Shown here one piece after another: positions 1-64,000 of a DNA stretch of 64,000 bases. The position numbers and the translations under genes are program-made. Under the pieces are notes generated by a model, which made no database searches, had not been told where the DNA came from, and worked only from the letters and a program-made list of their open reading frames with translations. The DNA is from Microbacterium esteraromaticum. GTDB lineage: Bacteria > Actinomycetota > Actinomycetes > Actinomycetales > Microbacteriaceae. The stretch covers positions 1,240,001 through 1,304,000 of the forward strand of contig NZ_JAEMWU010000001.1 of NCBI RefSeq assembly GCF_017303215.1. Direction: 5' to 3'. Within the stretch, counting starts at the first letter, position 1, and each line of letters begins with the position of its first letter.

Positions 1-922
1 CGTCGAAGAAGTTCGTGAACAGCAGCGTGAAGACGATCATCACCAGGGCAACCGAGCTGACCTTGCCCAGGTCGAACGTGAAGTCGACGGCACCGATCAG
101 GCTGAGGTCGGGCACGCTGATCGGCGAGCCGTTCAGCGCGGGAACCGTCAGACCCCACCCGCCCGGGTTGACGATGTTGCCCTCGGCGTCGAAGGTGCGC
201 GGGCCGATCTTCCAGATCGCCTCGACGATGAGGGCCAGCACCGTACCGGTGACCAGACCGATCAGCATGCCGCCCTTGACGCGCAGGGCGACCAGCACGC
301 CCGTGATCAGCAGGGTCACCACGAACAGCAGGGTCGGCACGGTGGCGACCGAGCCGTTCACGCCCAGGCCCACCGGGGGAGAGCTGGTGCCGGTCGCGGT
401 GACGAAGCCCGAGTTGACGAAGCCGATGAAGGCGATGAACAGGCCGATGCCGACGGTGATCGCGATCTTCAGCTCGAACGGCACGGCATCGAAGATGGCC
501 TTGCGCAGACCGGTGGCCGCCAGCAGCACGATCAGCGCGCCGTTGATCATCACCAGCGCCATCGCCTCGGGCCAGGTGACCTGGCCGACGACGCTGAAGG
601 CCACGAACGCGTTGATGCCGAGCCCTGCCGCGAAGCCGAACGGCAGGCGGCTGATGAGCCCGAACAGGATCGTCATGACACCCGCGGTCAGCGCGGTGGC
701 CGCGCCGACGGCGTTGAAGTCGAGCATGTTGCCGGCGACATCGGGTTTGCCGGCGAGGATGATCGGGTTGAGGATGACGATGTACGCCATCGTCACGAAG
801 GTGACCAGACCACCGCGGATCTCAGCGCCGAAGCTGGACCCTCGCTTGGTGATCTCGAAGTAGCGGTCGAGTGAGCCGGTGGGTTTGGGCTCGGTGTCGG
901 GGCGGGTAGGGGCAGTTGTCAT
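1..922 (-). CDS. NCS2 family purine permease (AzgA-like), 3' end outside window
   Basis: Membrane permease that probably imports adenine, guanine or hypoxanthine by proton symport. About 307 N-terminal residues are visible and the C-terminus lies beyond base 1. After a short hydrophilic start comes the family opening (DRYFEITKRGSSFGAEIRGG), then many hydrophobic helices, including the conserved stretch FGFAAGLGINAFVAF. The ATG at 922-920 is preceded by GGAGG six bases upstream. It is divergent from the PerM-like gene. The family call is firm; the exact purine is inferred from resemblance to the AzgA branch rather than the xanthine/uracil branch. Confidence 0.85.
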   Translation of the reverse strand, partial: MTTAPTRPDTEPKPTGSLDRYFEITKRGSSFGAEIRGGLVTFVTMAYIVILNPIILAGKPDVAGNMLDFNAVGAATALTAGVMTILFGLISRLPFGFAAGLGINAFVAFSVVGQVTWPEAMALVMINGALIVLLAATGLRKAIFDAVPFELKIAITVGIGLFIAFIGFVNSGFVTATGTSSPPVGLGVNGSVATVPTLLFVVTLLITGVLVALRVKGGMLIGLVTGTVLALIVEAIWKIGPRTFDAEGNIVNPGGWGLTVPALNGSPISVPDLSLIGAVDFTFDLGKVSSVALVMIVFTLLFTNFFD

Positions 923-997
923 CGAGAACCTCCGCTGTGAATCTATCGTGTCGGCGCCCGCGCGCGTGGCCGGGGCGGATGCCCACGATCCACGTCG

Positions 998-1003
998 TAG
1001 GCT
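998..1003 (+). promoter_or_regulatory. -10 box TAGGCT of a probable leaderless promoter
   Basis: TAGGCT fits the actinobacterial TANNNT -10 consensus and ends nine bases before the ATG at 1013. There is no Shine-Dalgarno sequence, so transcription probably starts at or next to the start codon. Confidence 0.5.
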
Positions 1004-1012
1004 CGAACAGTC

Positions 1013-2281
1013 ATGCAACGCGTCACCGTCCTGCTTCTCGCCGCTCTCGACGCCGCCATCGCGGCGGCCGTGGGGCTGGCGGTCGTGCTCGCGCCACTCA
1101 CCCTGCTGTGGGTGCTCGCGTTTGGCGCGAGCGCGCAATGGGGCGAACTGTGGCCACTCACGGGTGCGCTGTGGCAGTTCGGCCATGGCGTGCCGCTCGA
1201 GGTGGTTCTGCCGGATGAAGTGCTGTCTGCACTGGCGATCCCGAAGGGCGCTGCCCAGTTCGCGCTGTCCGTGCCGCCGCTCGCATTGCTTGCCTTCGGA
1301 GCGCTCTTCGCGGCGCGCTCGGGTCGTCGCGCGGCCGTCGCGGGATCCTGGGCGTACGGCGTCGCGTCGGGCGCCGTCACCTTCACGCTGATCACCGTGA
1401 TCGTCGCGCTGACCGCGCAGGCCACGCTGCTGCGCGCGCCGCTGTGGGCGGCGATCGCCATCCCGGCATCCGTGTATCTCGCGGGACTGCTGATCGGCGC
1501 GCTGGTGCATGCCTGGACCGAGGGCGACGGCGGCTTCATCGACTGGTTGCACGACATCGTCGACGGATGGGATGACTGGTCTCCGGTGCCCGGCGAGGCG
1601 ATCCGCGGGGCGAGCATCGCCCTGCTCGCCTTGACCGGCGCCGCGGGGCTCGGGTTCGCCGTGATGACGCTGCTGCGCGGTGGCGAGGTCATCGCGCTGT
1701 TCGAGGCCGCGCACGTCGATGCGCTCGGGGCGACCATGCTCACGATCGTGCATCTGGCGTACGTGCCCACCCTGCTGGTGTGGGCGGCCGCGTGGATCGC
1801 CGGCCCCGGATTCGCGATCGGCACCGGCACCTCCGTGTCGCCGGTCGGCACCGAGCTCGGACCGCTCCCGGGGTTCCCCGTGCTCGGTCTGGTGCCCGAG
1901 AACTCGTCGATCTGGATGCTGGTGATCGTGCTCGTCCCCATCGGGTGCGGTGCGCTCGCCGGTTGGATGGTGCGCTCGCGACTGGTGTGGGAGGGCATGG
2001 GCGACGCGTTCGCACCCCGCGCGGCGATCTCTGGTGGGATCGCGTTGCTGTCGGCGGGAGCCGCCGCTCTTGCTGCGGTACTCGCGTCCGGATCCATCGG
2101 CCCCGGGCGCATGGCCGAGGCCGGGCCCCACGTCGGCGCGTTCGCCCTCGCGGTCGGCGTCGAGGTGCTGATCGGCAGCGCCATCCTGCTGCTGACGCCG
2201 CGCCATCCGGACGAACTCGCCGAGGAGCGCACCGACCGCTGGAACGAAGAGATGGCCGCCCTCACCGCCCCGGTAGACTGA
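1013..2281 (+). CDS. PerM-like polytopic membrane protein (DUF6350 family)
   Basis: A 422-residue protein made almost entirely of hydrophobic helices, with short charged loops and a charged C-terminus. The family occurs in actinobacteria immediately upstream of purN, as here (four bases before the purN GTG). The mycobacterial homologue PerM is linked to cell division and persistence. I see no catalytic motif. The start follows a TAGGCT -10 box, suggesting a leaderless mRNA that also carries purN. The name rests on gene order and overall character, so the function here is inferred. Confidence 0.75.
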
Positions 2282-2285
2282 CCGG

Positions 2286-2867
2286 GTGCTGACGCTCGCC
2301 GTTCTCATCTCTGGTACCGGCTCGAATCTCCGGGCCCTGCTCGAGGCCGCCAGCCACCCCGATTTCCCGGCGCGTGTGGTCGCCGTCGGAGCCGATCGGG
2401 ATGCGGCCGGTCTCGCGCACGCCGAGGAGTTCGGCATCCCCTCGTTCACGGTGCCCTACACGGCGTACGCCACCCGCGAGGACTGGGGCGCCGAGCTCGC
2501 CGCGCAGCTCGATGTCTGGCGGCCCGACCTGATCGTGCTCAGCGGACTCATGCGGCTGCTGCCCGCCGCTGTGGTCGACCGGTACGCCCCGAACATCATC
2601 AACACGCACCCCGCGTATCTGCCCGAGTTCCCCGGCGCCCACGGCGTGCGTGACGCGCTCGCCGCCGGGGTGACGCAGACCGGCGCCAGCGTGATCGTGG
2701 TCGACGCCGGGGTCGACAGCGGTCCCATCCTCGCCCAGGAGCGCATCCCGGTACTGCCCGGAGACACCGAGGCCACTCTGCACGAGCGCATCAAACCCGT
2801 CGAGCGGCGCCTGCTCATCGACGTGGTGCAGCGCATCGCGACCGGCGACCTGCCGCTGGCATCCTGA
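2286..2867 (+). CDS. purN: Phosphoribosylglycinamide formyltransferase
   Basis: Transfers a formyl group from 10-formyl-tetrahydrofolate to GAR in purine synthesis. The 193 residues match the family length. Visible signatures are the N-terminal [14 protein letters not shown] loop, LSGLMRLLP, the active-site region [15 protein letters not shown] (Asn and His positions of the formyl-transfer site) and the downstream Asp in [12 protein letters not shown]. It starts at GTG, four bases after the PerM-like stop, so it is probably co-transcribed with that gene. purH follows after a 39-base gap. Confidence 0.95.
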
Positions 2868-2906
2868 CCGCCCGAACGACACCCGCACGAACGAAGGAGC
2901 ACCCTC

Positions 2907-4514
2907 ATGGCCGGCCCCCGCCTTGACCCCTCGCTGTACCGCGACCGCGACCTGGTCCCGATCCGGCGCGCGCTGGTGTCGGTCAGTGACAAGTCCGGCC
3001 TGCTCGAACTGGCCGCCGCGCTGGCGGCATCCGGTGTCGAGATCGTCTCGACCGGCTCGACCGCACAGACCATCCGCGACGCCGGGCACGAGGTGACCGA
3101 CGTCGCCGCCGTCACCGGTGTCGCCGAGATGCTCGACGGCCGCGTGAAGACGCTGCACCCGAACGTGCATGGCGGCCTGCTCGCCGACCTGCGCCTGCAG
3201 GACCACGAGAGCCAGCTCGCCGACCTCGGCATCGAGCCCTTCGAACTCGTGGTGGTCAACCTGTACCCGTTCGTCGAGACGGTGGCATCCGGTGCCGAGC
3301 CCGACGCGATCGTCGAGCAGATAGACATCGGCGGCCCCGCGATGGTGCGCGCCGCGGCCAAGAACCACGCCAACGTCGCCATCGTCGTCTCGCCCGAGTC
3401 GTACCCGGCGATCATCGAATCGGTGACAGAGGGCGGCACGACGCTCGTGCAGCGCCGCGAACTCGCCGCCCGCGCGTTCGCGCACACCGCCAACTACGAC
3501 TCCGCGGTCGCGCAGTGGTTCGCCGAGGGCACCCTCGCCGAGGCCGGCGATCTGCCCGCGCACCTCACCGTCAAGGCCGAGCGCCTGGCGACGCTGCGCT
3601 ACGGCGAGAACTCGCATCAGCGCGGCGCCATCTACACCCGCGCGGGTGGTCACGGCATCGCCCAGGCCACGCAGCTGCAGGGCAAGGAGATGTCGTACAA
3701 CAACTACGTCGATGCGGATGCCGCGCTGCGCGCCGCATACGACATGGTGTTGCCCGCGGTGGCGATCATCAAGCACGCCAACCCGTGCGGTATCGCCACG
3801 ACCGCTCCCAACGCGCTCGACCCGATCGCCAGCGCGCACCTGCGCGCCCACGAGTGTGACCCGGTGTCGGCGTACGGCGGTGTGATCGCGGCGAACGGCA
3901 CCGTGACGCTGAAGATGGCCGAGAACCTCAAGGACATCTTCACCGAGGTGATCGTGGCCCCCGCTTTCGAGCCGGCGGCACTGGAGGTCTTCAAGGCCAA
4001 GAAGAACCTGCGTCTGCTGCAGCTGCCCGACGACTGGCAGCAGGAGCGTATGGACGTGCGTCTCGTCTCGGGCGGTCTGCTGCTGCAGGACGCCGACCGG
4101 TTCCCCGACGACATCTTCTCGGTCGCCAAGGGCTGGGAGCTCGTCTCGGGCGAGCGCCCCGATGACGCCGAGATGGAGAACCTGATCTTCTCGTGGAAGG
4201 CGTGCCGCGCCGTCAAGTCGAACGCGATCGTGCTGGCCAAGGGCAACGCGACCGTCGGCGTCGGCATGGGGCAGGTCAACCGTGTCGACTCGTGCCGCCT
4301 CGCGGTCGAGCGCGCCGGTGACCGGGCAGCCGGTTCGGTGGCGGCATCCGATGCGTTCTTCCCGTTCGCCGACGGACCGCAGGTGCTCATCGACGCCGGG
4401 ATCACGGCGATCGTGCAGCCGGGTGGATCGGTGCGCGACGCCGAGGTGATCGACGCGGCTCGCAAGGCGGGCGTGACGATGTTCTTCACCGGCGAGCGTC
4501 ACTTCTTCCACTGA
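2907..4514 (+). CDS. purH: Bifunctional AICAR transformylase/IMP cyclohydrolase
   Basis: Catalyses the last two steps of IMP synthesis. The 535-residue length is normal. Residues from about 15 to 150 form the MGS-like IMP cyclohydrolase domain ([31 protein letters not shown]). The rest is the AICAR formyltransferase domain, with RYGENSHQ, the catalytic KHANPCG motif and [10 protein letters not shown]. The ATG has GAAGGAG upstream. It ends the perM-purN-purH unit; a perfect 46-bp palindrome lies about 60 bases past the stop. Confidence 0.97.
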
Positions 4515-4573
4515 CTCACGCGGGGCTCGGAGTCTGACGCTCCCCGGGTCAGCCCGCCGACACCCCTATCTAT

Positions 4574-4619
4574 CGCCGAGACCCCCTGCTGCAGGCGCCT
4601 GCAGCAGGGGGTCTCGGCG
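4574..4619. terminator. Perfect 46-bp palindrome between convergent purH and lrp genes
   Basis: Two 23-base arms (CGCCGAGACCCCCTGCTGC plus AGGC, and its exact complement) meet with no spacer. It lies between convergent genes, so a bidirectional terminator is likely, though no T-tract follows either arm. A second, imperfect pair flanks it: CACCCCTATCTATCGCCGA before, and GGGGTGTCGGCGATAGGGG after. That makes the whole 4553-4645 stretch one nested inverted repeat. Confidence 0.55.
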
Positions 4620-4683
4620 TGTACTGGGGGTGTCGGCGATAGGGGCCGGCCGGGGTGGAGGCAGGGCGCGGTGAGGCGGCGGA

Positions 4684-5115
4684 TCAGATCGTCGCGGAGC
4701 TCAGCAGGATGCTCGTCTCGCTGTCGCGGATGCCATCGATGCCGCGGATGACGCTCAGCGTCTCGTCGAATGAGGCCAGGCTGTCGCAGCTGATGTCGGC
4801 CACCAGGTCCCACCGCCCGTTGGTGGTGTGCAGCGACGCGATCTGCGGCACGCCCCGCAGGCTGCGGATCACCTCTCGGGTGTTGCGACCCTCGACGGCG
4901 ATCAGCATGATGGCCCGCACGATCGAGGTCTCGGCAGGGTCGTGTACGCGCACCGAGAAACCGACGATCACCCCGCTCTCGACGAGCCGCTTCAAGCGGC
5001 TGTCGACGGTGGCACGGGTGACGCCCAGGCGGCGGGCGAGGTTGACCACCGACTCGCGACTGTTCGCGCGCAGCAGAGACAGCAGGCGGCGATCGAGGTC
5101 ATCGAGGGAACTCAT
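4684..5115 (-). CDS. Lrp/AsnC family transcriptional regulator
   Basis: A 143-residue regulator with an N-terminal AsnC-type helix-turn-helix (LDDLDRRLLSLLRANSR, then LARRLGVTRATVDSRLKRL at about residues 25-44) and a C-terminal RAM ligand-binding domain. It is divergent from ornithine cyclodeaminase/CtlX, with an exact inverted repeat TTGCAT-N8-ATGCAA between them. It probably controls that operon and itself in response to arginine, ornithine or citrulline; the ligand is inferred from the neighbours. The start has only a weak purine-rich RBS. Confidence 0.88.
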   Translation of the reverse strand: MSSLDDLDRRLLSLLRANSRESVVNLARRLGVTRATVDSRLKRLVESGVIVGFSVRVHDPAETSIVRAIMLIAVEGRNTREVIRSLRGVPQIASLHTTNGRWDLVADISCDSLASFDETLSVIRGIDGIRDSETSILLSSATI

Positions 5116-5145
5116 TCTTCAGAACTTACATCCTGACTAATCAGA

Positions 5146-5165
5146 TTGCATGATCTGCGATGCAA
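5146..5165. promoter_or_regulatory. Inverted repeat TTGCAT-N8-ATGCAA, candidate Lrp operator
   Basis: Perfect six-base arms lie in the lrp/ocd intergenic region, nested within a second pair AATCAG (about 5139) and CTGATT (about 5179). The site is about 18 bases upstream of the ocd -35 box, a typical position for a local Lrp regulator. Confidence 0.5.
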
Positions 5166-5182
5166 ATGATCCAGGTTGCTGA

Positions 5183-5212
5183 TTGAAAGTGCCATCGCGG
5201 GCCTCGTAGATT
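5183..5212 (+). promoter_or_regulatory. Promoter of the ornithine cyclodeaminase operon
   Basis: TTGAAA at 5183-5188 and TAGATT at 5207-5212 are separated by 18 bases. The expected start near 5219 leaves a short 5' UTR containing the AGAGAGAGG ribosome site. Confidence 0.55.
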
Positions 5213-5240
5213 GGGATCTCCACGAGAGAGAGGATGGGCG

Positions 5241-6278
5241 ATGGTCCGTTTCGTCGATGTTCCGAACATGCGCCGCTGGCTGATCAGCACCGGTATCGAG
5301 CGTGCCATCGAGGGGATCGCCGACACTCTCGTGGAGGACTTCCGCCGCTGGGAGCAGTTCGACCGCACCGCACGCGTCGCCAGCCACTCCGACATCGGCG
5401 TGATCGAGCTGATGCCGACCAGCGATGGCGAGCAGTACGGCTTCAAGTACGTCAACGGCCACCCGAGCAACCCCGGGCGGGGCCTGCAGACCGTTACCGC
5501 CTTCGGTGTGCTGGCCGACGTCGACAGCGGCTACCCCACGCTGTGGACCGAGATGACCATCCTCACGGCACTGCGCACCGCCGCGACGTCTGCGATGGTC
5601 GCCCGCGTGCTCGCTCCGGCGGATGCCACGACGATGGCCATGATCGGCACCGGCAGCCAGGCCGAGTTCCAGGCTCTGGCCTTCCGCGCTCTACTGGGCA
5701 TCACGCACCTGCGTGTGTGGGACACCGACCCGAACGCGCTCGACGTGTTCGCGCGCAACATGCGCCCGCTGGGCTTCGAGATCGTGCGTGCGTCGAGTGC
5801 CGCCGAGGCGGTCGCGGGTGCGCAGATCATCACGACCTGCACGGCCGACAAGGCCAACGCCACAGTGCTCACCGACGACATGGTGGGCCCCGGCGTGCAC
5901 ATCAACGCGATCGGTGGGGACTGCCCGGGCAAGACCGAGCTCGACGCCCGTATTCTGCACCGCGCCGAGATCTTCGTGGAGTACCCGCCGCAGACCCGCA
6001 TCGAGGGCGAGATCCAGCAGCTCGACCCCGAGCACCCCGTCACCGAGCTGTGGCGCGTGCTGCGCGGCGAGGCCGCGGGTCGGGCATCCGCCGACCAGAT
6101 CACGGTGTTCGACTCGGTCGGCTTCGCCGTCGAGGACTTCTCGGCCCTGCGCTACCTCGCCGCCGCGATCGAGGGTACCGACTTCTACACCGAGGTCGAC
6201 ATCATCGCCGAGCCCGAAGACCCCAAGAACCTCTTCGCGCTCGTCGCCGAGGGCGCCGCCGCGCCCGCACTGGCGTGA
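5241..6278 (+). CDS. Ornithine cyclodeaminase
   Basis: Converts L-ornithine to L-proline and ammonia, using bound NAD. The 345 residues and the opening MVRFVDVPNMRRW fit the long ornithine cyclodeaminase/mu-crystallin branch. The Rossmann segment has MAMIGTGSQAEFQ (about 136-148), followed by NAIGGDCPGKTELD, which holds the conserved catalytic Asp region. I chose the ATG at 5241 over an upstream in-frame ATG because AGAGAGAGG lies seven bases before it. The stop overlaps the GTG of the next gene, so translation is coupled. A related lysine cyclodeaminase activity is possible but less likely. Confidence 0.88.
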   Translation: MVRFVDVPNMRRWLISTGIERAIEGIADTLVEDFRRWEQFDRTARVASHSDIGVIELMPTSDGEQYGFKYVNGHPSNPGRGLQTVTAFGVLADVDSGYPTLWTEMTILTALRTAATSAMVARVLAPADATTMAMIGTGSQAEFQALAFRALLGITHLRVWDTDPNALDVFARNMRPLGFEIVRASSAAEAVAGAQIITTCTADKANATVLTDDMVGPGVHINAIGGDCPGKTELDARILHRAEIFVEYPPQTRIEGEIQQLDPEHPVTELWRVLRGEAAGRASADQITVFDSVGFAVEDFSALRYLAAAIEGTDFYTEVDIIAEPEDPKNLFALVAEGAAAPALA

Positions 6279-7192
6279 GAGCAGCTTCGGCGCAGGCGCC
6301 GGGCGCGGTGGTGATGATCCGTCCCCACCGATTCCGTCCGAACCCGCAGACGGCCGCCGACAACACCTTCCAGCGTCCCGCCGACCACGACGTCTCGCGC
6401 GAGGCGTACGACGTGTGCACGCAGGTCGCCGAGCGTCTCACCGAGGCGGGTGTGCGCGTGCACGTGTTCGAGGACGAGGGCGACGCCCACCCCGACAGCG
6501 TCTTCCCGAACAACTGGTTCTCGACACACGCCGGCGGCCGGGTCGCGGTGTACCCCATGTACACGCCGAACCGGCGAGGTGAGCGTCGTGCCGACATCAT
6601 CGAGATGCTCAAGGCGCAGTACCGGGTGCAGGAGGTCATCGACTACTCGGGGCTCGAACCCGACGACCTGTTCCTTGAGGGCACCGGAGCGATGGTGCTC
6701 GACCACGTTTCACGGATCGCCTATGCGGTGCGCTCGAACCGCTGCGACCCGGTGCTCGTGGAGCGCTTCTGCACGGTGTTCGGGTATGAACCGGTCGTCT
6801 TCGATGCGGTCGACCCCGACGGGGTGCCGATCTATCACACCAACGTCATGATGTGCATCGGCACCGACATCGCCCTCATCGGGCTGGACGCGATCGTCGG
6901 CGACGCGCGCCGCGACGAGATCGCGCGGCGCATCCGCGAGACCGGGCGCACGCTGATCGAGCTGACGGCTCAGCAGGTCGCCTCGTTCGCGGGGAACGCG
7001 CTGGAACTGCGTGGGCGCGGCGGCGAGCGGATGCTGGTGATCTCCGAGACCGGCTATCGCAGCCTGACCGATGAGCAGGTGCAGACACTGTCGGCATCGT
7101 GCCGGATCGTACCCGTCGATGTCGCGCCGATCGAGCTCGCCGGCGGTTCCGTGCGTTGCATGCTCGCAGGCATCCACCTCGACGCTCGCTGA
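6275..7192 (+). CDS. CtlX-type citrulline/dimethylarginine hydrolase family protein
   Basis: Guanidine- or ureido-modifying hydrolase of the amidinotransferase fold (DDAH/arginine deiminase superfamily), about 305 residues. Visible are the N-terminal MIRPHRFRPNPQTA, the substrate-loop motifs VFPNNWFSTH and LFLEGTGAMVLDH, the catalytic His region YHTNVMMC and the nucleophile in GGSVRCMLAGIHL near the C-terminus. The GTG at 6275 overlaps the ocd stop (GTGA). With the Lrp gene this suggests a citrulline/arginine to ornithine to proline route. The substrate is inferred from CtlX resemblance and operon partner; a dimethylarginine substrate is the alternative. Confidence 0.82.
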   Translation: MRAASAQAPGAVVMIRPHRFRPNPQTAADNTFQRPADHDVSREAYDVCTQVAERLTEAGVRVHVFEDEGDAHPDSVFPNNWFSTHAGGRVAVYPMYTPNRRGERRADIIEMLKAQYRVQEVIDYSGLEPDDLFLEGTGAMVLDHVSRIAYAVRSNRCDPVLVERFCTVFGYEPVVFDAVDPDGVPIYHTNVMMCIGTDIALIGLDAIVGDARRDEIARRIRETGRTLIELTAQQVASFAGNALELRGRGGERMLVISETGYRSLTDEQVQTLSASCRIVPVDVAPIELAGGSVRCMLAGIHLDAR

Positions 7193-7280
7193 GCACTCGT
7201 CCGAGAGCAGCGCGAACAGACCGTACTGTCGTGTCCGATTTCCGCCAGCCCGGCGGTCGTGAGCGTGTCACGATGGACGT

Positions 7281-8765
7281 ATGAGCCTCACAACCGAGCA
7301 CGCCGAGCGGTACCGGGCGATCAGTGCGCGCGACACGCGGTTCGACGGGCAGTTCGTCACAGCGGTGCGCTCGACCGGCATCTACTGCCGGCCGAGTTGC
7401 CCCGCGCGCACCCCGAAGCCCGAGAACGTGACGTTCTACCCGACCAGTGCCGCCGCGCACGAAGCGGGGTACCGGGCCTGCAAGCGCTGCCTGCCCGAGG
7501 CGGCTCCGGGCTCGCCGGCATGGAACCTGCGCGGAGACGTGGCCGCGCGGGCGATGCGGCTGATCGCCGCCGGAACGGTGGAGCACGAGGGCGTGCCGGG
7601 GCTCGCGCAGCGTCTGGGATACTCGCCCCGGCATCTCACCCGCCTGCTGAACGCCGAACTCGGCGCCGGCCCTCTCGCCCTGGCTCGTGCGCACCGTGCG
7701 CATACCGCTCGCATGCTGCTGGTCGGCACCGATCTGCCGGTTGCCGAGGTCGCCTTCTCGGCCGGCTTCTCCAGCATCCGCCAGTGCAACGACACGATCC
7801 GCGAGGTCTTTGCGATGACTCCGGGCGAGCTGCGGGCCCGGCGTCGCGGCGCCATCGGCGCCGAGAGCGGAGCCATCGACCTGCTGCTGCCGCATCGCGC
7901 GCCGATGGATGCCGGTGGCGTGTTCGCCTGGATGGCCGACCGTGCGCTGCCCGGGATGGAGGTCGCCACGGCGACGTCCTTCGCGCGGAACCTGCGGATG
8001 CCCGGCGGACCCGCACATCTCGAGGTGCGGCAGACCCCAGAAGGGCAGTTGCGTCTGCGTGCTCGTGTCACCCGACTGGGAGACCTCGCCCCGCTCGTCT
8101 CGACCGCGCGGCGACTGTTCGACCTCGACGCCGATCCGCAGGCCGTTGACGAGGCGCTCAGCGCGCATCCGCAGCTCGCGCCCCGCGTCGCGGCACTCGC
8201 CGGCATCCGCGTGCCCGGCGCCGCCGACCCGCACGAGATGCTCATCCGTGCCATGGTCGGCCAGCAGATCACCGTCGCGGCCGCGCGCACGGCGCTGACG
8301 GCGCTGGTCGAGCACCTGGGGGAGCGCACCGCTGACGGCGGAATGCTGTTCCCGACCATGGCTGCGATCGCCGAGCACGGTACCGACGTGCTGCGCGGCC
8401 CCGCCGCGCGCATCCGCGCGATCACCGGGGCAGCGGCGGCCCTCGCCGACGGGTCGCTGACCCTCACGGTCGGCGACGACACGGCCGAGCAACGGGAACG
8501 GCTGCTCGCGATGCCGGGTATCGGACCGTGGACGGCGGACTATGTGCGCATGCGGGTGATCGGCGACCCCGATGTGTTCCTGCCCGGCGATGTCGCCATG
8601 CGCGCCGGAGCTGCCGCCTCCGGTCTACCGGGCGAGGCGAAGCCCCTCGCCGAGTGGGCTACGCGGGTGGCGCCCTGGCGCAGTTACCTCACCGCGCACC
8701 TCTGGCGCGCGTCGCCCGTGCGCGCGCCGCGCCAGACGAAGACGATCCCGAAGGAGTCCTCATGA
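7281..8765 (+). CDS. Ada/AlkA-type DNA-3-methyladenine glycosylase with Ada zinc-binding and AraC domains
   Basis: A 494-residue multidomain repair protein. Residues about 1-80 form an Ada-type zinc-binding domain with cysteines in GIYCRPSCP and ACKRCLP; Cys38 would be the methyl-phosphotriester acceptor. Residues about 90-195 hold two AraC-like helix-turn-helices. The C-terminal half is an AlkA N-terminal domain plus HhH-GPD glycosylase, with the hairpin [15 protein letters not shown] and the catalytic Asp in [10 protein letters not shown]. It probably senses methylation damage, activates its own operon and excises alkylated bases. Its stop overlaps the ogt start (ATGA). Confidence 0.92.
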
Positions 8766-9262
8766 CCGCTCTCATCCAGACCATCGACACCCCTGACGGT
8801 GCCCTGACGATCCTCGCCGACGCCCGGCAGCGCGTGCTCGCCTCTGGCTGGAGCGCCGATCACGCCCAGATCGTCGCGCGGGTGCACCCGTCGTTGCGCC
8901 CTGACGGAATCGCGGAGGGGGCGACGGATGCTGCCGGCGCGGCCCGCGCGTACTACGCGGGCGACCTGTCGGCGATCGACGGCGTCGTCGTGCGCCAGCA
9001 CGGCACCGAGCTGCAGCGGGCCGGCTGGGAGGCGCTGCGGCGGATCACGCCGGGCAGCCCGCTGACCTACAGCGAGTTCGCGGTCGAGCTCGGCAGCCCC
9101 CAGGCGGTGCGCGCGGCGGCATCCATCTGTGCCCGCAACGCACCCGCCCTGTTCGTACCGTGCCATCGCGTGCTGCGCGCCGACGGGACGCTCGGCGGTT
9201 TCGCCTGGGGGCTGGAGGTCAAGCAGCGCCTGCTCGCGCGCGAAGCGGTGGGTGTCGGCTGA
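8762..9262 (+). CDS. ogt: Methylated-DNA-protein cysteine methyltransferase
   Basis: Removes O6-methylguanine damage by suicidal methyl transfer. The 166 residues carry the active-site PCHRVL motif near residue 137, preceded by the helix-turn-helix region ([20 protein letters not shown]) and followed by [23 protein letters not shown] sits six bases before the ATG, which overlaps the stop of the Ada/AlkA gene, so both are translated from one damage-response message. It ends 12 bases from the convergent reductase gene. Confidence 0.94.
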
Positions 9263-9274
9263 TCTGCCGGGCGG

Positions 9275-10228
9275 TCAGCCGACGCGGGTCACATCCGCCA
9301 GGTGGATGTAGGCGCTCTCGGTGGCGTGCACGAGCGTGACGACCATGTCGTTGATCGGCGTCGGCACTCCGGCGCGGCGCCCTTCGCGGGCGACCGCGCC
9401 GTTGATCGCATCGATCTCGCTGCGCCGTCGCAGCACGCCGTCCAGCCGCACCGACGGGTAGGCGTCGCCGATTCTGGTGCCGAGGTGCCGGATGTGCTCG
9501 ATCGGGTCGCCGACATCGAGGGTGACGCCCAGCGCTGACGCGACGTCGATCGCCTCCTGTGCGCACCCGCCGCCGATCTCCCACGCGGCGGGCGTGTCGA
9601 TGATGCGACCGATGGGCAGGCCGGTCAGGAACGAGGTTCCCGAGAACGCCGCGTTCATGATCAGCTTCTCCCACACCATCTGGTCGAGGTCGTCGAACAG
9701 TGCCACGCCGAAGCCTGCGCTGGTCCACACCTCTCCGCCTCGCTCGAGCGCTTCACGGGAGAGTCCGCGGTACGAGCCGAACCGCGTGATCTCGCGACCG
9801 TTGTGGTGAGCCTCTCCGGGCGTCGGCACCGATGCCCCGAATCCGCCGACGACACCGACGGCGATGCGGTCGGGATCGATGTGCTCCGCAGCGATCTGCG
9901 GGGAACCGAGCCCGTTCTGCACGGTCTGAACGATCGTGTGCTCGGCGAGCAGCGGTGCCACCGACTGCGCTGCGGCGGCGATGTCGTACGCCTTGGTCGC
10001 GATGATCACCAGATCGCAGGTGCCGATGCCCTCGGTCGTCGTTGACATCGACGCGAGGCGTACCGTGCGGTCGCCGCTGTCGCCGTACACGCGCAGCCCG
10101 CGTTCGTTCACCGCGGCGACGTGGTCGGTCCACAGCGTGACTCCGTGCACCTCGTGACCGGCTTCTTGCATCAAGCCGGCATAGACAGAGCCCATGGCTC
10201 CGCATCCGACGACAGCGACCTTTGCCAT
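9275..10228 (-). CDS. Ketopantoate reductase-like dehydrogenase (ApbA/PanE family)
   Basis: A 317-residue NAD(P)-dependent 2-hydroxyacid oxidoreductase. It has an N-terminal Rossmann fold (VAVVGCGAMGSVYAG) and the C-terminal ApbA domain with the catalytic Lys in WEKLIMNAAFSGTSFLTG. PanE proper makes pantoate from 2-dehydropantoate, but many paralogues act on other substrates. Here the gene is not among biosynthetic genes; it is divergent from a CoA-transferase and its promoter carries the palindrome also found before the ALDH operon. A catabolic role in pantoate or a related hydroxyacid is inferred. Confidence 0.8.
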   Translation of the reverse strand: MAKVAVVGCGAMGSVYAGLMQEAGHEVHGVTLWTDHVAAVNERGLRVYGDSGDRTVRLASMSTTTEGIGTCDLVIIATKAYDIAAAAQSVAPLLAEHTIVQTVQNGLGSPQIAAEHIDPDRIAVGVVGGFGASVPTPGEAHHNGREITRFGSYRGLSREALERGGEVWTSAGFGVALFDDLDQMVWEKLIMNAAFSGTSFLTGLPIGRIIDTPAAWEIGGGCAQEAIDVASALGVTLDVGDPIEHIRHLGTRIGDAYPSVRLDGVLRRRSEIDAINGAVAREGRRAGVPTPINDMVVTLVHATESAYIHLADVTRVG

Positions 10229-10255
10229 GCGTGTGTCCTCTCGGGTCAGTGGATG

Positions 10256-10274
10256 CCAGTGGTCTTACCTCTGG
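10256..10274. promoter_or_regulatory. 19-bp palindrome CCAG-N-GGT-N3-ACC-N-CTGG, FadR/PdhR-like operator
   Basis: The sequence CCAGTGGTCTTACCTCTGG is symmetrical except at the centre and the two N positions. Its core GGT-N3-ACC is the classical operator core of FadR/PdhR-type GntR regulators. On the minus strand it follows a TTGAAA-N17-CATGAT promoter for the ketopantoate-reductase-like gene, overlapping the expected early transcribed region. A near copy occurs at 29675-29693. Confidence 0.6.
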
Positions 10275-10377
10275 GTGATCCCCATCATGACCGACGCGGC
10301 GTTGAGTTTCAATGAAAGTCGGGAGATTCCTCGCGAGATCGGGTCATCCGGCGGGTTTGGCACGGAATGCTGGCAAA

Positions 10378-10387
10378 TTGTATCCAG
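10378..10387 (+). promoter_or_regulatory. TTGTATCCAG motif, copy A (CoA-transferase promoter)
   Basis: This decamer lies 47 bases before the CoA-transferase ATG and just upstream of a TAGCAT -10 candidate (10394-10399). The same decamer, reading towards the gene, occurs 48 bases before the CoA-ester lyase start at 12614 and upstream of the ALDH operon at 29759-29768. Confidence 0.5.
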
Positions 10388-10434
10388 AAGTTCTAGCATG
10401 AGGATTTCCAGCCTTCCCACGTGAGGAGATACCC

Positions 10435-11643
10435 ATGACAGGCACGACGCCCACGAGCGCACTCGCAGGCCTGCGCGTGATCGACGCGGCCTCGCTCGCC
10501 GCCGCACCCCTGGTGGCCACCTATCTGGCCGAGTTCGGTGCCGAGGTGATCAAGGTCGAAGACCCGAACGCCGGCGACGCGTTGCGCGCCTGGGGCGTGC
10601 GCAAGGACGGCGTCGGCCTGATGTGGAAGAGCGTCGCGCGCAACAAGAAGCCCGTCACCGCGAATCTGCGCACCTCCGCGGGGCAGGAGCTGCTCAAGCA
10701 GCTCGCCGGTGAGGCCGACGTCATCATCTTCAACACTCGGCCGAGCACGCTCGAGAAGTGGGGGCTCGACTACGAGTCGCTTCGCGAGACGCATCCGCAC
10801 CTGATCTACCTGCACATCACCGCATTCGGCGAGGGTGGCCCCGACACCGACCGTCCGGGGTTCGGAACGCTGGGCGAGGCGATGAGCGGGTTCGCCCACA
10901 CCACGGGTGAGGCCGACGGCCCGCCCACGCTGCCGTCCTTCATGCTGGCGGATGGTGTCGCATCATTGAACGCGGTGTACGCCGTGCTGATCGCGCTCTA
11001 CCACCGCGACGTGCGCGGAGGTGGCGGGCAGAAGATCGATGTGAATCTGGTCGAGCCGTTGGCGCGGCTGCTCGAGCAGTCGGTGCTGACCTTCGACCAG
11101 CTCGGCGAGAACCCGGCGCGCACGGGCAACCGCTGGGCGATCACCGTGCCGCGCAACACGTACAAGACCCAGGACGGGCGGTGGATCGTGATGTCGGGCA
11201 GTGCCCCGTCGATCGCGTTGCGCGTCTACAAGGCCATCGGTCGACCGGAGCTGGTCGACGACCCCGCCTACGCCGATCCGCAGCAGCGGTTGCAGCGCGC
11301 CGACGAGATCGATGCCATGGTCGCCGACTGGATCGGCGCGCACCCGTTCGATGACGTCATGCGCATCTTCGCCGACGAGCAGGTCGCCGTCGCCCCGGTC
11401 TACGACGCCGAGCAGCTTCTCGCCGACCCGCACCACCAGGCGCGTGGGACCTTTGTGCGGATGCCGGATGCCGACCTCGGCAGTATGCGTGTGCAGGCGC
11501 CCGTGCCCCGGTTGTCGGTCACGCCGGGACGAGTCGAGCATCTCGGGCGCGAGCTCGGCGCCGACAGCTCCGAGATCTACGCGTCGTGGCTCGGACTGGA
11601 CGAGGCCCGAATCGGCGAGCTGCGCGCCGCCGGCGCCGTCTGA
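10435..11643 (+). CDS. CaiB/BaiF (family III) CoA-transferase
   Basis: Moves CoA from a donor thioester to a carboxylic acid through an aspartyl-CoA intermediate. The 402 residues show the family start GLRVIDAASLAAAPLVATYLAEFGAEVIKVE (shown here only in part: LAEFGAEVIKVE), then TANLRTSAGQELLKQL, and the catalytic Asp in FMLADGVASLNAVYA near residue 173. GTGAGGAGA precedes the ATG. It is divergent from the ketopantoate-reductase-like gene and adjacent to two CitE-like lyases. Transferase plus lyase is the standard pair for activating and cleaving a malate-type dicarboxylate. The acid used is not readable from sequence; 3,3-dimethylmalate is my proposal. Confidence 0.88.
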   Translation: MTGTTPTSALAGLRVIDAASLAAAPLVATYLAEFGAEVIKVEDPNAGDALRAWGVRKDGVGLMWKSVARNKKPVTANLRTSAGQELLKQLAGEADVIIFNTRPSTLEKWGLDYESLRETHPHLIYLHITAFGEGGPDTDRPGFGTLGEAMSGFAHTTGEADGPPTLPSFMLADGVASLNAVYAVLIALYHRDVRGGGGQKIDVNLVEPLARLLEQSVLTFDQLGENPARTGNRWAITVPRNTYKTQDGRWIVMSGSAPSIALRVYKAIGRPELVDDPAYADPQQRLQRADEIDAMVADWIGAHPFDDVMRIFADEQVAVAPVYDAEQLLADPHHQARGTFVRMPDADLGSMRVQAPVPRLSVTPGRVEHLGRELGADSSEIYASWLGLDEARIGELRAAGAV

Positions 11644-11668
11644 CCGGTAGCTGTCCGTAGATGCCGAA

Positions 11669-11702
11669 AGCCCCTTTCGCCTGAACGCAGGCGAAAGGGG
11701 CT
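11669..11702. terminator. Rho-independent-type terminator between CoA-transferase and CoA-ester lyase
   Basis: A 14-bp stem AGCCCCTTTCGCCT/AGGCGAAAGGGGCT with a six-base loop lies between the convergent stops. It can serve both strands. Confidence 0.8.
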
Positions 11703-11729
11703 TCGTGGTGGTGGTGAGCACTCGCTCGA

Positions 11730-12614
11730 TCAGACCCCGAGGATCTTCTCGGCGCGCTCCACGATCGCGTAGTCGACCAGTCGGCCATCGTGCACGATGG
11801 CCCCCGAGCCGGCTGCCTCTGCGGCGGCGAACAGTTCGAGGATCATACGGGCGTTCGCCTTCTCGGCGTCAGACGCCTCGAACCCACGGTTGCTCAGGGG
11901 TACCTGGTTCGGGTGGATGAGCATCTTGCCGCGGAACCCGAACTGCCGTGCCTGGCGGCACATCGCGAGAAAACGCTCGTCCTCCTGGAACGCGATGAAG
12001 GGGCCGTCGAGGGGTTTGGAGACGCCCGCCGCGCGCGCCGCCAACACCAGTGCGGAGCGCGCGTAGAGCAGCTCCTCCGCGCTGTCGGAGTGGTCGAGTC
12101 CATCGATGTCGAGGTCGCGCATGAAGTCGTGCGCGCCGAAGATCGCCGTCTCGATGCGGGGGCTCGCCGCGAGGATCTGTCGTGCGTCGGCGATGCCCAG
12201 CGCCGACTCGATGAGGATCAGCATCCGCGTCGACCCCGGGGCCACACCGTGCAAGCGCTCCGCCTCGCCGATCCACTCGTCTGCGGCGCGCACCGTCTCG
12301 ACGTCCTCGACCTTCGGCAGGACGATGCCGTTCAGGTCGGGCTGGATGACGGCCTCGATGTCGGCCTGCGTGCGCCCGGTCGACGGGTGGTTGACCCGGA
12401 CGTAGCTGCGCACGTCGGGGATGCTCGCGATGCCCGCTCTGGCCAGTGCTCGTGCCGCGGTCTTGTTGGCGTCGGCGACGGCGTCCTCGAGGTCGAGGGC
12501 CGCGGCGTCGGGGCGGATCTCGTTCATCTTCTGCACCCGGCGTTCGTTGTCGGCCGGGCAGAAGAGCAGTGAGCGCAGCGGCGCCGGCGCTTCGGGGGCG
12601 GGTGCTTCAGTCAT
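11730..12614 (-). CDS. CitE-like CoA-ester lyase (HpcH/HpaI superfamily), copy 1
   Basis: A 294-residue TIM-barrel enzyme of the malyl-CoA/citramalyl-CoA lyase group. Motifs in order: LLFCPADNERRVQKM, ALDLEDAVAD (magnesium-binding Glu/Asp), YVRVNHPSTG, IVLPKVEDVE, LILIESALGI, AIFGAHDFMRDL, and FRGKMLIHPNQV near the end. The start at 12614 gives the natural N-terminus and has AAGG upstream; an in-frame 30-residue extension lacks support. The TTGTATCCAG motif sits 48 bases upstream, mirroring the CoA-transferase promoter. Probable retro-Claisen cleavage of a CoA-activated hydroxyacid; a thioesterase role is the alternative. Confidence 0.85.
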   Translation of the reverse strand: MTEAPAPEAPAPLRSLLFCPADNERRVQKMNEIRPDAAALDLEDAVADANKTAARALARAGIASIPDVRSYVRVNHPSTGRTQADIEAVIQPDLNGIVLPKVEDVETVRAADEWIGEAERLHGVAPGSTRMLILIESALGIADARQILAASPRIETAIFGAHDFMRDLDIDGLDHSDSAEELLYARSALVLAARAAGVSKPLDGPFIAFQEDERFLAMCRQARQFGFRGKMLIHPNQVPLSNRGFEASDAEKANARMILELFAAAEAAGSGAIVHDGRLVDYAIVERAEKILGV

Positions 12615-12662
12615 CAGACGACCTTGTCTCTCGTTCTTCGGCGATGGCATCACCGATGCGAT

Positions 12663-12672
12663 CTGGATACAA
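12663..12672 (-). promoter_or_regulatory. TTGTATCCAG motif, copy B (CoA-ester lyase promoter)
   Basis: On the minus strand the decamer reads towards the lyase gene, 48 bases from its ATG, almost the same spacing as copy A. A TCAAG-T-CTTGA palindrome at 12701-12711 lies in the same intergenic region nearer the divergent second lyase and could be a further operator. Confidence 0.45.
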
Positions 12673-12777
12673 TCGAAGATAGGGCGAGGGTGCGTGGTGG
12701 TCAAGTCTTGAACCTCGGGTGGACATCCGGCGCAGAAGCCTGAAAAATCAGCGAATCACAATGAAAGTGAGCATGCC

Positions 12778-13659
12778 ATGTCTGAGATCGTTCGTCCTCG
12801 CCGCTCTGCTCTGTACGTGCCCGGTGCGAACTCCCGGGCCCTGGAGAAGTCCACTGGTCTAGCCGCTGACATGATCATTCTCGATCTCGAGGACGCCGTG
12901 GCGCCGGCAGAGAAAGAAGCGTCGCGCACGCGCGTCTGCGCCGCGATCGAATCCCGGGCCTTCGGCCCTCGCGAAGTTCTGGTGCGCGTGAACGCTCGCG
13001 GTACGTCCTGGCATTGGGACGACCTGCGCGCTGTCGCAGCGACGCCTGCGCACGGGGTTCTGGTTCCGAAGGTGGACTCACCGCACGAGGCCGCGCGACT
13101 CGCGGATGCCCTTGACGAGCTCGATGCGCCGCAGTCGCTGAGGCTGTGGGTCATGATCGAGACCCCGCGCGCGGTGCTGGCCGCCGCCGAGATCGCCGCA
13201 CCGAGCGACCGGATCGAGGGACTCGTGATCGGCACGAACGACCTCGTGAACGATCTGGGTGCGCTGCATGTGCCGGGGAGGATGCCCGTGCTCTCGTCGC
13301 TGTCGCACACGATCCTTGCGGCCAGGGCGTCGGGCAAGGCGGTTCTGGACGGGGTCTACAACGCCGTGCGGGACACCGAGGGCTTCGTCGCCGAGGCCGC
13401 CCAGGGGCGTGCGCTGGGTTTCGACGGCAAGACACTGGTGCACCCCGCGCAGATCGGGCCGGCCAACGCGGCCTTCGGCCCTTCCGCGGCTGATGTGCAG
13501 CGGGCGCATGAGGTCATCGATGCCTTCTCGCAGGCCGAGGCCGCGGGCGAGGGCGTCACTGTGGTCGACGGTCAGATGATCGAGCACCTCCACGTCGTGC
13601 ACGCCCGACGCGTGATCGCGCTGCAGGCACAGATCGAGGCGTTGACGACCGCCGCGTGA
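12778..13659 (+). CDS. CitE-like CoA-ester lyase (HpcH/HpaI superfamily), copy 2
   Basis: A 293-residue paralogue of the divergent gene at 11730-12614, with the same motif order: ALYVPGANSRALEK, IILDLEDAVAPAEKE, LVRVNARGT, VLVPKVDSPHE, WVMIETPRAVL, LVIGTNDLVNDLG and FDGKTLVHPAQI. The two proteins differ clearly outside these motifs, so they are diverged paralogues rather than a recent duplication. It may cleave the same CoA ester, act on a different one, or be a (malyl-CoA type) thioesterase. A MarR gene follows after 64 bases on the same strand. Confidence 0.85.
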   Translation: MSEIVRPRRSALYVPGANSRALEKSTGLAADMIILDLEDAVAPAEKEASRTRVCAAIESRAFGPREVLVRVNARGTSWHWDDLRAVAATPAHGVLVPKVDSPHEAARLADALDELDAPQSLRLWVMIETPRAVLAAAEIAAPSDRIEGLVIGTNDLVNDLGALHVPGRMPVLSSLSHTILAARASGKAVLDGVYNAVRDTEGFVAEAAQGRALGFDGKTLVHPAQIGPANAAFGPSAADVQRAHEVIDAFSQAEAAGEGVTVVDGQMIEHLHVVHARRVIALQAQIEALTTAA

Positions 13660-13723
13660 CGTGCGCGAGGGGCTCCGCGTGAGCATCCACGACACGCGAT
13701 AGCGTGAACGTGAAGGAGTCCCG

Positions 13724-14257
13724 ATGAACAAGCGCCAACCGTTACCCGTCGACCCGATCGCCGAAGCGAAGCGGCAGTGGGTGCTTCACGGGTGGGCCGA
13801 TGCCGCCTCGGGGATGTCGGCCGTGACCTCCATCATCCGCGCACAGCAGCTCATGCTCACCAGAGTGGAGCGCACCCTCAAGCCGTTCGACCTGTCGTTC
13901 GCGCGATTCGAGATGCTGCGCCTGCTCGCGTTCACCCGGGAGGGGCGGATGCCGATGGCGAGCGTCATCGCCCGCCTGCAGGTGCATCCGACGAGCGTCA
14001 CGAACGCGGTGAACCGGCTGGTGAGCGACGGCCTGGTCGAGCGCGCTCCGCACCCCGAGGACGGCCGGGCCGCGATGGTCGTGCTCACGCCCTCGGGGCG
14101 CGAACTGATCGAAGAAGCCACCGTCGCCCTCAACGCCGTCTTCACCGAGCCGGGAATGCCCGACGACGACACTCTGGAGCTCGTGCGGATCCTGGCACGG
14201 TTCCGCAAGAGCGAGGGGGACTTCAGCGACCCCGTCGCACCGCCGGATCCGCTGTGA
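13724..14257 (+). CDS. MarR family transcriptional regulator
   Basis: A 177-residue winged-helix protein. The recognition segment is VIARLQVHPTSVTNAVNRLV and the wing contains ERAPHPEDGRAAMVVLTPSGRE (cited in part: HPEDGRAAMVVLTPSG), both typical of MarR. GAAGGAG lies seven bases before the ATG. It sits between the CoA-ester lyase and the convergent valine-branch operon and probably senses an acyl-CoA or an organic acid of the block; the ligand is not visible in the sequence. Confidence 0.88.
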   Translation: MNKRQPLPVDPIAEAKRQWVLHGWADAASGMSAVTSIIRAQQLMLTRVERTLKPFDLSFARFEMLRLLAFTREGRMPMASVIARLQVHPTSVTNAVNRLVSDGLVERAPHPEDGRAAMVVLTPSGRELIEEATVALNAVFTEPGMPDDDTLELVRILARFRKSEGDFSDPVAPPDPL

Positions 14258-14272
14258 TCGAACGGGCGGCCG

Positions 14273-15187
14273 TCAGCCGTCGATCGATGAGCTCTGCGCG
14301 CGGATCATCTCGATGATGCCGGAGAAGTCCCGGTGCGCACCATCGCCTTCGGCGTACGCACGGAACATGTCGCGCGCGTGGATGCCGAGTTGGGCGTCGA
14401 CACCGGTGAGTGCGATCGCGGCCTCGGCCAGGCCCAGATCCTTCGACATCAAGGCGCCGGCGAACCCCGGTCGGTAGTCGTCGTTCGCCGGACTCGTGGT
14501 GACCGGGCCGGGTACAGGGCAGTTCGTGGTCAGGGCCCAGCACTGGCCCGAGGCGTTGGACGCCACATCGAACAGCGCTTGATGGCCCAGCCCGAGCCGC
14601 TCCCCGAGGACGAAGGCCTCAGCGACCGCGATCTGCGTGATGCCGAGGATCATGTTGTTGCACACCTTCGCCGCCTGCCCCAGGCCGGATCCGCCGCAGT
14701 GCACGATCCGTTCGCCCATGATCTGCAGCACCGGGAGCGCCGCGGCGAAGTCCTCGTCGCTGCCGCCGACCATGAACGCCAGTGTTCCGCGCTGCGCGCC
14801 GATCACACCACCGGACACCGGGGCATCCGCCGCACGGTGCCCGGCCGTCAGCGCGAGGTCGTGCGCGCGGCGTGCTTCATCGACGGCGATCGTCGAGCAG
14901 TCCAGGAAGAGCGTGCCCGGGGATGCCGAGGCGAGCAGGCCCGGAGTGTGCTCGTCGCCCTGGTAGGCCGCGATCACATGAGCGCCCGTCGGGAGCATGG
15001 TGATGACGATCTCGGCGCCGGCCACGGCGGCATTCGGATCGGCGGCGACCTCGATCCCTTTCGCGCGTGCGGCATCGCGCGCGGCCGAGACGGGATCGAA
15101 ACCGAGAACACGGTGCCCGGCCGCCACGAGATTGGCGGCCATCGGGCCGCCCATGTGGCCCAGACCGAGAAAAGCGATGTCAGACAT
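14273..15187 (-). CDS. mmsB: 3-hydroxyisobutyrate dehydrogenase
   Basis: Oxidises 3-hydroxyisobutyrate to methylmalonate semialdehyde in valine breakdown. The 304 residues have the start IAFLGLGHMGGPMAANLVAAGH (nucleotide-binding GLGHMG), the substrate motif DAPVSGGVIGAQRGTLAFMVGG (cited in part: DAPVSGGVIGAQ), and the catalytic Lys in GQAAKVCNNMILG. It is the last gene of a four-gene minus-strand operon with mmsA, an acyl-CoA dehydrogenase and 3-hydroxyisobutyryl-CoA hydrolase, separated from the hydrolase by only 12 bases. Confidence 0.92.
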   Translation of the reverse strand: MSDIAFLGLGHMGGPMAANLVAAGHRVLGFDPVSAARDAARAKGIEVAADPNAAVAGAEIVITMLPTGAHVIAAYQGDEHTPGLLASASPGTLFLDCSTIAVDEARRAHDLALTAGHRAADAPVSGGVIGAQRGTLAFMVGGSDEDFAAALPVLQIMGERIVHCGGSGLGQAAKVCNNMILGITQIAVAEAFVLGERLGLGHQALFDVASNASGQCWALTTNCPVPGPVTTSPANDDYRPGFAGALMSKDLGLAEAAIALTGVDAQLGIHARDMFRAYAEGDGAHRDFSGIIEMIRAQSSSIDG

Positions 15188-15199
15188 GAGGGGTCCCCT

Positions 15200-16258
15200 T
15201 CAGGAGGTGAGTGCGGTGGTGAGTAGCAGGTCGTGATCGCCGTGCGGCGCGAAGTACGCGTCGACCAGCGCGCGGTCCTGTTCGTTGTAGGGCTGCCAGC
15301 GCGGCCGGCGGTCCTTGTCGATGACCTGTGCGCGCACACCCTCGACGAAGTCGGGTGCCGCGTGCGCGTGACGGGAGACGCGGTACTCCTGCCCGAGCGC
15401 CTGCTCCAGAGTGTCGAGCGTCGCGGCGCGACGCAGCGACTCCAGGGTCACGGCCAGCGCCATCGGCGACTGCCGAGCCATCGCAGCGGCTGCGCGGTCG
15501 GCATCCGCCCCGCCGGTCATCCGCAGCCGGTGAGCGATGCCGCTGATCGAGTCGGCGGCGAACGCGGCGTCGATCCACTCGCGCGCCGAGGCCAACGGGG
15601 GAGCACCTGCGTCCGTGCTGAGCAGCAGCACGGCCTCACCCGCTTCCATGCTCTCCAGGGCGGTGAGCAGTCGCGGAATCCGCTCGGAGGGCACGTACGC
15701 ATCGCTCAGGCCCAGGAACATCGCATCCGCGGCATTCAGCGTTGCGGCGGTGAGCGCCGCGAACGTGCCCAGGTGTCCTGGCGCATTCGCGAGCAGCCAG
15801 GTCGCACCGACATCGGGGACGAAGCCGATGCTCACCTCGGGCAGCCCGAGTGAGCTGCGCTCGGTGACCACACGGTGAGAGGCGTGCGCCGAGATGCCGA
15901 TCCCGCCGCCCAGCACGATGCCGTCCTGGACCGCCACGATCGGCTTGTCGTACCGGGCGATCTGCGCGTTGAGTCGGTACTCGTCGTACCAGAACGCGGC
16001 CGAGGCGGCGCCGTCACCCGAGCGGGCGTCGTGATACAGGCTGACGATGTCGCCACCCGCGCAGAGGCCGCGCTCGCCCGCACCCGTGATCGCGACCGTC
16101 CGAACCGAGTCGTCCTGCGCCCAGCCATCCAGGGCCGCGCGCATCGCGAGCACCATCGGGTGCGTGAGGGCGTTGATCGCGCGCGGGCGGTTCAGGGTGA
16201 TCACCCCGACCCGCCCGCGCCGTTCGATCAGCACGTCCGGTGTGGCATCCGCCGTCAT
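15200..16258 (-). CDS. 3-hydroxyisobutyryl-CoA hydrolase (ECH_2-type crotonase)
   Basis: Crotonase-fold thioesterase of 352 residues. GRVGVITLNRPRAINAL, GAGERGLCAGGDI (oxyanion region) and LGGGIGISAHASHRV, followed by PEVSIGFVPDVGATWLL, are diagnostic of the HIBCH branch rather than ordinary enoyl-CoA hydratases. The long C-terminal extension is also typical. The ATG overlaps the stop of the acyl-CoA dehydrogenase gene. No separate methacrylyl-CoA hydratase lies in this operon, so that step must be encoded elsewhere or be handled by a general crotonase. Confidence 0.88.
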   Translation of the reverse strand: MTADATPDVLIERRGRVGVITLNRPRAINALTHPMVLAMRAALDGWAQDDSVRTVAITGAGERGLCAGGDIVSLYHDARSGDGAASAAFWYDEYRLNAQIARYDKPIVAVQDGIVLGGGIGISAHASHRVVTERSSLGLPEVSIGFVPDVGATWLLANAPGHLGTFAALTAATLNAADAMFLGLSDAYVPSERIPRLLTALESMEAGEAVLLLSTDAGAPPLASAREWIDAAFAADSISGIAHRLRMTGGADADRAAAAMARQSPMALAVTLESLRRAATLDTLEQALGQEYRVSRHAHAAPDFVEGVRAQVIDKDRRPRWQPYNEQDRALVDAYFAPHGDHDLLLTTALTS

Positions 16259-17409
16259 CGTGCGCCCGCCAGCAGCCCGCGGCCCACGATCAGCCGCATG
16301 ATCTCGTTCGTGCCCTCGAGGATCTGGTGCACGCGCAGATCGCGGACCACGCGTTCGATGCCGTACTCGTGCAGGTAGCCGTAGCCACCGTGCAGCTGCA
16401 GCGCCTCATTGGCGACCCGGAACCCTGCGTCGGTGGCGAACCTCTTGGCCAGTGCGCAGGCGGAAGCGGCATCCGACGACTTCTCGTCCATCTGGGCCGC
16501 CGCGCGCGAGAGCAGCGCACGGGCCGCCTGCAGATCGGTCTCCATGTCGGCCAACGCGAACACGATCGACTGGTTCGCCGCGAGCGGGGCGCCGAACGCC
16601 TCGCGGTCCTTCACATAGGCGATGGCCCGGTCGAGCGTCCACTGCGCCCCACCCAGTGAGCAGGCGCCCATGTTCACCCGCCCGCCGTTGAGGCCCTTCA
16701 TGGCGATGGCGAAGCCCTCGCCCTCTTCACTCAGGCGATTGGTCACCGGGACGCGGACGCCGTCGAAGACCACCTGTCGCGTGGGCTGGGCGTTCCACCC
16801 CATCTTCCTCTCGTTCGGGCCGAACGAGAGGCCCGCCGCATCCGCGGGCACGAGGATCGCGCTGATGCCGCGCGCGCCGGAATCGGATGCCCCGGTGCGC
16901 GCCATCACGAGATATACCGCCGAGGTGCCCGCGCCGGAGATGAACTGCTTGGTGCCGTTGAGCACGTACTCGTCGCCGTCACGGGTCGCCGTCGTGGTGA
17001 TCGCCGCGGCATCCGATCCGGCGCCGGGCTCGGTGAGGCAGTAGCTGCCGAGGTCGGTCATCGCGACCAGTCCGGGAAGCCACTGCTCGCGCTGCTGCTG
17101 ATCACCGAACTCATCGATCATCCACGCCACCATGTTGTGGATCGAGATGTAGGCGGCGATCGTCGTGTCGCCCTTTGCGAGCTCCTCGAAGATCGCCACC
17201 GCGTCGAGACGCGATAGGCCGGAGCCGCCGACGTCCTCACGCACGTAGATGCCGCCGAGGCCGAGCTCTCCGGCATCCTGCAGGGCGTCGACCGGGAAGT
17301 GCTTGTCGGCATCCCAGTTCGCGGCGTGCGGTGCGAGCCGCGCGGTCGCGAAGTCGCGCACGGCGTCGACGAGCGCGGTGCGCTCTTCTGTCGTCAGTGT
17401 CGCGTACAT
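16255..17409 (-). CDS. Acyl-CoA dehydrogenase, probable isobutyryl-CoA dehydrogenase
   Basis: FAD enzyme of 384 residues that would desaturate isobutyryl-CoA. Motifs include YCLTEPGAGSDAAAI, SGAGTSAVYLVMARTG, KMGWNAQPTRQV, the ADMETDLQAARALL helix, and near the C-terminus LHGGYGYLHEYGIERVVRD with HQILEGTNEIMRLIVGR. The catalytic Glu is expected at Glu in the HEYGIER or EGTNE region by family comparison. It starts two bases after the mmsA stop, so coupling is tight. The isobutyryl substrate follows from the operon; a wider short branched-chain range is possible. Confidence 0.88.
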   Translation of the reverse strand: MYATLTTEERTALVDAVRDFATARLAPHAANWDADKHFPVDALQDAGELGLGGIYVREDVGGSGLSRLDAVAIFEELAKGDTTIAAYISIHNMVAWMIDEFGDQQQREQWLPGLVAMTDLGSYCLTEPGAGSDAAAITTTATRDGDEYVLNGTKQFISGAGTSAVYLVMARTGASDSGARGISAILVPADAAGLSFGPNERKMGWNAQPTRQVVFDGVRVPVTNRLSEEGEGFAIAMKGLNGGRVNMGACSLGGAQWTLDRAIAYVKDREAFGAPLAANQSIVFALADMETDLQAARALLSRAAAQMDEKSSDAASACALAKRFATDAGFRVANEALQLHGGYGYLHEYGIERVVRDLRVHQILEGTNEIMRLIVGRGLLAGAR

Positions 17410-17411
17410 GA

Positions 17412-18914
17412 TCAGTGCATCGTCGGGATGACGAAGCTCGCGCCTTCCTTGAGATCGTGCGAGAGCCAGCGGCTGGTCACTGTCTTGGTCTTCGTGTAGA
17501 AGCGGAAGGCATCGGGGCCGTGCTGGTTCAGATCCCCGAATCCGGACTTCTTCCAGCCGCCGAACGTGTGATAGGCGATCGGTACCGGGATCGGCACGTT
17601 CACGCCCACCATGCCGACGTTCACGCGCGCAGCGAAGTCGCGAGCCGCGTCGCCGTCGCGGGTGAAGATCGATACGCCGTTGCCGTACTCGTGATCGGTG
17701 GCCATTGCGAGTGCCTGCTCGAAGTCGTCGGCGCGGGCGATGAACAGCACCGGGCCGAACACCTCTTCCTTGTACACCGTCATGTCGGTGGTGACGTGGT
17801 CGAACAGGGTCGGGCCGAGATAGAAGCCCGATTCGTAGCCCTCGACGGTGTACCCGCGGCCGTCGGCGAGCAGCTGAGCCCCCTCGTCGATGCCCTTCTG
17901 GATGTATCCCTCGACGCGGGCGAGCGCGTCGGCCGAGACCAGCGGGCCGTAGTCCACTCCTTCGGCGAGTGCGGGGCCGACGCGCAGTGCTACGACGCGC
18001 TCGGCGAGCTTGACGGCAAGGGCATCCGCGGTCTGACGGCCCACCGGGACGGCGACCGAGATCGCCATGCAGCGCTCACCGGCCGAGCCGTAGCCGGCGC
18101 CGATCAGGGCGTCGGCGGCCTGGTCGAGATCGGCATCCGGCATGATGATCATGTGGTTCTTCGCACCGCCGAAGCACTGCGCCCGCTTGCCGTTCTGTGC
18201 GGCCGTCTCGTAGATGTACTGCGCGATGGGGGTCGAGCCGACGAAGCCCACCGCGTGCACACGGTCGTCGTGCAGGATCGCGTCGACGGATTCCTTGTCG
18301 CCGTTGACGACGTTCAGCACACCGGCAGGCAGGCCCGCCTCGAGGAACAGCTCCGCGATGCGCAGCGGGACCGAGGGGTCGCGCTCGCTGGGCTTGAGGA
18401 TGAACGCGTTGCCCGCGGCGATCGCCGGGCCGATCTTCCACAGCGGGATCATGGCGGGGAAGTTGAACGGGGTGATGCCCGCCACGACGCCGAGCGGCTG
18501 ACGCATCGAGTAGACATCGATGCCGGTGCCCGCGCCCGTGGAGTATTCGCCCTTGAGCAGGTGGGGTGCGCCTGCGGCGAACTCGATGACCTCGACCCCG
18601 CGCTGGATGTCGCCCAGCGAGTCCTCGTAGGTCTTGCCGTGCTCGCGGGACAGCGTCTTGGCCAGCTCCGGGGCCGCCTCTGCGATCAGTTCGAGGAACT
18701 TCAGCAGCACCCGTGCCCGCTTCTGCGGGTTCGTCGCACCCCACGCGATCTGCGCTTCTTCGGCGTTCGCGATGGCTGCCTGCACCTCGGCCGCGGTGGC
18801 GAGCGGCACGCGCGCCTGCACCTCGCCGGTGGACGGGTCGTACACGTCGCTGAAACGACCGGAGGTGCCGGCGACGTGCTCGCCGCCGATGAAGTGGGTG
18901 AGTTCACGGGTCAT
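17412..18914 (-). CDS. mmsA: Methylmalonate/malonate semialdehyde dehydrogenase (CoA-acylating)
   Basis: Converts methylmalonate semialdehyde to propionyl-CoA; family members also turn malonate semialdehyde from beta-alanine into acetyl-CoA. The 500 residues show TPFNFPAMIPLWKIGPA, GSTPIAQYIYETAA, the MMSDH hallmark FGGAKNHMIIMPDADLDQA, and the catalytic Cys in GYGSAGERCMAIS. The ATG at 18914 has GGAAGGA nine bases upstream; the longer reading frame before it lacks an RBS. It is the first gene of the valine-branch operon, with an AT-rich promoter region and an ACTATATAGT palindrome upstream. Confidence 0.95.
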   Translation of the reverse strand: MTRELTHFIGGEHVAGTSGRFSDVYDPSTGEVQARVPLATAAEVQAAIANAEEAQIAWGATNPQKRARVLLKFLELIAEAAPELAKTLSREHGKTYEDSLGDIQRGVEVIEFAAGAPHLLKGEYSTGAGTGIDVYSMRQPLGVVAGITPFNFPAMIPLWKIGPAIAAGNAFILKPSERDPSVPLRIAELFLEAGLPAGVLNVVNGDKESVDAILHDDRVHAVGFVGSTPIAQYIYETAAQNGKRAQCFGGAKNHMIIMPDADLDQAADALIGAGYGSAGERCMAISVAVPVGRQTADALAVKLAERVVALRVGPALAEGVDYGPLVSADALARVEGYIQKGIDEGAQLLADGRGYTVEGYESGFYLGPTLFDHVTTDMTVYKEEVFGPVLFIARADDFEQALAMATDHEYGNGVSIFTRDGDAARDFAARVNVGMVGVNVPIPVPIAYHTFGGWKKSGFGDLNQHGPDAFRFYTKTKTVTSRWLSHDLKEGASFVIPTMH

Positions 18915-18991
18915 TGTGAAGCGTCCTTCCGTGATGCGGCATCGCATCGATTGCTTAGCGCCATTTGCGCGCCATTTGCCTAGTGCCCCCA

Positions 18992-19001
18992 ACTATATAG
19001 T
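18992..19001. promoter_or_regulatory. ACTATATAGT palindrome in the mmsA promoter region
   Basis: A perfect ten-base palindrome in an AT-rich island, 77 bases upstream of mmsA. On the minus strand TATATAGT resembles a -10 box. It is a candidate operator for the GntR protein encoded immediately upstream. Confidence 0.4.
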
Positions 19002-19078
19002 AGGAAGTCAAAGTAAAAGAACCCCTTCGGACTTCGCGCCGCGGCGGCACCGCTCACAGGCGCGGGCACGCCGAACAG

Positions 19079-19094
19079 CCCCCTCGTGAGGGGG
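19079..19094. terminator. Short GC hairpin after the GntR gene
   Basis: CCCCCTC-GT-GAGGGGG lies 15 bases past the stop of the minus-strand GntR gene. There is no U-tract, so termination is only possible, not certain. Confidence 0.35.
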
Positions 19095-19109
19095 TGGGTC
19101 ACGTGCCGG

Positions 19110-19787
19110 TCAGTCGGTGGTGCGCCGGTCGGCTTCTGCGCGCAGCTCGGTGATGGTTCGATCGATGTGCGTGCGCGCCATCTGCTCGGCCCGCTCGGCG
19201 TCACCCGCCTCGATGGCGTCGACGATCTCGACGTGCTCCTGGATGGCCTGCACCGCGTTGCGCGGGCCGGTGTGCGCGATCGGGGCGAAGACCTGCCCGG
19301 TCATGCGCAGGATCGGACTCTGTGCGATGACGAACTGGTTGCCGGTCATCACCATGATCATCTCGTGGAAGTCGACGTTCAGCTTCGTGTACGCACGTGC
19401 GTCCCACGGCGTGACCGTGGCGCGCTGGGCATCGATGAGTCGGCGCAGACTCCGCACATCCGAGGCGGTGGCCTCGGTCGCGGTCAGACGTGCGGCGAGG
19501 GCATCCACCGCACCGCGCAGTTCGTACGCGTCGATGAGGGTGGCCGCATCGCCGCTGACGATGCGCATGCCCCGACCCGATTCGTGCGTGACGAGTCCCT
19601 CCTGTTCGAGACGCCGTAGCGCTTCGCGCAGCGGGGTGCGGCTGACGTTCAACTCGGCCGCCAGATGTTCCTGGCGGAGCCAGGCCCCGGTCGGATAGTG
19701 ATGCGAGTAGATGCGCTCGCGGATCACCGCCGCGATCTCGTCGACCAGCGGAACGGCTCGCGCCACCGTCGTCGGCACCTCGCCCAT
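19110..19787 (-). CDS. GntR family regulator, FadR (FCD) subfamily
   Basis: A 225-residue repressor-type protein. The N-terminal winged helix contains AELNVSRTPLREALRRLEQ, and the helical FCD domain includes the metal/ligand residues of DFHEMIMVMTGN and the late EHVEIVDAIEAGD. The start at 19787 has AAAGGACG upstream; a ten-residue longer form is possible. It lies between the valine-branch operon and the end of the amidase/ABC operon, both on the same strand, so it could control either. Effectors of this family are usually organic acids or acyl-CoAs. Confidence 0.88.
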   Translation of the reverse strand: MGEVPTTVARAVPLVDEIAAVIRERIYSHHYPTGAWLRQEHLAAELNVSRTPLREALRRLEQEGLVTHESGRGMRIVSGDAATLIDAYELRGAVDALAARLTATEATASDVRSLRRLIDAQRATVTPWDARAYTKLNVDFHEMIMVMTGNQFVIAQSPILRMTGQVFAPIAHTGPRNAVQAIQEHVEIVDAIEAGDAERAEQMARTHIDRTITELRAEADRRTTD

Positions 19788-19892
19788 GCTGCGTCCTTTC
19801 GCCGTCGTCGTGGTCACGTGTGTGAGGAAGGCCCCGTCACGACCATCGGCTTGATGATAGTGCGTCGTGCCCGGACCGCCCCCGAGGCGGCA

Positions 19893-21284
19893 TCAGGCGA
19901 TCAGCGACCAATCCGGGGTTGCGTCTGCGCGAACGCTCTCGTACCAGGCGCAGGCAGCCAGCACGAGATCGTCCGATCCGATGCGCCCGGCGACCTGGAG
20001 CCCGATGGTGCGGCCGTCGGCGGTGAACCCGCAGTTGATGCTGGCCGCAGGCTGGCCCGACATGTTGTACGGCATCGTGAACGAGATGTGCGCCATCGGA
20101 CGGTCGGGATCGTTCACCGGCATGGGGTCTTCGGCCGGGAACGCCGCCATGGGAGCGACGGGGGAGAGCACGAGGTCGAAGGGCGCGGTCGCCGCGCGGG
20201 TGGCCTGCTGGATCTGGCCGAATCTGCCGTAGTTCACCAGAGTCTGCGCGCCGTCGTACGCGGCACCCGCCCCGCACCAGCGAGCGATGTAGGGCAGCAC
20301 GAGCGATCTGCCTTCATCATCGAGCGCGCTGTAGTCCACCCACGAGCGCGTGCGCCAGAAGGCGTCGACACCCGCCAGCTGCTCGGCCGTCATGAACGGC
20401 GCCAAGGGAACGACCGTGGCGCCGGCCGCCGCGAACAGATCCGCGGCCGCCTGCACCGCCGACAGCACCTCCGCGTCGACGTCGGCGCCCGACCCGGCAT
20501 CCAACTGGACGGCGATGCGCAGTCCGGCGACGTCGGGAAGGGTCTTGGACCAGTCCATCTGCGGGTACGGGCGAGCGGTGTAATCGCGTTCGTCTGGACG
20601 GGCGATCACGCTCATGAGCGCCTGCGCGTCCGCGACAGTGCGCGTGAGCGGGCCGGCGGCCCGCCCCAGGTACGGTGCGTGCAACGGCACGAGGCCGTCG
20701 CTGGGCTTGAGAGTGGCCAGTCCAGACCACGTACCGGGAAGACGAATCGATCCGCCGATGTCGGTGCCGACGTGCAACGGCCCATAGCCGGCCGCGGCTG
20801 CGGCGCTGCTGCCCGCACTCGACCCACCGGTGGTCAGCGCCGGGTTCCAGGCGTTGCGGGAGATGCCGTGCAGCGACGAGACCCCCGACGAGAGCATGCC
20901 CCAGTCAGGCATGGTCGTCGACCCCAGGATCACGAGCCCGGACTCGAGCAGCCGGTCGGTGATGGGGGCGTTCTGGGGTGCTGCCGGAGGATTCGGAATG
21001 GCCGTACCGGACGGCAACGGCTTTCCGGCGCGGGGGATGTTCTCCTTCACCGTGGCGGGCACGCCATCGAACGCGGAGAGCTGCGTGCCCGTTGCCCAGC
21101 GCTGGGCGGACGCCTCGGCATCGGCGCGCACCTGGCCCGGGTCGTGCAGATAGAAGGCGTTGAGCACCGGCTCCCGGTCGGCGATTCTGGCCAGCACCGC
21201 CTCGGCCACCTCCCGGGGATCCAGCCCGTCGGCGTAACCGGCCGCCAGTTCATGGGCGGACATCTCGTGCAGGCTGCGCGACAT
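19893..21284 (-). CDS. Amidase signature family hydrolase
   Basis: Serine amidase of 463 residues using the Ser-cisSer-Lys triad. The Lys is in VPATVKENIP, and the glycine/serine signature TTGGSSAGSSAAAAAG with GTDIGGSIRLPGTWSGL carries the cis-Ser and nucleophile Ser. The ATG at 21284 has AGGAGGAG six bases upstream. It is the last gene of the ALDH-SDR-GntR-ABC importer operon, so it probably hydrolyses the imported compound or an intermediate. The family covers many amides and carbamates. Pantothenate is my proposed substrate because the other operon products fit pantoate breakdown; this is inference. Confidence 0.85.
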   Translation of the reverse strand: MSRSLHEMSAHELAAGYADGLDPREVAEAVLARIADREPVLNAFYLHDPGQVRADAEASAQRWATGTQLSAFDGVPATVKENIPRAGKPLPSGTAIPNPPAAPQNAPITDRLLESGLVILGSTTMPDWGMLSSGVSSLHGISRNAWNPALTTGGSSAGSSAAAAAGYGPLHVGTDIGGSIRLPGTWSGLATLKPSDGLVPLHAPYLGRAAGPLTRTVADAQALMSVIARPDERDYTARPYPQMDWSKTLPDVAGLRIAVQLDAGSGADVDAEVLSAVQAAADLFAAAGATVVPLAPFMTAEQLAGVDAFWRTRSWVDYSALDDEGRSLVLPYIARWCGAGAAYDGAQTLVNYGRFGQIQQATRAATAPFDLVLSPVAPMAAFPAEDPMPVNDPDRPMAHISFTMPYNMSGQPAASINCGFTADGRTIGLQVAGRIGSDDLVLAACAWYESVRADATPDWSLIA

Positions 21285-21313
21285 GGTGACTCCTCCTTCT
21301 GCGCTGCGCGACA

Positions 21314-23089
21314 TCATGCCGTGACCTCGGCGGCCAGGTGCTTGGTGCGGATCTCGGAGCGCAGGTTCATCGAGCTCGCGATGAGCTTCGCGGTGTACGG
21401 GTGCTGCGGATCGGTGTAGACGCTCTCGGTCTCGCCCGCTTCGACGATCACGCCCGACTGCATCACCACGACCTTGTCGCACAGATGGCGTACGACGGCC
21501 AGATCGTGCGAGACGAACACCAGCGTGAGCTGGTAGGCGTCGACCAGATCGGCGAGCAGGTTCAGCACCTGTGCGCGCACCGACACGTCGAGGGCCGATA
21601 CCGGTTCGTCGGCGACGAGGACGCGGGGCCTGCAGATCAATGCCCGTGCGATCGAGATGCGCTGTCGCTGCCCTCCCGAGAACTGATGCGGATAGCGATC
21701 CAGCGCGTCGGCGCTCAGACCGACCGCCTGCAGCATCTCGGCGGCCATCTCCCGACGCCGTGCCGGCGTCTCGTCGCGTCCGGGAACCAGCAGTGGCTCC
21801 GTGATGATGTCGACGACCCGCATCCGCGGATTCAACGACCCCATCGGATCCTGGAAGACGATCTGCAACTGCTGTCGCAGCTGCACCAGGTCGGATTCCC
21901 GTGCGCCGGCGACCTCGTTGCCGCTGACGACGACCGAGCCTGACGTCGGCTGGTCGAGCCCCGCGAGGATCCGCAGCAGGGTGGACTTGCCGGATCCGGA
22001 TTCACCGACCACACCGAGGCGCTCGCCCGGCATCACCCGGAAGTTGGCGTCTTGGAGCGCCTTGACCGTCACCGGCTTGCCGCGAAGGGACGAGCGTCCG
22101 CGCGTGTAGTGACGCGTGAGGTCCTTAACCTCGATGACGGGGGCATCGTCGGTCTCCGCCTCCGACTCGGTGGCCTGCGGCGTGGGCGCATCCGCCGGGG
22201 CGGGCGCGCTGGCGGTCGGAGCCTCGGGTGCGTCATCAAGCGTGGGCGGGACGTACGACGCGGCGGATGCGACCGTGAACAGGCGCCCGTCGCTGTCGGT
22301 GGCCTCCAGATCGCTCGCGGCCAGCAGCCCCCGGGTGTAGGGATGCTGGGGGCGGGTGAAGATGTCTTCGGTGCGCCCCTGCTCGACGACGCGACCGTTG
22401 TTCATGACGAGCACGCGGGTGCACATGTTGGCGACCACGGCCAGATCGTGCGTGATGAACAGCAGCCCGGTGCCACGTTCCACGACCGACTCGAGGACGA
22501 GGTCGAGCACCTGACGCTGGACGGTGACATCCAACGCGGTCGTGGGCTCGTCGGCCAGCAGCAACCCCGGGTCATTGGCCAGTGCCATCGCCAACATCAC
22601 GCGTTGACGTTGGCCACCCGACAGCTGATGAGGGTAAGCGCGCGCGGCTTCGGCGGGATCGGGCAGCTTCACCGACGCCAGCATCTCGATCGCCTTCGCG
22701 TTCGCCGCGCGCCGCGACGGGACGGTCTTGTGCTGGAGCATGACCTCGGCGACCTGCGCACCGGCGCGCATCAGGGGGTTCAGCGCCGTGAGCGGCTCCT
22801 GGAACACCATGCCGATGTCGCGTCCGCGGATGCGGCGCATGACAGCATCCGATGCGGTGACGAAATTGGCGTCGTGCCCCGCCATGCGCACGTTCCCGGT
22901 GGCGTGCAGGCCATCCGGAAGCAGGCCCATCAGGCTCGCCGTCGTCAGGGACTTGCCCGACCCGGACTCGCCGATCAGACCGATCCGTTCGCCGCGCGCG
23001 AGCGAGAAGTTCACGTCGGTCACCAGCGGCGCATCGCCGGTGAACACCGACAGGCCTTCGACCGAGAGGAGGTTTTCGTTGGCGGTCAT
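21314..23089 (-). CDS. Dipeptide-type ABC importer, fused double ATPase subunit
   Basis: A 591-residue protein containing both nucleotide-binding domains of a DppD/DppF-type transporter. The first domain has [30 protein letters not shown] and LLADEPTTALD. The second has GESGSGKSTLLRIL, QFSGGQRQRISIARAL and VLVADEPVSALD. An Ala/Pro/Thr/Glu-rich linker lies between them (about residues 265-320). Both sites look catalytically intact. The ATG overlaps the upstream permease stop. A longer in-frame extension on this strand is the shadow of the permease gene. Confidence 0.92.
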   Translation of the reverse strand: MTANENLLSVEGLSVFTGDAPLVTDVNFSLARGERIGLIGESGSGKSLTTASLMGLLPDGLHATGNVRMAGHDANFVTASDAVMRRIRGRDIGMVFQEPLTALNPLMRAGAQVAEVMLQHKTVPSRRAANAKAIEMLASVKLPDPAEAARAYPHQLSGGQRQRVMLAMALANDPGLLLADEPTTALDVTVQRQVLDLVLESVVERGTGLLFITHDLAVVANMCTRVLVMNNGRVVEQGRTEDIFTRPQHPYTRGLLAASDLEATDSDGRLFTVASAASYVPPTLDDAPEAPTASAPAPADAPTPQATESEAETDDAPVIEVKDLTRHYTRGRSSLRGKPVTVKALQDANFRVMPGERLGVVGESGSGKSTLLRILAGLDQPTSGSVVVSGNEVAGARESDLVQLRQQLQIVFQDPMGSLNPRMRVVDIITEPLLVPGRDETPARRREMAAEMLQAVGLSADALDRYPHQFSGGQRQRISIARALICRPRVLVADEPVSALDVSVRAQVLNLLADLVDAYQLTLVFVSHDLAVVRHLCDKVVVMQSGVIVEAGETESVYTDPQHPYTAKLIASSMNLRSEIRTKHLAAEVTA

Positions 23090-23946
23090 GAACGCTCTCC
23101 GTTCAGCTTCGGGTCGAAGCGGTCCCGCAGGCCGTCTCCAAGCATGTTGAACCCCATCACGGCGATGGCGATGGCGATGCCGGGCCAGACAGCCAGCATC
23201 GGGTTGATCCAGAGGTACTGCTGTGACTCCTGCAGCATCCGTCCCCACGACGCCGTCGGCGGCTGCGTGCCCAGGCCCAGGAACGACAGGGCTGCTTCGG
23301 CGAGAACGGCCAGGGCGAAGGTCACCGAGCACTGCACGACGACCATGCCGGCGATGTTCGGCAGGACGTGCCGGATCGCGACGCGGATGCCCGGCTGCGA
23401 GGACGCCCGGGCGGCGAGCACGTACTCCGTGCTCATGACCTGCAGGGTGCCCGAGCGGGCGACGCGGGCGAATCCCGGGATCGAGGCGATGCCGATCGCG
23501 ACCATCGCCGACCCCGTGCCAGGGCCGTAGACCGCGGCGAACATGATCGCCAGCAGCAGCGCGGGGAACGCCAGCAGGATATCGGCGAAGCGCATCGTGA
23601 CCTCTTCGGTCGCGCCACGGCGCATGCCGGCGAGGATGCCGAGCGGCGTGCCGATGAGCAGGGCGATTCCCACAGCCACCAGGCCGACGAGCAGGGTGAT
23701 GCGAGCGCCGTAGAGAATGTTCGAGAACACGTCGCGGCCCAGGCGATCGGTGCCCATCGGATGGGTCAGGCTCGACCCCTGGTGGGCGTTGTCGAGGAAC
23801 TGCTGGTACGGGTCGAATGGCGTCCAGATGAAGGAGATCACCGCGGCGGCCACGACGAGCGCCACCAGGATCGAGCCGACGAGCATACTCGTGTTGCGGC
23901 GTCGGGAAGGCTTCACGGACACGCCCGCGATCGACGTGGTGGTCAT
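23086..23946 (-). CDS. Dipeptide-type ABC importer permease (DppC-like)
   Basis: A 286-residue inner-membrane subunit with about six helices. It has the N-terminal OppC-like region and the domain-coupling EAA loop around EAALSFLGLGTQPPTASWG. The motif HPMGTDRLGRDVFS is typical of DppC. Its start overlaps the DppB-like stop, and its stop overlaps the ATPase start, so the three subunits are translationally coupled. Confidence 0.92.
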   Translation of the reverse strand: MTTTSIAGVSVKPSRRRNTSMLVGSILVALVVAAAVISFIWTPFDPYQQFLDNAHQGSSLTHPMGTDRLGRDVFSNILYGARITLLVGLVAVGIALLIGTPLGILAGMRRGATEEVTMRFADILLAFPALLLAIMFAAVYGPGTGSAMVAIGIASIPGFARVARSGTLQVMSTEYVLAARASSQPGIRVAIRHVLPNIAGMVVVQCSVTFALAVLAEAALSFLGLGTQPPTASWGRMLQESQQYLWINPMLAVWPGIAIAIAVMGFNMLGDGLRDRFDPKLNGERS

Positions 23947-24905
23947 GCTCTGCTCCCTCGTGCGGAGTTGCGGATGCGCGGATCGACGACCGTGTAGAGC
24001 ACATCGACCATCAGATTGACGAACAGGGTGATGCCGACGAGCACCATCACCACGGACTGCACGGTCAGCATGTCGCGGTTGCCGACCGCATCCAGCAGCA
24101 TCGACCCGAGGCCCGGGATGACGAAGACGCGCTCGATGACGACGGCGCCGATGATCAGCGCCGCGAGCTGGATGGAGGTGACCGTGATCACCGGGATCGC
24201 GGCATTGCGCAACCCGTGCTTGAGCAATGCGCCCAGGGGCGAGAGGCCCTTCGCCCGGGCCGTGCGCAGGTAGTCCTCGCTCATCACCTCGAGAACCGCC
24301 GAGCGCACGTAGCGCGTCAGGATGGCCGCCTGCACCGACGCCAGCGCGACAACCGGAAGCGTCACTCGCGAGAGGAAGTCGGCGAAGTCCATGCCCGGCG
24401 GCGTCCAGCCGCTGGCCGGGAACCAGCCGAGCTGCAACGAGAACACGACCACCAGCAGCAGACCCGCGAGGAACCCGGGGATGGCGATGCCGAGCTGGCT
24501 GATCGCGCTGATCATCGCGCCGGAGACCCGGTTGTGACGCATGGCGGCGAACGTGCCGAACGGGATCGCGATGATCACGGCCAGCAGCATCGCCAGCAGC
24601 ACCAGGATCAGCGACACCTGGAGCTTGTCGAGCACCATCGGGCTGATGTCCTGCTGGGTGAGATGCGACGTGCCGAAGTCACCGAACGGCAGGCCGGATG
24701 CCCAGTCCCAGTACTGCACGATGAGCGGTCGATCCGTGCCGAGCTCAGCGCGCTTGGCTTCGAGCAGCTCCGGGCTCGCGTCGATGCCGAGAACGACCTG
24801 TGCGGGATCGCCGGGGATGAGCCGGAGCACCACGAACACCATGACGCTCGCGGCGATGATGCTGATGATGAACCGGGCGAGGTTGGTCAGAATGCGCATG
24901 ACCAT
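23943..24905 (-). CDS. Dipeptide-type ABC importer permease (DppB-like)
   Basis: A 320-residue integral membrane subunit. RLIPGDPAQVVLG after the first helix, and the C-terminal motif with VIERVFVIPGLGSMLLDAV, are hallmarks of DppB. The ATG at 24905 has GAAGGAGG upstream, favouring it over a longer frame. A strong hairpin separates it from the upstream solute-binding gene, which would let the binding protein be made in excess. Confidence 0.92.
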   Translation of the reverse strand: MVMRILTNLARFIISIIAASVMVFVVLRLIPGDPAQVVLGIDASPELLEAKRAELGTDRPLIVQYWDWASGLPFGDFGTSHLTQQDISPMVLDKLQVSLILVLLAMLLAVIIAIPFGTFAAMRHNRVSGAMISAISQLGIAIPGFLAGLLLVVVFSLQLGWFPASGWTPPGMDFADFLSRVTLPVVALASVQAAILTRYVRSAVLEVMSEDYLRTARAKGLSPLGALLKHGLRNAAIPVITVTSIQLAALIIGAVVIERVFVIPGLGSMLLDAVGNRDMLTVQSVVMVLVGITLFVNLMVDVLYTVVDPRIRNSARGSRA

Positions 24906-24942
24906 GCCGTGGCCTCCTTCGTATGGTTCGTGCGTGCCGGGG

Positions 24943-24973
24943 GAGTGCCGGCCCCGTAGCGGGGCCGGCACTC
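24943..24973. terminator. Intra-operon hairpin between binding protein and permease genes
   Basis: A 13-bp perfect stem GAGTGCCGGCCCC/GGGGCCGGCACTC with loop GTAGC. It probably causes partial termination or stabilises the 3' end of the binding-protein message. Confidence 0.7.
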
Positions 24974-24989
24974 GCAGCCGTGCGGGCGA

Positions 24990-26510
24990 CTAGTTCCAGC
25001 CGATGTCTCCGAGGAACAGGCCCTCGGAGACCGCGTTGGCGGGGATGCCGGTGACCTCGGCCTTGGCGACGACGGTGTTCGGGAAGAGGAAGAGGGTGTT
25101 GGACGCGGCGTCGTCGACGATGGTGCGCACGACCTCCTTCATGCCCGAGATGTAGCCCGCCTCGTCCGCCTGGTCCGCGGCCGCCGCGGCGTCGGCGATC
25201 TTCGAGTTGTCGTAGCCGATGTAGTAGTCGGGGTTGTTGAACATGGTCAGCACGTCGCGCTGCTCGACGGCGAGGATGATCGACATCTGGTAGTCGTGCT
25301 TGGTGAAGACCTCGTCGAGCCAGACCGCGGGGAACTCCGCCGAAGCGATCTTGGCGTCGATGCCGACGTCCTTGAGCTGCGCGACGACGATCTCCGAGAT
25401 CGCGGTCGCATACGGACGGGTCGGGACGGTGAAGGTGATCGAGACGCCCTCCGCGCCGGCTTCCTTGAGCAGTTCCTTGGCCTTCGCCGGGTCGAACGGG
25501 TAGACGCCGTTGAGGTCCTCGTAGTACGGGTCGCTCGGCGGCACCGGGGCGCCGACCAGGGTGCCGTTGCCGTTCCACGCCGCATCCATCACCGCCTGGC
25601 GGTCAATCGCGTGCATCACCGCCTGGCGGACCCGGACGTCGTCGAAGGGGGCGACGCGGTTGTTCATCGACAGTACGATCTCGCCGGTCGACTCGCCGTT
25701 GAGCACCTGGAACTCGGGCTTGCCCTCGAACGCCGACAGCAGTGCGGGTGCCTGCATGTTGTAGATGACGTCGACATCGCCCGACTGCAGTGCGTTCGTC
25801 GTCGCGGTCGCCTCGGCAAAGTACTTCAGCGTCGCGGTGCTCACCTTCGGCGCATCGCCCCAGTAGTCGGCACGGGCGGCCATGTCGATCGCCTCGTTCG
25901 GCTTCCACGACTCGACCGTGAACGGCCCCGTGCCGATGGCCTGATTGGCAAGATCTGCGACGCCGCTCTCATCGAACATCGCACCCACACGCGTGGCCAT
26001 GTCGTACAGCCAGACATTGCTGGGGCGTGAGAGCACCACCTCGACCTCGGTGTCGCTGAGCACGTTCACCGACTCGACGATGTCCATCTTCGTCTTGAGC
26101 CCGGACGTCCAGGCATCCGACTTCACGCGATCGATGCTGAACTTGACGTCTTCGGCGGTGAAGTCCGCGCCGTTCGAGAAGGTCACGCCCGAACGCAGCG
26201 TGAACGTCACCACCGTGCGGTCATCGCTCAGCGACCAGGATTCCGCCAGCAGCGGCTCGAGCTCGCCGTCCTGGTTCACCTGGACGAGCCCCTCGTACAC
26301 GTTGCCCAGGAGCGCCTGGGGGATGGCGGCGCCCGCGGTGGTGGTGAAGTCGAGGTTCGCGGGCGGGCCGGTGAGTGCGACGGTGATCGAGTCAGTGCCG
26401 GCCGGATCGGCGGTGGCACCGCCGGAGCTGCCGGCCGTGCACGACGTCAGAGCGAGTGTGGCGACGGCGAGCGTCGACACCGTGAGGGTCAGGGTACGAG
26501 CACGGGACAT
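24990..26510 (-). CDS. Extracellular solute-binding lipoprotein, SBP_bac_5 (peptide) family
   Basis: A 506-residue lipoprotein that delivers substrate to the adjacent importer. The N-terminus has basic residues, a hydrophobic stretch and a lipobox ending in Cys24 (LALTSC, a slightly atypical -1 Ser). The mature part has the family motifs YEGLVQVNQDGELEPLLAESW and FNNPDYYIGYDN. The ATG at 26510 has GGAG ten bases upstream. The family binds dipeptides, nickel, opines, amides and other compounds, so specificity cannot be read. Its operon with ALDH, SDR and amidase suggests an amide-bonded, peptide-like substrate. Confidence 0.88.
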   Translation of the reverse strand: MSRARTLTLTVSTLAVATLALTSCTAGSSGGATADPAGTDSITVALTGPPANLDFTTTAGAAIPQALLGNVYEGLVQVNQDGELEPLLAESWSLSDDRTVVTFTLRSGVTFSNGADFTAEDVKFSIDRVKSDAWTSGLKTKMDIVESVNVLSDTEVEVVLSRPSNVWLYDMATRVGAMFDESGVADLANQAIGTGPFTVESWKPNEAIDMAARADYWGDAPKVSTATLKYFAEATATTNALQSGDVDVIYNMQAPALLSAFEGKPEFQVLNGESTGEIVLSMNNRVAPFDDVRVRQAVMHAIDRQAVMDAAWNGNGTLVGAPVPPSDPYYEDLNGVYPFDPAKAKELLKEAGAEGVSITFTVPTRPYATAISEIVVAQLKDVGIDAKIASAEFPAVWLDEVFTKHDYQMSIILAVEQRDVLTMFNNPDYYIGYDNSKIADAAAAADQADEAGYISGMKEVVRTIVDDAASNTLFLFPNTVVAKAEVTGIPANAVSEGLFLGDIGWN

Positions 26511-26587
26511 GTGGTGTTCTCCATCTGTATGCGACATTGCAGTGAACGGGTAAAGGTGAAGCGGGCAGCGACGTCAGGGGTGCGTCG

Positions 26588-27340
26588 TCACTGGGGTTTG
26601 ACCTCGTCGGCCAGAGCACGCAGGGCCTCCTGCTGCTCGGGCTCGACGAAGTCGACGTAGTGCCAGTAGGTGTCGTCGCGGGTGAGCCAGGCGGCGCGCT
26701 TGCCGTCGCGTCGCCGGATCGCGTCGAGCATCTCCTCGTGGTGATGGATCAGCGACTGCATCAGCACACGGCTGTCGGATGCCGAGGAGATCTTCTGCTC
26801 CATGAGCGATAGGACGGCGCCGCGCACGGCCTCGTTGACCAGCTCGAGCAGCGTGTTCCGACTGGCCTTGGCGAGCACCTTGTGGAACTCCAGGTCGGCT
26901 TCTCCGAAGGCGACCGGGTTCGTTCCGACGCTGGCGCGCATGCGTGCGTTGGCGCGTTCGAGTGCCGCGAGCTCTTCGTCATCGCGGTGGTGCGCGGCCA
27001 GGACGGCGGCGGCGCTGCTGATCACCATTCGGAACTGCAACAGCGACGAGAGATCCGCGCCGCTGAGCGCCGTCGCCTGCTTCAACGCCCGCTCCAGCGG
27101 GGCAGAGCTCAGAGGCAGAACCACGGGGCCGCGCCGATCGCCGAGACGCGACTCCACGACGTGGTTGCTCTGCAGCACCCGCAGTGCTTCTCGCACGGTC
27201 GGCCGGCTCACGCCGTACTGCTCGACGAGCTCGCGCTCACTGGGCAGGTGGTCACCCGGCCGGAGCTCACCGGACAGCACGGCCTGCTCGATGCGTTCGG
27301 CGATGACGCGGTACGCGGGTGGCGGCGAAGGGGCATTCAT
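26588..27340 (-). CDS. GntR family regulator, FadR/PdhR-like (FCD) subfamily
   Basis: A 250-residue regulator. The N-terminal winged helix reads HLPSERELVEQYGVSRPTVREAL in part (ELVEQYGVSRPTVREAL), with wing residues HVVESRLGDRRG. The FCD ligand domain includes EADLEFHKVLAKASRN and the late HHHEEMLDAIRRRDG with metal-binding histidines. CAGGAGA precedes the ATG. It is inside the ALDH-SDR-importer-amidase operon, which argues for local autoregulation. The GGT-N3-ACC palindromes at 10256 and 29675 match the operator type of this subfamily, so it is the best candidate to bind them. Confidence 0.88.
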   Translation of the reverse strand: MNAPSPPPAYRVIAERIEQAVLSGELRPGDHLPSERELVEQYGVSRPTVREALRVLQSNHVVESRLGDRRGPVVLPLSSAPLERALKQATALSGADLSSLLQFRMVISSAAAVLAAHHRDDEELAALERANARMRASVGTNPVAFGEADLEFHKVLAKASRNTLLELVNEAVRGAVLSLMEQKISSASDSRVLMQSLIHHHEEMLDAIRRRDGKRAAWLTRDDTYWHYVDFVEPEQQEALRALADEVKPQ

Positions 27341-27387
27341 CGGGATCGTCTCCTGCTCGGGTGCGGGTTCGGGGTCGGCGGCCGGGT

Positions 27388-28170
27388 CTAGCTCATCGGG
27401 GGCGTGAACCGGCCGTCGACAGCCGTCCACCCGCCGTCCACGTACAGCACGCTGCCGGTGACGAACGTCGATGCGTCCGACGCGAGGTACACGACGGCGC
27501 CGGCGAGCTCGCTCGGCTTCGACCAGCGTCCCAGCGCGCTCTTCGAGGCATACGCGTCGTACCACTCGGGTGTCGCCTTGATGGTGTCGGTGAGAGGCGT
27601 GTCGACGCACCCGGGGGCGATCGCGTTCGCGCGCACGCCGGCGTGTCCGAACTCGGCCGCTGCGGTGCGGAGCAACTGGACAGTGGCCGCCTTGCTGGCC
27701 GCGTACACGCCCTGGCCGGGCTCGACGACGACGTGGCGGATCGAGGAGAACCCGATGATGCTGCCGCCCTGGCGCCCGACCATGTTCGCGCCGAACGCGC
27801 GGATGAGGTCGAAGCTCGAACGCTGGTTGAGCGCCACGACGCGGTCGTACTCGTCCGATGAGTAGTCGAGCAGCGGCTTGCGCACGTTGGTCGCGGCGGT
27901 GAACAGCAGCGTGTCGGCATCGTTGTGTTCAGCCGCCGCGTCGAAGACCTGCGCCGAGTCGAGCACGTCGAGCTGAAGAGCCTCGGCGGTGCCGCCCTGC
28001 TCGCGGATGAGCCGGCTCGTCTCCTCGGCACCGTCGAGGTTGCGGTCGGCGCAGACGACGTGCGCGCCGTGAGCGGCCAGGGCCAGCGCGCTCTCGCGGC
28101 CGATGCCGCTGGCGCTGCCGACGGCGACCGCCTTGCGGCCGTCGAGGCGGAACAGGTTGGTGTAGTCCAT
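27388..28170 (-). CDS. Short-chain dehydrogenase/reductase (classical SDR)
   Basis: A 260-residue NAD(P)-dependent oxidoreductase. The cofactor loop is GSASGIGRESALAL (TGxxxGxG variant with Ser first). The catalytic Ser is in IIGFSSIRH, and the YxxxK pair lies in VYAASKAATVQ. The C-terminal GSVLYVDGGWTAVDG is classical. It lies between the ALDH and GntR genes of one operon. An alcohol-to-aldehyde oxidation followed by the ALDH is the natural reading; in my pathway proposal it would oxidise the 4-hydroxyl of pantoate. Confidence 0.88.
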   Translation of the reverse strand: MDYTNLFRLDGRKAVAVGSASGIGRESALALAAHGAHVVCADRNLDGAEETSRLIREQGGTAEALQLDVLDSAQVFDAAAEHNDADTLLFTAATNVRKPLLDYSSDEYDRVVALNQRSSFDLIRAFGANMVGRQGGSIIGFSSIRHVVVEPGQGVYAASKAATVQLLRTAAAEFGHAGVRANAIAPGCVDTPLTDTIKATPEWYDAYASKSALGRWSKPSELAGAVVYLASDASTFVTGSVLYVDGGWTAVDGRFTPPMS

Positions 28171-28186
28171 GGGATCCTTCTTCGTT

Positions 28187-29638
28187 CTACGGCCGGATGA
28201 CGGCCATGCGGGTGACGGTCAGCTCTTCGGCGGCGAATCGGGGACCTTCGCGACCGATGCCGGAGTCCTTGACACCGCCGTAGGGCATGACGTCGTTGCG
28301 GTAGCCGGGCACGTGGTTGACGATGACGCCACCGACCTCGAACTCCTCGACGGCGCGGAAGGCCGTCTTGAGCGAGGTGGTGAACACGGCCGCCTGCAGC
28401 CCGTACCGGGAGTGGTTGACGGCAGCGACGGCCGCGTCGAAGTCCGGGACCGATTGGATGCAGATCACCGGACCGAAGATCTCCTCGTCCCAGACCCGTG
28501 CTCCCTGCGGAACATCGGTGAGAACGGTCGGCTCCAGGGCCGTGCCTCGACGGCCGCCGCCTGAGACCACCCGCGCTCCGCCGTCGACGGCCTCGGCGAT
28601 CCACTCCAGGACGCGCTCGGTGGAGCGCTCATCGATCAGCGCGGCGACCTGCGTACTCTCGTCGCGGGGGTCTCCGACGGAGACATCCGCCATCCGCTGT
28701 GCGACGAGATTCGAGAACTCATCGACCACCGCGGCTTCGACGATGACGCGCTGCACCGAGATGCATGCCTGCCCGTTGGCGTAGAAGCCGCCCTGCACCG
28801 CGGCGTTCGCCGCCGCCGCGAGGTCGGCGTCGTGAGCCACGACCAGTGCCGCATTGGATCCAAGCTCCAGAAGTGCCTTGCGTGGAGCGCAGTCGCGAGC
28901 GATCTGATGGCCCACTGCGGCGGAGCCGGTGAAGCTGACCGCCCCGATGCGGGGGTCTGTCGTCAGCGTGCGTCCGACGTCGGGGCCGCCGGTCACGAGC
29001 TGCACCGCAGCGAGGGGAGCGCCGTGTCGTCGGAGCACCTCGCGCACGAGGTGGACGAGCCACAGCGTGGCCAGTGGCGTCTGCGGTGCCGGCTTGCAGA
29101 TCACGGCGCACCCCGCGGCGATGCTGGGTGCGATCTTGTGGCTCGACAGCAGCAGGGGGTAGTTGAATCCGGCGATGCCGATGACGACGCCGATCGGCTT
29201 GCGGGTCCAGTACCCGATCAGTCCTTCGCCGCCGGACTGGATGTCCAGCGGCACCGTCTCGCCCCGCAGCTGAGCCACGGCCTCTGCGGCCGCATGCCAG
29301 GTGAACAGCGTGCGATCCACCTCGGTTCGGCAATCACGGAGCGGCTTGCCCGTCTCGAGCACGAGAAGGTCTTCGAGTTCGGCGCGGTGCTGTTCGAGCT
29401 CGGCCGCCACATCGAGCAGGATCGAACGGCGCACTCCCGCGCTCAGGGCGGCCACCTCGGGCTGCACCGCGAGCGCCGCTTCGAGCGCCCGCTCGGCGTG
29501 GGCCACTTCTCCTACCGGCGCCTCGGCGACAACCGTGCCGTCATACGGGAAGACGATAGATTCGTTGCTGACGCCATCCGTTGTCCATTCGTCCGCGAGG
29601 GGCAGGCCCGAGGGGAAAAGGGTAGGGAGAATGCCCAT
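28187..29638 (-). CDS. Aldehyde dehydrogenase family protein
   Basis: NAD(P)-dependent aldehyde dehydrogenase of 483 residues. The conserved Asn lies in IAGFNYPLLLSSHKIAP, the catalytic Glu in LLELGSNAALVV, and the nucleophile Cys in GFYANGQACISVQRV. EEIFGPVICI and the late PYGGVKDSGIGREG confirm the family. The ATG at 29638 has GCGGAG upstream. It is the first gene of the operon, 16 bases before the SDR. Its promoter region contains both operator-like motifs shared with the CoA-transferase/lyase region. The acid product is unknown; 3,3-dimethylmalate is proposed. Confidence 0.9.
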   Translation of the reverse strand: MGILPTLFPSGLPLADEWTTDGVSNESIVFPYDGTVVAEAPVGEVAHAERALEAALAVQPEVAALSAGVRRSILLDVAAELEQHRAELEDLLVLETGKPLRDCRTEVDRTLFTWHAAAEAVAQLRGETVPLDIQSGGEGLIGYWTRKPIGVVIGIAGFNYPLLLSSHKIAPSIAAGCAVICKPAPQTPLATLWLVHLVREVLRRHGAPLAAVQLVTGGPDVGRTLTTDPRIGAVSFTGSAAVGHQIARDCAPRKALLELGSNAALVVAHDADLAAAANAAVQGGFYANGQACISVQRVIVEAAVVDEFSNLVAQRMADVSVGDPRDESTQVAALIDERSTERVLEWIAEAVDGGARVVSGGGRRGTALEPTVLTDVPQGARVWDEEIFGPVICIQSVPDFDAAVAAVNHSRYGLQAAVFTTSLKTAFRAVEEFEVGGVIVNHVPGYRNDVMPYGGVKDSGIGREGPRFAAEELTVTRMAVIRP

Positions 29639-29674
29639 TACGGCTCCGCTCTGAAACGTAAGAATGATGCACGG

Positions 29675-29693
29675 CCACTGGTAAGACCGCTGG
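29675..29693. promoter_or_regulatory. Second copy of the GGT-N3-ACC palindrome (ALDH operon)
   Basis: CCACTGGTAAGACCGCTGG has one mismatch in its outer arms relative to the copy at 10256-10274. It lies directly downstream of the -10 box of the ALDH operon, a classical repressor position. Confidence 0.6.
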
Positions 29694-29699
29694 AGTCCC

Positions 29700-29729
29700 A
29701 AGCTAGGGTAAAGCGTTCCAGCGCGTCAA
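29700..29729 (-). promoter_or_regulatory. Promoter of the ALDH-SDR-importer-amidase operon
   Basis: On the minus strand TTGACG (29729-29724), an 18-base spacer and TAGCTT (29705-29700) form a good actinobacterial sigma-70 promoter, with transcription expected to start near 29693, inside the palindrome. Confidence 0.6.
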
Positions 29730-29758
29730 CTTGTTCGCCGAAATGCGCAGAATTTGGA

Positions 29759-29768
29759 CTGGATACAA
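29759..29768 (-). promoter_or_regulatory. TTGTATCCAG motif, copy C (ALDH operon)
   Basis: The same decamer as at 10378 and 12663, reading towards the ALDH gene but about 30 bases upstream of the -35 box. It may be an activator or auxiliary operator site. Confidence 0.4.
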
Positions 29769-29856
29769 ACTGTCGGCGACGGAGCGTAGAACGTCTTCGG
29801 GCGCAACGCGCATCACGAGGTCACCGCCGAGCGCAGTGCGGGGCCGGAAATTTCTC

Positions 29857-29886
29857 TTGCGGTAGATGCGTTTGCGGGAATATGCT
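29857..29886 (+). promoter_or_regulatory. Promoter of the leader ORF/ABC exporter operon
   Basis: TTGCGG (29857-29862), 18 bases, then TATGCT (29881-29886). The start would be near 29893, leaving about 45 bases before the leader ATG. Confidence 0.5.
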
Positions 29887-29937
29887 CAAAGGCTGTCGCG
29901 CCGACCGGCCGACGAAGCCGAGCCTGAGGAGGACACC

Positions 29938-30000
29938 ATGGCCACGACGATTGTCACGTTCATCGCCCTCGGCTCGCGCGCAGCCCGCCTGCGTGATTGA
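29938..30000 (+). CDS. 20-residue putative leader peptide upstream of ABC exporter
   Basis: A tiny ORF encoding MATTIVTFIALGSRAARLRD, with a near-perfect GAGGAGGA ribosome site four bases before the ATG. It ends 104 bases before the exporter gene. Two hairpins follow it: CGCGCC-N8-GGCGCG (30009-30028) and GGATGCC-ACG-GGCATCC (30046-30062). The layout of strong RBS, short ORF and hairpins before a drug-type exporter suggests ribosome-mediated attenuation, in which stalled ribosomes alter expression. It is not a known family to me; translation and role are inferred. Confidence 0.5.
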   Translation: MATTIVTFIALGSRAARLRD

Positions 30001-30103
30001 TTGCGGTCCGCGCCACTGACACGGCGCGTCGCACTGCCTCACACCGGATGCCACGGGCATCCGCCATCGTCTTCGTCTTCCGCTCGCAACGCAACTGAGA
30101 GTC

Positions 30104-32014
30104 ATGTCTGTCACCGCTTCTTCGTCGTCTCTGTCCACCGTCGCCGCGCTCCTGCGCCTGAAGCCCTTCGTCCGCCCGATCATCGGCCGGCTCATCGGCG
30201 GTGCGCTCAGTGCGCTCGCCGCCGCCGTCATCGCCCTGATGATCCCGATCGTCCTCGAACAGATCGTGAAGGGCCCGATCGCCTCGGGCGTCACCGGTCT
30301 GATCGCCGTCGGCGCTTTCGGAGTGCTCGCACTCGCGCTCGGCGAAGCGGCCATGGTGTGGCTGCGCCGCTGGTTCGTGCTGACCCCGGCCACCGAGGTC
30401 GAGTTCCAGATGCGCTCCGAGCTGTACTCGCGGTTGCAGAACCTGCCCGTCGCGTTCCACGACCGCTGGCAGTCCGGGCAGCTGCTGAGCCGCATGATGC
30501 AGGACATCGGCCTGATCCGGCGCTGGATCGCGTTCGGCCTCATCCTGCTGGTGGTCAATATCCTCACGATCGGCATCGGCGCCGTGCTGCTGTTCCGCTG
30601 GCACTGGCTGCTGGGCACGATCTTCCTGGTCACCGGCATCCCGATGTGGATCCAGGGCTACCTTTTCGAGAAGCGGTACGGCGTGCTCGCGCGCCGTAGC
30701 CAGGACCAGGCCGGCGACCTCGCGACCAGCGTCGAGGAGAGCGTGCACGGCATCCGGGTGCTCAAGGCGTTCGGCCGTGGCAAGCACGCGCTGACCCGCT
30801 TCAGCCGTCAAGCCGAGACCCTGCGCCAGACCGAGCTGAGCAAGGCTCGCGCCGTCGGAGAGATCTGGTTCTGGCTCGATCTGATGCCCCAGATCGCGTT
30901 CGGGCTGAGCCTGATCACCGGCATCTGGCTGATCGCCGATGGTGCGATCGACGTGCCGCAGCTGTTCGCGTTCTTCGCGATGGCGACCGTGCTGCGCTGG
31001 CCGATCGAATCGATCGGCTTCCTGTTCTCGTTCATGCTCGACGCCCGCACGGCGACCGATCGCGTGTTCGACATCTTCCAGGAGAGCAACACGATCACTG
31101 ATCCTGAGAGCCCGAAGCACATCGCCGAGTCCCGCGGACGCCTGGCCTTCGAGGGCGCACACTTCCGCTATCAGGACGCCGGCGCCGCCGAGCGCGACCT
31201 GCTCGACGGCATCGATCTCGTGCTCGAGCCCGGCGAGACCATGGCCCTGGTCGGACTCACCGGCAGCGGCAAGACCACGCTGACGACCTTGCCGGCCCGG
31301 CTCTACGACGTCACCGGCGGACGCGTGACGCTCGACGGCGTCGACGTTCGCGACCTGCAGCTGTCGGAACTGCGCCGCCACATCGCGATGGCCTTCGAGG
31401 ACGCGACGTTGTTCTCGGCATCCGTCCGTGAGAACGTGCTGCTCGGCCGTGCTGAGCTCGACCTGCACGGCGAGGAGGCCGAGCGCGTGCTGCGCGAGGC
31501 GCTCGACGTCGCCCAGGCGGGCTTCGTCGATCAGCTCCCGGACGGCGTCGAGACGATCATCGGTGAAGAGGGTCTGAGCCTGTCGGGCGGACAGCGCCAG
31601 CGCCTGGCACTCGCCCGCGCCGTGGCCGCCGCACCCAAGGTGCTGGTGCTCGACGACCCCCTGTCGGCACTCGACGTCGACACCGAGGCCCTGGTCGAGG
31701 AAGCACTGCGTCACGTGCTCGCCGACACGACCGCACTGATCGTCGCGCACCGTCCTTCGACGGTCGCGCTCGCCGACCGGGTCGCTCTGCTCGAACGCGG
31801 GCGCATCAGCGCGGTCGGCACGCACTCCGAACTGCTGCGCACCAGCGCGCACTACCGGCACGTGATCTCCAGTCTTGAAGCCGAGGAGGCCGCCCGCACC
31901 GACGCGATCCCGATCATCACCGACGCCGTCGCCGAGGCACACGCGCGTCAGCAAGACGAGAAAGCGGGAAGCGCCCCGCACGACCAGACCCACGACGAGG
32001 AGGTGCAGGCATGA
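30104..32014 (+). CDS. ABC exporter half-transporter with degenerate catalytic site (heterodimer subunit A)
   Basis: A 636-residue protein with six transmembrane helices, then a nucleotide-binding domain from about residue 350. Walker A is [10 protein letters not shown], the signature [17 protein letters not shown] is canonical, but Walker B reads [12 protein letters not shown], with Asp where the catalytic Glu is expected. The H-loop is IVAHRPS. The C-terminus is hydrophilic and rich in Glu, Ala and His. Its stop overlaps the ATG of the second half-transporter. Asymmetric pairs of this kind export drugs, lipids or peptides; the substrate is unknown. Confidence 0.9.
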
Positions 32015-33819
32015 GCATCACCGGAACCCAGAACGAGGATCGTTCCGACTACACGCGGGAAGAGAGCCGCGCCATCCGCCAGCGCTCACTGCGTCTGCTC
32101 GGGTCGCTCGTGACGCCGCTGCGCCTGCGCATCGTCGTCGCCGCGCTCGTGCTCGTCGTGTCGACTGCGCTGCAGGTCGCCGGCCCCATCCTGATCGGCA
32201 TCGCGCTCGACCGCGCACTCCCGCAACTGCTCCAGAACGCCGATTGGATGCCGGCGATCACCGTCACCATCGTGTACCTGGTGGCAGGCATCCTGGGGTC
32301 GGCGCTGATCGGCCTGTACGTCGTGCTCGCCGCCAAGATCACCCAGGCCGTGCTGCTCGACCTGCGCAAGCGCATCTTCGTGCACACCCAGCGGCTCAGC
32401 CTCGAGTTCCACGAGTCGTACACGTCGGGGCGCATCATCTCGCGCCAGACCAGCGACCTCGACTCGATCCGTGAGCTACTCGATGGCGGTCTGAACAACC
32501 TCGTCTCGGGCGTGCTGTTCGGCGTGTTCACCTTCATCGCCCTGGTGATCGCCGACTGGCAGTCCGGGCTCATCCTCGCGCTCGCCGGCATTCCGCTGGC
32601 ACTGCTGATGCGCTGGTTCTACAAGCGCTCCCAGCTGGTGTACCGCGAGTCGCGCGTGATCAGTGCGAAGGTGATCGTGCAGTTCGTCGAGACGATGACC
32701 GGCATCCGCGCCGTGAAGTCGTTCCGCAAGGAACCCCGCAACGATGAGGCATTCCGCAAGGTCGCCGGCGACTACCGCGACGTGAACCGCCGCTCGATGG
32801 TGCTGTTCGGCACGTTCGAACCGGGGCTCATGGCCGTGTCGGCGCTGACCATCGCTCTTGTGGTGCTGTGGGGCGGGATCCGCGTGTCGGACGGCGCTCT
32901 CGGCGTCGGCGTGCTGCTGGCGACGGTGCTGTACGTGCGCAACTTCTTCGCGCCCATGCAAGAGATCGCGATGTTCCTGAACTCGTACCAGTCCGCCACG
33001 GCGGCACTGGAGAAGGTGTCGGGAGTGCTCGACGAGGTGCCCACCGTGCCCGACCCCGACAAGCCGGTCGACCTGTGGGAGTCGCGTGGGGCGATCCGCT
33101 TCGACGAGGTCACCTTCGGGTACAACGGCGAGAAGACGATCCTCCCGAACTTCACGCTCGACATCCCCTCGGGGCAGACCATCGCCTTGGTGGGTACGAC
33201 GGGAGCGGGCAAGTCGACGTTGGCCAAGCTCATCTCGCGGTTCTACGACCCGTCGATCGGCACGGTCACCCTCGACGGTGTCGACCTGCGCATGCTGCAC
33301 CCCAAGGATCTGCGCCGCGCGATCGTCATGGTCACACAGGAGGCGTATCTGTTCAGCGGCACGGTCGCCGACAACATCGCGCTCGGCAAGCCGGACGCCA
33401 CGCTCGATGAGATCCGCGCGGCTGCCCGCGCGGTCGGCGCGGACGGATTCATCGAGAATCTTCCCGACGGATACAACACCGACGTCAACAAGCGTGGCGG
33501 GCGCGTGTCCGCGGGGCAGCGTCAGCTGATCTCGTTCGCGCGGGCCTTCCTCGCCGATCCGGCGGTGCTGATCCTCGACGAGGCGACCGCATCGCTCGAC
33601 ATCCCGTCCGAGCGCCTGATCCAGGATGCGCTGCAGACGCTGCTCGCCGACCGTACCGCGATCATCATCGCGCACCGACTGTCGACGGTTGCGATCGCCG
33701 ACCGGGTGCTGGTGATGGAGCACGGCCGCATCATCGAGGACGACACCCCGCAGGCGCTGATCGGTGGCTCCGGCAAGTTCGCGCAGCTTCACGCGGCCTG
33801 GCAGCAGACTCTGGTGTGA
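32011..33819 (+). CDS. ABC exporter half-transporter with intact catalytic Glu (heterodimer subunit B)
   Basis: A 602-residue partner of the preceding gene, starting inside its stop codon. It has six transmembrane helices and a nucleotide-binding domain with Walker [11 protein letters not shown] and Walker [13 protein letters not shown] carrying the normal Glu. Its signature motif is RVSAGQRQL instead of LSGGQ. The altered signature here and the missing Glu in the partner belong to the same composite ATP site. The pair is therefore a textbook asymmetric heterodimer with one degenerate and one active site. Confidence 0.92.
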
Positions 33820-33847
33820 TTCTGTTCCGAGCGGTGCAGCACGTGGT

Positions 33848-33853
33848 TAGGTT
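33848..33853 (+). promoter_or_regulatory. -10 box TAGGTT of a probable leaderless promoter
   Basis: TAGGTT ends six bases before the GTG at 33860, with no clear Shine-Dalgarno, consistent with a leaderless transcript for the coiled-coil gene. Confidence 0.4.
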
Positions 33854-33859
33854 GAAGGT

Positions 33860-34657
33860 GTGGATCCGTTCTGGGCGATGGCAGCAGAGCTGTGGTGGGT
33901 CGCACCCGTCGTCATCGGCGGGGCGACCACCGCTGTCGTGGTGTCACGGAGGGCCAGCGTGAGCAACAAGAGACTCGGTTATGACGCGGCGCGGCTCGAG
34001 TTGCGCCAGGCGCAGCAGGACGCCCGCGTCGCCGCCGACAACGCCCGTGTGGCTCGCGCCGAGGCGACGAGGGTCACGGCCGACCGTGCCGCCTCGCGGA
34101 CGGATTCCGGCGCCGTGGCAGCCGCACGGCGCGCGCTGCGCGAGGCGCAGCTGGCGTCGAAGGCCGCGACGGCTCGGGTCAAGGCCGCCCGTGCACGGGT
34201 GGTCGCCGAGCGCACGGCGTTGAGTCATGGTGGGGGTGCCCCGCTGGAGCGCATGCGCCACCGCCACGACGCCGTTCTCACTCGCTGGATGGAGTACGAG
34301 ACCGACCCCGACAAACTGCTCGCGTTCCCCGCGATGTCGGATGCCCGTGCCCCCGCCACCGCGGCCTTCCTCGCCGCGGTGCAGGAGGCGCGGGAGCTCC
34401 GGCCGAACGAGGAGCAGCGGGTGACGGCATCCGACTACGGCGCGTACCGCGACGCAGTGGAGCGCCTCGAGCGCGCCTTCGATCTCGCCGAACGCAGCGT
34501 GCGCGGTGAGAAGCTGCAACCCGACGGGGCCGATGCGCTGCGCGATGCCGCGCGCACTCTCATGGAACGCACCACCGACGTGATCAACCGCACGTCGGAC
34601 GTGCTCGGGATGTGGACGCGCCCGCATCGTGACGATCCGCCGCGGGACAGCCGCTGA
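33860..34657 (+). CDS. Uncharacterised membrane-anchored coiled-coil protein
   Basis: I do not recognise this 265-residue protein. It has one N-terminal hydrophobic segment (about 10-28, ELWWVAPVVIGGATTAVVV). Next is a long Ala/Arg/Glu-rich stretch (about 40-120) with heptad-like spacing and blocks such as ELRQAQQDARVAADNARVA, which should form a cytoplasmic coiled coil. A mixed helical domain follows, and the tail is basic and Pro-rich. The chosen GTG follows a TAGGTT -10 box. It sits downstream of the exporter but has its own likely promoter. No function can be assigned. Confidence 0.7.
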   Translation: MDPFWAMAAELWWVAPVVIGGATTAVVVSRRASVSNKRLGYDAARLELRQAQQDARVAADNARVARAEATRVTADRAASRTDSGAVAAARRALREAQLASKAATARVKAARARVVAERTALSHGGGAPLERMRHRHDAVLTRWMEYETDPDKLLAFPAMSDARAPATAAFLAAVQEARELRPNEEQRVTASDYGAYRDAVERLERAFDLAERSVRGEKLQPDGADALRDAARTLMERTTDVINRTSDVLGMWTRPHRDDPPRDSR

Positions 34658-34667
34658 CCCGGCTCAC

Positions 34668-34741
34668 TTTTTCAGGACGATTGCACTTCTGCAGGATGCT
34701 GGTGGCTGATTCGTCCTGAGAAGTTGTGATCGTCCTGAAAA
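34668..34741. terminator. Large nested stem-loop between convergent genes
   Basis: Outer arms TTTTCAGGACGAT/ATCGTCCTGAAAA are perfect over 13 bp. Inner arms ACTTCTGCAGGATG and CGTCCTGAGAAGT pair with two irregularities. The flanking T and A runs make it a plausible bidirectional terminator, while the repeated word TCAGGACGA suggests a REP-like origin. Confidence 0.55.
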
Positions 34742-34797
34742 CGGCGAGCGGCGACGGGGCCTCGATGGGGGAGGGGATTCGAGACCCCGCCGCCGGT

Positions 34798-35256
34798 TCA
34801 GTCCGTGACGCGGATCTCGGCGATGACCTCGGAGTACTCGGTCTCGCCGACCGGTTCGAAGCCGACGCGTCGGAAGAACGCCTCGGGGCCGCCATCACCG
34901 GCTTCATAGATCACGTTCACGTGATCGACGCCGCGGGCGCGGGCCTCGTCGATCAGAGCCTGCACAGCGAAGCGACCGACACCGCGGCCCTGATCCTCCG
35001 CATCCACATTGATGCGCCACAGCACGCTGCGGAAGTTCTCTTCCAACGCCTCGGGGTCGAAGCTCGCGCTGACGAAGCCGACGACCTGGTCACCGTCGAG
35101 CACGACGCGCTGCCATGAGGTCTGGGGGTTCACGACCGTCGCGGCGATGCCGTAGGAGACCGGAGCGAGGAACTGCTCCTGTCCGGGCTTGAGCGACAGC
35201 TTGTTGACAGCGACGATCGTCGTCGCGGAGAGTTCGACCATACGCAGTTCCGACAT
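34798..35256 (-). CDS. GNAT family N-acetyltransferase
   Basis: A 152-residue acetyl-CoA-dependent acetyltransferase. Motif A, the pyrophosphate-binding loop, is INVDAEDQGRGVGRFAVQAL (Gln-Gly-Arg-Gly-Val-Gly), followed by the motif B region HVNVIYEAGDGGPEAFFRRVGFEP. It is a single-domain member of normal length. It stands alone, divergent from icd and convergent with the coiled-coil gene. The acceptor substrate cannot be inferred. Confidence 0.85.
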   Translation of the reverse strand: MSELRMVELSATTIVAVNKLSLKPGQEQFLAPVSYGIAATVVNPQTSWQRVVLDGDQVVGFVSASFDPEALEENFRSVLWRINVDAEDQGRGVGRFAVQALIDEARARGVDHVNVIYEAGDGGPEAFFRRVGFEPVGETEYSEVIAEIRVTD

Positions 35257-35319
35257 GTCCCCAGGCTAGCCCCTACAGCGCGACGGTGGAGAGAATACTG
35301 TCGTGCGAATGCACTCGGG

Positions 35320-35337
35320 TATCTTGGTATCGAGATA
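35320..35337. promoter_or_regulatory. TATCT-N8-AGATA inverted repeat upstream of icd
   Basis: TATCTTGGTATCGAGATA is an imperfect 18-bp palindrome 25 bases before the icd GTG, at or near the expected promoter, so a local operator is possible. The binder is unknown. Confidence 0.35.
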
Positions 35338-35362
35338 AAAAGCCCTCGTGAACGGAGATCCG

Positions 35363-37582
<2,220 letters not shown>

Positions 37583-37604
37583 TCGGGTCGCGTCCGAGAC
37601 GCGC

Positions 37605-37637
37605 AAGAGGGCGGATGCTGACAGCATCCGCCCTCTT
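37605..37637. terminator. Terminator after icd
   Basis: A perfect 15-bp stem AAGAGGGCGGATGCT/AGCATCCGCCCTCTT with loop GAC lies between the convergent icd and L,D-transpeptidase genes and can work on both strands. Confidence 0.85.
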
Positions 37638-37654
37638 CCGTCTTCGTGCCGAGG

Positions 37655-39115
37655 TTACTCGCGCACCCACACCTCGAGTCCGAGCGGGGAGGCGTCGTAC
37701 ACCTGCTTGGCGGCGTCGAAGGTCATGTTGACGCAGCCGTGGCTCATGCGGTTGCCGAAGTTGGAGTGCCACCACGTGCCGTGGAATGCCTCGTCGCCGT
37801 TGAAATAGAGCACCCAGGGAACGTCCTTGGTGACGTACTTCGAGCCGTCCGCATTCGTGCCGCGCATGTCTTGGATGGGGACATGTGCGCGCACGCGGAA
37901 GTGCCCGAGGTCCGTCGGGGTGCCGGGCAGTCCGGTCGAAACCAGCCACGACTTGACGACCTTGCCGTTCTCGATCAGATAGGTGCGCTGGTCGCTGATG
38001 TCGACAGTGAGGCTGCGGGTGACATCGGTGGTCTCGAAAGGCGTCTCGGTGACCGTGAGCGGGTAGGCCGCGTCGCCCTTCTCGAGTGCGGCGGCGAACT
38101 CGGTGGCCATACCGGTCGTGTCGGCCAGCTCTCGGCCGGTGGCACCCTCAGTCTCGGTGCGCAGCACACTGCCGCCCGAGTCGACGATGTTCTTGGCCGG
38201 CACAGCCTCTCGGTTGACGGATTCTGCGAGCGTATCGACGGTGCGCTGGATCTGGGTGGAATCGGCGATGATCTGCAGTTCGCCGTCGACGGCCTCGACG
38301 CTCAGCCAGCTCGCGGCCACGTTCGGGGCGACCGGTACCGTGCGCTCGTCGCCGACGTAGAAGCCGATCGTGCCGAGCATGGTGTTGAGTTGCTCGACGC
38401 CGGCCGTCGCCTTCTCATCGGTGATCGGAGGCTCCACGGACGTGGGAGCTCCCGAGAACTCGAGCGTCGTCTCGCCCTTGTTCACGGCCTCGGTGAACGC
38501 GACCGTCAGGTCGTCGACCGAGATGCCGGTGCCGGAGGCGGCGGGAGTCGCGATGTACTTCGCCGCGTCGGCGTCGAAGACGACCTCGGCGTCGGTGGCG
38601 GCAGTGAAGCTGGTGGGGACTGCGGCGCGCAGCGCGCTGGTGGCGGTGTCGGCGTCGAGGGTGATCGCCGCCGCGACGGAGTCGCCCATCCAGGCGCCGA
38701 GGTTCCACATCGGCCGCTCGGCGAACGCCTGTTCGGCGAGCAGAGCTGCATCGACGTTCGCTCCGAGGGCGGCGCCGCTGACCTGCGCCTCCTGGTCGAC
38801 ATCCGTGAGGGTGACGTCGGTGGTCGCGATGCGATTGTTGATGGCATCCGCGGCCATGCCGGGGGTCATGCCGCCGACGGCGACGCCGGCCACGGTCGTA
38901 CCCGGAGCGATCAGCACGAGTGACGCGCCGATGGTAGCCAGCAGCAGAGCACCGCCGCCGAGGCCGACCCACAGTCCGAGCCGGCGCTTCTTGGGGGCAG
39001 GTTCAGCGGGCGCCCACTCCATGGGGCGGTCGATATCGCCGGGGGGTCGCGTGTCGACCGATTCGGAGCCCTCGGAAGAGGCACCCGTATCGGGTCCGGA
39101 GATCACATCAGTCAC
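37655..39115 (-). CDS. L,D-transpeptidase with peptidoglycan-binding domains
   Basis: Cell-wall cross-linking enzyme of 486 residues. A cytoplasmic Pro/Glu-rich N-terminus ending in KKRR is followed by one membrane helix (about 46-68). The extracytoplasmic part has PG_binding_4-like repeats and a C-terminal YkuD catalytic domain. The active-site motif is SHGCVNMTF, with the upstream His in FHGTWWHSNFG. The GTG at 39115 is preceded by a G-rich RBS; the longer frame contains no good site. It is divergent from the ROK kinase gene. It probably makes 3-3 cross-links or anchors proteins. Confidence 0.9.
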   Translation of the reverse strand: MTDVISGPDTGASSEGSESVDTRPPGDIDRPMEWAPAEPAPKKRRLGLWVGLGGGALLLATIGASLVLIAPGTTVAGVAVGGMTPGMAADAINNRIATTDVTLTDVDQEAQVSGAALGANVDAALLAEQAFAERPMWNLGAWMGDSVAAAITLDADTATSALRAAVPTSFTAATDAEVVFDADAAKYIATPAASGTGISVDDLTVAFTEAVNKGETTLEFSGAPTSVEPPITDEKATAGVEQLNTMLGTIGFYVGDERTVPVAPNVAASWLSVEAVDGELQIIADSTQIQRTVDTLAESVNREAVPAKNIVDSGGSVLRTETEGATGRELADTTGMATEFAAALEKGDAAYPLTVTETPFETTDVTRSLTVDISDQRTYLIENGKVVKSWLVSTGLPGTPTDLGHFRVRAHVPIQDMRGTNADGSKYVTKDVPWVLYFNGDEAFHGTWWHSNFGNRMSHGCVNMTFDAAKQVYDASPLGLEVWVRE

Positions 39116-39291
39116 GGAATGGCCCCCCAACGGATTGCGCGACGTATTGAACTCATGGTAAATGACGCTGGCGCTGAGCGGGGTGAGCGGAGCGGCGAAG
39201 GCGCAGGCTGCGCCGTAACGTTTGGGTAACCCGAGGGCTCCGCGGCGCGCCATGTTGCGCGAAAGGCGGTTCGTAAGGTGTACTAACAAAT

Positions 39292-40254
39292 ATGACGATC
39301 GTGAACCGATATCCAGGCGTGCGCATCGGCCTCGACATCGGCGGCACGAAGATCGCCGGAATCGCGCGTGCCGATGACGGCGCGATCCTCGCCGACGTCC
39401 GCCAGCCGACCGGCATCGGCGGCGACGCCGTCATCGCGGGCATCCTCGACGCTACTCGTGCCCTCCGCGACCAGCTACCCGGTTCCGACATCCGCTCGAT
39501 CGGCATCGGCATCCCCGGGCTCGTCGACGCGAGCGCGGGGAGAGTGCTGCACGCAGTCAACCTGGGGGTGGAATCGCTCGACATCGCGGCGCAAGTGCAG
39601 CGCGCTCTCGACCTGCCCTGCTTCGTCGAGAACGACGTCAAGGCCGCTGCCCTGGGTGCGGCGTCATTGCGCGACGACAACACCCCGATCGCCTACCTCA
39701 ACCTCGGCACGGGTGTCGCGGCCGGCATCGTCATCGACGGACGGATCTGGCGAGGGGCTCGCGGCATCGCCGGCGAGATCGGCCACCTTTCGGTCGATCC
39801 GCAGGGCCGCGTGTGCGGCTGCGGACAGCGCGGCTGCATCGAGACCATGTGCGGCGGGGGAGCGCTGGCTCGCGCCTGGGCACGCGAGGTCGATCTGCCG
39901 GTGAAAGACATCCTCGACGCCGCGGATGCCGGTGACCCGACTGCGACCGTGCTGCGCGATGACCTGTTCCGCGGCGTGGCGGCGGCGGTGCGGGCGCTCG
40001 TGCTGTCGGTGGATGTCGAGAGCGTCGTGATCGGCGGCGGACTCACCGCCCTCGCCGAACGGCTCGAGCCCGGCATCCGCACCGCGTTGCGAGCAGATGC
40101 GGCAACGTCACCGTTCCTGCGGTCGCTGCACCTCGATGAGAGGATAGAGATGCTTCCGGCGGACTCGCCGGTGGCGGCCATCGGGGCCGCCTTGCTGGGC
40201 AGCGCACCTGCAGATACCACCGCACTCGACAAGGAGATCGTCCCCCATGGCTGA
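39292..40254 (+). CDS. ROK family sugar kinase, probable N-acetylglucosamine or glucosamine kinase
   Basis: Cytoplasmic ATP-dependent kinase of 320 residues. DIGGTKIAG binds phosphate, IGIGIPGLVD and FVENDVKAAALG form the sugar site, and the ROK zinc motif is CGCGQRGCIE following the catalytic region GEIGHLSVD. It overlaps nagB by eight bases, so amino sugar phosphorylation before deamination is the natural role. A glucokinase or N-acetylmannosamine kinase cannot be excluded from sequence alone. Confidence 0.88.
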   Translation: MTIVNRYPGVRIGLDIGGTKIAGIARADDGAILADVRQPTGIGGDAVIAGILDATRALRDQLPGSDIRSIGIGIPGLVDASAGRVLHAVNLGVESLDIAAQVQRALDLPCFVENDVKAAALGAASLRDDNTPIAYLNLGTGVAAGIVIDGRIWRGARGIAGEIGHLSVDPQGRVCGCGQRGCIETMCGGGALARAWAREVDLPVKDILDAADAGDPTATVLRDDLFRGVAAAVRALVLSVDVESVVIGGGLTALAERLEPGIRTALRADAATSPFLRSLHLDERIEMLPADSPVAAIGAALLGSAPADTTALDKEIVPHG

Positions 40255-41026
40255 AGTCGTCATCCTCCCCAGCAAGGCCGAAGCAGGCGCGCTCATCGCC
40301 GATGAGATCGTGCGACTGATCGACACTGTCGCTGAACCCGTGCTGGGTCTTGCCACGGGGTCGACGCCGTTGCCGGTCTACGAGGCCTTGCGCGAGCGCC
40401 TGGCCGGCCACGACGTATCGCACCTGCGCGGATTCGCGCTCGACGAGTACGTCGGCATCGACCCGGCTCACCCCGAGAGCTACCGTTCGGTCATCACCCG
40501 CGAGGTCATCGAACCTCTGGGGCTGGACCCCGAGCTGATCCGCGTGCCCAACGGAGCCATCGAGAGCGTCGAGCACGCCGGCGCCGACTACGAGGCGGCG
40601 ATCGCGGCCGCGGGCGGCGTCGACCTGCAGATCCTCGGGATCGGCACAGACGGCCACATCGGGTTCAACGAGCCCGGTTCGTCGTTCGCCTCCAGCACAC
40701 GCGTCAAGACGCTCACCGAGCGCACCCGTGAGGACAACGCCCGGTTCTTCGACTCGATCGACGACGTGCCCCGGCACTGCGTCACCCAGGGACTGGGAAC
40801 GATCCTGCGCGCCAAGCACCTCGTGCTGCTCGCGTTCGGTGAGGGCAAGGCGCGCGCCGTCGCCGAAGCCGTTGAAGGGCCCGTCAGCGCGATCCTGCCC
40901 GCCTCTGCCATCCAGCTGCATCCGCATGTGACGGTCGTGCTCGACGAGGCCGCCGCCAGCGAACTGAAGCTTGCCGACTACTACCGCTACAGCTACGAGA
41001 ACAAGCCCGCCTGGCAGGGCATCTGA
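40247..41026 (+). CDS. nagB: Glucosamine-6-phosphate deaminase
   Basis: Converts glucosamine-6-phosphate to fructose-6-phosphate and ammonia. The 259 residues show LGLATGSTPLPVYEAL (phosphate loop), FALDEYVGIDP with the catalytic Asp, and GIGTDGHIGFNEPGSSF with the active-site His. The ATG is inside the end of the ROK kinase gene. The partner deacetylase nagA is on the other strand about 4.4 kb away. A strong hairpin follows within 25 bases. Confidence 0.95.
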   Translation: MAEVVILPSKAEAGALIADEIVRLIDTVAEPVLGLATGSTPLPVYEALRERLAGHDVSHLRGFALDEYVGIDPAHPESYRSVITREVIEPLGLDPELIRVPNGAIESVEHAGADYEAAIAAAGGVDLQILGIGTDGHIGFNEPGSSFASSTRVKTLTERTREDNARFFDSIDDVPRHCVTQGLGTILRAKHLVLLAFGEGKARAVAEAVEGPVSAILPASAIQLHPHVTVVLDEAAASELKLADYYRYSYENKPAWQGI

Positions 41027-41049
41027 GCCAGCACCGGCCCTCGGGCCGA

Positions 41050-41089
41050 CATCTGCTTCCGCTCAGCGCCACGCGAGCGGAAGCAGATG
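41050..41089. terminator. Bidirectional terminator overlapping the NUDIX 3' end
   Basis: Perfect 14-bp arms CATCTGCTTCCGCT/AGCGGAAGCAGATG with a 12-base loop lie between convergent nagB and the NUDIX gene. The second arm encodes the last residues of the NUDIX protein. Confidence 0.75.
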
Positions 41090-41458
41090 CTCCACGCTGA
41101 GCGGGGCGAGCGGAACGCTGTGCATGTCGCCCGGGGCGAGCCAACGCAGCTCGGCCAGTTCGGCCTGCACGACGACGTCCGAAGATTCCGCCCGCAGCGC
41201 GAATGCCTCGGCGACCACGCGGTGATCGGGCTCGTTCGCCGCTGCCGATATGAACCTTCCCAGCGGCTGCAGCGCCGTCTCGTCGACCCGCAGAGCGAGC
41301 TCCTCATCCAGTTCCCGAATGAGCGTCTGCGCGGCGGTCTCGCCGGGTTCAGGCTTGCCACCGGGCTGCATGAACCGGGTCGTGCCGTGCTTGCGCACCA
41401 CGAGAGCGTGACCGGCGCGGTCGACGATCACCGCGGCGCTGACGTGGATATCAGGCAT
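41063..41458 (-). CDS. NUDIX hydrolase
   Basis: A 131-residue nucleoside-diphosphate-linked hydrolase. The Nudix box reads GKPEPGETAAQTLIRELDEE, matching G-x5-E-x7-RE-x2-EE. The N-terminal strand and the RKHGTTRFMQPGG segment are typical of MutT-like housecleaning enzymes. It overlaps the GlcD-like gene by eight bases, so the two are co-expressed. The substrate is not predictable. Confidence 0.88.
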   Translation of the reverse strand: MPDIHVSAAVIVDRAGHALVVRKHGTTRFMQPGGKPEPGETAAQTLIRELDEELALRVDETALQPLGRFISAAANEPDHRVVAEAFALRAESSDVVVQAELAELRWLAPGDMHSVPLAPLSVEHLLPLAWR

Positions 41459-42812
41459 CGAACACCTTTCCCGGGTTGAGGATTCCTTGTGGATCGAACA
41501 CGCGCACGATGTCGCGTTGCAGCTGCCACTGGTCAGCGCCCAGCTCCTCGGCCAACCAGCGGCTCTTCAGTATGCCGATGCCGTGCTCACCGGTGAGGGT
41601 GCCGCCCAGCCGCACCGCCGTGCGGAAGAGATCGTCGGCGGCGGCCCAGACGTGATCGGGTACGTCCTCGCCGTCGAAGATGAAGTTCGGATGCAGGTTG
41701 CCGTCGCCCGCATGCGCGACGGTCGGGATGCTGACGCCGTGCTGTTGCTCGATCCGCTCGATCTCGTCGAACATCGCCGCCATCGCGCTGCGCGGAACAG
41801 CGACGTCCTCGATCAGCGTCGTGCCAAGCGCGGCCATCGCCGGGTGCATGGAGCGGCGCACGCGCAGGAGTTCCTCGCCGGCATCCGGATCATCCGTGAC
41901 CGCGACAGTGCCGCCGGACGCTTCGAGCACGTGTGCGATCGCGGCAGCCTCTTCGCGTGCGGCCGAGCCATCGGTCTGGATGGTCAGCTGCGCGGATCGC
42001 GCGGCTGGCAGCGGCATCCCGAGCAGATCGTGGACGGCGGCTAGCGCTGTGGCGTCCATGAGCTCCATGACCGACGGCTGCACACCGGCGGCCGTCACTG
42101 CGGCCGCGCCCGCTGCCGCAGCGCTCACTGTGGGGAACGAAGCCGCGAGGGTGCAGACCACGCCCGCAGGGCGTCGGCGCAGTTTGAGCGTCGCACCCAC
42201 GATGACGCCCAGCCGGCCTTCGGAACCGATCGCCAGCGAGGTCAGATCCAGGCCCGTGACGCCCTTCACCGTGCGGTGGCCGAGGCGCAGCATCCGTCCG
42301 TCTGCGAGCACCAGATCCACCCCGAGCACCGCATCGCGCACGACGCCGTACTTTGCACACAGCAGACCACCGGCACCGGTGGCGATGTTGCCGCCGACCG
42401 TGCTGATCTCGCGGCTGGCGGGGTCGGGCGCCCACCACAGGTCGTGCTGTGCCAGGTGCGCGTTCAGGTCGGCGTTGAGGATGCCCGGCTCGACGACCGC
42501 GATGAGATCATCGGGCCGTACTTCGAGGATGCCGGTCATCGCCGCTGTCGACAGCGCGATCTCGCCGGGGCCGGCGTTCGCGCCGCCTGCGAGGCCTGTA
42601 CCCGCGCCGCGGGTCACGACCGGGGTCTCGGTCTGCGAGGCGATGCGCATCGTGCGCTGCACCTCGTCGACGGTCCTGGCATGCACCACGGCCAGAGGGC
42701 ACCCGGCAGAACGATGTCCGCTACGGTCGGCCCTGGCGGCTTCGAGCGCGCCGGACGTCGTATCGACGATATCGCCGAGTTCGCTCTGCAGCAGTGCGAG
42801 GACGTCGGTCAT
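41451..42812 (-). CDS. FAD-binding oxidase, GlcD/D-lactate dehydrogenase family
   Basis: Flavoenzyme of 453 residues oxidising an alpha-hydroxyacid such as glycolate or D-lactate. The FAD_binding_4 domain includes TPVVTRGAGTGLAGGANAG and STVGGNIATGAGGLLCAKYG. The C-terminal FAD-oxidase domain has the metal-binding motif HAGDGNLHPNFIFDG and the end GEHGIGILKSRWL. It lies 13 bases after the DUF2568 stop and has no strong RBS, so translation is probably coupled. If glyoxylate/glycolate chemistry runs in this cell the gene could contribute, but nothing here shows that. Confidence 0.88.
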   Translation of the reverse strand: MTDVLALLQSELGDIVDTTSGALEAARADRSGHRSAGCPLAVVHARTVDEVQRTMRIASQTETPVVTRGAGTGLAGGANAGPGEIALSTAAMTGILEVRPDDLIAVVEPGILNADLNAHLAQHDLWWAPDPASREISTVGGNIATGAGGLLCAKYGVVRDAVLGVDLVLADGRMLRLGHRTVKGVTGLDLTSLAIGSEGRLGVIVGATLKLRRRPAGVVCTLAASFPTVSAAAAGAAAVTAAGVQPSVMELMDATALAAVHDLLGMPLPAARSAQLTIQTDGSAAREEAAAIAHVLEASGGTVAVTDDPDAGEELLRVRRSMHPAMAALGTTLIEDVAVPRSAMAAMFDEIERIEQQHGVSIPTVAHAGDGNLHPNFIFDGEDVPDHVWAAADDLFRTAVRLGGTLTGEHGIGILKSRWLAEELGADQWQLQRDIVRVFDPQGILNPGKVFDA

Positions 42813-42825
42813 GGCCGCGCGGGGT

Positions 42826-43197
42826 TCAGCGGAAGGCGCGGCGCCCGGAGATGACCCCCGTTGCGACAGCCACCACGGCGAAAGCGATGCCGATCCACGT
42901 CGAGCCCATCGACCACCATGCCAGCGTGACACCCACGTAGATCAGCAGTTCGACCAGGGCGCGCAGGAACGGGTGCAGACGAAGCACGGGCTTCGATGAG
43001 AGCACGAGGGCCCACAGCACCAGCACGATCAGCGGCGCACCGATGCCGACGACGATGCTCCACGGCATCGCCCACGTGGCGAAGCCCCACAGGGCGAGGC
43101 TGGCAAGGGCCGCCAGCAGCACGAGCACGCGGACGATGTCGAGCGGGGTGACGTTCGGGCGGGTCACACCGGGTTCGGTGGCGGGATCCTGGGACAT
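42826..43197 (-). CDS. YrdB family small membrane protein (DUF2568)
   Basis: A 123-residue protein with about four membrane helices and short loops, of unknown function. Tryptophan-rich helices such as WGFATWAMPWSIVVGIGAP and the RLHPFLRALVELLIY segment resemble DUF2568. It starts a three-gene minus-strand unit with the GlcD-type oxidase and the NUDIX hydrolase. A missing signal peptide and lack of catalytic motifs leave the role open. Confidence 0.75.
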   Translation of the reverse strand: MSQDPATEPGVTRPNVTPLDIVRVLVLLAALASLALWGFATWAMPWSIVVGIGAPLIVLVLWALVLSSKPVLRLHPFLRALVELLIYVGVTLAWWSMGSTWIGIAFAVVAVATGVISGRRAFR

Positions 43198-43253
43198 GAG
43201 TCCAGTCTATTCGGCGGGCGCGCTGGCCCACGCCGATGCCGGGTGAGCGGTCG

Positions 43254-45080
43254 CTACCGGCTGAGGAAGCCCTTGATGGTGAAGTACGTCCACTCACCGG
43301 GTTCGCCGTCGACGACATAGCGCAGTCCGAGCTCGGCGCCGAGCGCGATCTGCCAGGCGTTCGGGCGCAGGTCGATCAGGCCCTCGCCCTGGGAGTCGAG
43401 AGTGATCTCATCGCCTCCGCCGGGGCTGCCACCCAGCCATGCCTGTACGACGGCGTTCGGGGTGCCGCTGACGGGGAGGACGTAGTGGGTCTTGCCCTCG
43501 TCGTCGACCCAGACCTCGCGCTGACCGTCCCACACGATCGGAGCCAGATCCTGCTCTGGCTCTGGTACGGGGGTTGGCGTTGGCGTTGGCGTCGGTGGGG
43601 CCGTCGGTGTGACGGTCGGTGTCGGCTTCGGCGTGACGGTCGGCGTCGGCTTCGGGGTGACGGTCGGCGTCGGCTTCGGCGTGACCGTCGGTGTCGGCTT
43701 CGGCGTAACGGTGGGAGTGGGCTCGGGCGTGACCGTCGGGCTCGGCTCGGGCGTGACCATCGGCTTCGGGCTCGGCTCGGGCGCGGGGGGCGTCTCGGGC
43801 GCGGCGGGTTCGCTGGGGGTGGCCTCGGCGGCCGGAGGTGCAGCCTCGACGCCCGGCAGGGGTGACGGCGCCGCCGGCGGCTCGTCGTCGACCTCGATCA
43901 CCAGCGGGTTCTCCAGTGGCTTCGAGGTGTCGGGGTTCACCTCGGAAGTGATCGCCGACGAGTCCGACAGCGATGCGCTCGGTGAAGAGGTGGCGCTGCC
44001 CGCCGACGTCAGCGCCGGCACCACCGCGACGGCGGCGACGACGCCGGCGACGACCAGTGCGGCCGAACCCGCACCGACCAGTGCGCCGATTCCCGCGACG
44101 GAACCCGCGCCCGCGCCAGTACCTCCGGAGCCCGCGGCTCCCGCAGCTTCGGCGCCGCCCATGCTCGGCGGTACCGCGCCCGCACCGGAGATCATCGGTG
44201 CACCGACACTTGATGTCGTCCCGCCGATTGTGGCGACATCCACCACACCCGCGGGCATCGCGGCCAATGCGACGATCGGCGCACCGCCGCCCTGCAAAGT
44301 GGCGAGGTAGCTGGAGGCGGCGCCAGCGCCCAGTACGAGCGGAAGGATGACGATCGCCAGGCGCCCGGAGACGTCCTTCGCCTCAGCGGCGACGATGATG
44401 CACCGCGTGCACGAGGCGAGGTGCGCGTCGATACGCTGCTGCGCACGCGGCCCGAGATTGCCGCGTGAGTGAGCGCCGAGGTGTTCGATCGTCCACTGGC
44501 ACTCGGAGCCCTCAGCGACGCTGCGCAGATGCGCTTGGATCCACGCTTCGCGCAGGCCCTCCCGCGCGCGGAAGGTCAACTGGGAGACCGCGCCGGCGGT
44601 CATCCCGAGCAGAGGTGCGATCTCGGCCGGCTTCATCTGCTCGATCTCGGAGTACCAGAGCACTTCCTGCCAGCGCGAGGGAAGTGACCGGAACGCTTGA
44701 GCGGTCAGCCCGCGATCCAACGCTTCATCGGCGGCCGAGTCGGTACTGTGCGGATCGACGACCGCGTCCATCTCATCGATGGGCACTTCGCGGCGGGAGC
44801 GCCCCCATGCCGCCGCGGTGTTGCGGATGCTGGTGAACAGGTACGCGCGGAACGACCCATTCGGGCCGCCGCCCTTGAGGATCGCCTGGTAGATGCGGGC
44901 GTAGGCCTCTTGCACCAGGTCGTCCGGGTCGATAGATGACGTCACCGACCGTGCCACGGTCAGGCCGGACACGTGGTGTCGTCGCCAGAGTTCCGCGAAT
45001 GCCTCGGTGTCGCCCGATCGCGCACGCAACACCAGGTCTGCATCGGCGGATGCCGAATGATCGGCTTTCTGGTCTCCCAC
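43254..45080 (-). CDS. ECF sigma factor fused to zinc-finger anti-sigma-like, membrane and extracytoplasmic domains
   Basis: A 608-residue composite regulator. Residues about 22-90 form sigma region 2 (DLVQEAYARIYQAI) and about 125-185 region 4 (RSLPSRWQEVLWYSEIEQMK). A zinc-binding anti-sigma-like motif follows: Cys194, His220, Cys224 and Cys227 (HLASCTRC). Hydrophobic segments lie at about 241-263 and 328-357, separated by a Gly/Ala-rich stretch. A Pro/Thr repeat (about 415-520) leads to an 80-residue C-terminal domain. It resembles fused ECF groups of actinobacteria where the tail gates sigma activity. The GTG at 45080 has GTGAGGAC upstream. Targets and signal are unknown. Confidence 0.88.
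   Translation of the reverse strand: MGDQKADHSASADADLVLRARSGDTEAFAELWRRHHVSGLTVARSVTSSIDPDDLVQEAYARIYQAILKGGGPNGSFRAYLFTSIRNTAAAWGRSRREVPIDEMDAVVDPHSTDSAADEALDRGLTAQAFRSLPSRWQEVLWYSEIEQMKPAEIAPLLGMTAGAVSQLTFRAREGLREAWIQAHLRSVAEGSECQWTIEHLGAHSRGNLGPRAQQRIDAHLASCTRCIIVAAEAKDVSGRLAIVILPLVLGAGAASSYLATLQGGGAPIVALAAMPAGVVDVATIGGTTSSVGAPMISGAGAVPPSMGGAEAAGAAGSGGTGAGAGSVAGIGALVGAGSAALVVAGVVAAVAVVPALTSAGSATSSPSASLSDSSAITSEVNPDTSKPLENPLVIEVDDEPPAAPSPLPGVEAAPPAAEATPSEPAAPETPPAPEPSPKPMVTPEPSPTVTPEPTPTVTPKPTPTVTPKPTPTVTPKPTPTVTPKPTPTVTPTAPPTPTPTPTPVPEPEQDLAPIVWDGQREVWVDDEGKTHYVLPVSGTPNAVVQAWLGGSPGGGDEITLDSQGEGLIDLRPNAWQIALGAELGLRYVVDGEPGEWTYFTIKGFLSR
43609..43752. repeat. Six tandem 24-bp units encoding Pro-Thr-Val-Thr-Pro-Lys/Glu repeats
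   Basis: Unit GTGACGGTCGGCGTCGGCTT plus CGGC, near-identical in the first four copies and more diverged in the last two. On the coding strand each unit encodes PTPTVTPK or a Glu variant, forming a rigid stalk in the sigma-factor fusion. Confidence 0.9.
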
Positions 45081-45458
45081 TTGATGTCCTCACCACGCGC
45101 TTATCGGAACGCGCTCACACGAAGAGACGCGTGAAGTGTCGTTTCATCACGCGTCCTCCCAATTCTGGTCACAAACGAGCGTCGAAACCAACCCTGTGGA
45201 GAACTCCCCAACCGGGCAGCGGAACTTTCTCGTGAAATTTGTTGGGACTCGCGTAATGAACCCGGTACAGCGGCGTCTCATTACTCGGAGCGAACTGCAG
45301 CACCACCGGGGGGCGGCGTTGCAGCATCGATGCACGGGGTATCGCATCGATGACCCGGTCCGGGCCGAAGACCTCGGGGGAGGAGCCTTCGGTCCGACCG
45401 GCTCCTGGGGACGCGAGGCCGCCGTGCTGGGGAGTACGGCGGCCCGAACCCCGTTCTC
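45081..45458. other. 378-bp intergenic region upstream of the sigma-factor fusion
   Basis: No gene is visible. The part next to the sigma gene contains an inverted repeat ACGCGTGA-N12-TCACGCGT (45127-45154), which may be an operator or a 5' UTR hairpin. The region is less GC-rich than its neighbours around 45210-45290, as expected for a promoter. The remainder, towards nagA, shows nothing I can name. Confidence 0.5.
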
Positions 45459-46640
45459 TCAGCAAGAGCGCGTCGGCGCCGCTCCGACCCAGACGCCCTG
45501 CACGTCGAACCCGTCGCTCAGCAGCACCGCATCGGCGACGAAGCCCGGCTGCAATGTTCCCAGCGAAGCGCCGTATCCGATCGCGCCGGCAGGCGTCGAT
45601 GTGAGGGCGCGGACGGCCTCGGCCAACGGCACACCCGCGGCGACGGCGTTGCGCAACGCCACGTCCTGCGTCAGCGTCGAACCCGCGATCGAGCCGGTGT
45701 CGTCGGTGCGGGCGACGCCGTCCTTCACCGTGACCTTCACCGCGCCGAGGTCGTAGTGCCCGTCGGCGCTACCGGCCGCCGCCATCGCATCGGTGATCAG
45801 CGCCACGCGACCTGGCGCGACGTCGAAGAGCAGCTTGATGATGTTCGGGTGCAGGTGGATGTTGTCGGCGATGCCCTCGAGCACCACGCGGTGATCGGCC
45901 GCGGCAGTGATGACCGGCCCCGGCGTGCGGTGGTGAATGCCGTTCATGGCGTTGAACGCGTGCGTCAGGATCGATGCGCCCGCCTCGAAGGCCGCGCGTG
46001 CGGCATCCGCGTCCGCGTCGGTGTGACCGATCGCGGCGACCGCGCCCGACGCGACGATCTGACGGACCGCGTCGAGGCCACCGGGCAGCTCCGGCGCGAT
46101 CGTGACCTGACGCACCGTCCCGCGGCCGGCCTCCAGCAGGCGCGCCACGTCGGCCGTCTCCGGGTGGCGCAGCAGCGACGGCTCGTGCGCGCCCTGATGG
46201 CCGGGATCGAGGAAGGGGCCCTCCAGGTGGCTACCGAGGATCTCGGCATCCGACTCGGCGAGATCGGCGATCACGGCGGCCTGCTGCGCGAGCGCGTCGA
46301 CGCTCGCGGTCACCAACGAGATCACGGCACGTGTCGTGCCGTGCGCGCGGTGCATCATTCGGCCGGTGCGGATCGCCTCGGCTCCGTCGTCATAGGCGGC
46401 GCCGGCACCACCATGACCGTGGATGTCGATGAATCCAGGGCACAGCAGCGCACCCGGACCGGCGACCGACACGGCATCGACCACGTCGTCCGCATCGGTC
46501 CAGTCCGTTCCCGTGCCGCGGGCGGCGACGTAGCCATCCTCGAAACGCACCCACGCGTTCTCGGTGATCGAACCATCTCCGTCGACCAGACGTGCGGAAT
46601 GGACGACCCGCGATCCGCGGAAGTCGGTGGTCGGGGTCAT
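45459..46640 (-). CDS. nagA: N-acetylglucosamine-6-phosphate deacetylase
   Basis: Removes acetate from GlcNAc-6-phosphate, giving the nagB substrate. The 393 residues show PGFIDIHGHGGAG, SHLEGPFLDPGHQGAH, the metal-binding IGHTDADAD, THAFNAMNGIHHR and ALITDAMAAAGSADGHYDLG (catalytic Asp). The ATG overlaps the stop of the upstream hexosaminidase gene, so the two are translated together. This places chitin-oligomer or cell-wall GlcNAc release next to deacetylation. Confidence 0.95.
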   Translation of the reverse strand: MTPTTDFRGSRVVHSARLVDGDGSITENAWVRFEDGYVAARGTGTDWTDADDVVDAVSVAGPGALLCPGFIDIHGHGGAGAAYDDGAEAIRTGRMMHRAHGTTRAVISLVTASVDALAQQAAVIADLAESDAEILGSHLEGPFLDPGHQGAHEPSLLRHPETADVARLLEAGRGTVRQVTIAPELPGGLDAVRQIVASGAVAAIGHTDADADAARAAFEAGASILTHAFNAMNGIHHRTPGPVITAAADHRVVLEGIADNIHLHPNIIKLLFDVAPGRVALITDAMAAAGSADGHYDLGAVKVTVKDGVARTDDTGSIAGSTLTQDVALRNAVAAGVPLAEAVRALTSTPAGAIGYGASLGTLQPGFVADAVLLSDGFDVQGVWVGAAPTRSC

Positions 46641-48157
46641 CAGGAGCTCCAGTCGATCTCAGCTGCGCGGTGGAAGTGGATGCCGTCAGCCTGCCACAGC
46701 GGAGCCATTGCTCCCAGTCGGGTACGGAACGAGTCCCAGGTCAGCTGCGGCGATCCTGCGGGCGTCCATGCGCGCTCGGCGACGGCTGCGATGCGTGGGT
46801 AGATCAGCTGATCGGCGTCTTCGAAGGTGCGCACCGTCTCGGTCCACAGCGGTCCCTCGATGCCGAGGATCGCCTCGTCGGGCACATCGAGCATGTCGGT
46901 CGGTTCCCACTCGTACGAGCGGCGCACGTCGATCAGGCCCGCCCAGGCCAGGCCCAGCGGGTAGTCGGCGTCGTACTTCATATCGAGGTAGATCGTGTCG
47001 GACGGCGACAGGATCAGCCCACCGCCGCGCGCGACGAAATGCGCCGCCTCGGACGCGTGCAGCTCGGACGGCTTGAGGGCACCCCAGAACTGGCCGACCG
47101 TGCCCGTGGCGATCTCGGCGGCAGCGCCGGCCTCGTGCCACGCGACCGGAGTCTTTCCGATCTGCTGCACCATCGCCGTCGCGCGCTCGACGAAGTACGC
47201 GAAGTCCTCGGCCGAGGTGCCCAGCGACTCGTCACCACCGATGTGCAGGTACGGGCCGGGGGTGATCTCGGCGAGCTCGGTGAGCACGTCGCGCACGAAG
47301 TCGTACGTGCGCTCGTCGCGGATGCGCACGCTGGAGTGGCCCACGCCCCAGCCGGTGAACGGCTCGCCGCGTACGGGCAGCTGCTGCCCCCACGCCTCGG
47401 TGGCGCGCACGAGCTCGTCGTTGAGCACAGGCTCTTCGACGAGATCCGGGTAGGCGACGCCGATCGCGTGCGTGTGGCCGGGCAGGTCGATCTCGGGCAC
47501 GATCGTGACATGCCGCGATGCCGCGTGCCCGACGATCTCGCGGTAGTCGTCCTTCGTGTAGAAGCCGCCGGCGTCGCCGTTGGCAGACGTCGTCGAGGCC
47601 TTCTCTGCCAGCAGCGGCCAGGCATCGATCTCGATGCGCCAGCCCTGGTCGTCGGTGAGGTGCAGGTGCAGGTGGTTGAACTTCAGCGCGGCAGCGCGGT
47701 CGATGACGGTCTTGACCTCGTCGACGGGGAAGAAGTGGCGGGTGACGTCGAGCATCACACCGCGGTAGGCGAAGCGGGGGGCATCCGCCACCTCGGCGCG
47801 CTGCCACCCCCAGCCGTCCTCGCCCTCGCGCAGCAGCTGCAACAGGGTCTGGACGCCGTAGAACAGGCCGGCCGCATCGGCGCCGACCACCTCGATGCTC
47901 TCGGCGACGCGCAGCGTGTAACCCTCGGCGGCGGCCGCCGCCGGGTCGACCCGCAGAGCGATCGTGGTCGCGGCGTCGTCGGTGGCATCCGACGTGGTGA
48001 GGCGGGTGCCGGTACGGCGCTCGACGGCGTCGATCAGGGCGGCGGATGCTGCCTCGCACCCGTGCACGAGGGTGCCCGGCGTCAGTGCGAGGCGCCCCTC
48101 TCCGGCCGTGGCCGAGATCGGGGAGGGGATCAGGGGGAGGGAATCTGGAAGGGCCAT
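46640..48157 (-). CDS. Beta-N-acetylhexosaminidase, glycoside hydrolase family 20
   Basis: Releases terminal GlcNAc by substrate-assisted catalysis. The 505 residues have the GH20b N-terminal domain and the catalytic barrel: YRGVMLDVTRHFFPVDEVK, HLHLTDDQGWRIEI, EIDLPGHTHAIG and the Asp-Glu catalytic pair in YLHIGGDESLG. I see no signal peptide, so it is probably cytoplasmic and acts on imported disaccharides or muropeptides. The ATG at 48157 follows a TAGGTT -10 box by six bases, so the mRNA is probably leaderless. A TTG two codons upstream is less likely. Confidence 0.92.
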   Translation of the reverse strand: MALPDSLPLIPSPISATAGEGRLALTPGTLVHGCEAASAALIDAVERRTGTRLTTSDATDDAATTIALRVDPAAAAAEGYTLRVAESIEVVGADAAGLFYGVQTLLQLLREGEDGWGWQRAEVADAPRFAYRGVMLDVTRHFFPVDEVKTVIDRAAALKFNHLHLHLTDDQGWRIEIDAWPLLAEKASTTSANGDAGGFYTKDDYREIVGHAASRHVTIVPEIDLPGHTHAIGVAYPDLVEEPVLNDELVRATEAWGQQLPVRGEPFTGWGVGHSSVRIRDERTYDFVRDVLTELAEITPGPYLHIGGDESLGTSAEDFAYFVERATAMVQQIGKTPVAWHEAGAAAEIATGTVGQFWGALKPSELHASEAAHFVARGGGLILSPSDTIYLDMKYDADYPLGLAWAGLIDVRRSYEWEPTDMLDVPDEAILGIEGPLWTETVRTFEDADQLIYPRIAAVAERAWTPAGSPQLTWDSFRTRLGAMAPLWQADGIHFHRAAEIDWSS

Positions 48158-48163
48158 GAACAA

Positions 48164-48191
48164 AACCTATCGGTTCACGGGAAACGCGCAA
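48164..48191 (-). promoter_or_regulatory. Leaderless promoter of the hexosaminidase-nagA operon
   Basis: On the minus strand TTGCGC (48191-48186), a 16-base spacer and TAGGTT (48169-48164) place the transcription start at or next to the ATG at 48157. Confidence 0.55.
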
Positions 48192-48214
48192 CGGTCTAAG
48201 TCCGGCCGATCCGC

Positions 48215-48220
48215 TAGACT
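48215..48220 (+). promoter_or_regulatory. -10 box TAGACT for the glyA riboswitch transcript
   Basis: TAGACT lies just before the riboswitch, so transcription would start near 48227, at its 5' edge. Confidence 0.5.
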
Positions 48221-48224
48221 CATG

Positions 48225-48298
48225 TGCGTCGCGACTGGCGTCTGGGTGGGTCACCACCGGGGAGCGACCTCATGGGATTCGACCGCGCGCCTGGGCCG
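48225..48298 (+). ncRNA. ZTP (pfl) riboswitch upstream of glyA
   Basis: The sequence contains the conserved pfl blocks in order: GTCGCGACTGGCG, a variable GTGGG-TCACCAC helix, CCGGGGAGCGACC, and the 3' block CCGCGCGCCTGGGC. GGCG of the first block can pair with CGCC of the last, forming the pseudoknot. The class senses ZMP/ZTP, the intermediate that accumulates when 10-formyl-THF is short, and turns on one-carbon genes such as glyA and folD. The remaining 42 bases to the ATG include the AGGAGA ribosome site, so control of translation or termination is possible. Confidence 0.88.
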
Positions 48299-48340
48299 AT
48301 GAGGAACATTCCCTATTTCCCCTGTGAACAGGAGACTGCC

Positions 48341-49615
48341 ATGACCGACCGCTACTTCGACGCCCCGCTCGCCGAGGTCGACCCCGAGATCGCCGAGGTT
48401 CTCGAGCGCGAGTTGAACCGCCAGCGCACGTACCTCGAGATGATCGCCTCTGAGAACTTCGTGCCCGTCTCGGTTCTGCAGTCGCAGGGCTCGGTGCTCA
48501 CCAACAAGTACGCCGAGGGCTACCCCGGCCGCCGCTACTACGGCGGTTGCGAAGAGGTCGACGTCGCCGAGTCGCTGGCCATCTCGCGCGCCAAGGAGCT
48601 CTTCGGCGCCGAGTTCGCCAACGTCCAGCCCCACTCGGGCGCGACGGCCAACGCGGCCGTGCTGCACGCCATCGCCCGTCCCGGCGACACGCTGCTGGGC
48701 CTGTCGCTCGACCACGGCGGCCACCTCACCCACGGCATGAAGATCAACTTCTCGGGCCGGCTGTACGACATCGTCGCGTACGGCGTCGACCCCGAGACCT
48801 CGAAGATCGACATGGACGAGGTGCGTGCGCTCGCCATCGAGCACAAGCCCAAGGTGATCATCGCCGGCTGGTCGGCGTACCCGCGCACCCTCGACTTCGC
48901 CGCGTTCCGTGAGATCGCCGATGAGGTCGGCGCACTGCTCTGGGTTGACATGGCCCACTTCGCCGGTCTCGTCGCCGCGGGGCTGCACCCCAACCCGGTG
49001 CCGCACGCGCACGTGGTCTCGTCGACCGTGCACAAGACGATCGGTGGCCCCCGCTCGGGCTTCATCCTGACGAACGACGCCGACATCGCGAAGAAGATCA
49101 ACTCGGCTGTCTTCCCCGGTCAGCAGGGCGGTCCGCTCATGCACGTCATCGCCGCCAAGGCGACGGCGTTCAAGATCGCCGGTTCGCCGGAGTTCAAGGA
49201 GCGTCAGGAGCGCGTGCTGCGCGGTGCGGCGATCATCGCCGACCGGCTGTCGCAGCAGGACGTCAAGGACGCCGGTGTCGCGGTGCGCTCGGGCGGCACC
49301 GACGTGCACCTCGTGCTGGTCGACTTGCGTGACGCCGAGATCGACGGCAAGCAGGCTGAAGACCTGCTGCACGAGATCCACATCACCGTCAACCGCAACG
49401 CGGTGCCCAACGACCCGCGCCCGCCGATGGTCACCTCGGGTCTGCGCATCGGCACGCCGGCGCTCGCCACGCGCGGCTTCGGCGACGCCGAGTTCACCGA
49501 GGTCGCCGATGTGATCGCCCTGGCACTGCAGCCGGGTGCCGACATCGACGCGCTGCGCGCCCGCGTGGATGCTCTCGCGACGGCTTTCCCGCTGTACCCC
49601 GACCTCCAGCAGTAA
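48341..49615 (+). CDS. glyA: Serine hydroxymethyltransferase
   Basis: PLP enzyme interconverting serine and glycine and charging tetrahydrofolate with one-carbon units. The 424 residues include [24 protein letters not shown], and the PLP lysine in [15 protein letters not shown]. The ATG at 48341 has AGGAGA seven bases upstream; the longer reading frame runs through the riboswitch and is not coding. folD follows 186 bases downstream on the same strand. Confidence 0.97.
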
Positions 49616-49685
49616 CCCCCTCTCGTTCCCTCCCCGCGAGGGCCCGCTCTCCGCAAGGAACTCCTCCCCGGGGAGCGAACCCCCA

Positions 49686-49751
49686 CCCACGAGGGGTCAA
49701 GAAACGTCGCCTGGGCATGCCCGGACCCGACGTTTTCTGACCCCTCGTGGG
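49686..49751. repeat. Inverted-repeat element, copy 1 (glyA-folD intergenic)
   Basis: Two 24-base arms, CCCACGAGGGGTCAAGAAAC plus GTCG and CGACGTTTTCTGACCCCTCG plus TGGG, match except at two internal positions. The 18-base loop contains the palindrome GGGCATGCCC. The same arms occur at 60457-60521, so this is a dispersed REP-like element rather than only a terminator. Confidence 0.75.
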
Positions 49752-49801
49752 AGTGGACTCCTCGTGGGAGGGGAGGGAACGACCGTGAAAGGAACCGTGA
49801 C

Positions 49802-50677
49802 ATGACGGCGAAGACCCTCGACGGCAAAGCCGCTGCGGCCGAGATCAAGAGCGAGCTGACCGAGCGCGTCGCGGCGCTGCGTGCCCGCGGCATCGTGCCC
49901 GGCATCGCCACCGTGCTGGTGGGGGCCGACCCGGCCTCGCAGCTCTACGTCGGCATGAAGCACCGCCAGTCCGAGGCGATCGGCATGAACTCCATCCAGC
50001 GCGAGCTGCCGGCGGATGCCACCCAGCAGCAGGTCGAAGCGCTGATCGATGAGCTCAACGCCGACCCGGCGTGCCACGGCTACATCGTGCAGCTGCCGCT
50101 GCCGAAGCACCTCGACACCGATGCCATCCTCGAGCGCATCGACCCGGCCAAGGACGCCGACGGTCTGCATCCGACCAACCTCGGCCGGCTGGTGCTCAAC
50201 GTCAACGCGCCGATCCACACACCGCTGCCGTGCACGCCCCGCGGCGTGATCGAGCTTCTCGTGCGCAACGGCTACGACTTCTCGGGCAAGCACGTCGTCG
50301 TCGTCGGTCGCGGCGTCACGATCGGCCGGCCGATGGGGCTGCTGCTCACGCGGCGCGACGTCAATGCCACGGTCACCCAGGTGCACACCGGCACGCCGGA
50401 TATGGCGCCGTACCTGCGGATGGCCGATGTGATCGTCGCCGGCGCGGGGGTCAAGCACCTCATCCGCGCTGCCGACGTCAAGCCCGGCGCTGCCGTGCTC
50501 GACGTGGGAGTGACCCGTGAGGATGACCCCGAGACGGGCAAGTCGAAGGTGTACGGCGACGTGCATCCCGACGTTGCCGAGGTCGCCGGATTCCTCTCGC
50601 CCAACCCGGGCGGTGTCGGCCCGATGACCGTCGCGCTGCTGATGACGAACGTCGTCGAGGCCGCCGAGCGGGCGTAG
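49802..50677 (+). CDS. folD: Methylenetetrahydrofolate dehydrogenase/cyclohydrolase
   Basis: Bifunctional one-carbon enzyme converting 5,10-methylene-THF to 10-formyl-THF with NADP. The 291 residues show [17 protein letters not shown] with the catalytic Tyr-x3-Lys, [24 protein letters not shown] and [18 protein letters not shown]. It lies downstream of the ZTP-riboswitch-controlled glyA and may share its transcript. The 10-formyl-THF it makes is used by PurN and PurH, also in this window. Confidence 0.96.
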
Positions 50678-50685
50678 CGAGAAGC

Positions 50686-50713
50686 CGTACGCGGCGCCGC
50701 GGCGCGGCGTACG
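50686..50713. terminator. Terminator-like hairpin after folD
   Basis: CGTACGC and GCGTACG arms enclose a GC-rich inner palindrome GGCGCCGCGGCGC, between convergent folD and the holin-like gene. No T-tract is present. Confidence 0.5.
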
Positions 50714-51271
50714 TCACCCCAGGTCGTCGAGCATCCGACGCTGTTCGGGCGTCAGCCCGTCGGCGAGCTCCTCGCGTCCCGCGCGGGTCGCGGGGGAGTC
50801 GGGAGCGGGAGCGGCGGATGCCGGAGACGGACGTCGCCCGGTGATCTTGGCCGAGGTCGCGTCGTAGATCTGGCCCGCCTTCGCGCGGAACCGGTCGTCG
50901 AGGCGGTCGTAGACGACCCAGCCGATCAGCAGCAGCACGGGCGGGAGCACCCAGCCCCAGAAGAATCCGCTGACGCGCACACCGCTCAACAGCACGGTCA
51001 CGATCCACACGATCAGCTCGACGGCGAAAACGCTGGCGTACTGCACTGCCTTCTCGCCGAGCTTCGTGCGCTCATGCGCTGACTTCGCGACGCCCTTGCG
51101 GAATGCCGCGCGCAGCGCGGGCTTGATCAGCAGTGCGGCGGCGGTGAGCACGACGGCGGCCCACAGGGCGTGCCAGCCCACGCGCACGCTCGGCAGCAGC
51201 AGACCGAGCAGCAGCAGTGCCGCCGCGTTGAAGACGTAGAGGGCACCGAACCGGATGATCGCGTTGCGCAT
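50714..51271 (-). CDS. Small membrane protein resembling the phage_holin_4_2 family
   Basis: A 185-residue protein with four hydrophobic helices (about 6-28, 33-52, 80-98 and 104-122) and a charged Ala/Pro-rich tail ending LTPEQRRMLDDLG. The N-terminal RFGALYVFNAAALLLLGLLL with the following LLIKPALRA segment resembles the holin superfamily IV/DUF360-type membrane proteins found on many bacterial chromosomes. I see no phage genes nearby, so a lysis role is unlikely. The ATG at 51271 has GGAGG very close; a start six codons upstream is possible. Confidence 0.6.
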   Translation of the reverse strand: MRNAIIRFGALYVFNAAALLLLGLLLPSVRVGWHALWAAVVLTAAALLIKPALRAAFRKGVAKSAHERTKLGEKAVQYASVFAVELIVWIVTVLLSGVRVSGFFWGWVLPPVLLLIGWVVYDRLDDRFRAKAGQIYDATSAKITGRRPSPASAAPAPDSPATRAGREELADGLTPEQRRMLDDLG

Positions 51272-51297
51272 GCCTCCAGGGTCGCACATTCGCCGGT

Positions 51298-52011
51298 TCA
51301 GGCGCCGGTGAGTGTGCTCTCGATGCCGGAGATTCGGGCGTGCTCGTCGAACCGGAATGTGGCGGTGCCGGTGGCATCCGATACGACGGCCGCCGAGAAC
51401 GACTCATCGGCCCACTCGAGTCGCCACCCGGCCAGACGCGAGAGATCCCAGACGGATGCCCGCGGATCGCGCATCGTCAGGCCGGCGAGCACACGGGGGA
51501 GCGCCTGTACCGCGGTGCTGACGCTCAACGTCGGTACCGCAGCGTCGAGCAGGATCACCGCGCGCGTGTCTCCGACGTTGGCGATGTAGTACGGCGACAG
51601 CCCGGTGATCTCGACGGCCGCGCCGCCCACGAGGTGCGCGAGCGATGACAGCGCGGAGTCCCCGTCGTCGCCGTCGGGCAGAGCGACCTCGCCTGCCGTG
51701 AGCTCGGCGATGCCGTGCTGCTCACCGTACGTCCGTAGGCGGTCGGCCACGGTGGTGTCGTAGCTTTCGGGGAGTGCCCACGACCACATCAGCGAGCGGG
51801 GGCCCGGTGCGATGGAAGCGATCAGGTGCGGCGTCGCCTGCAGAGTGCGCGACGGGTCGGCATCGGCGGCGAAGGTGAACACTCCTGCCGAGAGGTCGAC
51901 GCTCCAGCGGTGCTCGCCCAGGTCGTCGACGGCGGCGACCAGCTGGTCCTGCCGGAGGGCCGTGAACAGGGCGGCGCGGTCGGCGAGGGCGCGCAGGGTG
52001 TCGAAGTTCAT
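51298..52011 (-). CDS. DUF6882-like uncharacterised protein
   Basis: A soluble 237-residue protein of unknown role. Features such as HRWSVDLSAGVFTFAAD, SIAPGPRSLMWSWALPE and HLVGGAAVEITGLSPYYIA resemble the DUF6882 family of actinobacteria. There are no membrane segments or catalytic signatures that I recognise. The ATG has TGGAGAC upstream. It is 26 bases from the holin-like gene on the same strand and divergent from the atoE-like transporter. Confidence 0.7.
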   Translation of the reverse strand: MNFDTLRALADRAALFTALRQDQLVAAVDDLGEHRWSVDLSAGVFTFAADADPSRTLQATPHLIASIAPGPRSLMWSWALPESYDTTVADRLRTYGEQHGIAELTAGEVALPDGDDGDSALSSLAHLVGGAAVEITGLSPYYIANVGDTRAVILLDAAVPTLSVSTAVQALPRVLAGLTMRDPRASVWDLSRLAGWRLEWADESFSAAVVSDATGTATFRFDEHARISGIESTLTGA

Positions 52012-52119
52012 GTCTCCAGTGTGCGTGTCGAGGCTGTGCGATGCCAAAGCCGCAGCCGTGAATTCGCTATGGTCTTTGAGGCACGGACACGTGTGCCCAG
52101 AGACAAAGGAGTAGCTGTC

Positions 52120-53484
52120 ATGCACACGACGCAGACACGCCCCGGCAAGCGCAGCTTCATGCGCCCCATCAACAGGTTCCTCGAACAGTGGATCCCCTCG
52201 GCGCTGACCTTCGCGATCGTCCTGACGTTCATCGTCGCCATCCTCGCGATGACACTGACACAGACGAGCCCTGTCGACGTCGTCGTCAGCTGGGGCGACG
52301 GTCTGGCGGGCCTGCTGGCCTTCATGACGCAGATGTGCCTGATCCTGCTGTTGGGGTACATGCTCGCCAACACCGGCCCCGTGCGCAAGCTGCTCGGCTG
52401 GCTCGCCCGTGTGCCCAGCAACGCGGCGTTCGCGTACGTCTTCGTCTTCATCGTCGCGGCCTTGGCCTGCCTGATCACCTGGGGGCTGGGACTCATCGTC
52501 GGCACCCTGCTGGCCCGTGAGGTCGCCGTACAGGCACGCAAGCGCGGCATGAAGGTGCACTTCCCGCTGCTGGTGGCCGCCGGCTATTCGGGCTTCGTCG
52601 TCTGGCACATGGGCTACTCGGGTTCGGGCCCACTGACCGCCGCGACGCCGGGGTCCTTCCTTGCACCGGCTCTGAACGACGAGGTCATTCCCGTCACCGA
52701 GACGCTGTTCTCGACGTGGAACCTGCTGGCCGCCGTCAGCGTGATCGTCGTCTGCTCGCTGCTGTTCTTCCTGATCCGTCCGCGCAAGGACGACCCGATC
52801 TTCGAGCTGCCGGTGCACGTCGGCTCCGAGGAGCATGATGAGGCCGACGACCAGGTCGTCACCCCCGCTGACCGCGTCGACGCGTCGCGCATCCTCACCC
52901 TCGCGCTCGGGGCGGCGCTCGCCGTCTACCTCGTCGTGCACTTCGTTCAGGGCGGCACGCTGACCCTCGACATCGTCAACTGGTCGTTCCTGGCGCTGAT
53001 CCTGCTGCTGGTGCGCAACCCCTTCGAACTGATCCACCTGACCAAGAAGGCCGCATCGAACGTCGGCGAGATCCTCGTGCAGTTCCCGCTGTACGCGGGC
53101 ATCCTGGGCATCATGGCCGGCTCGGGGCTGATCGAACTGTTCTCGAACTCGTTCGTCGCGATCGCCACGCCGGTCACGTTCGGCGTGCTGGCGTTCCTGG
53201 CCGCCGGTGTCGTGAACTTCTTCGTGCCCTCGGGTGGCGGGCAGTTCGCCGTACAGGGCCCGATCATGCTCGATGCCGCCGACCAACTGGGTGTCGACCC
53301 CGCGGTGGCCGTCATGGCGGTCGCCTACGGCGACCAGTGGACGAACATGATCCAGCCGTTCTGGGCGCTGCCCGTGCTGGCGATCGCCGGTCTGAAGATG
53401 CGCGACATCCTCGGCTACACGTTCGTGACGCTGCTCGGCTCGGGCGTGGTGCTGATGACCGTGCTGGTGCTCGTCAGCCTGTGA
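52120..53484 (+). CDS. Short-chain fatty acid transporter (AtoE family)
   Basis: A 454-residue integral membrane protein with about ten to twelve helices. The opening RFLEQWIPSALTFAIVLT, the central GYSGFVVWHMGYSGSGPLTAA and the late VNFFVPSGGGQFAVQGPIM with GDQWTNMIQPFWALP are hallmarks of the AtoE family, which takes up acetoacetate, butyrate and similar acids. AAAGGAG lies eight bases before the ATG. Its 3' end overlaps the convergent MFS gene by 11 bases. The exact acid transported is not known. Confidence 0.92.
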   Translation: MHTTQTRPGKRSFMRPINRFLEQWIPSALTFAIVLTFIVAILAMTLTQTSPVDVVVSWGDGLAGLLAFMTQMCLILLLGYMLANTGPVRKLLGWLARVPSNAAFAYVFVFIVAALACLITWGLGLIVGTLLAREVAVQARKRGMKVHFPLLVAAGYSGFVVWHMGYSGSGPLTAATPGSFLAPALNDEVIPVTETLFSTWNLLAAVSVIVVCSLLFFLIRPRKDDPIFELPVHVGSEEHDEADDQVVTPADRVDASRILTLALGAALAVYLVVHFVQGGTLTLDIVNWSFLALILLLVRNPFELIHLTKKAASNVGEILVQFPLYAGILGIMAGSGLIELFSNSFVAIATPVTFGVLAFLAAGVVNFFVPSGGGQFAVQGPIMLDAADQLGVDPAVAVMAVAYGDQWTNMIQPFWALPVLAIAGLKMRDILGYTFVTLLGSGVVLMTVLVLVSL

Positions 53485-54703
53485 TCGGGACGGCGCGCGT
53501 GCGCCCCATGCGCCACACGCTCGGCACCAGTACGGTGCCGAGCGCGATGGCCGCGTAGAGCACCGCCGAGGTGGTCAGCACGACAGCCGGATCGGCGTGC
53601 GTGATGAGCCAGCCGTAGACGAGCGTGCCGATGGGCATCACGACGAAGCTGCCCAGCATGTCATAGCTCGATACCCGGCTGAGCTTGTCGGTGGGGACGT
53701 TCTCCATCATCGCCACGCTCCAGCCTGTGCTGAACACCTCGGCGCCCGCCCCGGCGAGAAACGCTGCGATCGCCACGAGCACAACCGCCGGATGCAGTCC
53801 GAGCGCGGTCAAGGGCAGGGCGAAGAGGCTGATGCCGATCATGCCCATCCGCAGCGGGCGTTTCAACGGCACCCACATCAGCACGAGCGTCATGAGCAGC
53901 ACTCCGGCGCCTTCGGCGCTGACCACCCAGCCCCAGCCGGCGATGCCCAGGCGGTCATCGTTCTTGGCGATGTACGGCCCGACCACGCCCCAGGCGCCGA
54001 CGTGGATCGCGTTCATGATCATGAACGCGAAGACGACCGCGACGAGCCAGGAACGGCTCCAGAACTCGGTCCATCCGATGCGCAGGTCGGCGAACAGTGA
54101 GAAGCTGCCGTCTCCGACCGGCGGGGGCAGCTTGACCAGCGCAAGGATGGGGATCGCGACGAGCCAGCCGATCACCTGCACGACCATCGCCCAGGCCGGA
54201 CCGACCGTGGTGACCAGGATGCCGGCGATGACCGGACCGCCGATGGTCACCGCCGACCGGACGAAAGACAGCATGGCGTTGGCCTGCTGCAGCGTCTCGG
54301 GTGTCGTCAACTGGGGGATGATGCCCTGCATCGCGGGCAGGACGAACGCGGTCGACGCGCCGTTGACGGCGGCGAGGGCGATCACCACCGGAATCGTCGC
54401 CGTCTCGGTGAATAACAGGTAGGCGACCGTGCCGATCGAGAGGATGTCGATCACGTAGCAGACCTGGATGACCACGGCGCGGGGCAGCCGATCGGCGATC
54501 ACGCCACCGAACAGCACGAACACGATGTTCGCGACCGTGAACGCGGCGAGCACCAACAACAGACTGACGGGGTCGTTGTCGATCTGCAGCACGGCGAACG
54601 CCAGCGCGATCGACGACATCGATCCGGTCACCAGAGTGATGGCACGCGCCAGGAAGAACCAGCGGAAGTTGCGGTCGGTCAGTGCGGCCAGCCCGCGGTT
54701 CAC
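53474..54703 (-). CDS. Major facilitator superfamily transporter (MFS_3/enterobactin-exporter-like)
   Basis: A 409-residue transporter with about twelve helices. The start RGLAALTDRNFRWFFLAR and the motif A-like GVIADRLPRAVVIQ after helix 2 are typical of the drug- and siderophore-exporter type MFS. The GTG start has no strong RBS. It is downstream of hpaI on the same strand with a 69-base gap and could be the last hpa gene, but exporter-like features make a separate role equally likely. Confidence 0.85.
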   Translation of the reverse strand: MNRGLAALTDRNFRWFFLARAITLVTGSMSSIALAFAVLQIDNDPVSLLLVLAAFTVANIVFVLFGGVIADRLPRAVVIQVCYVIDILSIGTVAYLLFTETATIPVVIALAAVNGASTAFVLPAMQGIIPQLTTPETLQQANAMLSFVRSAVTIGGPVIAGILVTTVGPAWAMVVQVIGWLVAIPILALVKLPPPVGDGSFSLFADLRIGWTEFWSRSWLVAVVFAFMIMNAIHVGAWGVVGPYIAKNDDRLGIAGWGWVVSAEGAGVLLMTLVLMWVPLKRPLRMGMIGISLFALPLTALGLHPAVVLVAIAAFLAGAGAEVFSTGWSVAMMENVPTDKLSRVSSYDMLGSFVVMPIGTLVYGWLITHADPAVVLTTSAVLYAAIALGTVLVPSVWRMGRTRAVPITG

Positions 54704-54772
54704 CGGAAGGCTCTCGAGGTCAGCATCCGATCATCCAAGCACACACCGCGCCGTCGCCTTGAGCGGCGTCGT

Positions 54773-55573
54773 TCAGTACGCGTCGGAGGAGGAATCGGAT
54801 GCCGGGATGAACCGCGCCGCAAGGGCTTCAGAACCGCGCGCGAGCAGGGTCACGTCGGCGCCGACGGTGACGAAACGGGCGCCGGCGTCGAGGTACGCGT
54901 CGGCCGCGGCGGGGTCGAATGCGTTCACGCCCACGTACTTGCCCGCGGCATGCACCGCCGCGAAGACCCGGCGCACGGCGGCGACCACATCGGGATGCCC
55001 CTGCTGACCGGGTACTCCCATCGACGCGGCCAGATCCGCCGGGCCCACCAGCACGCCGTCCACGCCGTCGACGCCGGCGATCTCGGCGGCGGCATCGACA
55101 GCATCCGCCGATTCGATCTGCACGAACAGCGACACCGTCTCGGAGGCGTTGGGCACGTACCCGACGACCCGGCCCCAGCGGCCGCTGCGGGCGAGCGCGG
55201 AGCCCACCCCACGCACGCCCTCGGGCGGATAGCGCACCGCCGCGACGGCGTCGCGCGCCTCATCGGCCGACGCGACCATCGGCACCAGCAGGTTCTGCGC
55301 GCCGGTGTCGAGCACCTGCTTGATGATCACCGGATCGTTCACCGGCACCCGCACCACGCACGTGGCCGGGTAAGCGGCGACCACTTGCAACTGCTGCTGC
55401 ACAGTGGTGAGCGTGTTCGGTCCGTGCTCCATGTCGATCAGCAGCCAGTCCAGGCCCGAACCGGCGCAGATCTCGGCGTTCAACGCCGAGCCGGTGCTCA
55501 GCCACATGCCGATCAGGGGGCGCTCGGCACGGGCGAGCGCCTCACGGAACGTCGGGTCTAGACGAAGCGGCAT
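54773..55573 (-). CDS. hpaI: 4-hydroxy-2-oxoheptane-1,7-dioate aldolase
   Basis: Class II aldolase of 266 residues cleaving the hydrated ring-fission product into pyruvate and succinate semialdehyde. Motifs: LIGMWLSTGSALNAEICAGSGLDWLLIDMEHGPN (quoted in part: DWLLIDMEHGPN, catalytic region), QNLLVPMV, the metal ligands in VQIESADAVDAA and VLVGPADLAASMG. It overlaps the hydratase gene by 16 bases. It is the final step of the hpa route in this cluster. A different 2-keto-3-deoxy aldolase role is unlikely given the neighbours. Confidence 0.92.
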   Translation of the reverse strand: MPLRLDPTFREALARAERPLIGMWLSTGSALNAEICAGSGLDWLLIDMEHGPNTLTTVQQQLQVVAAYPATCVVRVPVNDPVIIKQVLDTGAQNLLVPMVASADEARDAVAAVRYPPEGVRGVGSALARSGRWGRVVGYVPNASETVSLFVQIESADAVDAAAEIAGVDGVDGVLVGPADLAASMGVPGQQGHPDVVAAVRRVFAAVHAAGKYVGVNAFDPAAADAYLDAGARFVTVGADVTLLARGSEALAARFIPASDSSSDAY

Positions 55574-56346
55574 TCGATCGTTCCCATCTCGCGGTAGTCG
55601 CAGAGCACGGTGTCGCCGCGCTCGACCCACATCGGGCGTGTGAACGATCCTGCCAGGATGATCTCGCCCGCCTCCAGGCGCGCGCCGTGCTGATGGAACT
55701 TATTCGCCAGCCAGGCCACACCGGTCGCCGGATGCCCGAGCACGCCCGCAGCCACACCGGTCTCTTCGATCTGACCGTTGCGCGAGAGCACACCGGGCAC
55801 CCAGCGCAGATCGATCTCGTCGGGGCGCAGGCGCACGTCGCCGAGCACCATCGCCCCGTACGCGGCGTTGTCGCTGATCGTGTCGACGATCGTGCGCCCC
55901 TGCAGCTCGATGTGCGAGTTGAGCACCTCCAGCGCCGGCACCGCGTAGTCGATCGCCGCGAGGGCATCATCGAGTGTGCAGTCGGGGCCTTCGAGCGGAT
56001 GCTTCAGTACGAACGCCAGCTCGACCTCGATGCGCACGTTCGAGAAGTCGTCGAACGGGATCTCCGCGCCCGAGGCGTACACGGTGTCATCGAACATCAC
56101 GCCGTAATCGGGCTCGGAGATGCCCGTCGCCTGCTGCATGGCCTTCGAGGTGAGACCGATCTTGCGCCCCACCAGGCGGCGTCCGGCGGCGACCTGCGAG
56201 TCGCGCCAGACGCCCTGGATGGCGTACGAGTCCTCGATGGTGGCATCCGGATACCGGGCCGTGATCCGCGGGATCACCCCGCGGGTGCGCTCGGCCTCGG
56301 CGAGTTCCGCCGCCAACGCGGTGATGGTCTCGGTGGGCAGCGTCAC
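55558..56346 (-). CDS. hpaH: 2-oxo-hept-4-ene-1,7-dioate hydratase
   Basis: Hydratase of 262 residues in the homoprotocatechuate route. The family segment GRKIGLTSKAMQQATGISEPDYG with FDDTVYASGAEIP, the metal-binding IEVELAFVLKHPL, and VLGHPATGVAWLANKF are visible. The GTG at 56346 overlaps the hpaD stop (GTGA); a 12-codon longer frame lacks support. It is tightly coupled to both neighbours. Confidence 0.93.
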   Translation of the reverse strand: MTLPTETITALAAELAEAERTRGVIPRITARYPDATIEDSYAIQGVWRDSQVAAGRRLVGRKIGLTSKAMQQATGISEPDYGVMFDDTVYASGAEIPFDDFSNVRIEVELAFVLKHPLEGPDCTLDDALAAIDYAVPALEVLNSHIELQGRTIVDTISDNAAYGAMVLGDVRLRPDEIDLRWVPGVLSRNGQIEETGVAAGVLGHPATGVAWLANKFHQHGARLEAGEIILAGSFTRPMWVERGDTVLCDYREMGTIECRFV

Positions 56347-57509
56347 AGCTGGTGTCCGAGCTTGTACTCGCCCTGCTTCCACTCGGGCATCGACTTCTCA
56401 CCCTCATCGGGGCGGGTGTACGAGAACCCGTCGGCGCCGATCGTGACGGCCATCTCGCTGCTGTCGGTGCGCGCGACCACCGGCTGCGGGTTGCCGTCGA
56501 GGTCGAGCACGAGCGATGCATCGGTGTACCAGCTGGGCACCACGGGGGTTCCCCACCAGTCACGGCGCTGGTTGTCGTGCACATCCCACGTGATGACCGG
56601 GTTGTCGGGGTCGCCTGTGTAGTAGTCCTGTGTGTAGATCTCGACACGGTGGCCGTCGGGGTCGCGCAGGTACAGGTAGAACGCGTTGCTGACGCCGTGG
56701 CGGCCGGGGCCGCGCTCGATGGCATCCGATCGGCGCAGTGCGCCGAGCTTGTCGCAGATCGCGAGGATGTTGTGCTTCTCGTGCGTCGCGAAGGCGACGT
56801 GGTGCATGCGCGGGCCGTCACCGCCGGTCGCGGCCGTGTCGTGCACCGTCGGCTTACGGCGCATCCACGCGGCGTACACGGTGCCGGACTCGTCCTGGAT
56901 GTCCTCGGTGACGCGGAACCCGAGGTCCTGGTAGTGGCGCACCGCGCGCGGCACGTCCGGGGTGACCTGGTTGAAGTGGTCCAGACGCACCAGCTCACCC
57001 GGGGTGTGCAGGTCGTAGCGCCACGACAACCGCTCGACGTGCGTGGTCTCGAAGAAGAACTCGTACGGGAAGCCCAGCGGGTCGACCACGCGCACCGAGT
57101 CGCCGATACCGAGCACGAACCCGTCGGGGTTGCGACGCACATCGCAGCCGAGCTCGGTGTAGAACGCCACTGCCCGGTCGAGGTCCTCGGCGCTGCGCAC
57201 CCGGTACGAGAACGCTGCGACGGCCGCGACGGGGCCCTTGCGCAGCACCAGGTTGTGGTGGATGAACTCCTCGGTCGAGCGCAGGTAGATCGCCTCATCG
57301 TCCTCGGTGGTGACGTACAGGCCGAGCACGTCGACGTAGAACTCGCGTGACGCGGCGAGGTCGGTCACGACGAGCTCCATGTACGCGCAGCGCAGGATGT
57401 CGGGCGGGGTCGACGCGGGCGTCGCCACCGGGTTGTCGCTGCTGATGGGGGCCTCCTGGCTGACGTAGAAGCCAGAGGAGGTGAGGGTCTTCGCGGTCTT
57501 GTCGGTCAT
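56343..57509 (-). CDS. hpaD: 3,4-dihydroxyphenylacetate 2,3-dioxygenase (extradiol, vicinal oxygen chelate type)
   Basis: Ring-cleaving dioxygenase of 388 residues. His178 (LDHFN), His237 (MHHVAF) and Glu290 (HRVEIYT) form the 2-His-1-Glu metal site. Their spacing of 59 and 53 residues equals that of the well-studied Arthrobacter (manganese) and Brevibacterium (iron) homologues. Two N-terminal glyoxalase-fold modules precede the catalytic pair. The metal used cannot be told. It follows hpaE after a 15-base gap. Confidence 0.94.
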   Translation of the reverse strand: MTDKTAKTLTSSGFYVSQEAPISSDNPVATPASTPPDILRCAYMELVVTDLAASREFYVDVLGLYVTTEDDEAIYLRSTEEFIHHNLVLRKGPVAAVAAFSYRVRSAEDLDRAVAFYTELGCDVRRNPDGFVLGIGDSVRVVDPLGFPYEFFFETTHVERLSWRYDLHTPGELVRLDHFNQVTPDVPRAVRHYQDLGFRVTEDIQDESGTVYAAWMRRKPTVHDTAATGGDGPRMHHVAFATHEKHNILAICDKLGALRRSDAIERGPGRHGVSNAFYLYLRDPDGHRVEIYTQDYYTGDPDNPVITWDVHDNQRRDWWGTPVVPSWYTDASLVLDLDGNPQPVVARTDSSEMAVTIGADGFSYTRPDEGEKSMPEWKQGEYKLGHQL

Positions 57510-57524
57510 GACGGGCTTCCTTGC

Positions 57525-59024
57525 TCAGTTCTTGCCGAAGGTGGGGTTGTGGGGTTCGCCGAGAGTGATGTGCACGCTCTGCTGGTCGGTGTAGAAGTCG
57601 ATCGAGCGGTAACCGCCCTCGTGGCCGAGGCCCGACGCCTTCACACCGCCGAAGGGTGTGCGCAGATCGCGGACGTTGTTCGAGTTCAGCCACACCATGC
57701 CCGCCTCGACGGACTGCGCGAAGTTGTGCCCGCGCTTGAGGTCATTCGTCCAGACGTACGCCGCCAGACCGTACTTGGTGTTGTTCGCCAGGGCCAGTGC
57801 CTCAGCATCCGATTCGAACGGTGTGATCGCCACGACCGGACCGAAGATCTCCTCCTGGAAGATGCGGGCGTCGGGCATGACATCGGCGAACACCGTCGGG
57901 GCGACGTAGTTGCCCGTCGGGAAGCCCTCGGGGCGGCCGCCGCCGGCGACCAGGCGTCCCTCGGTCTTGCCGATCTCGACGTAGCTCATCACCTTGTCGT
58001 AGTGCTCGGGGTGCACGAGTGCCCCGACCTCGGTCGCCGGGTCGTGCGGGTGGCCGACCTTCACACGACGTGCCTGGGCCGCGTAGCGCTCGACGAACTC
58101 GTCGTAGATCGCCCGCTCGACGAGGATGCGCGAACCCGCCGTGCAGCGCTCGCCGTTGAGTGAGAAGACGCCGAAGATGCAGGCGTCGATCGCCACGTCG
58201 AGGTCGGCGTCGGCGAAGACGATCGCCGGGCTCTTGCCGCCCAGCTCCATCGACAGCCCCTTCAGGAACGGTGCGGCGTTGCCGAAGATGAGCTGACCCG
58301 TGCTGCTCTCGCCGGTGAACGAGATCAGCGGCACGTCGGGGTGCTTCACCAGCGCATCGCCGGCGTCCTCACCCAGGCCGTTGACGAGGTTGAACACGCC
58401 CTTGGGCAGGCCGGCCTCTTCAAAGATGCCCGCCCACAGCGACGCCGACAGCGGCGTGAACTCGGCCGGCTTCAGCACGACCGTGTTGCCGGTGGCCAGC
58501 GCCGGGCCCAGCTTCCACGACTCGAGCATGAAGGGCGTGTTCCACGGCGTGATCAGGCCCGCGACGCCGATCGGCTTGCGGTTGACGTAGTTCATCTGGC
58601 GGCCCGGCACCTTGTAGGCGTCGTCGGCCTGCGCGACGATCAGATCCGCGAAGAACCGGAAGTTCTCGGCGGCGCGTCGGGCCTGACCGAGCGCCTGCGT
58701 GATCGGCAGGCCCGAGTCGAACGACTCCAGCTCGGCCAGACGCGCATCGCGGGACTCGACGATGTCGGCGATACGGTGCAGCACCCGTGAGCGCTCGCGC
58801 GGCAGCATCCGCGGCCACGGGCCGTCCTCGAAGGCGGCCTTCGCCGCCGCGACGGCACGGTCGATGTCGGCCTTCTTGCCGGCGGCGGCGTGCACATAGG
58901 TCTCGTTGGTGACGGGGTTGAGCACCGCGAAGGTGTCGCCGTCGGCGGAATCGACGAACTCACCGTCGATGTAGTGCTGGATCTTCTGCGGCAGATCGGC
59001 CGGGGTGTACACGTCGGTCATCAT
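57525..59024 (-). CDS. hpaE: 5-carboxymethyl-2-hydroxymuconate semialdehyde dehydrogenase
   Basis: NAD-dependent aldehyde dehydrogenase of 499 residues oxidising the ring-cleavage aldehyde. It has LITPWNTPFMLESWKLGPAL (substrate/NAD region), FTGESSTGQLI, the catalytic Glu in SMELGGKSPAIV and the nucleophile Cys in FSLNGERCTAGS. Two adjacent ATG codons are possible starts; AAGGACG precedes them. The first overlaps the GntR stop, coupling regulator and enzyme translation. Confidence 0.93.
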   Translation of the reverse strand: MMTDVYTPADLPQKIQHYIDGEFVDSADGDTFAVLNPVTNETYVHAAAGKKADIDRAVAAAKAAFEDGPWPRMLPRERSRVLHRIADIVESRDARLAELESFDSGLPITQALGQARRAAENFRFFADLIVAQADDAYKVPGRQMNYVNRKPIGVAGLITPWNTPFMLESWKLGPALATGNTVVLKPAEFTPLSASLWAGIFEEAGLPKGVFNLVNGLGEDAGDALVKHPDVPLISFTGESSTGQLIFGNAAPFLKGLSMELGGKSPAIVFADADLDVAIDACIFGVFSLNGERCTAGSRILVERAIYDEFVERYAAQARRVKVGHPHDPATEVGALVHPEHYDKVMSYVEIGKTEGRLVAGGGRPEGFPTGNYVAPTVFADVMPDARIFQEEIFGPVVAITPFESDAEALALANNTKYGLAAYVWTNDLKRGHNFAQSVEAGMVWLNSNNVRDLRTPFGGVKASGLGHEGGYRSIDFYTDQQSVHITLGEPHNPTFGKN

Positions 59025-59698
59025 CGTCCTTCTTCTTCGCGGTCGGGGTGGCGGGAGGCCAGGAACGCGTCCATGGTGCGCCAGCGGTGGTCTCGTGCGG
59101 CGAGCTCGATCGTGAGCGCATCGGCGCCGGAACGGATCAGCTCGAGGATGTGGGCGTGCTCTTCGACCGAGTGGCGGGCCCGGCCCGGCACAAAGGCGAA
59201 CGTGGTGTCGCGGATGCCCGACAGCCTGCCCCACCCGCGGTGGACGAGGTCGAGGATGTGCGGGTTCGGGCACGGCTCGTAGAGCACGGAATGGAAGTCG
59301 CGGTTGAGCTCGGTGAAGCGGTGCGCGTCGAAGTGGTCGAGCAGTCGCAGCATCCGCTCATTGATCTCTTCGGCGCGCTCGAGCGCGCCCTCGTCGAGGA
59401 GCGGCGCCGACAGCGCGGTCGCGGCGCCCTCGACCAAGCCGAGCGTCTGCATCGTGTGGGCGTACTCGCCCTCGTCGACGAGCGACACGTGCGCCCCGAC
59501 GTTGCGTTCGTAGGTAACCAGCCCCTCTGCTTCGAGTCGGCGGATCGCCTCGCGCACCGGGACGACGCTCATGCCGAGGTCTTCGGCGATGGCACCCAGC
59601 ACAAGGCGGTAGCCGGGGCCGTACCGGTGCGAGCTGATGCGCTCACGCAACCAGGTGTACGCCTGCTCCGACTTGCTGCCCTCACGCACGGTCGTCAT
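59021..59698 (-). CDS. GntR family regulator of the hpa operon (FCD subfamily)
   Basis: A 225-residue regulator lying inside the operon, between the FAH-RraA and hpaE genes, with four-base ATGA overlaps at both ends. The winged helix has AEDLGMSVVPVREAIRRLEAEG, the FCD domain FTELNRDFHSVLYEPCPNP and EEHAHILELIRSGADA. It probably represses the operon and the divergent transporter by binding the ATC-G-TATA-T-GAT palindrome at 61379, with a pathway intermediate as inducer. Homologous hpa clusters often use MarR-type HpaR instead, which I do not see here. Confidence 0.85.
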   Translation of the reverse strand: MTTVREGSKSEQAYTWLRERISSHRYGPGYRLVLGAIAEDLGMSVVPVREAIRRLEAEGLVTYERNVGAHVSLVDEGEYAHTMQTLGLVEGAATALSAPLLDEGALERAEEINERMLRLLDHFDAHRFTELNRDFHSVLYEPCPNPHILDLVHRGWGRLSGIRDTTFAFVPGRARHSVEEHAHILELIRSGADALTIELAARDHRWRTMDAFLASRHPDREEEGR

Positions 59699-61305
59699 CG
59701 CTGCTGCTCTGTCTGAGGCGCGGATCGCGCGTCGTACTGGGCGCGCCACTGGGCGTTCATCGGAAACAGCCCGTCGACGGGGTGGCCCGCCGCGACCTGC
59801 TCGGCGATCCAGGCATCCTCGTCCTCCTGCGCGAGGGCTGCGTCGGTGACCTCTTCGGCGAGGTGGGCGGGGATCACGATCACGCCGTCGCCGTCGCCGA
59901 CGATGACATCGCCCGGTTGCACGGTCGCGCCGCCGCATCCGATGGTGACGTCGTGCTCCCAGGGCACGTGTCGTCGCCCGAGCACCGAGGGGTGCGCGCC
60001 CTGCGAGAACACCGGCAGGCCGATCTCGGCGACGGCGTCGAAGTCGCGTACGCCGCCGTCGGTGACGACGCCGGTCGCTCCGCGCGCAACGGCGCGCAGG
60101 GCCAGGATGTCGCCGAGCGTTCCGGTGGTGGCGTCGCCGCGAGCCTCGATGACGATGATCTCGCCCTCTTCGACGGCGTCAAAGGCGCGCTTCTGGGCGT
60201 TGTAGCCGCCGCCGTGGGTCTTGAACAGGTCTTCGCGGGCGGGCACGAAGCGCAGCGTCTTGGCGGTGCCGACGATCTTGCTGCCGGGGATGTTCGCCGA
60301 GACGCCGTCGATGAAGCACGAGTGCAGTCCGCGCTTGCGCAGCTGGCTCGACAGGCCGGCTGTTGGCGCCTCCATCAGCTTGGCTCGCAGCTCGGCCGAG
60401 AGCCCCGCGGCCGGCTCGACCGACGCTCCTCCCGACGCTCCTCCAGACGCTCCTCCCGACGAGGGGTCAGAAACGGTCGGGTTGGGTGCTGCGGAGGGGA
60501 CGTTTTTTGACCCCTCGTGGGTGGGGTAGGTGGTGATGGCGGCGGACGCGGGGGCGGATGCTGGAAGGCCGGCGGCCTCGCGGGAGCCCCAGGCCTCTTC
60601 GCGCTGCAGGTCGTCGACGGCCGGCATCGAGCCGATCTGCGCGTCGAACGGGATCTCGCCCTGCGTCACGGTGGTGCGCAGGCGGCCCGAGGACGGAGCG
60701 CCGGGTGCGGTCGGGGCATCCACCTCGACCTCGACGACATCGCCGGGCACGATCACGCTGGACCCCGCCGGGGTGCCGGTGAGGATGATGTCGCCGGGCT
60801 CGAGTGTGAAGTGCTGCGAGAGATCGGAGATGAGCTGGGGGAGCGGGAACAGCAATCCGGCCGTGGTGTCGTCCTGCGCGAGCTCGCCGTTCACCCACGT
60901 GCGCACGCGCAACGCACCGGGGTCGATGTCGGCCGCCGCGATCAGGTTCGGCCCGACCGGGGTGTACCCGTCGCCGCCCTTCGAGCGGACGTTCGACCCC
61001 TTGTCGTTGGTGCGAAGGTCGTACAGTCCCAGGTCGTTCGAGGCTGTCACGTGTGCCACGTGCGCCCAGGCCTGCTCGACGGACACGCGCCGGGCGGCGG
61101 TGCCGATGACGAGGGCGATCTCGCCCTCGAAGGCAAGCAGCTCGGTACCGGCAGGGCGTTCGACGGTGCCGTCGGTGCCCGCGATCGAGCTGGCCGGCTT
61201 GAAGAAGTACGACGGGGCGGCGGGGCGGCGCCCGCGCTGGTCGGAGCGCGAGACGTAGTTGAGATGGATCGCGATGATCTTGCCGGGACGGGTGATCTCG
61301 GTCAC
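59695..61305 (-). CDS. Fusion of fumarylacetoacetate hydrolase-family and RraA-family domains
   Basis: A 536-residue bifunctional protein. Residues about 1-240 form a FAH domain: FEGEIALVIGTAARRVS (metal-binding Glu), ASNDLGLYDLR, GPNLIAAADID and DIILTGTPAGSSVIVPGD. Residues about 302-536 form an RraA/HMG-aldolase-like domain with GVVTDGGVRDFDAVAEIGLPVF and VQPGDVIVGDGDGVIVIP. The linker (about 245-300) is low complexity and includes residues encoded by an inverted-repeat element. Probably catalyses isomerisation and decarboxylation of 5-oxopent-3-ene-1,2,5-tricarboxylate, the HpaG steps. The GTG at 61305 has GAGGAGG; the far longer open frame upstream is not coding. Confidence 0.88.
   Translation of the reverse strand: MTEITRPGKIIAIHLNYVSRSDQRGRRPAAPSYFFKPASSIAGTDGTVERPAGTELLAFEGEIALVIGTAARRVSVEQAWAHVAHVTASNDLGLYDLRTNDKGSNVRSKGGDGYTPVGPNLIAAADIDPGALRVRTWVNGELAQDDTTAGLLFPLPQLISDLSQHFTLEPGDIILTGTPAGSSVIVPGDVVEVEVDAPTAPGAPSSGRLRTTVTQGEIPFDAQIGSMPAVDDLQREEAWGSREAAGLPASAPASAAITTYPTHEGSKNVPSAAPNPTVSDPSSGGASGGASGGASVEPAAGLSAELRAKLMEAPTAGLSSQLRKRGLHSCFIDGVSANIPGSKIVGTAKTLRFVPAREDLFKTHGGGYNAQKRAFDAVEEGEIIVIEARGDATTGTLGDILALRAVARGATGVVTDGGVRDFDAVAEIGLPVFSQGAHPSVLGRRHVPWEHDVTIGCGGATVQPGDVIVGDGDGVIVIPAHLAEEVTDAALAQEDEDAWIAEQVAAGHPVDGLFPMNAQWRAQYDARSAPQTEQQR
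60422..60457. repeat. Three tandem 12-bp units in the FAH-RraA linker
   Basis: GACGCTCCTCCC repeated three times with one change, encoding Gly-Gly-Ala-Ser units on the minus strand. It abuts the inverted-repeat element directly. Confidence 0.85.
60457..60521. repeat. Inverted-repeat element, copy 2, inside the FAH-RraA coding sequence
   Basis: Arms ACGAGGGGTCAGAAACGGTC and GACGTTTTTTGACCCCTCGT match the element at 49686-49751 closely; the ACGAGGGGTCA/TGACCCCTCGT core is identical. The loop differs. It is in frame with the minus-strand gene and encodes about residues 262-283. Confidence 0.75.
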
Positions 61306-61360
61306 GGTGGGCGCCTCCTCGCGCTGGGTCGTTCGCCGATTCTGCCGGTCTGAACGATGT

Positions 61361-61390
61361 CTTGTGCGTCGTATTTGAAATCGTATATGA
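61361..61390 (+). promoter_or_regulatory. Divergent hpa promoter region with candidate GntR operator
   Basis: TTGTGC (61361-61366), 18 bases, then TATGAT (61385-61390) would drive the MHS transporter. The near-palindrome ATCGTATATGAT (61379-61390) overlaps this -10 box and a direct repeat of TCGTAT precedes it. This is a suitable site for the operon GntR protein. Confidence 0.5.
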
Positions 61391-61461
61391 TCACCGAACG
61401 GGTGGCAAGCAACTGCCGCCACCGACAACGACGTCACCGACGAGGAAGTCAAAGGAGCACC

Positions 61462-62835
61462 ATGAGCGAACAGCCCGGGTTCACACCGACGGGAACCATC
61501 GCCAGCCCACGGGACCGCCGCAGAGTCGTGTTCGCCACGGTCGTCGGAACGACCGTCGAGTGGTACGACTTCTTCATCTACGCCACGGCCGTGGGACTCG
61601 TCTTCGGCCAGCTCTTCTTCGCGCCGCTCGGCGCGAACAGCGCACTGATCGCCTTCGCCACCGTCGGTGTGAGCTTTCTGTTCCGCCCGCTCGGTGCGTT
61701 CCTCGCCGGACACTTCGGTGACAAGGTCGGCCGCAAGGCGGTGCTGATGTGGACGCTGATCCTGATGGGCGCCGCGACCGCCCTGATCGGTGTGCTGCCG
61801 ACGTACGAGACGATCGGCTTCGCCGCGCCGCTGCTGCTGGTGCTGCTGCGCATTCTGCAGGGCATCTCGGCCGGTGGCGAGTGGGGCGGTGCCGTGCTGA
61901 TGGCCGTCGAGCACGCACCCAAGACCAAGCGCGGCATCTTCGGAGCCTCGCCGCAGATCGGCGTTCCGCTCGGTCTGCTGCTGGCATCGGGCGTCATGGC
62001 GATCATGACGGCGATCGCCCCCGGTGAGCAGTTCCTCATCTGGGGCTGGCGCGTGCCGTTCCTGCTCAGCGTCGTGCTGATCCTGGTGGGCTACTACGTG
62101 CGCCGCAAGGTCGAGGAGAGCCCGGTGTTCACCGAGCTGGCCGAGCGCAAGGAAGAAGCCAAGATGCCGATCGTGCAGCTGTTCCGCAAGCACACGCCGC
62201 TCGTCATCATCGCCGCGCTCGTCTTCGCCGGCAACAACGCCGTCGGCTACATGACCACCGGCGGCTACATCCAGGGCTACGCCACCAACCCCGAGGGTCC
62301 GCTGGCCATGGAGCGGGGCCCTGTGCTGTGGGCCGTTGCCGGCTCTGCCGTGACGTGGCTGGTCTCGACGCTGATCGCCGGCTGGGTCAGTGACCGGTTC
62401 GGCCGCCGCAACACGTACATCCTCGGATGGATCCTGCAGCTCGCGGGTGTGTTCACCCTGTTCCCGCTGGTGAACTCCGGCAACATCGGTCTGCTGTTCG
62501 CGGGGCTCGCCATCCTCACCATCGGTCTCGGCTTCACCTACGGTCCGCAGGCGGCGCTGTACACCGAGCTGTTCCCGGCCAGCATCCGCTTCTCGGGCGT
62601 CTCGATCTCGTACGCGATCGGTGCGATCGCTGGCGGTGCGTTCGCTCCCACGATCGCCACGGCCATCGTGCAGGCCACCGGCTCGACAGAGGCCGTCACC
62701 TGGTACCTCGCCGGCATGACCGTGATCGGCCTGCTGGCCACGCTGCTGCTGCGTGATCGCAGCGGCATCCCGCTCGGCCCCGACCACGAGGACGAGCAGT
62801 CGAAGAGCCCGATCTACGGCCTGTCGAAGGCCTGA
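61462..62835 (+). CDS. MHS family MFS transporter (metabolite:H+ symporter)
   Basis: A 457-residue importer with about twelve helices. TTVEWYDFFIYATAVGLVFG in helix 1 and the following GHFGDKVGRKAVLMW loop, then GEWGGAVLMAVEHAPK, are hallmarks of the MHS branch used for organic acids. AAAGGAG precedes the ATG. It is divergent from the hpa operon and followed by an aromatic hydroxylase, so uptake of a hydroxyphenylacetate or related aromatic acid is the likely job. Confidence 0.9.
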   Translation: MSEQPGFTPTGTIASPRDRRRVVFATVVGTTVEWYDFFIYATAVGLVFGQLFFAPLGANSALIAFATVGVSFLFRPLGAFLAGHFGDKVGRKAVLMWTLILMGAATALIGVLPTYETIGFAAPLLLVLLRILQGISAGGEWGGAVLMAVEHAPKTKRGIFGASPQIGVPLGLLLASGVMAIMTAIAPGEQFLIWGWRVPFLLSVVLILVGYYVRRKVEESPVFTELAERKEEAKMPIVQLFRKHTPLVIIAALVFAGNNAVGYMTTGGYIQGYATNPEGPLAMERGPVLWAVAGSAVTWLVSTLIAGWVSDRFGRRNTYILGWILQLAGVFTLFPLVNSGNIGLLFAGLAILTIGLGFTYGPQAALYTELFPASIRFSGVSISYAIGAIAGGAFAPTIATAIVQATGSTEAVTWYLAGMTVIGLLATLLLRDRSGIPLGPDHEDEQSKSPIYGLSKA

Positions 62836-62843
62836 CCCTCTGA

Positions 62844-62870
62844 GGGGCGGATGCAGACGGCATCCGCCCC
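62844..62870. terminator. Hairpin between the MHS transporter and hydroxylase genes
   Basis: GGGGCGGATGC-AGACG-GCATCCGCCCC forms an 11-bp stem with a five-base loop. It is followed by the ribosome site of the next gene, so partial termination or mRNA processing is more likely than full termination. Confidence 0.55.
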
Positions 62871-62895
62871 ACGACGTCCTGCTGAAGGAGAAGCG

Positions 62896-64000
62896 ATGCA
62901 GTTCCACCACCACGGCTACGTCTCCCACGACCCACGGGTGCTGCCCGCCGAGGGCCTGGGTGTCGACCGCCCCACCGATCTTCCCGACGAGGTGGACGTG
63001 CTCATCGTCGGCTCCGGACCGGCGGGCATGCTGCTGGCCGCGCAGATGTCGCAGTACCCCGACGTGAACACGCGCGTGATCGAGAAGCGCGAGGGGCGTC
63101 TGGTGCTGGGGCAGGCCGACGGCATCCAGCCGCGCAGCGTCGAGACGTTCCAGGCGTTCGGGTTCGCCGAGCGGATCATCGCCGAGGCCTACAACATCGG
63201 CTGGATGAACTTCTGGGGCCCCGACCCCGAGAACCCCCAGAACATCATCCGCACCGCGCGGACGGCCGACTACGCGTACGACATCTGCGAGTTCCCGCAC
63301 CTGATCGTGAACCAGGCGCGCGTGCTCGACTACTTCGCCGAGGCCGCCGCCGACGGGCCGGGACGCATCGTGCCCGACTACGGCGTCGAGTTCGTGGGAC
63401 TCACCGTGCACGAGGGCGGCGCGTTTCCGGTCGAGGTGCGCGTGCGCGACGGCGCGGGGGAGCGCACGATCCGTGCGAAGTACGTCGTCGGATGCGACGG
63501 TGCACGCAGCGGGGTGCGCGAGGCCATCGGACGCAAGCACGTCGGCGGCATCTCGGCGCACGCCTGGGGCGTCATGGATGTGCTCGTCAACACCGACTTC
63601 CCCGATTGGCGCACCAAATGCGCCATCAATGCTGAGGCGGGCAACATCCTGCACATCCCGCGTGAGGGCGGCTACCTCAGCCGTATGTACATCGACCTCG
63701 GCGCGGTTGCCGAGGACGATGATCACCGTGTGCGGCAGACCCCGATCGACGAGATCATCCGACAGGCGAACGCGATCCTGCACCCGTACTCGATCGACGT
63801 CAAGGATGTCGCCTGGCACAGCGTCTACGAGGTGGGGCACCGCGTCACCGATGGCTTCGACGATGTGATCGACGGCTCGGGGCGCACGCCGCGCGTCTTC
63901 CTCACCGGCGACGCCTGCCACACGCACAGCGCGAAGGCCGGGCAGGGCATGAACGTCTCGATGCAGGACGGTTTCAACCTGGGCTGGAAGCTCGGTTCCG
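62896..64000 (+). CDS. FAD-dependent aromatic hydroxylase (MobA/phenol 2-monooxygenase family), 3' end outside window
   Basis: The first 368 residues of a flavoprotein monooxygenase, usually about 630 long. VDVLIVGSGPAGMLLAAQM binds FAD, LGQADGIQPRSVETFQAFGF and EFPHLIVNQARVLDYF match 3-hydroxybenzoate 4-monooxygenase closely, VVGCDGARSGVR is the DG motif, and FLTGDACHTHSAKAGQGMNVSMQDGFNLGWKL (quoted in part: LTGDACHTHSAKAGQGMN) is the second FAD motif. GAAGGAGAAGCG precedes the ATG. Next to the hpa genes it may make homoprotocatechuate from 3- or 4-hydroxyphenylacetate, but the close match to MobA leaves 3-hydroxybenzoate as an alternative. Confidence 0.87.
   Translation, partial: MQFHHHGYVSHDPRVLPAEGLGVDRPTDLPDEVDVLIVGSGPAGMLLAAQMSQYPDVNTRVIEKREGRLVLGQADGIQPRSVETFQAFGFAERIIAEAYNIGWMNFWGPDPENPQNIIRTARTADYAYDICEFPHLIVNQARVLDYFAEAAADGPGRIVPDYGVEFVGLTVHEGGAFPVEVRVRDGAGERTIRAKYVVGCDGARSGVREAIGRKHVGGISAHAWGVMDVLVNTDFPDWRTKCAINAEAGNILHIPREGGYLSRMYIDLGAVAEDDDHRVRQTPIDEIIRQANAILHPYSIDVKDVAWHSVYEVGHRVTDGFDDVIDGSGRTPRVFLTGDACHTHSAKAGQGMNVSMQDGFNLGWKLGS

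Follow-up and report, generated by a model that had tools for sequence, protein, structure and literature searches.

The gene at 43254..45080 (- strand) of the window, by which we mean the whole 64 kb stretch of Microbacterium esteraromaticum DNA analysed here, encodes an ECF sigma factor joined in one chain to a zinc finger, hydrophobic segments, a stalk and a C-terminal domain. On balance we lean toward reading it as a tethered sigma factor whose conserved genus-wide output, besides itself, is a new-family multi-hairpin RNA with GGGG loops, transcribed from a back-to-back sigma-specific promoter, so that the locus would form a wall-to-RNA signalling unit in Actinobacteria. Support from sequence comes from the domain order, the conserved locus, the paired promoter motifs, the covarying RNA and an association of RNA with sigma gene across the genus.

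Domains and relatives of the fusion gene

The gene (608 aa, GTG start) was defined using Pfam, NCBIfam and its relatives; the ORF is not a chance one, because 25 loci in other assemblies encode relatives. Residues 26-179 are an ECF sigma factor (NCBIfam sigma70-ECF, E 1.9e-20), in which Pfam and NCBIfam find regions 2 and 4 only, as in the ECF52 group. Region 2 occupies residues 35-96 (44793..44978; Pfam PF04542 Sigma70_r2, E 7.6e-8) and region 4 residues 128-174 (44559..44699; Pfam PF08281 Sigma70_r4_2, E 4.6e-7), both above the curated cut-off. There follow, also on the - strand: a zinc-finger core of the anti-sigma type at residues 194-227 (44400..44501; Pfam zf-HC2, E 1.9e-6, above cut-off); directly after it, hydrophobic segment 1 at residues ~240-263 (44292..44363; hydropathy); a Gly/Ala-rich link; hydrophobic segment 2 at residues ~330-355 (44016..44093; hydropathy and flanking charge); a Pro/Thr-rich stalk, read from the sequence, at residues ~401-515 (43536..43880); and a C-terminal Ig-like beta-sandwich domain at residues ~511-608 (residues ~520-605 are 43266..43523; AlphaFold2 model and structural neighbours). 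C194, H220, C224 and C227 are invariant in 23 aligned sequences, window protein included, and are named zinc ligands here by motif alone.

The sequence-only reading had proposed this single chain of sigma regions 2 and 4, zinc finger, hydrophobic segments, stalk and C-terminal domain, and Pfam, NCBIfam, hydropathy and AlphaFold2 bear it out. It had also supposed that there is no separate anti-sigma gene; Pfam analysis of five neighbours (nagA, GH20, DUF2568, nagB and ROK) found none.

Mean pairwise identity is 84-90% in the sigma regions, 43% in the stalk and 32% in the C-terminal domain, so the stalk and domain change fast. Among the long parts of the AlphaFold2 model the C-terminal domain is predicted best (pLDDT ~90 in most blocks); it has no Pfam match even at E 1. 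Of the 997 chains aligned to it, the closest in structure is that of the C region of the biofilm-associated protein Bap (7dm0; Z 8.6, 2.5 A over 78 residues). Further neighbours at Z 7-8 are assorted Ig-like and FnIII-like domains, including chitinase N-terminal domains at Z ~7, and are unspecific; the neighbours of this modelled domain indicate its fold only, not a function.

A scan of genome contigs gave the 25 relative loci, 22 from Microbacterium and three from unclassified Actinomycetota MAGs. Each of them codes for the sigma part, a zinc finger, the two segments and then a Pro-, Gly- or Asp-rich stretch, and in all 25 nagA adjoins the sigma gene. The order of glyA, GH20, DUF2568, FAD oxidase, NUDIX, nagB and ROK is kept as far as the contigs extend, with single genes absent in some loci. 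Among the 26 proteins (window protein included), four are truncated at a contig end (L014, L018, L026, L033), and in three (L027, L029, L030) the terminal domain is apparently absent, with Gly/Asn- or Ala/Pro-rich tails by eye in its place. Plasmid records hold more distant versions: 65 have a tblastn match, the best being in Arthrobacter, Streptomyces, Paenarthrobacter and Nonomuraea. Nine plasmid relatives were examined, and these have the sigma part, a CxxC at the expected zinc-finger place and hydrophobic segments. In the three analysed with Pfam, zf-HC2 passes its cut-off in L037, misses it in L034 and is unlisted in L036; at their C-termini L036 has a ricin-type lectin and L034 a sub-cut-off bacterial Ig match.

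Membrane topology

Two hydrophobic segments, as the sequence-only reading had pointed out, would return the tail to the cytoplasm, unless a third segment exists or one of the two does not span. Segments 1 (242-262) and 2 (334-354) were found by hydropathy in 26/26 proteins, and C-terminal to segment 2 the best 19-residue Kyte-Doolittle window of these proteins scores 0.04-1.45, versus 1.59-2.08 for segment 1. As to which of them spans, conservation (73% for segment 1, 72% for segment 2) does not tell the segments apart, and they swap rank between the Hessa-type and octanol scales.

Flanking charge is more telling. In eight distant relatives the 20 residues ahead of segment 2 contain 2-5 basic and 0-1 acidic residues (net +2 to +5), and the 20 residues past it 0-2 basic and 1-4 acidic (net 0 to -4); the count covers eight of nine such relatives, L042 having been left out with its segments wrongly picked. 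The 26 close proteins have 0-1 basic and 0-2 acidic residues in the link between the segments, and 0-1 basic and 1-8 acidic in the 30 residues past segment 2. Judged by this flanking charge and the positive-inside rule, segment 2 leads out of the cytoplasm and is most likely an outward transmembrane helix that puts the stalk outside. Segment 1 alone would then probably be no simple span. It begins ~12 residues after the zinc finger and has an invariant Leu-Pro-Leu core, a spacing and core that fit a hydrophobic extension of the anti-sigma domain. Another option is that segment 1 and the stretch following it may form a hairpin, with the tail still outside. We also considered segment 1 packed on sigma as an anti-sigma helix; this was set aside, as two AlphaFold models leave sigma region 2 and segment 1 (helical) at low confidence.

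A third span was also considered. The candidate is the stretch at residues ~267-285 (ALAAMP), which in the window protein has a Kyte-Doolittle value of 1.82 versus 1.88 for segment 1. On the Hessa-type and octanol scales it falls below segment 1 in 26/26 proteins, and it falls below segment 2 in 26/26 (Hessa-type) and 24/26 (octanol; exceptions L021 and L029). Were it to span, as it may judging by hydropathy, there would be three spans and the stalk would again be outside.

The arrangement in which both segments span, nothing else does, and the stalk and C-terminal domain are cytoplasmic appears quite unlikely to us. It has in its favour that the two segments are alike in length and conservation. 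It sits poorly with the sign change across segment 2 in the eight distant relatives and with the acidic excess past that segment in the 26 close proteins, and a span at 267-285 would place the tail outside in any case. Long Pro/Thr stalks and Ig-like domains, moreover, are usually extracellular.

A pair of promoter motifs and a predicted divergent structured RNA

Alignment of the DNA upstream of the 26 sigma genes gave the consensus CGCGTRAT, 15 (once 16) variable bases, GCGTCTC; the spacing is near-fixed and the spacer variable. Of the 26 loci, 23 have this motif ahead of the sigma gene, either as such or with a few positions relaxed. In the window it reads CGCGTGAT-N15-GCGTCTCTT (45122..45153, - strand) and has the form of an ECF-type promoter of the sigma gene, the -10-like CGTC box being typical of ECF promoters. 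A second, divergent copy lies at 45250..45281 (+ strand) and was found by a matrix scan, the matrix having been trained on 22 own-gene sites that include the window's own site and exclude its divergent site. Across the 64 kb window the own site scores 41.8, the divergent site 22.9 and the next 12.6.

The best divergent site is of the same type in 26/26 loci: it has CGCGTAAT in 25 and GGCGTAAT in L020, with TCTC equally spaced in all. Its -10 half is looser than that of the sigma gene, and in L033 it scores just 7.4. In L027, L029 and L030 the own-gene motif is absent and the divergent motif kept. Just upstream of the divergent promoter is an A+T-rich, UP-element-like stretch (45220..45249, + strand): in the 26 loci the 30 bases ahead of the site average 54% A+T (range 30-67%), versus 27% in the RNA described below and 32% in the window.

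The strict motif has three matches in the 3.06 Mb genome, namely the two putative promoters and one inside an ORF at window 63073-63101; a reversed-pattern control has none. In the genus there are 72 matches in 53/149 genomes, versus two for the control. That some other regulator or sigma factor reads the motif pair, and that the fused sigma controls neither itself nor the RNA, seems to us quite unlikely. The link between sigma and motif is one of association only, and the genome holds seven further Sigma70_r2 matches that could supply such a reader. Against this, the two strict sites outside ORFs, of three in the genome, flank the sigma gene, the CGTC box is of the ECF kind, and motif and RNA track the sigma gene across genomes.

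A wider regulon was not apparent in this genome at two mismatches or fewer, where 32 sites compare with 30 in a control. Thirty of those 32 were read and, besides the divergent site, one (L061) has a GGGG hairpin by simple count. Of the 72 strict sites, 17 in other genomes were chosen by eye and read. Four are the sigma gene's own promoter; two lie ahead of ORFs of 151 and 156 residues that are related to each other (36% identity); two lie ahead of small membrane proteins, likewise related to each other (44% over 63 residues); one precedes a secreted protein with a sortase-like C-terminal signal, as judged by eye; and one precedes a 50-residue hydrophobic ORF. At L151 there is an RNA-like stretch with UGGGGA runs, L143 adjoins a sigma relative, and L139, L140, L142, L150 and L154 look like chance or lack an evident target.

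The divergent promoter and the RNA did not figure in the sequence-only reading. The structured RNA (45282..45417, + strand), predicted by folding, alignment and covariation, lies in the space between the divergent site and the nagA stop codon, and has a closing stem P1 and hairpins P2-P4 with G-rich loops on P2 and P4. It is followed by a terminator-like hairpin with a GGGG loop (45417..45446, + strand), predicted by folding; similar hairpins are seen by eye in relatives. No dinucleotide shuffle of the window sequence folds as well (0/200, z -4.2), and in four relatives 0, 0, 0 and 3 of 200 do. An alignment of 21 of the 26 loci, leaving out five that are over-diverged (L024, L027, L028, L029, L030), gives as consensus fold the closing stem and three hairpins around a four-way junction. 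Of its 28 pairs, 11 are changed on both sides; the alignment has 41 doubly changed cells versus a shuffled mean of 14.2, a count reached by 0/500 shuffles, and 95.2% of cells pair versus 43-64% with the partner slid by 1-3 columns.

The apical loops are the best-conserved parts, P2 having CCGGGGGG in 22/26 loci and P4 YTCGGGGG(G)AGG in 24/26. Across the 26 sequences there are 34 instances of GGGG closed by three or more Watson-Crick pairs, where shuffled sequences have 3.8 on average and 11 at most. No Rfam family passes its gathering cut-off here on either strand (top score 22.7 bits, cut-off 58), and the corresponding stretch of seven related loci gave none either.

Two other roles for the element were considered. 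A peptide gene looks unlikely: no conserved ORF was found after the divergent site in the 26 loci. Two of them (L022, L026) have no ATG, GTG or TTG within the initial 110 nt, and in the remaining loci the longest frames look unrelated by eye except in close relatives. 6C RNA (RF01066) is actinobacterial and has a pair of hairpins with single-base runs at their tips; its loops are C-rich and the loops here are G-rich. A role as sponge for 6C RNA is not supported, with no 6C found in the genome at E 0.001; the control for that search is weak, with matches in 1/14 genomes and none over cut-off.

The + strand was assigned on three grounds: the motif, the joint repeat of motif and RNA in tandem, and RNAalifold, which gives -34.0 on the + strand and -25.6 on the - strand. 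Other strand tests are mixed, being neutral or pointing to the - strand. Shared pairs have GU 25 versus AC 8, which favours +, but the no-GU test gives GU 18 versus AC 24, and the shuffle z-scores are more extreme on the - strand in 4/5 sequences. These last two results, strong z-scores on both strands and the position of the region directly after the nagA stop codon would suit a different account, in which the protein is an ordinary ECF52-like sigma, the divergent element is the 3' flank and terminator region of nagA with hairpins that function in nagA mRNA (- strand), and the second motif is fortuitous. We regard this as unlikely, given that the spaced motif faces + in 26/26 loci and is preceded by a stretch of, on average, A+T-rich composition, that motif and RNA are repeated jointly in 3/3 tandem loci read, that a four-way junction with near-invariant loops exceeds the needs of a terminator, and that the RNAalifold energies differ as stated.

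A covariance model of the RNA, R1, finds one copy in the genome at 81.1 bits (the window sequence is in the training set); the next score is 18.3. Four of the over-diverged loci (L024, L027, L029, L030) are matched weakly and L028 not at all. R1 matches 49/149 genomes of the genus and, with strict filters, 2/150 of the wider family, both in the same genus. A sigma/zinc-finger profile matches 108 of the same 149 genomes (E 1e-30). The RNA is present in 48/108 sigma-positive and 1/41 sigma-negative genomes (Fisher p 1.2e-7, genomes counted as independent). Twelve of the 108 have just weaker sigma matches (1e-58 to 1e-91), and with these set aside the figures become 48/96 versus 1/53 (p 7e-11, genomes again counted as independent). 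By coordinates the RNA lies within ~0.5 kb of the sigma gene in 48/48 sigma-positive genomes that have it, and 31/31 retrieved RNA loci contain the sigma gene and nagA.

Five genomes have a second RNA match, in four of them ~220-250 bases from the first. In the tandem loci read (L092, L093 and L157), each RNA copy has its own motif directly ahead of it, which ties the motif to the RNA and argues for the + direction. R1 under-reports the RNA, since in 4/4 inspected genomes with a sigma motif and no R1 match the divergent motif and G-rich hairpins are seen by eye. The sole R1 match in a genome lacking the sigma factor (G275) is partial, at 35.6 bits, and lies in 3.5 kb without sigma gene, nagA or motif site; it is probably an isolated hairpin.

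Proposed mechanism and comparison with known systems

We think it fairly likely that the protein is a one-component transmembrane sigma factor, released by a signal, which fires its own gene and a trans-acting structured RNA. From the features above we infer its topology, the release of sigma, the reading of the motif by sigma, and the transcription and action of the RNA, as follows. The zinc-finger domain would hold the sigma part of the same chain inactive at the inner face of the membrane, with segment 1 as hydrophobic extension of that domain and segment 2 as outward span, so that the stalk and Ig-like domain would reach into the cell wall. A wall or surface signal passed along the stalk would release the sigma part, through either cleavage or conformational change. 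Once free, sigma would recognise CGCGTRAT-N15-GCGTCTC and fire the two back-to-back promoters, its own promoter providing positive feedback and the divergent one a dedicated structured RNA. That RNA would act in trans, most likely by base pairing through the exposed G-rich loops, whose near-invariance suggests pairing with C-rich targets. This is the least certain step; the RNA may also bind protein or form a G-quadruplex.

The protein itself is a known design, matched by its described architecture to the ECF52/ECF53 kind (SCO4117), and the novelty that the sequence-only reading implied for the fusion does not hold. Published descriptions of ECF48, ECF52 and ECF53 include a fused zinc finger along with one or two transmembrane helices (PMC8999054), and the passages on ECF52 add a proline-rich stretch and an outer domain, and already propose autoregulation and proteolytic release within the chain (PMC5826349, PMC8999054). 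SCO4117 of Streptomyces coelicolor, an ECF52 member from Actinobacteria as described, resembles the protein here in its ECF sigma part, zinc finger (pfam13490), transmembrane region, proline-rich extension and outer C-terminal domain. In the passages concerned, the ECF52 C-terminal domain is carbohydrate-binding; the domain here is Ig-like by prediction and has no Pfam match. The SCO4117 motif, CSGYN-17-SRHA, differs from an earlier ECF52 prediction, and its authors call both theoretical (PMC5826349); the motif here is unlike it by eye, with both published ECF52 motifs being theoretical. The present locus also differs from that of SCO4117, as described, in having the divergent structured RNA, and N-acetylglucosamine genes rather than atrA. 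ECF53 and ECF48 are alike by description in their C-terminal zinc finger and one to two transmembrane helices (PMC8999054). IutY (ECF243) of Pseudomonas putida, like the model here, is a sigma fused to a membrane anti-sigma part and freed by proteolysis; it differs in serving iron-siderophore cell-surface signalling, and the passage on it mentions neither zinc finger nor stalk (PMC8999054).

For the RNA and the promoter pair, no earlier description was found in the open-licence library searched. The closest arrangement is that of GsrN and other EcfG-dependent small RNAs of Alphaproteobacteria. The sigma factor of GsrN is controlled by a soluble partner switch and not by a fused membrane anchor. 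By description these RNAs share with the one here an ECF-type promoter, a location close to the sigma locus (typical of the predicted GsrN homologues), and an exposed loop as the best-conserved part (PMC5869019). The GsrN loop is C-rich (G-rich in predicted Rhizobiaceae homologues) and pairs with a G-tract in the katG leader, in contrast to the G-rich loops here, as far as the descriptions in that source allow comparison (PMC5869019).

Fused transmembrane ECF sigma factors are known and barely characterised. Comparative genomics here provides for one of them a specific pair of putative promoters under strong conservation, together with one candidate output close by, so that a single reporter could serve to measure the signal path. 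Should the RNA prove real, it would be a new structured RNA family and would carry over to Actinobacteria the GsrN-like arrangement of Alphaproteobacteria, in which an ECF sigma factor has a small RNA of its own nearby.

N-acetylglucosamine genes and the glyA riboswitch

The fused sigma gene lies inside a block of N-acetylglucosamine genes (39292-48163; ROK kinase, nagB, nagA and GH20), and relatives also carry this block. Scanning of the window for the ECF-type promoter motif found no copy upstream of the N-acetylglucosamine block genes. A ZMP/ZTP riboswitch (RF01750; 52.8 bits versus 39) is located upstream of glyA at 48221-48303 on the forward strand, and was present in all seven of the related loci scanned.

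Genes behind strict motif copies in other genomes

Strict copies of the motif in other genomes precede two pairs of genes. At the sites L138, whose source genome belongs to the same species as the window, and L145, the reading frames (2184-2654, 156 residues, and 2171-2626, 151 residues, respectively) start 6-7 bases 3′ of the motif copy, and their products are related to each other. Strict copies also stand upstream of genes for two small membrane proteins, again related to each other, at L146 (568-903) and L147 (2298-2597). Pfam scans gave no match for any of these four proteins.

RNA-like sequence outside the sigma locus

Behind the strict motif copy at a further site (L151, 477-506, forward strand), repeated UGGGGA runs and hairpins are found downstream; this site and the sigma locus of the same genome are on different contigs. 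An isolated CCUCGGGGGAGG hairpin occurs at about 1763-1875 of locus L162, directly 3′ of an apparent wall-anchored protein gene; the genome concerned lacks the sigma factor.

Tandem and plasmid-borne fused sigma genes

One genome (G217) carries two fused sigma genes in tandem, the first having a motif of the own-gene type and the second having the divergent motif together with the RNA. Genes next to distant fused sigma genes on three plasmid records (L034, L037 and L040) carry surface-protein annotations: on an Arthrobacter plasmid these are LPXTG and SpaA-type pilins, on a Paenarthrobacter plasmid a SpaA-type pilin, and on a Streptomyces plasmid a sortase-dependent surface protein.
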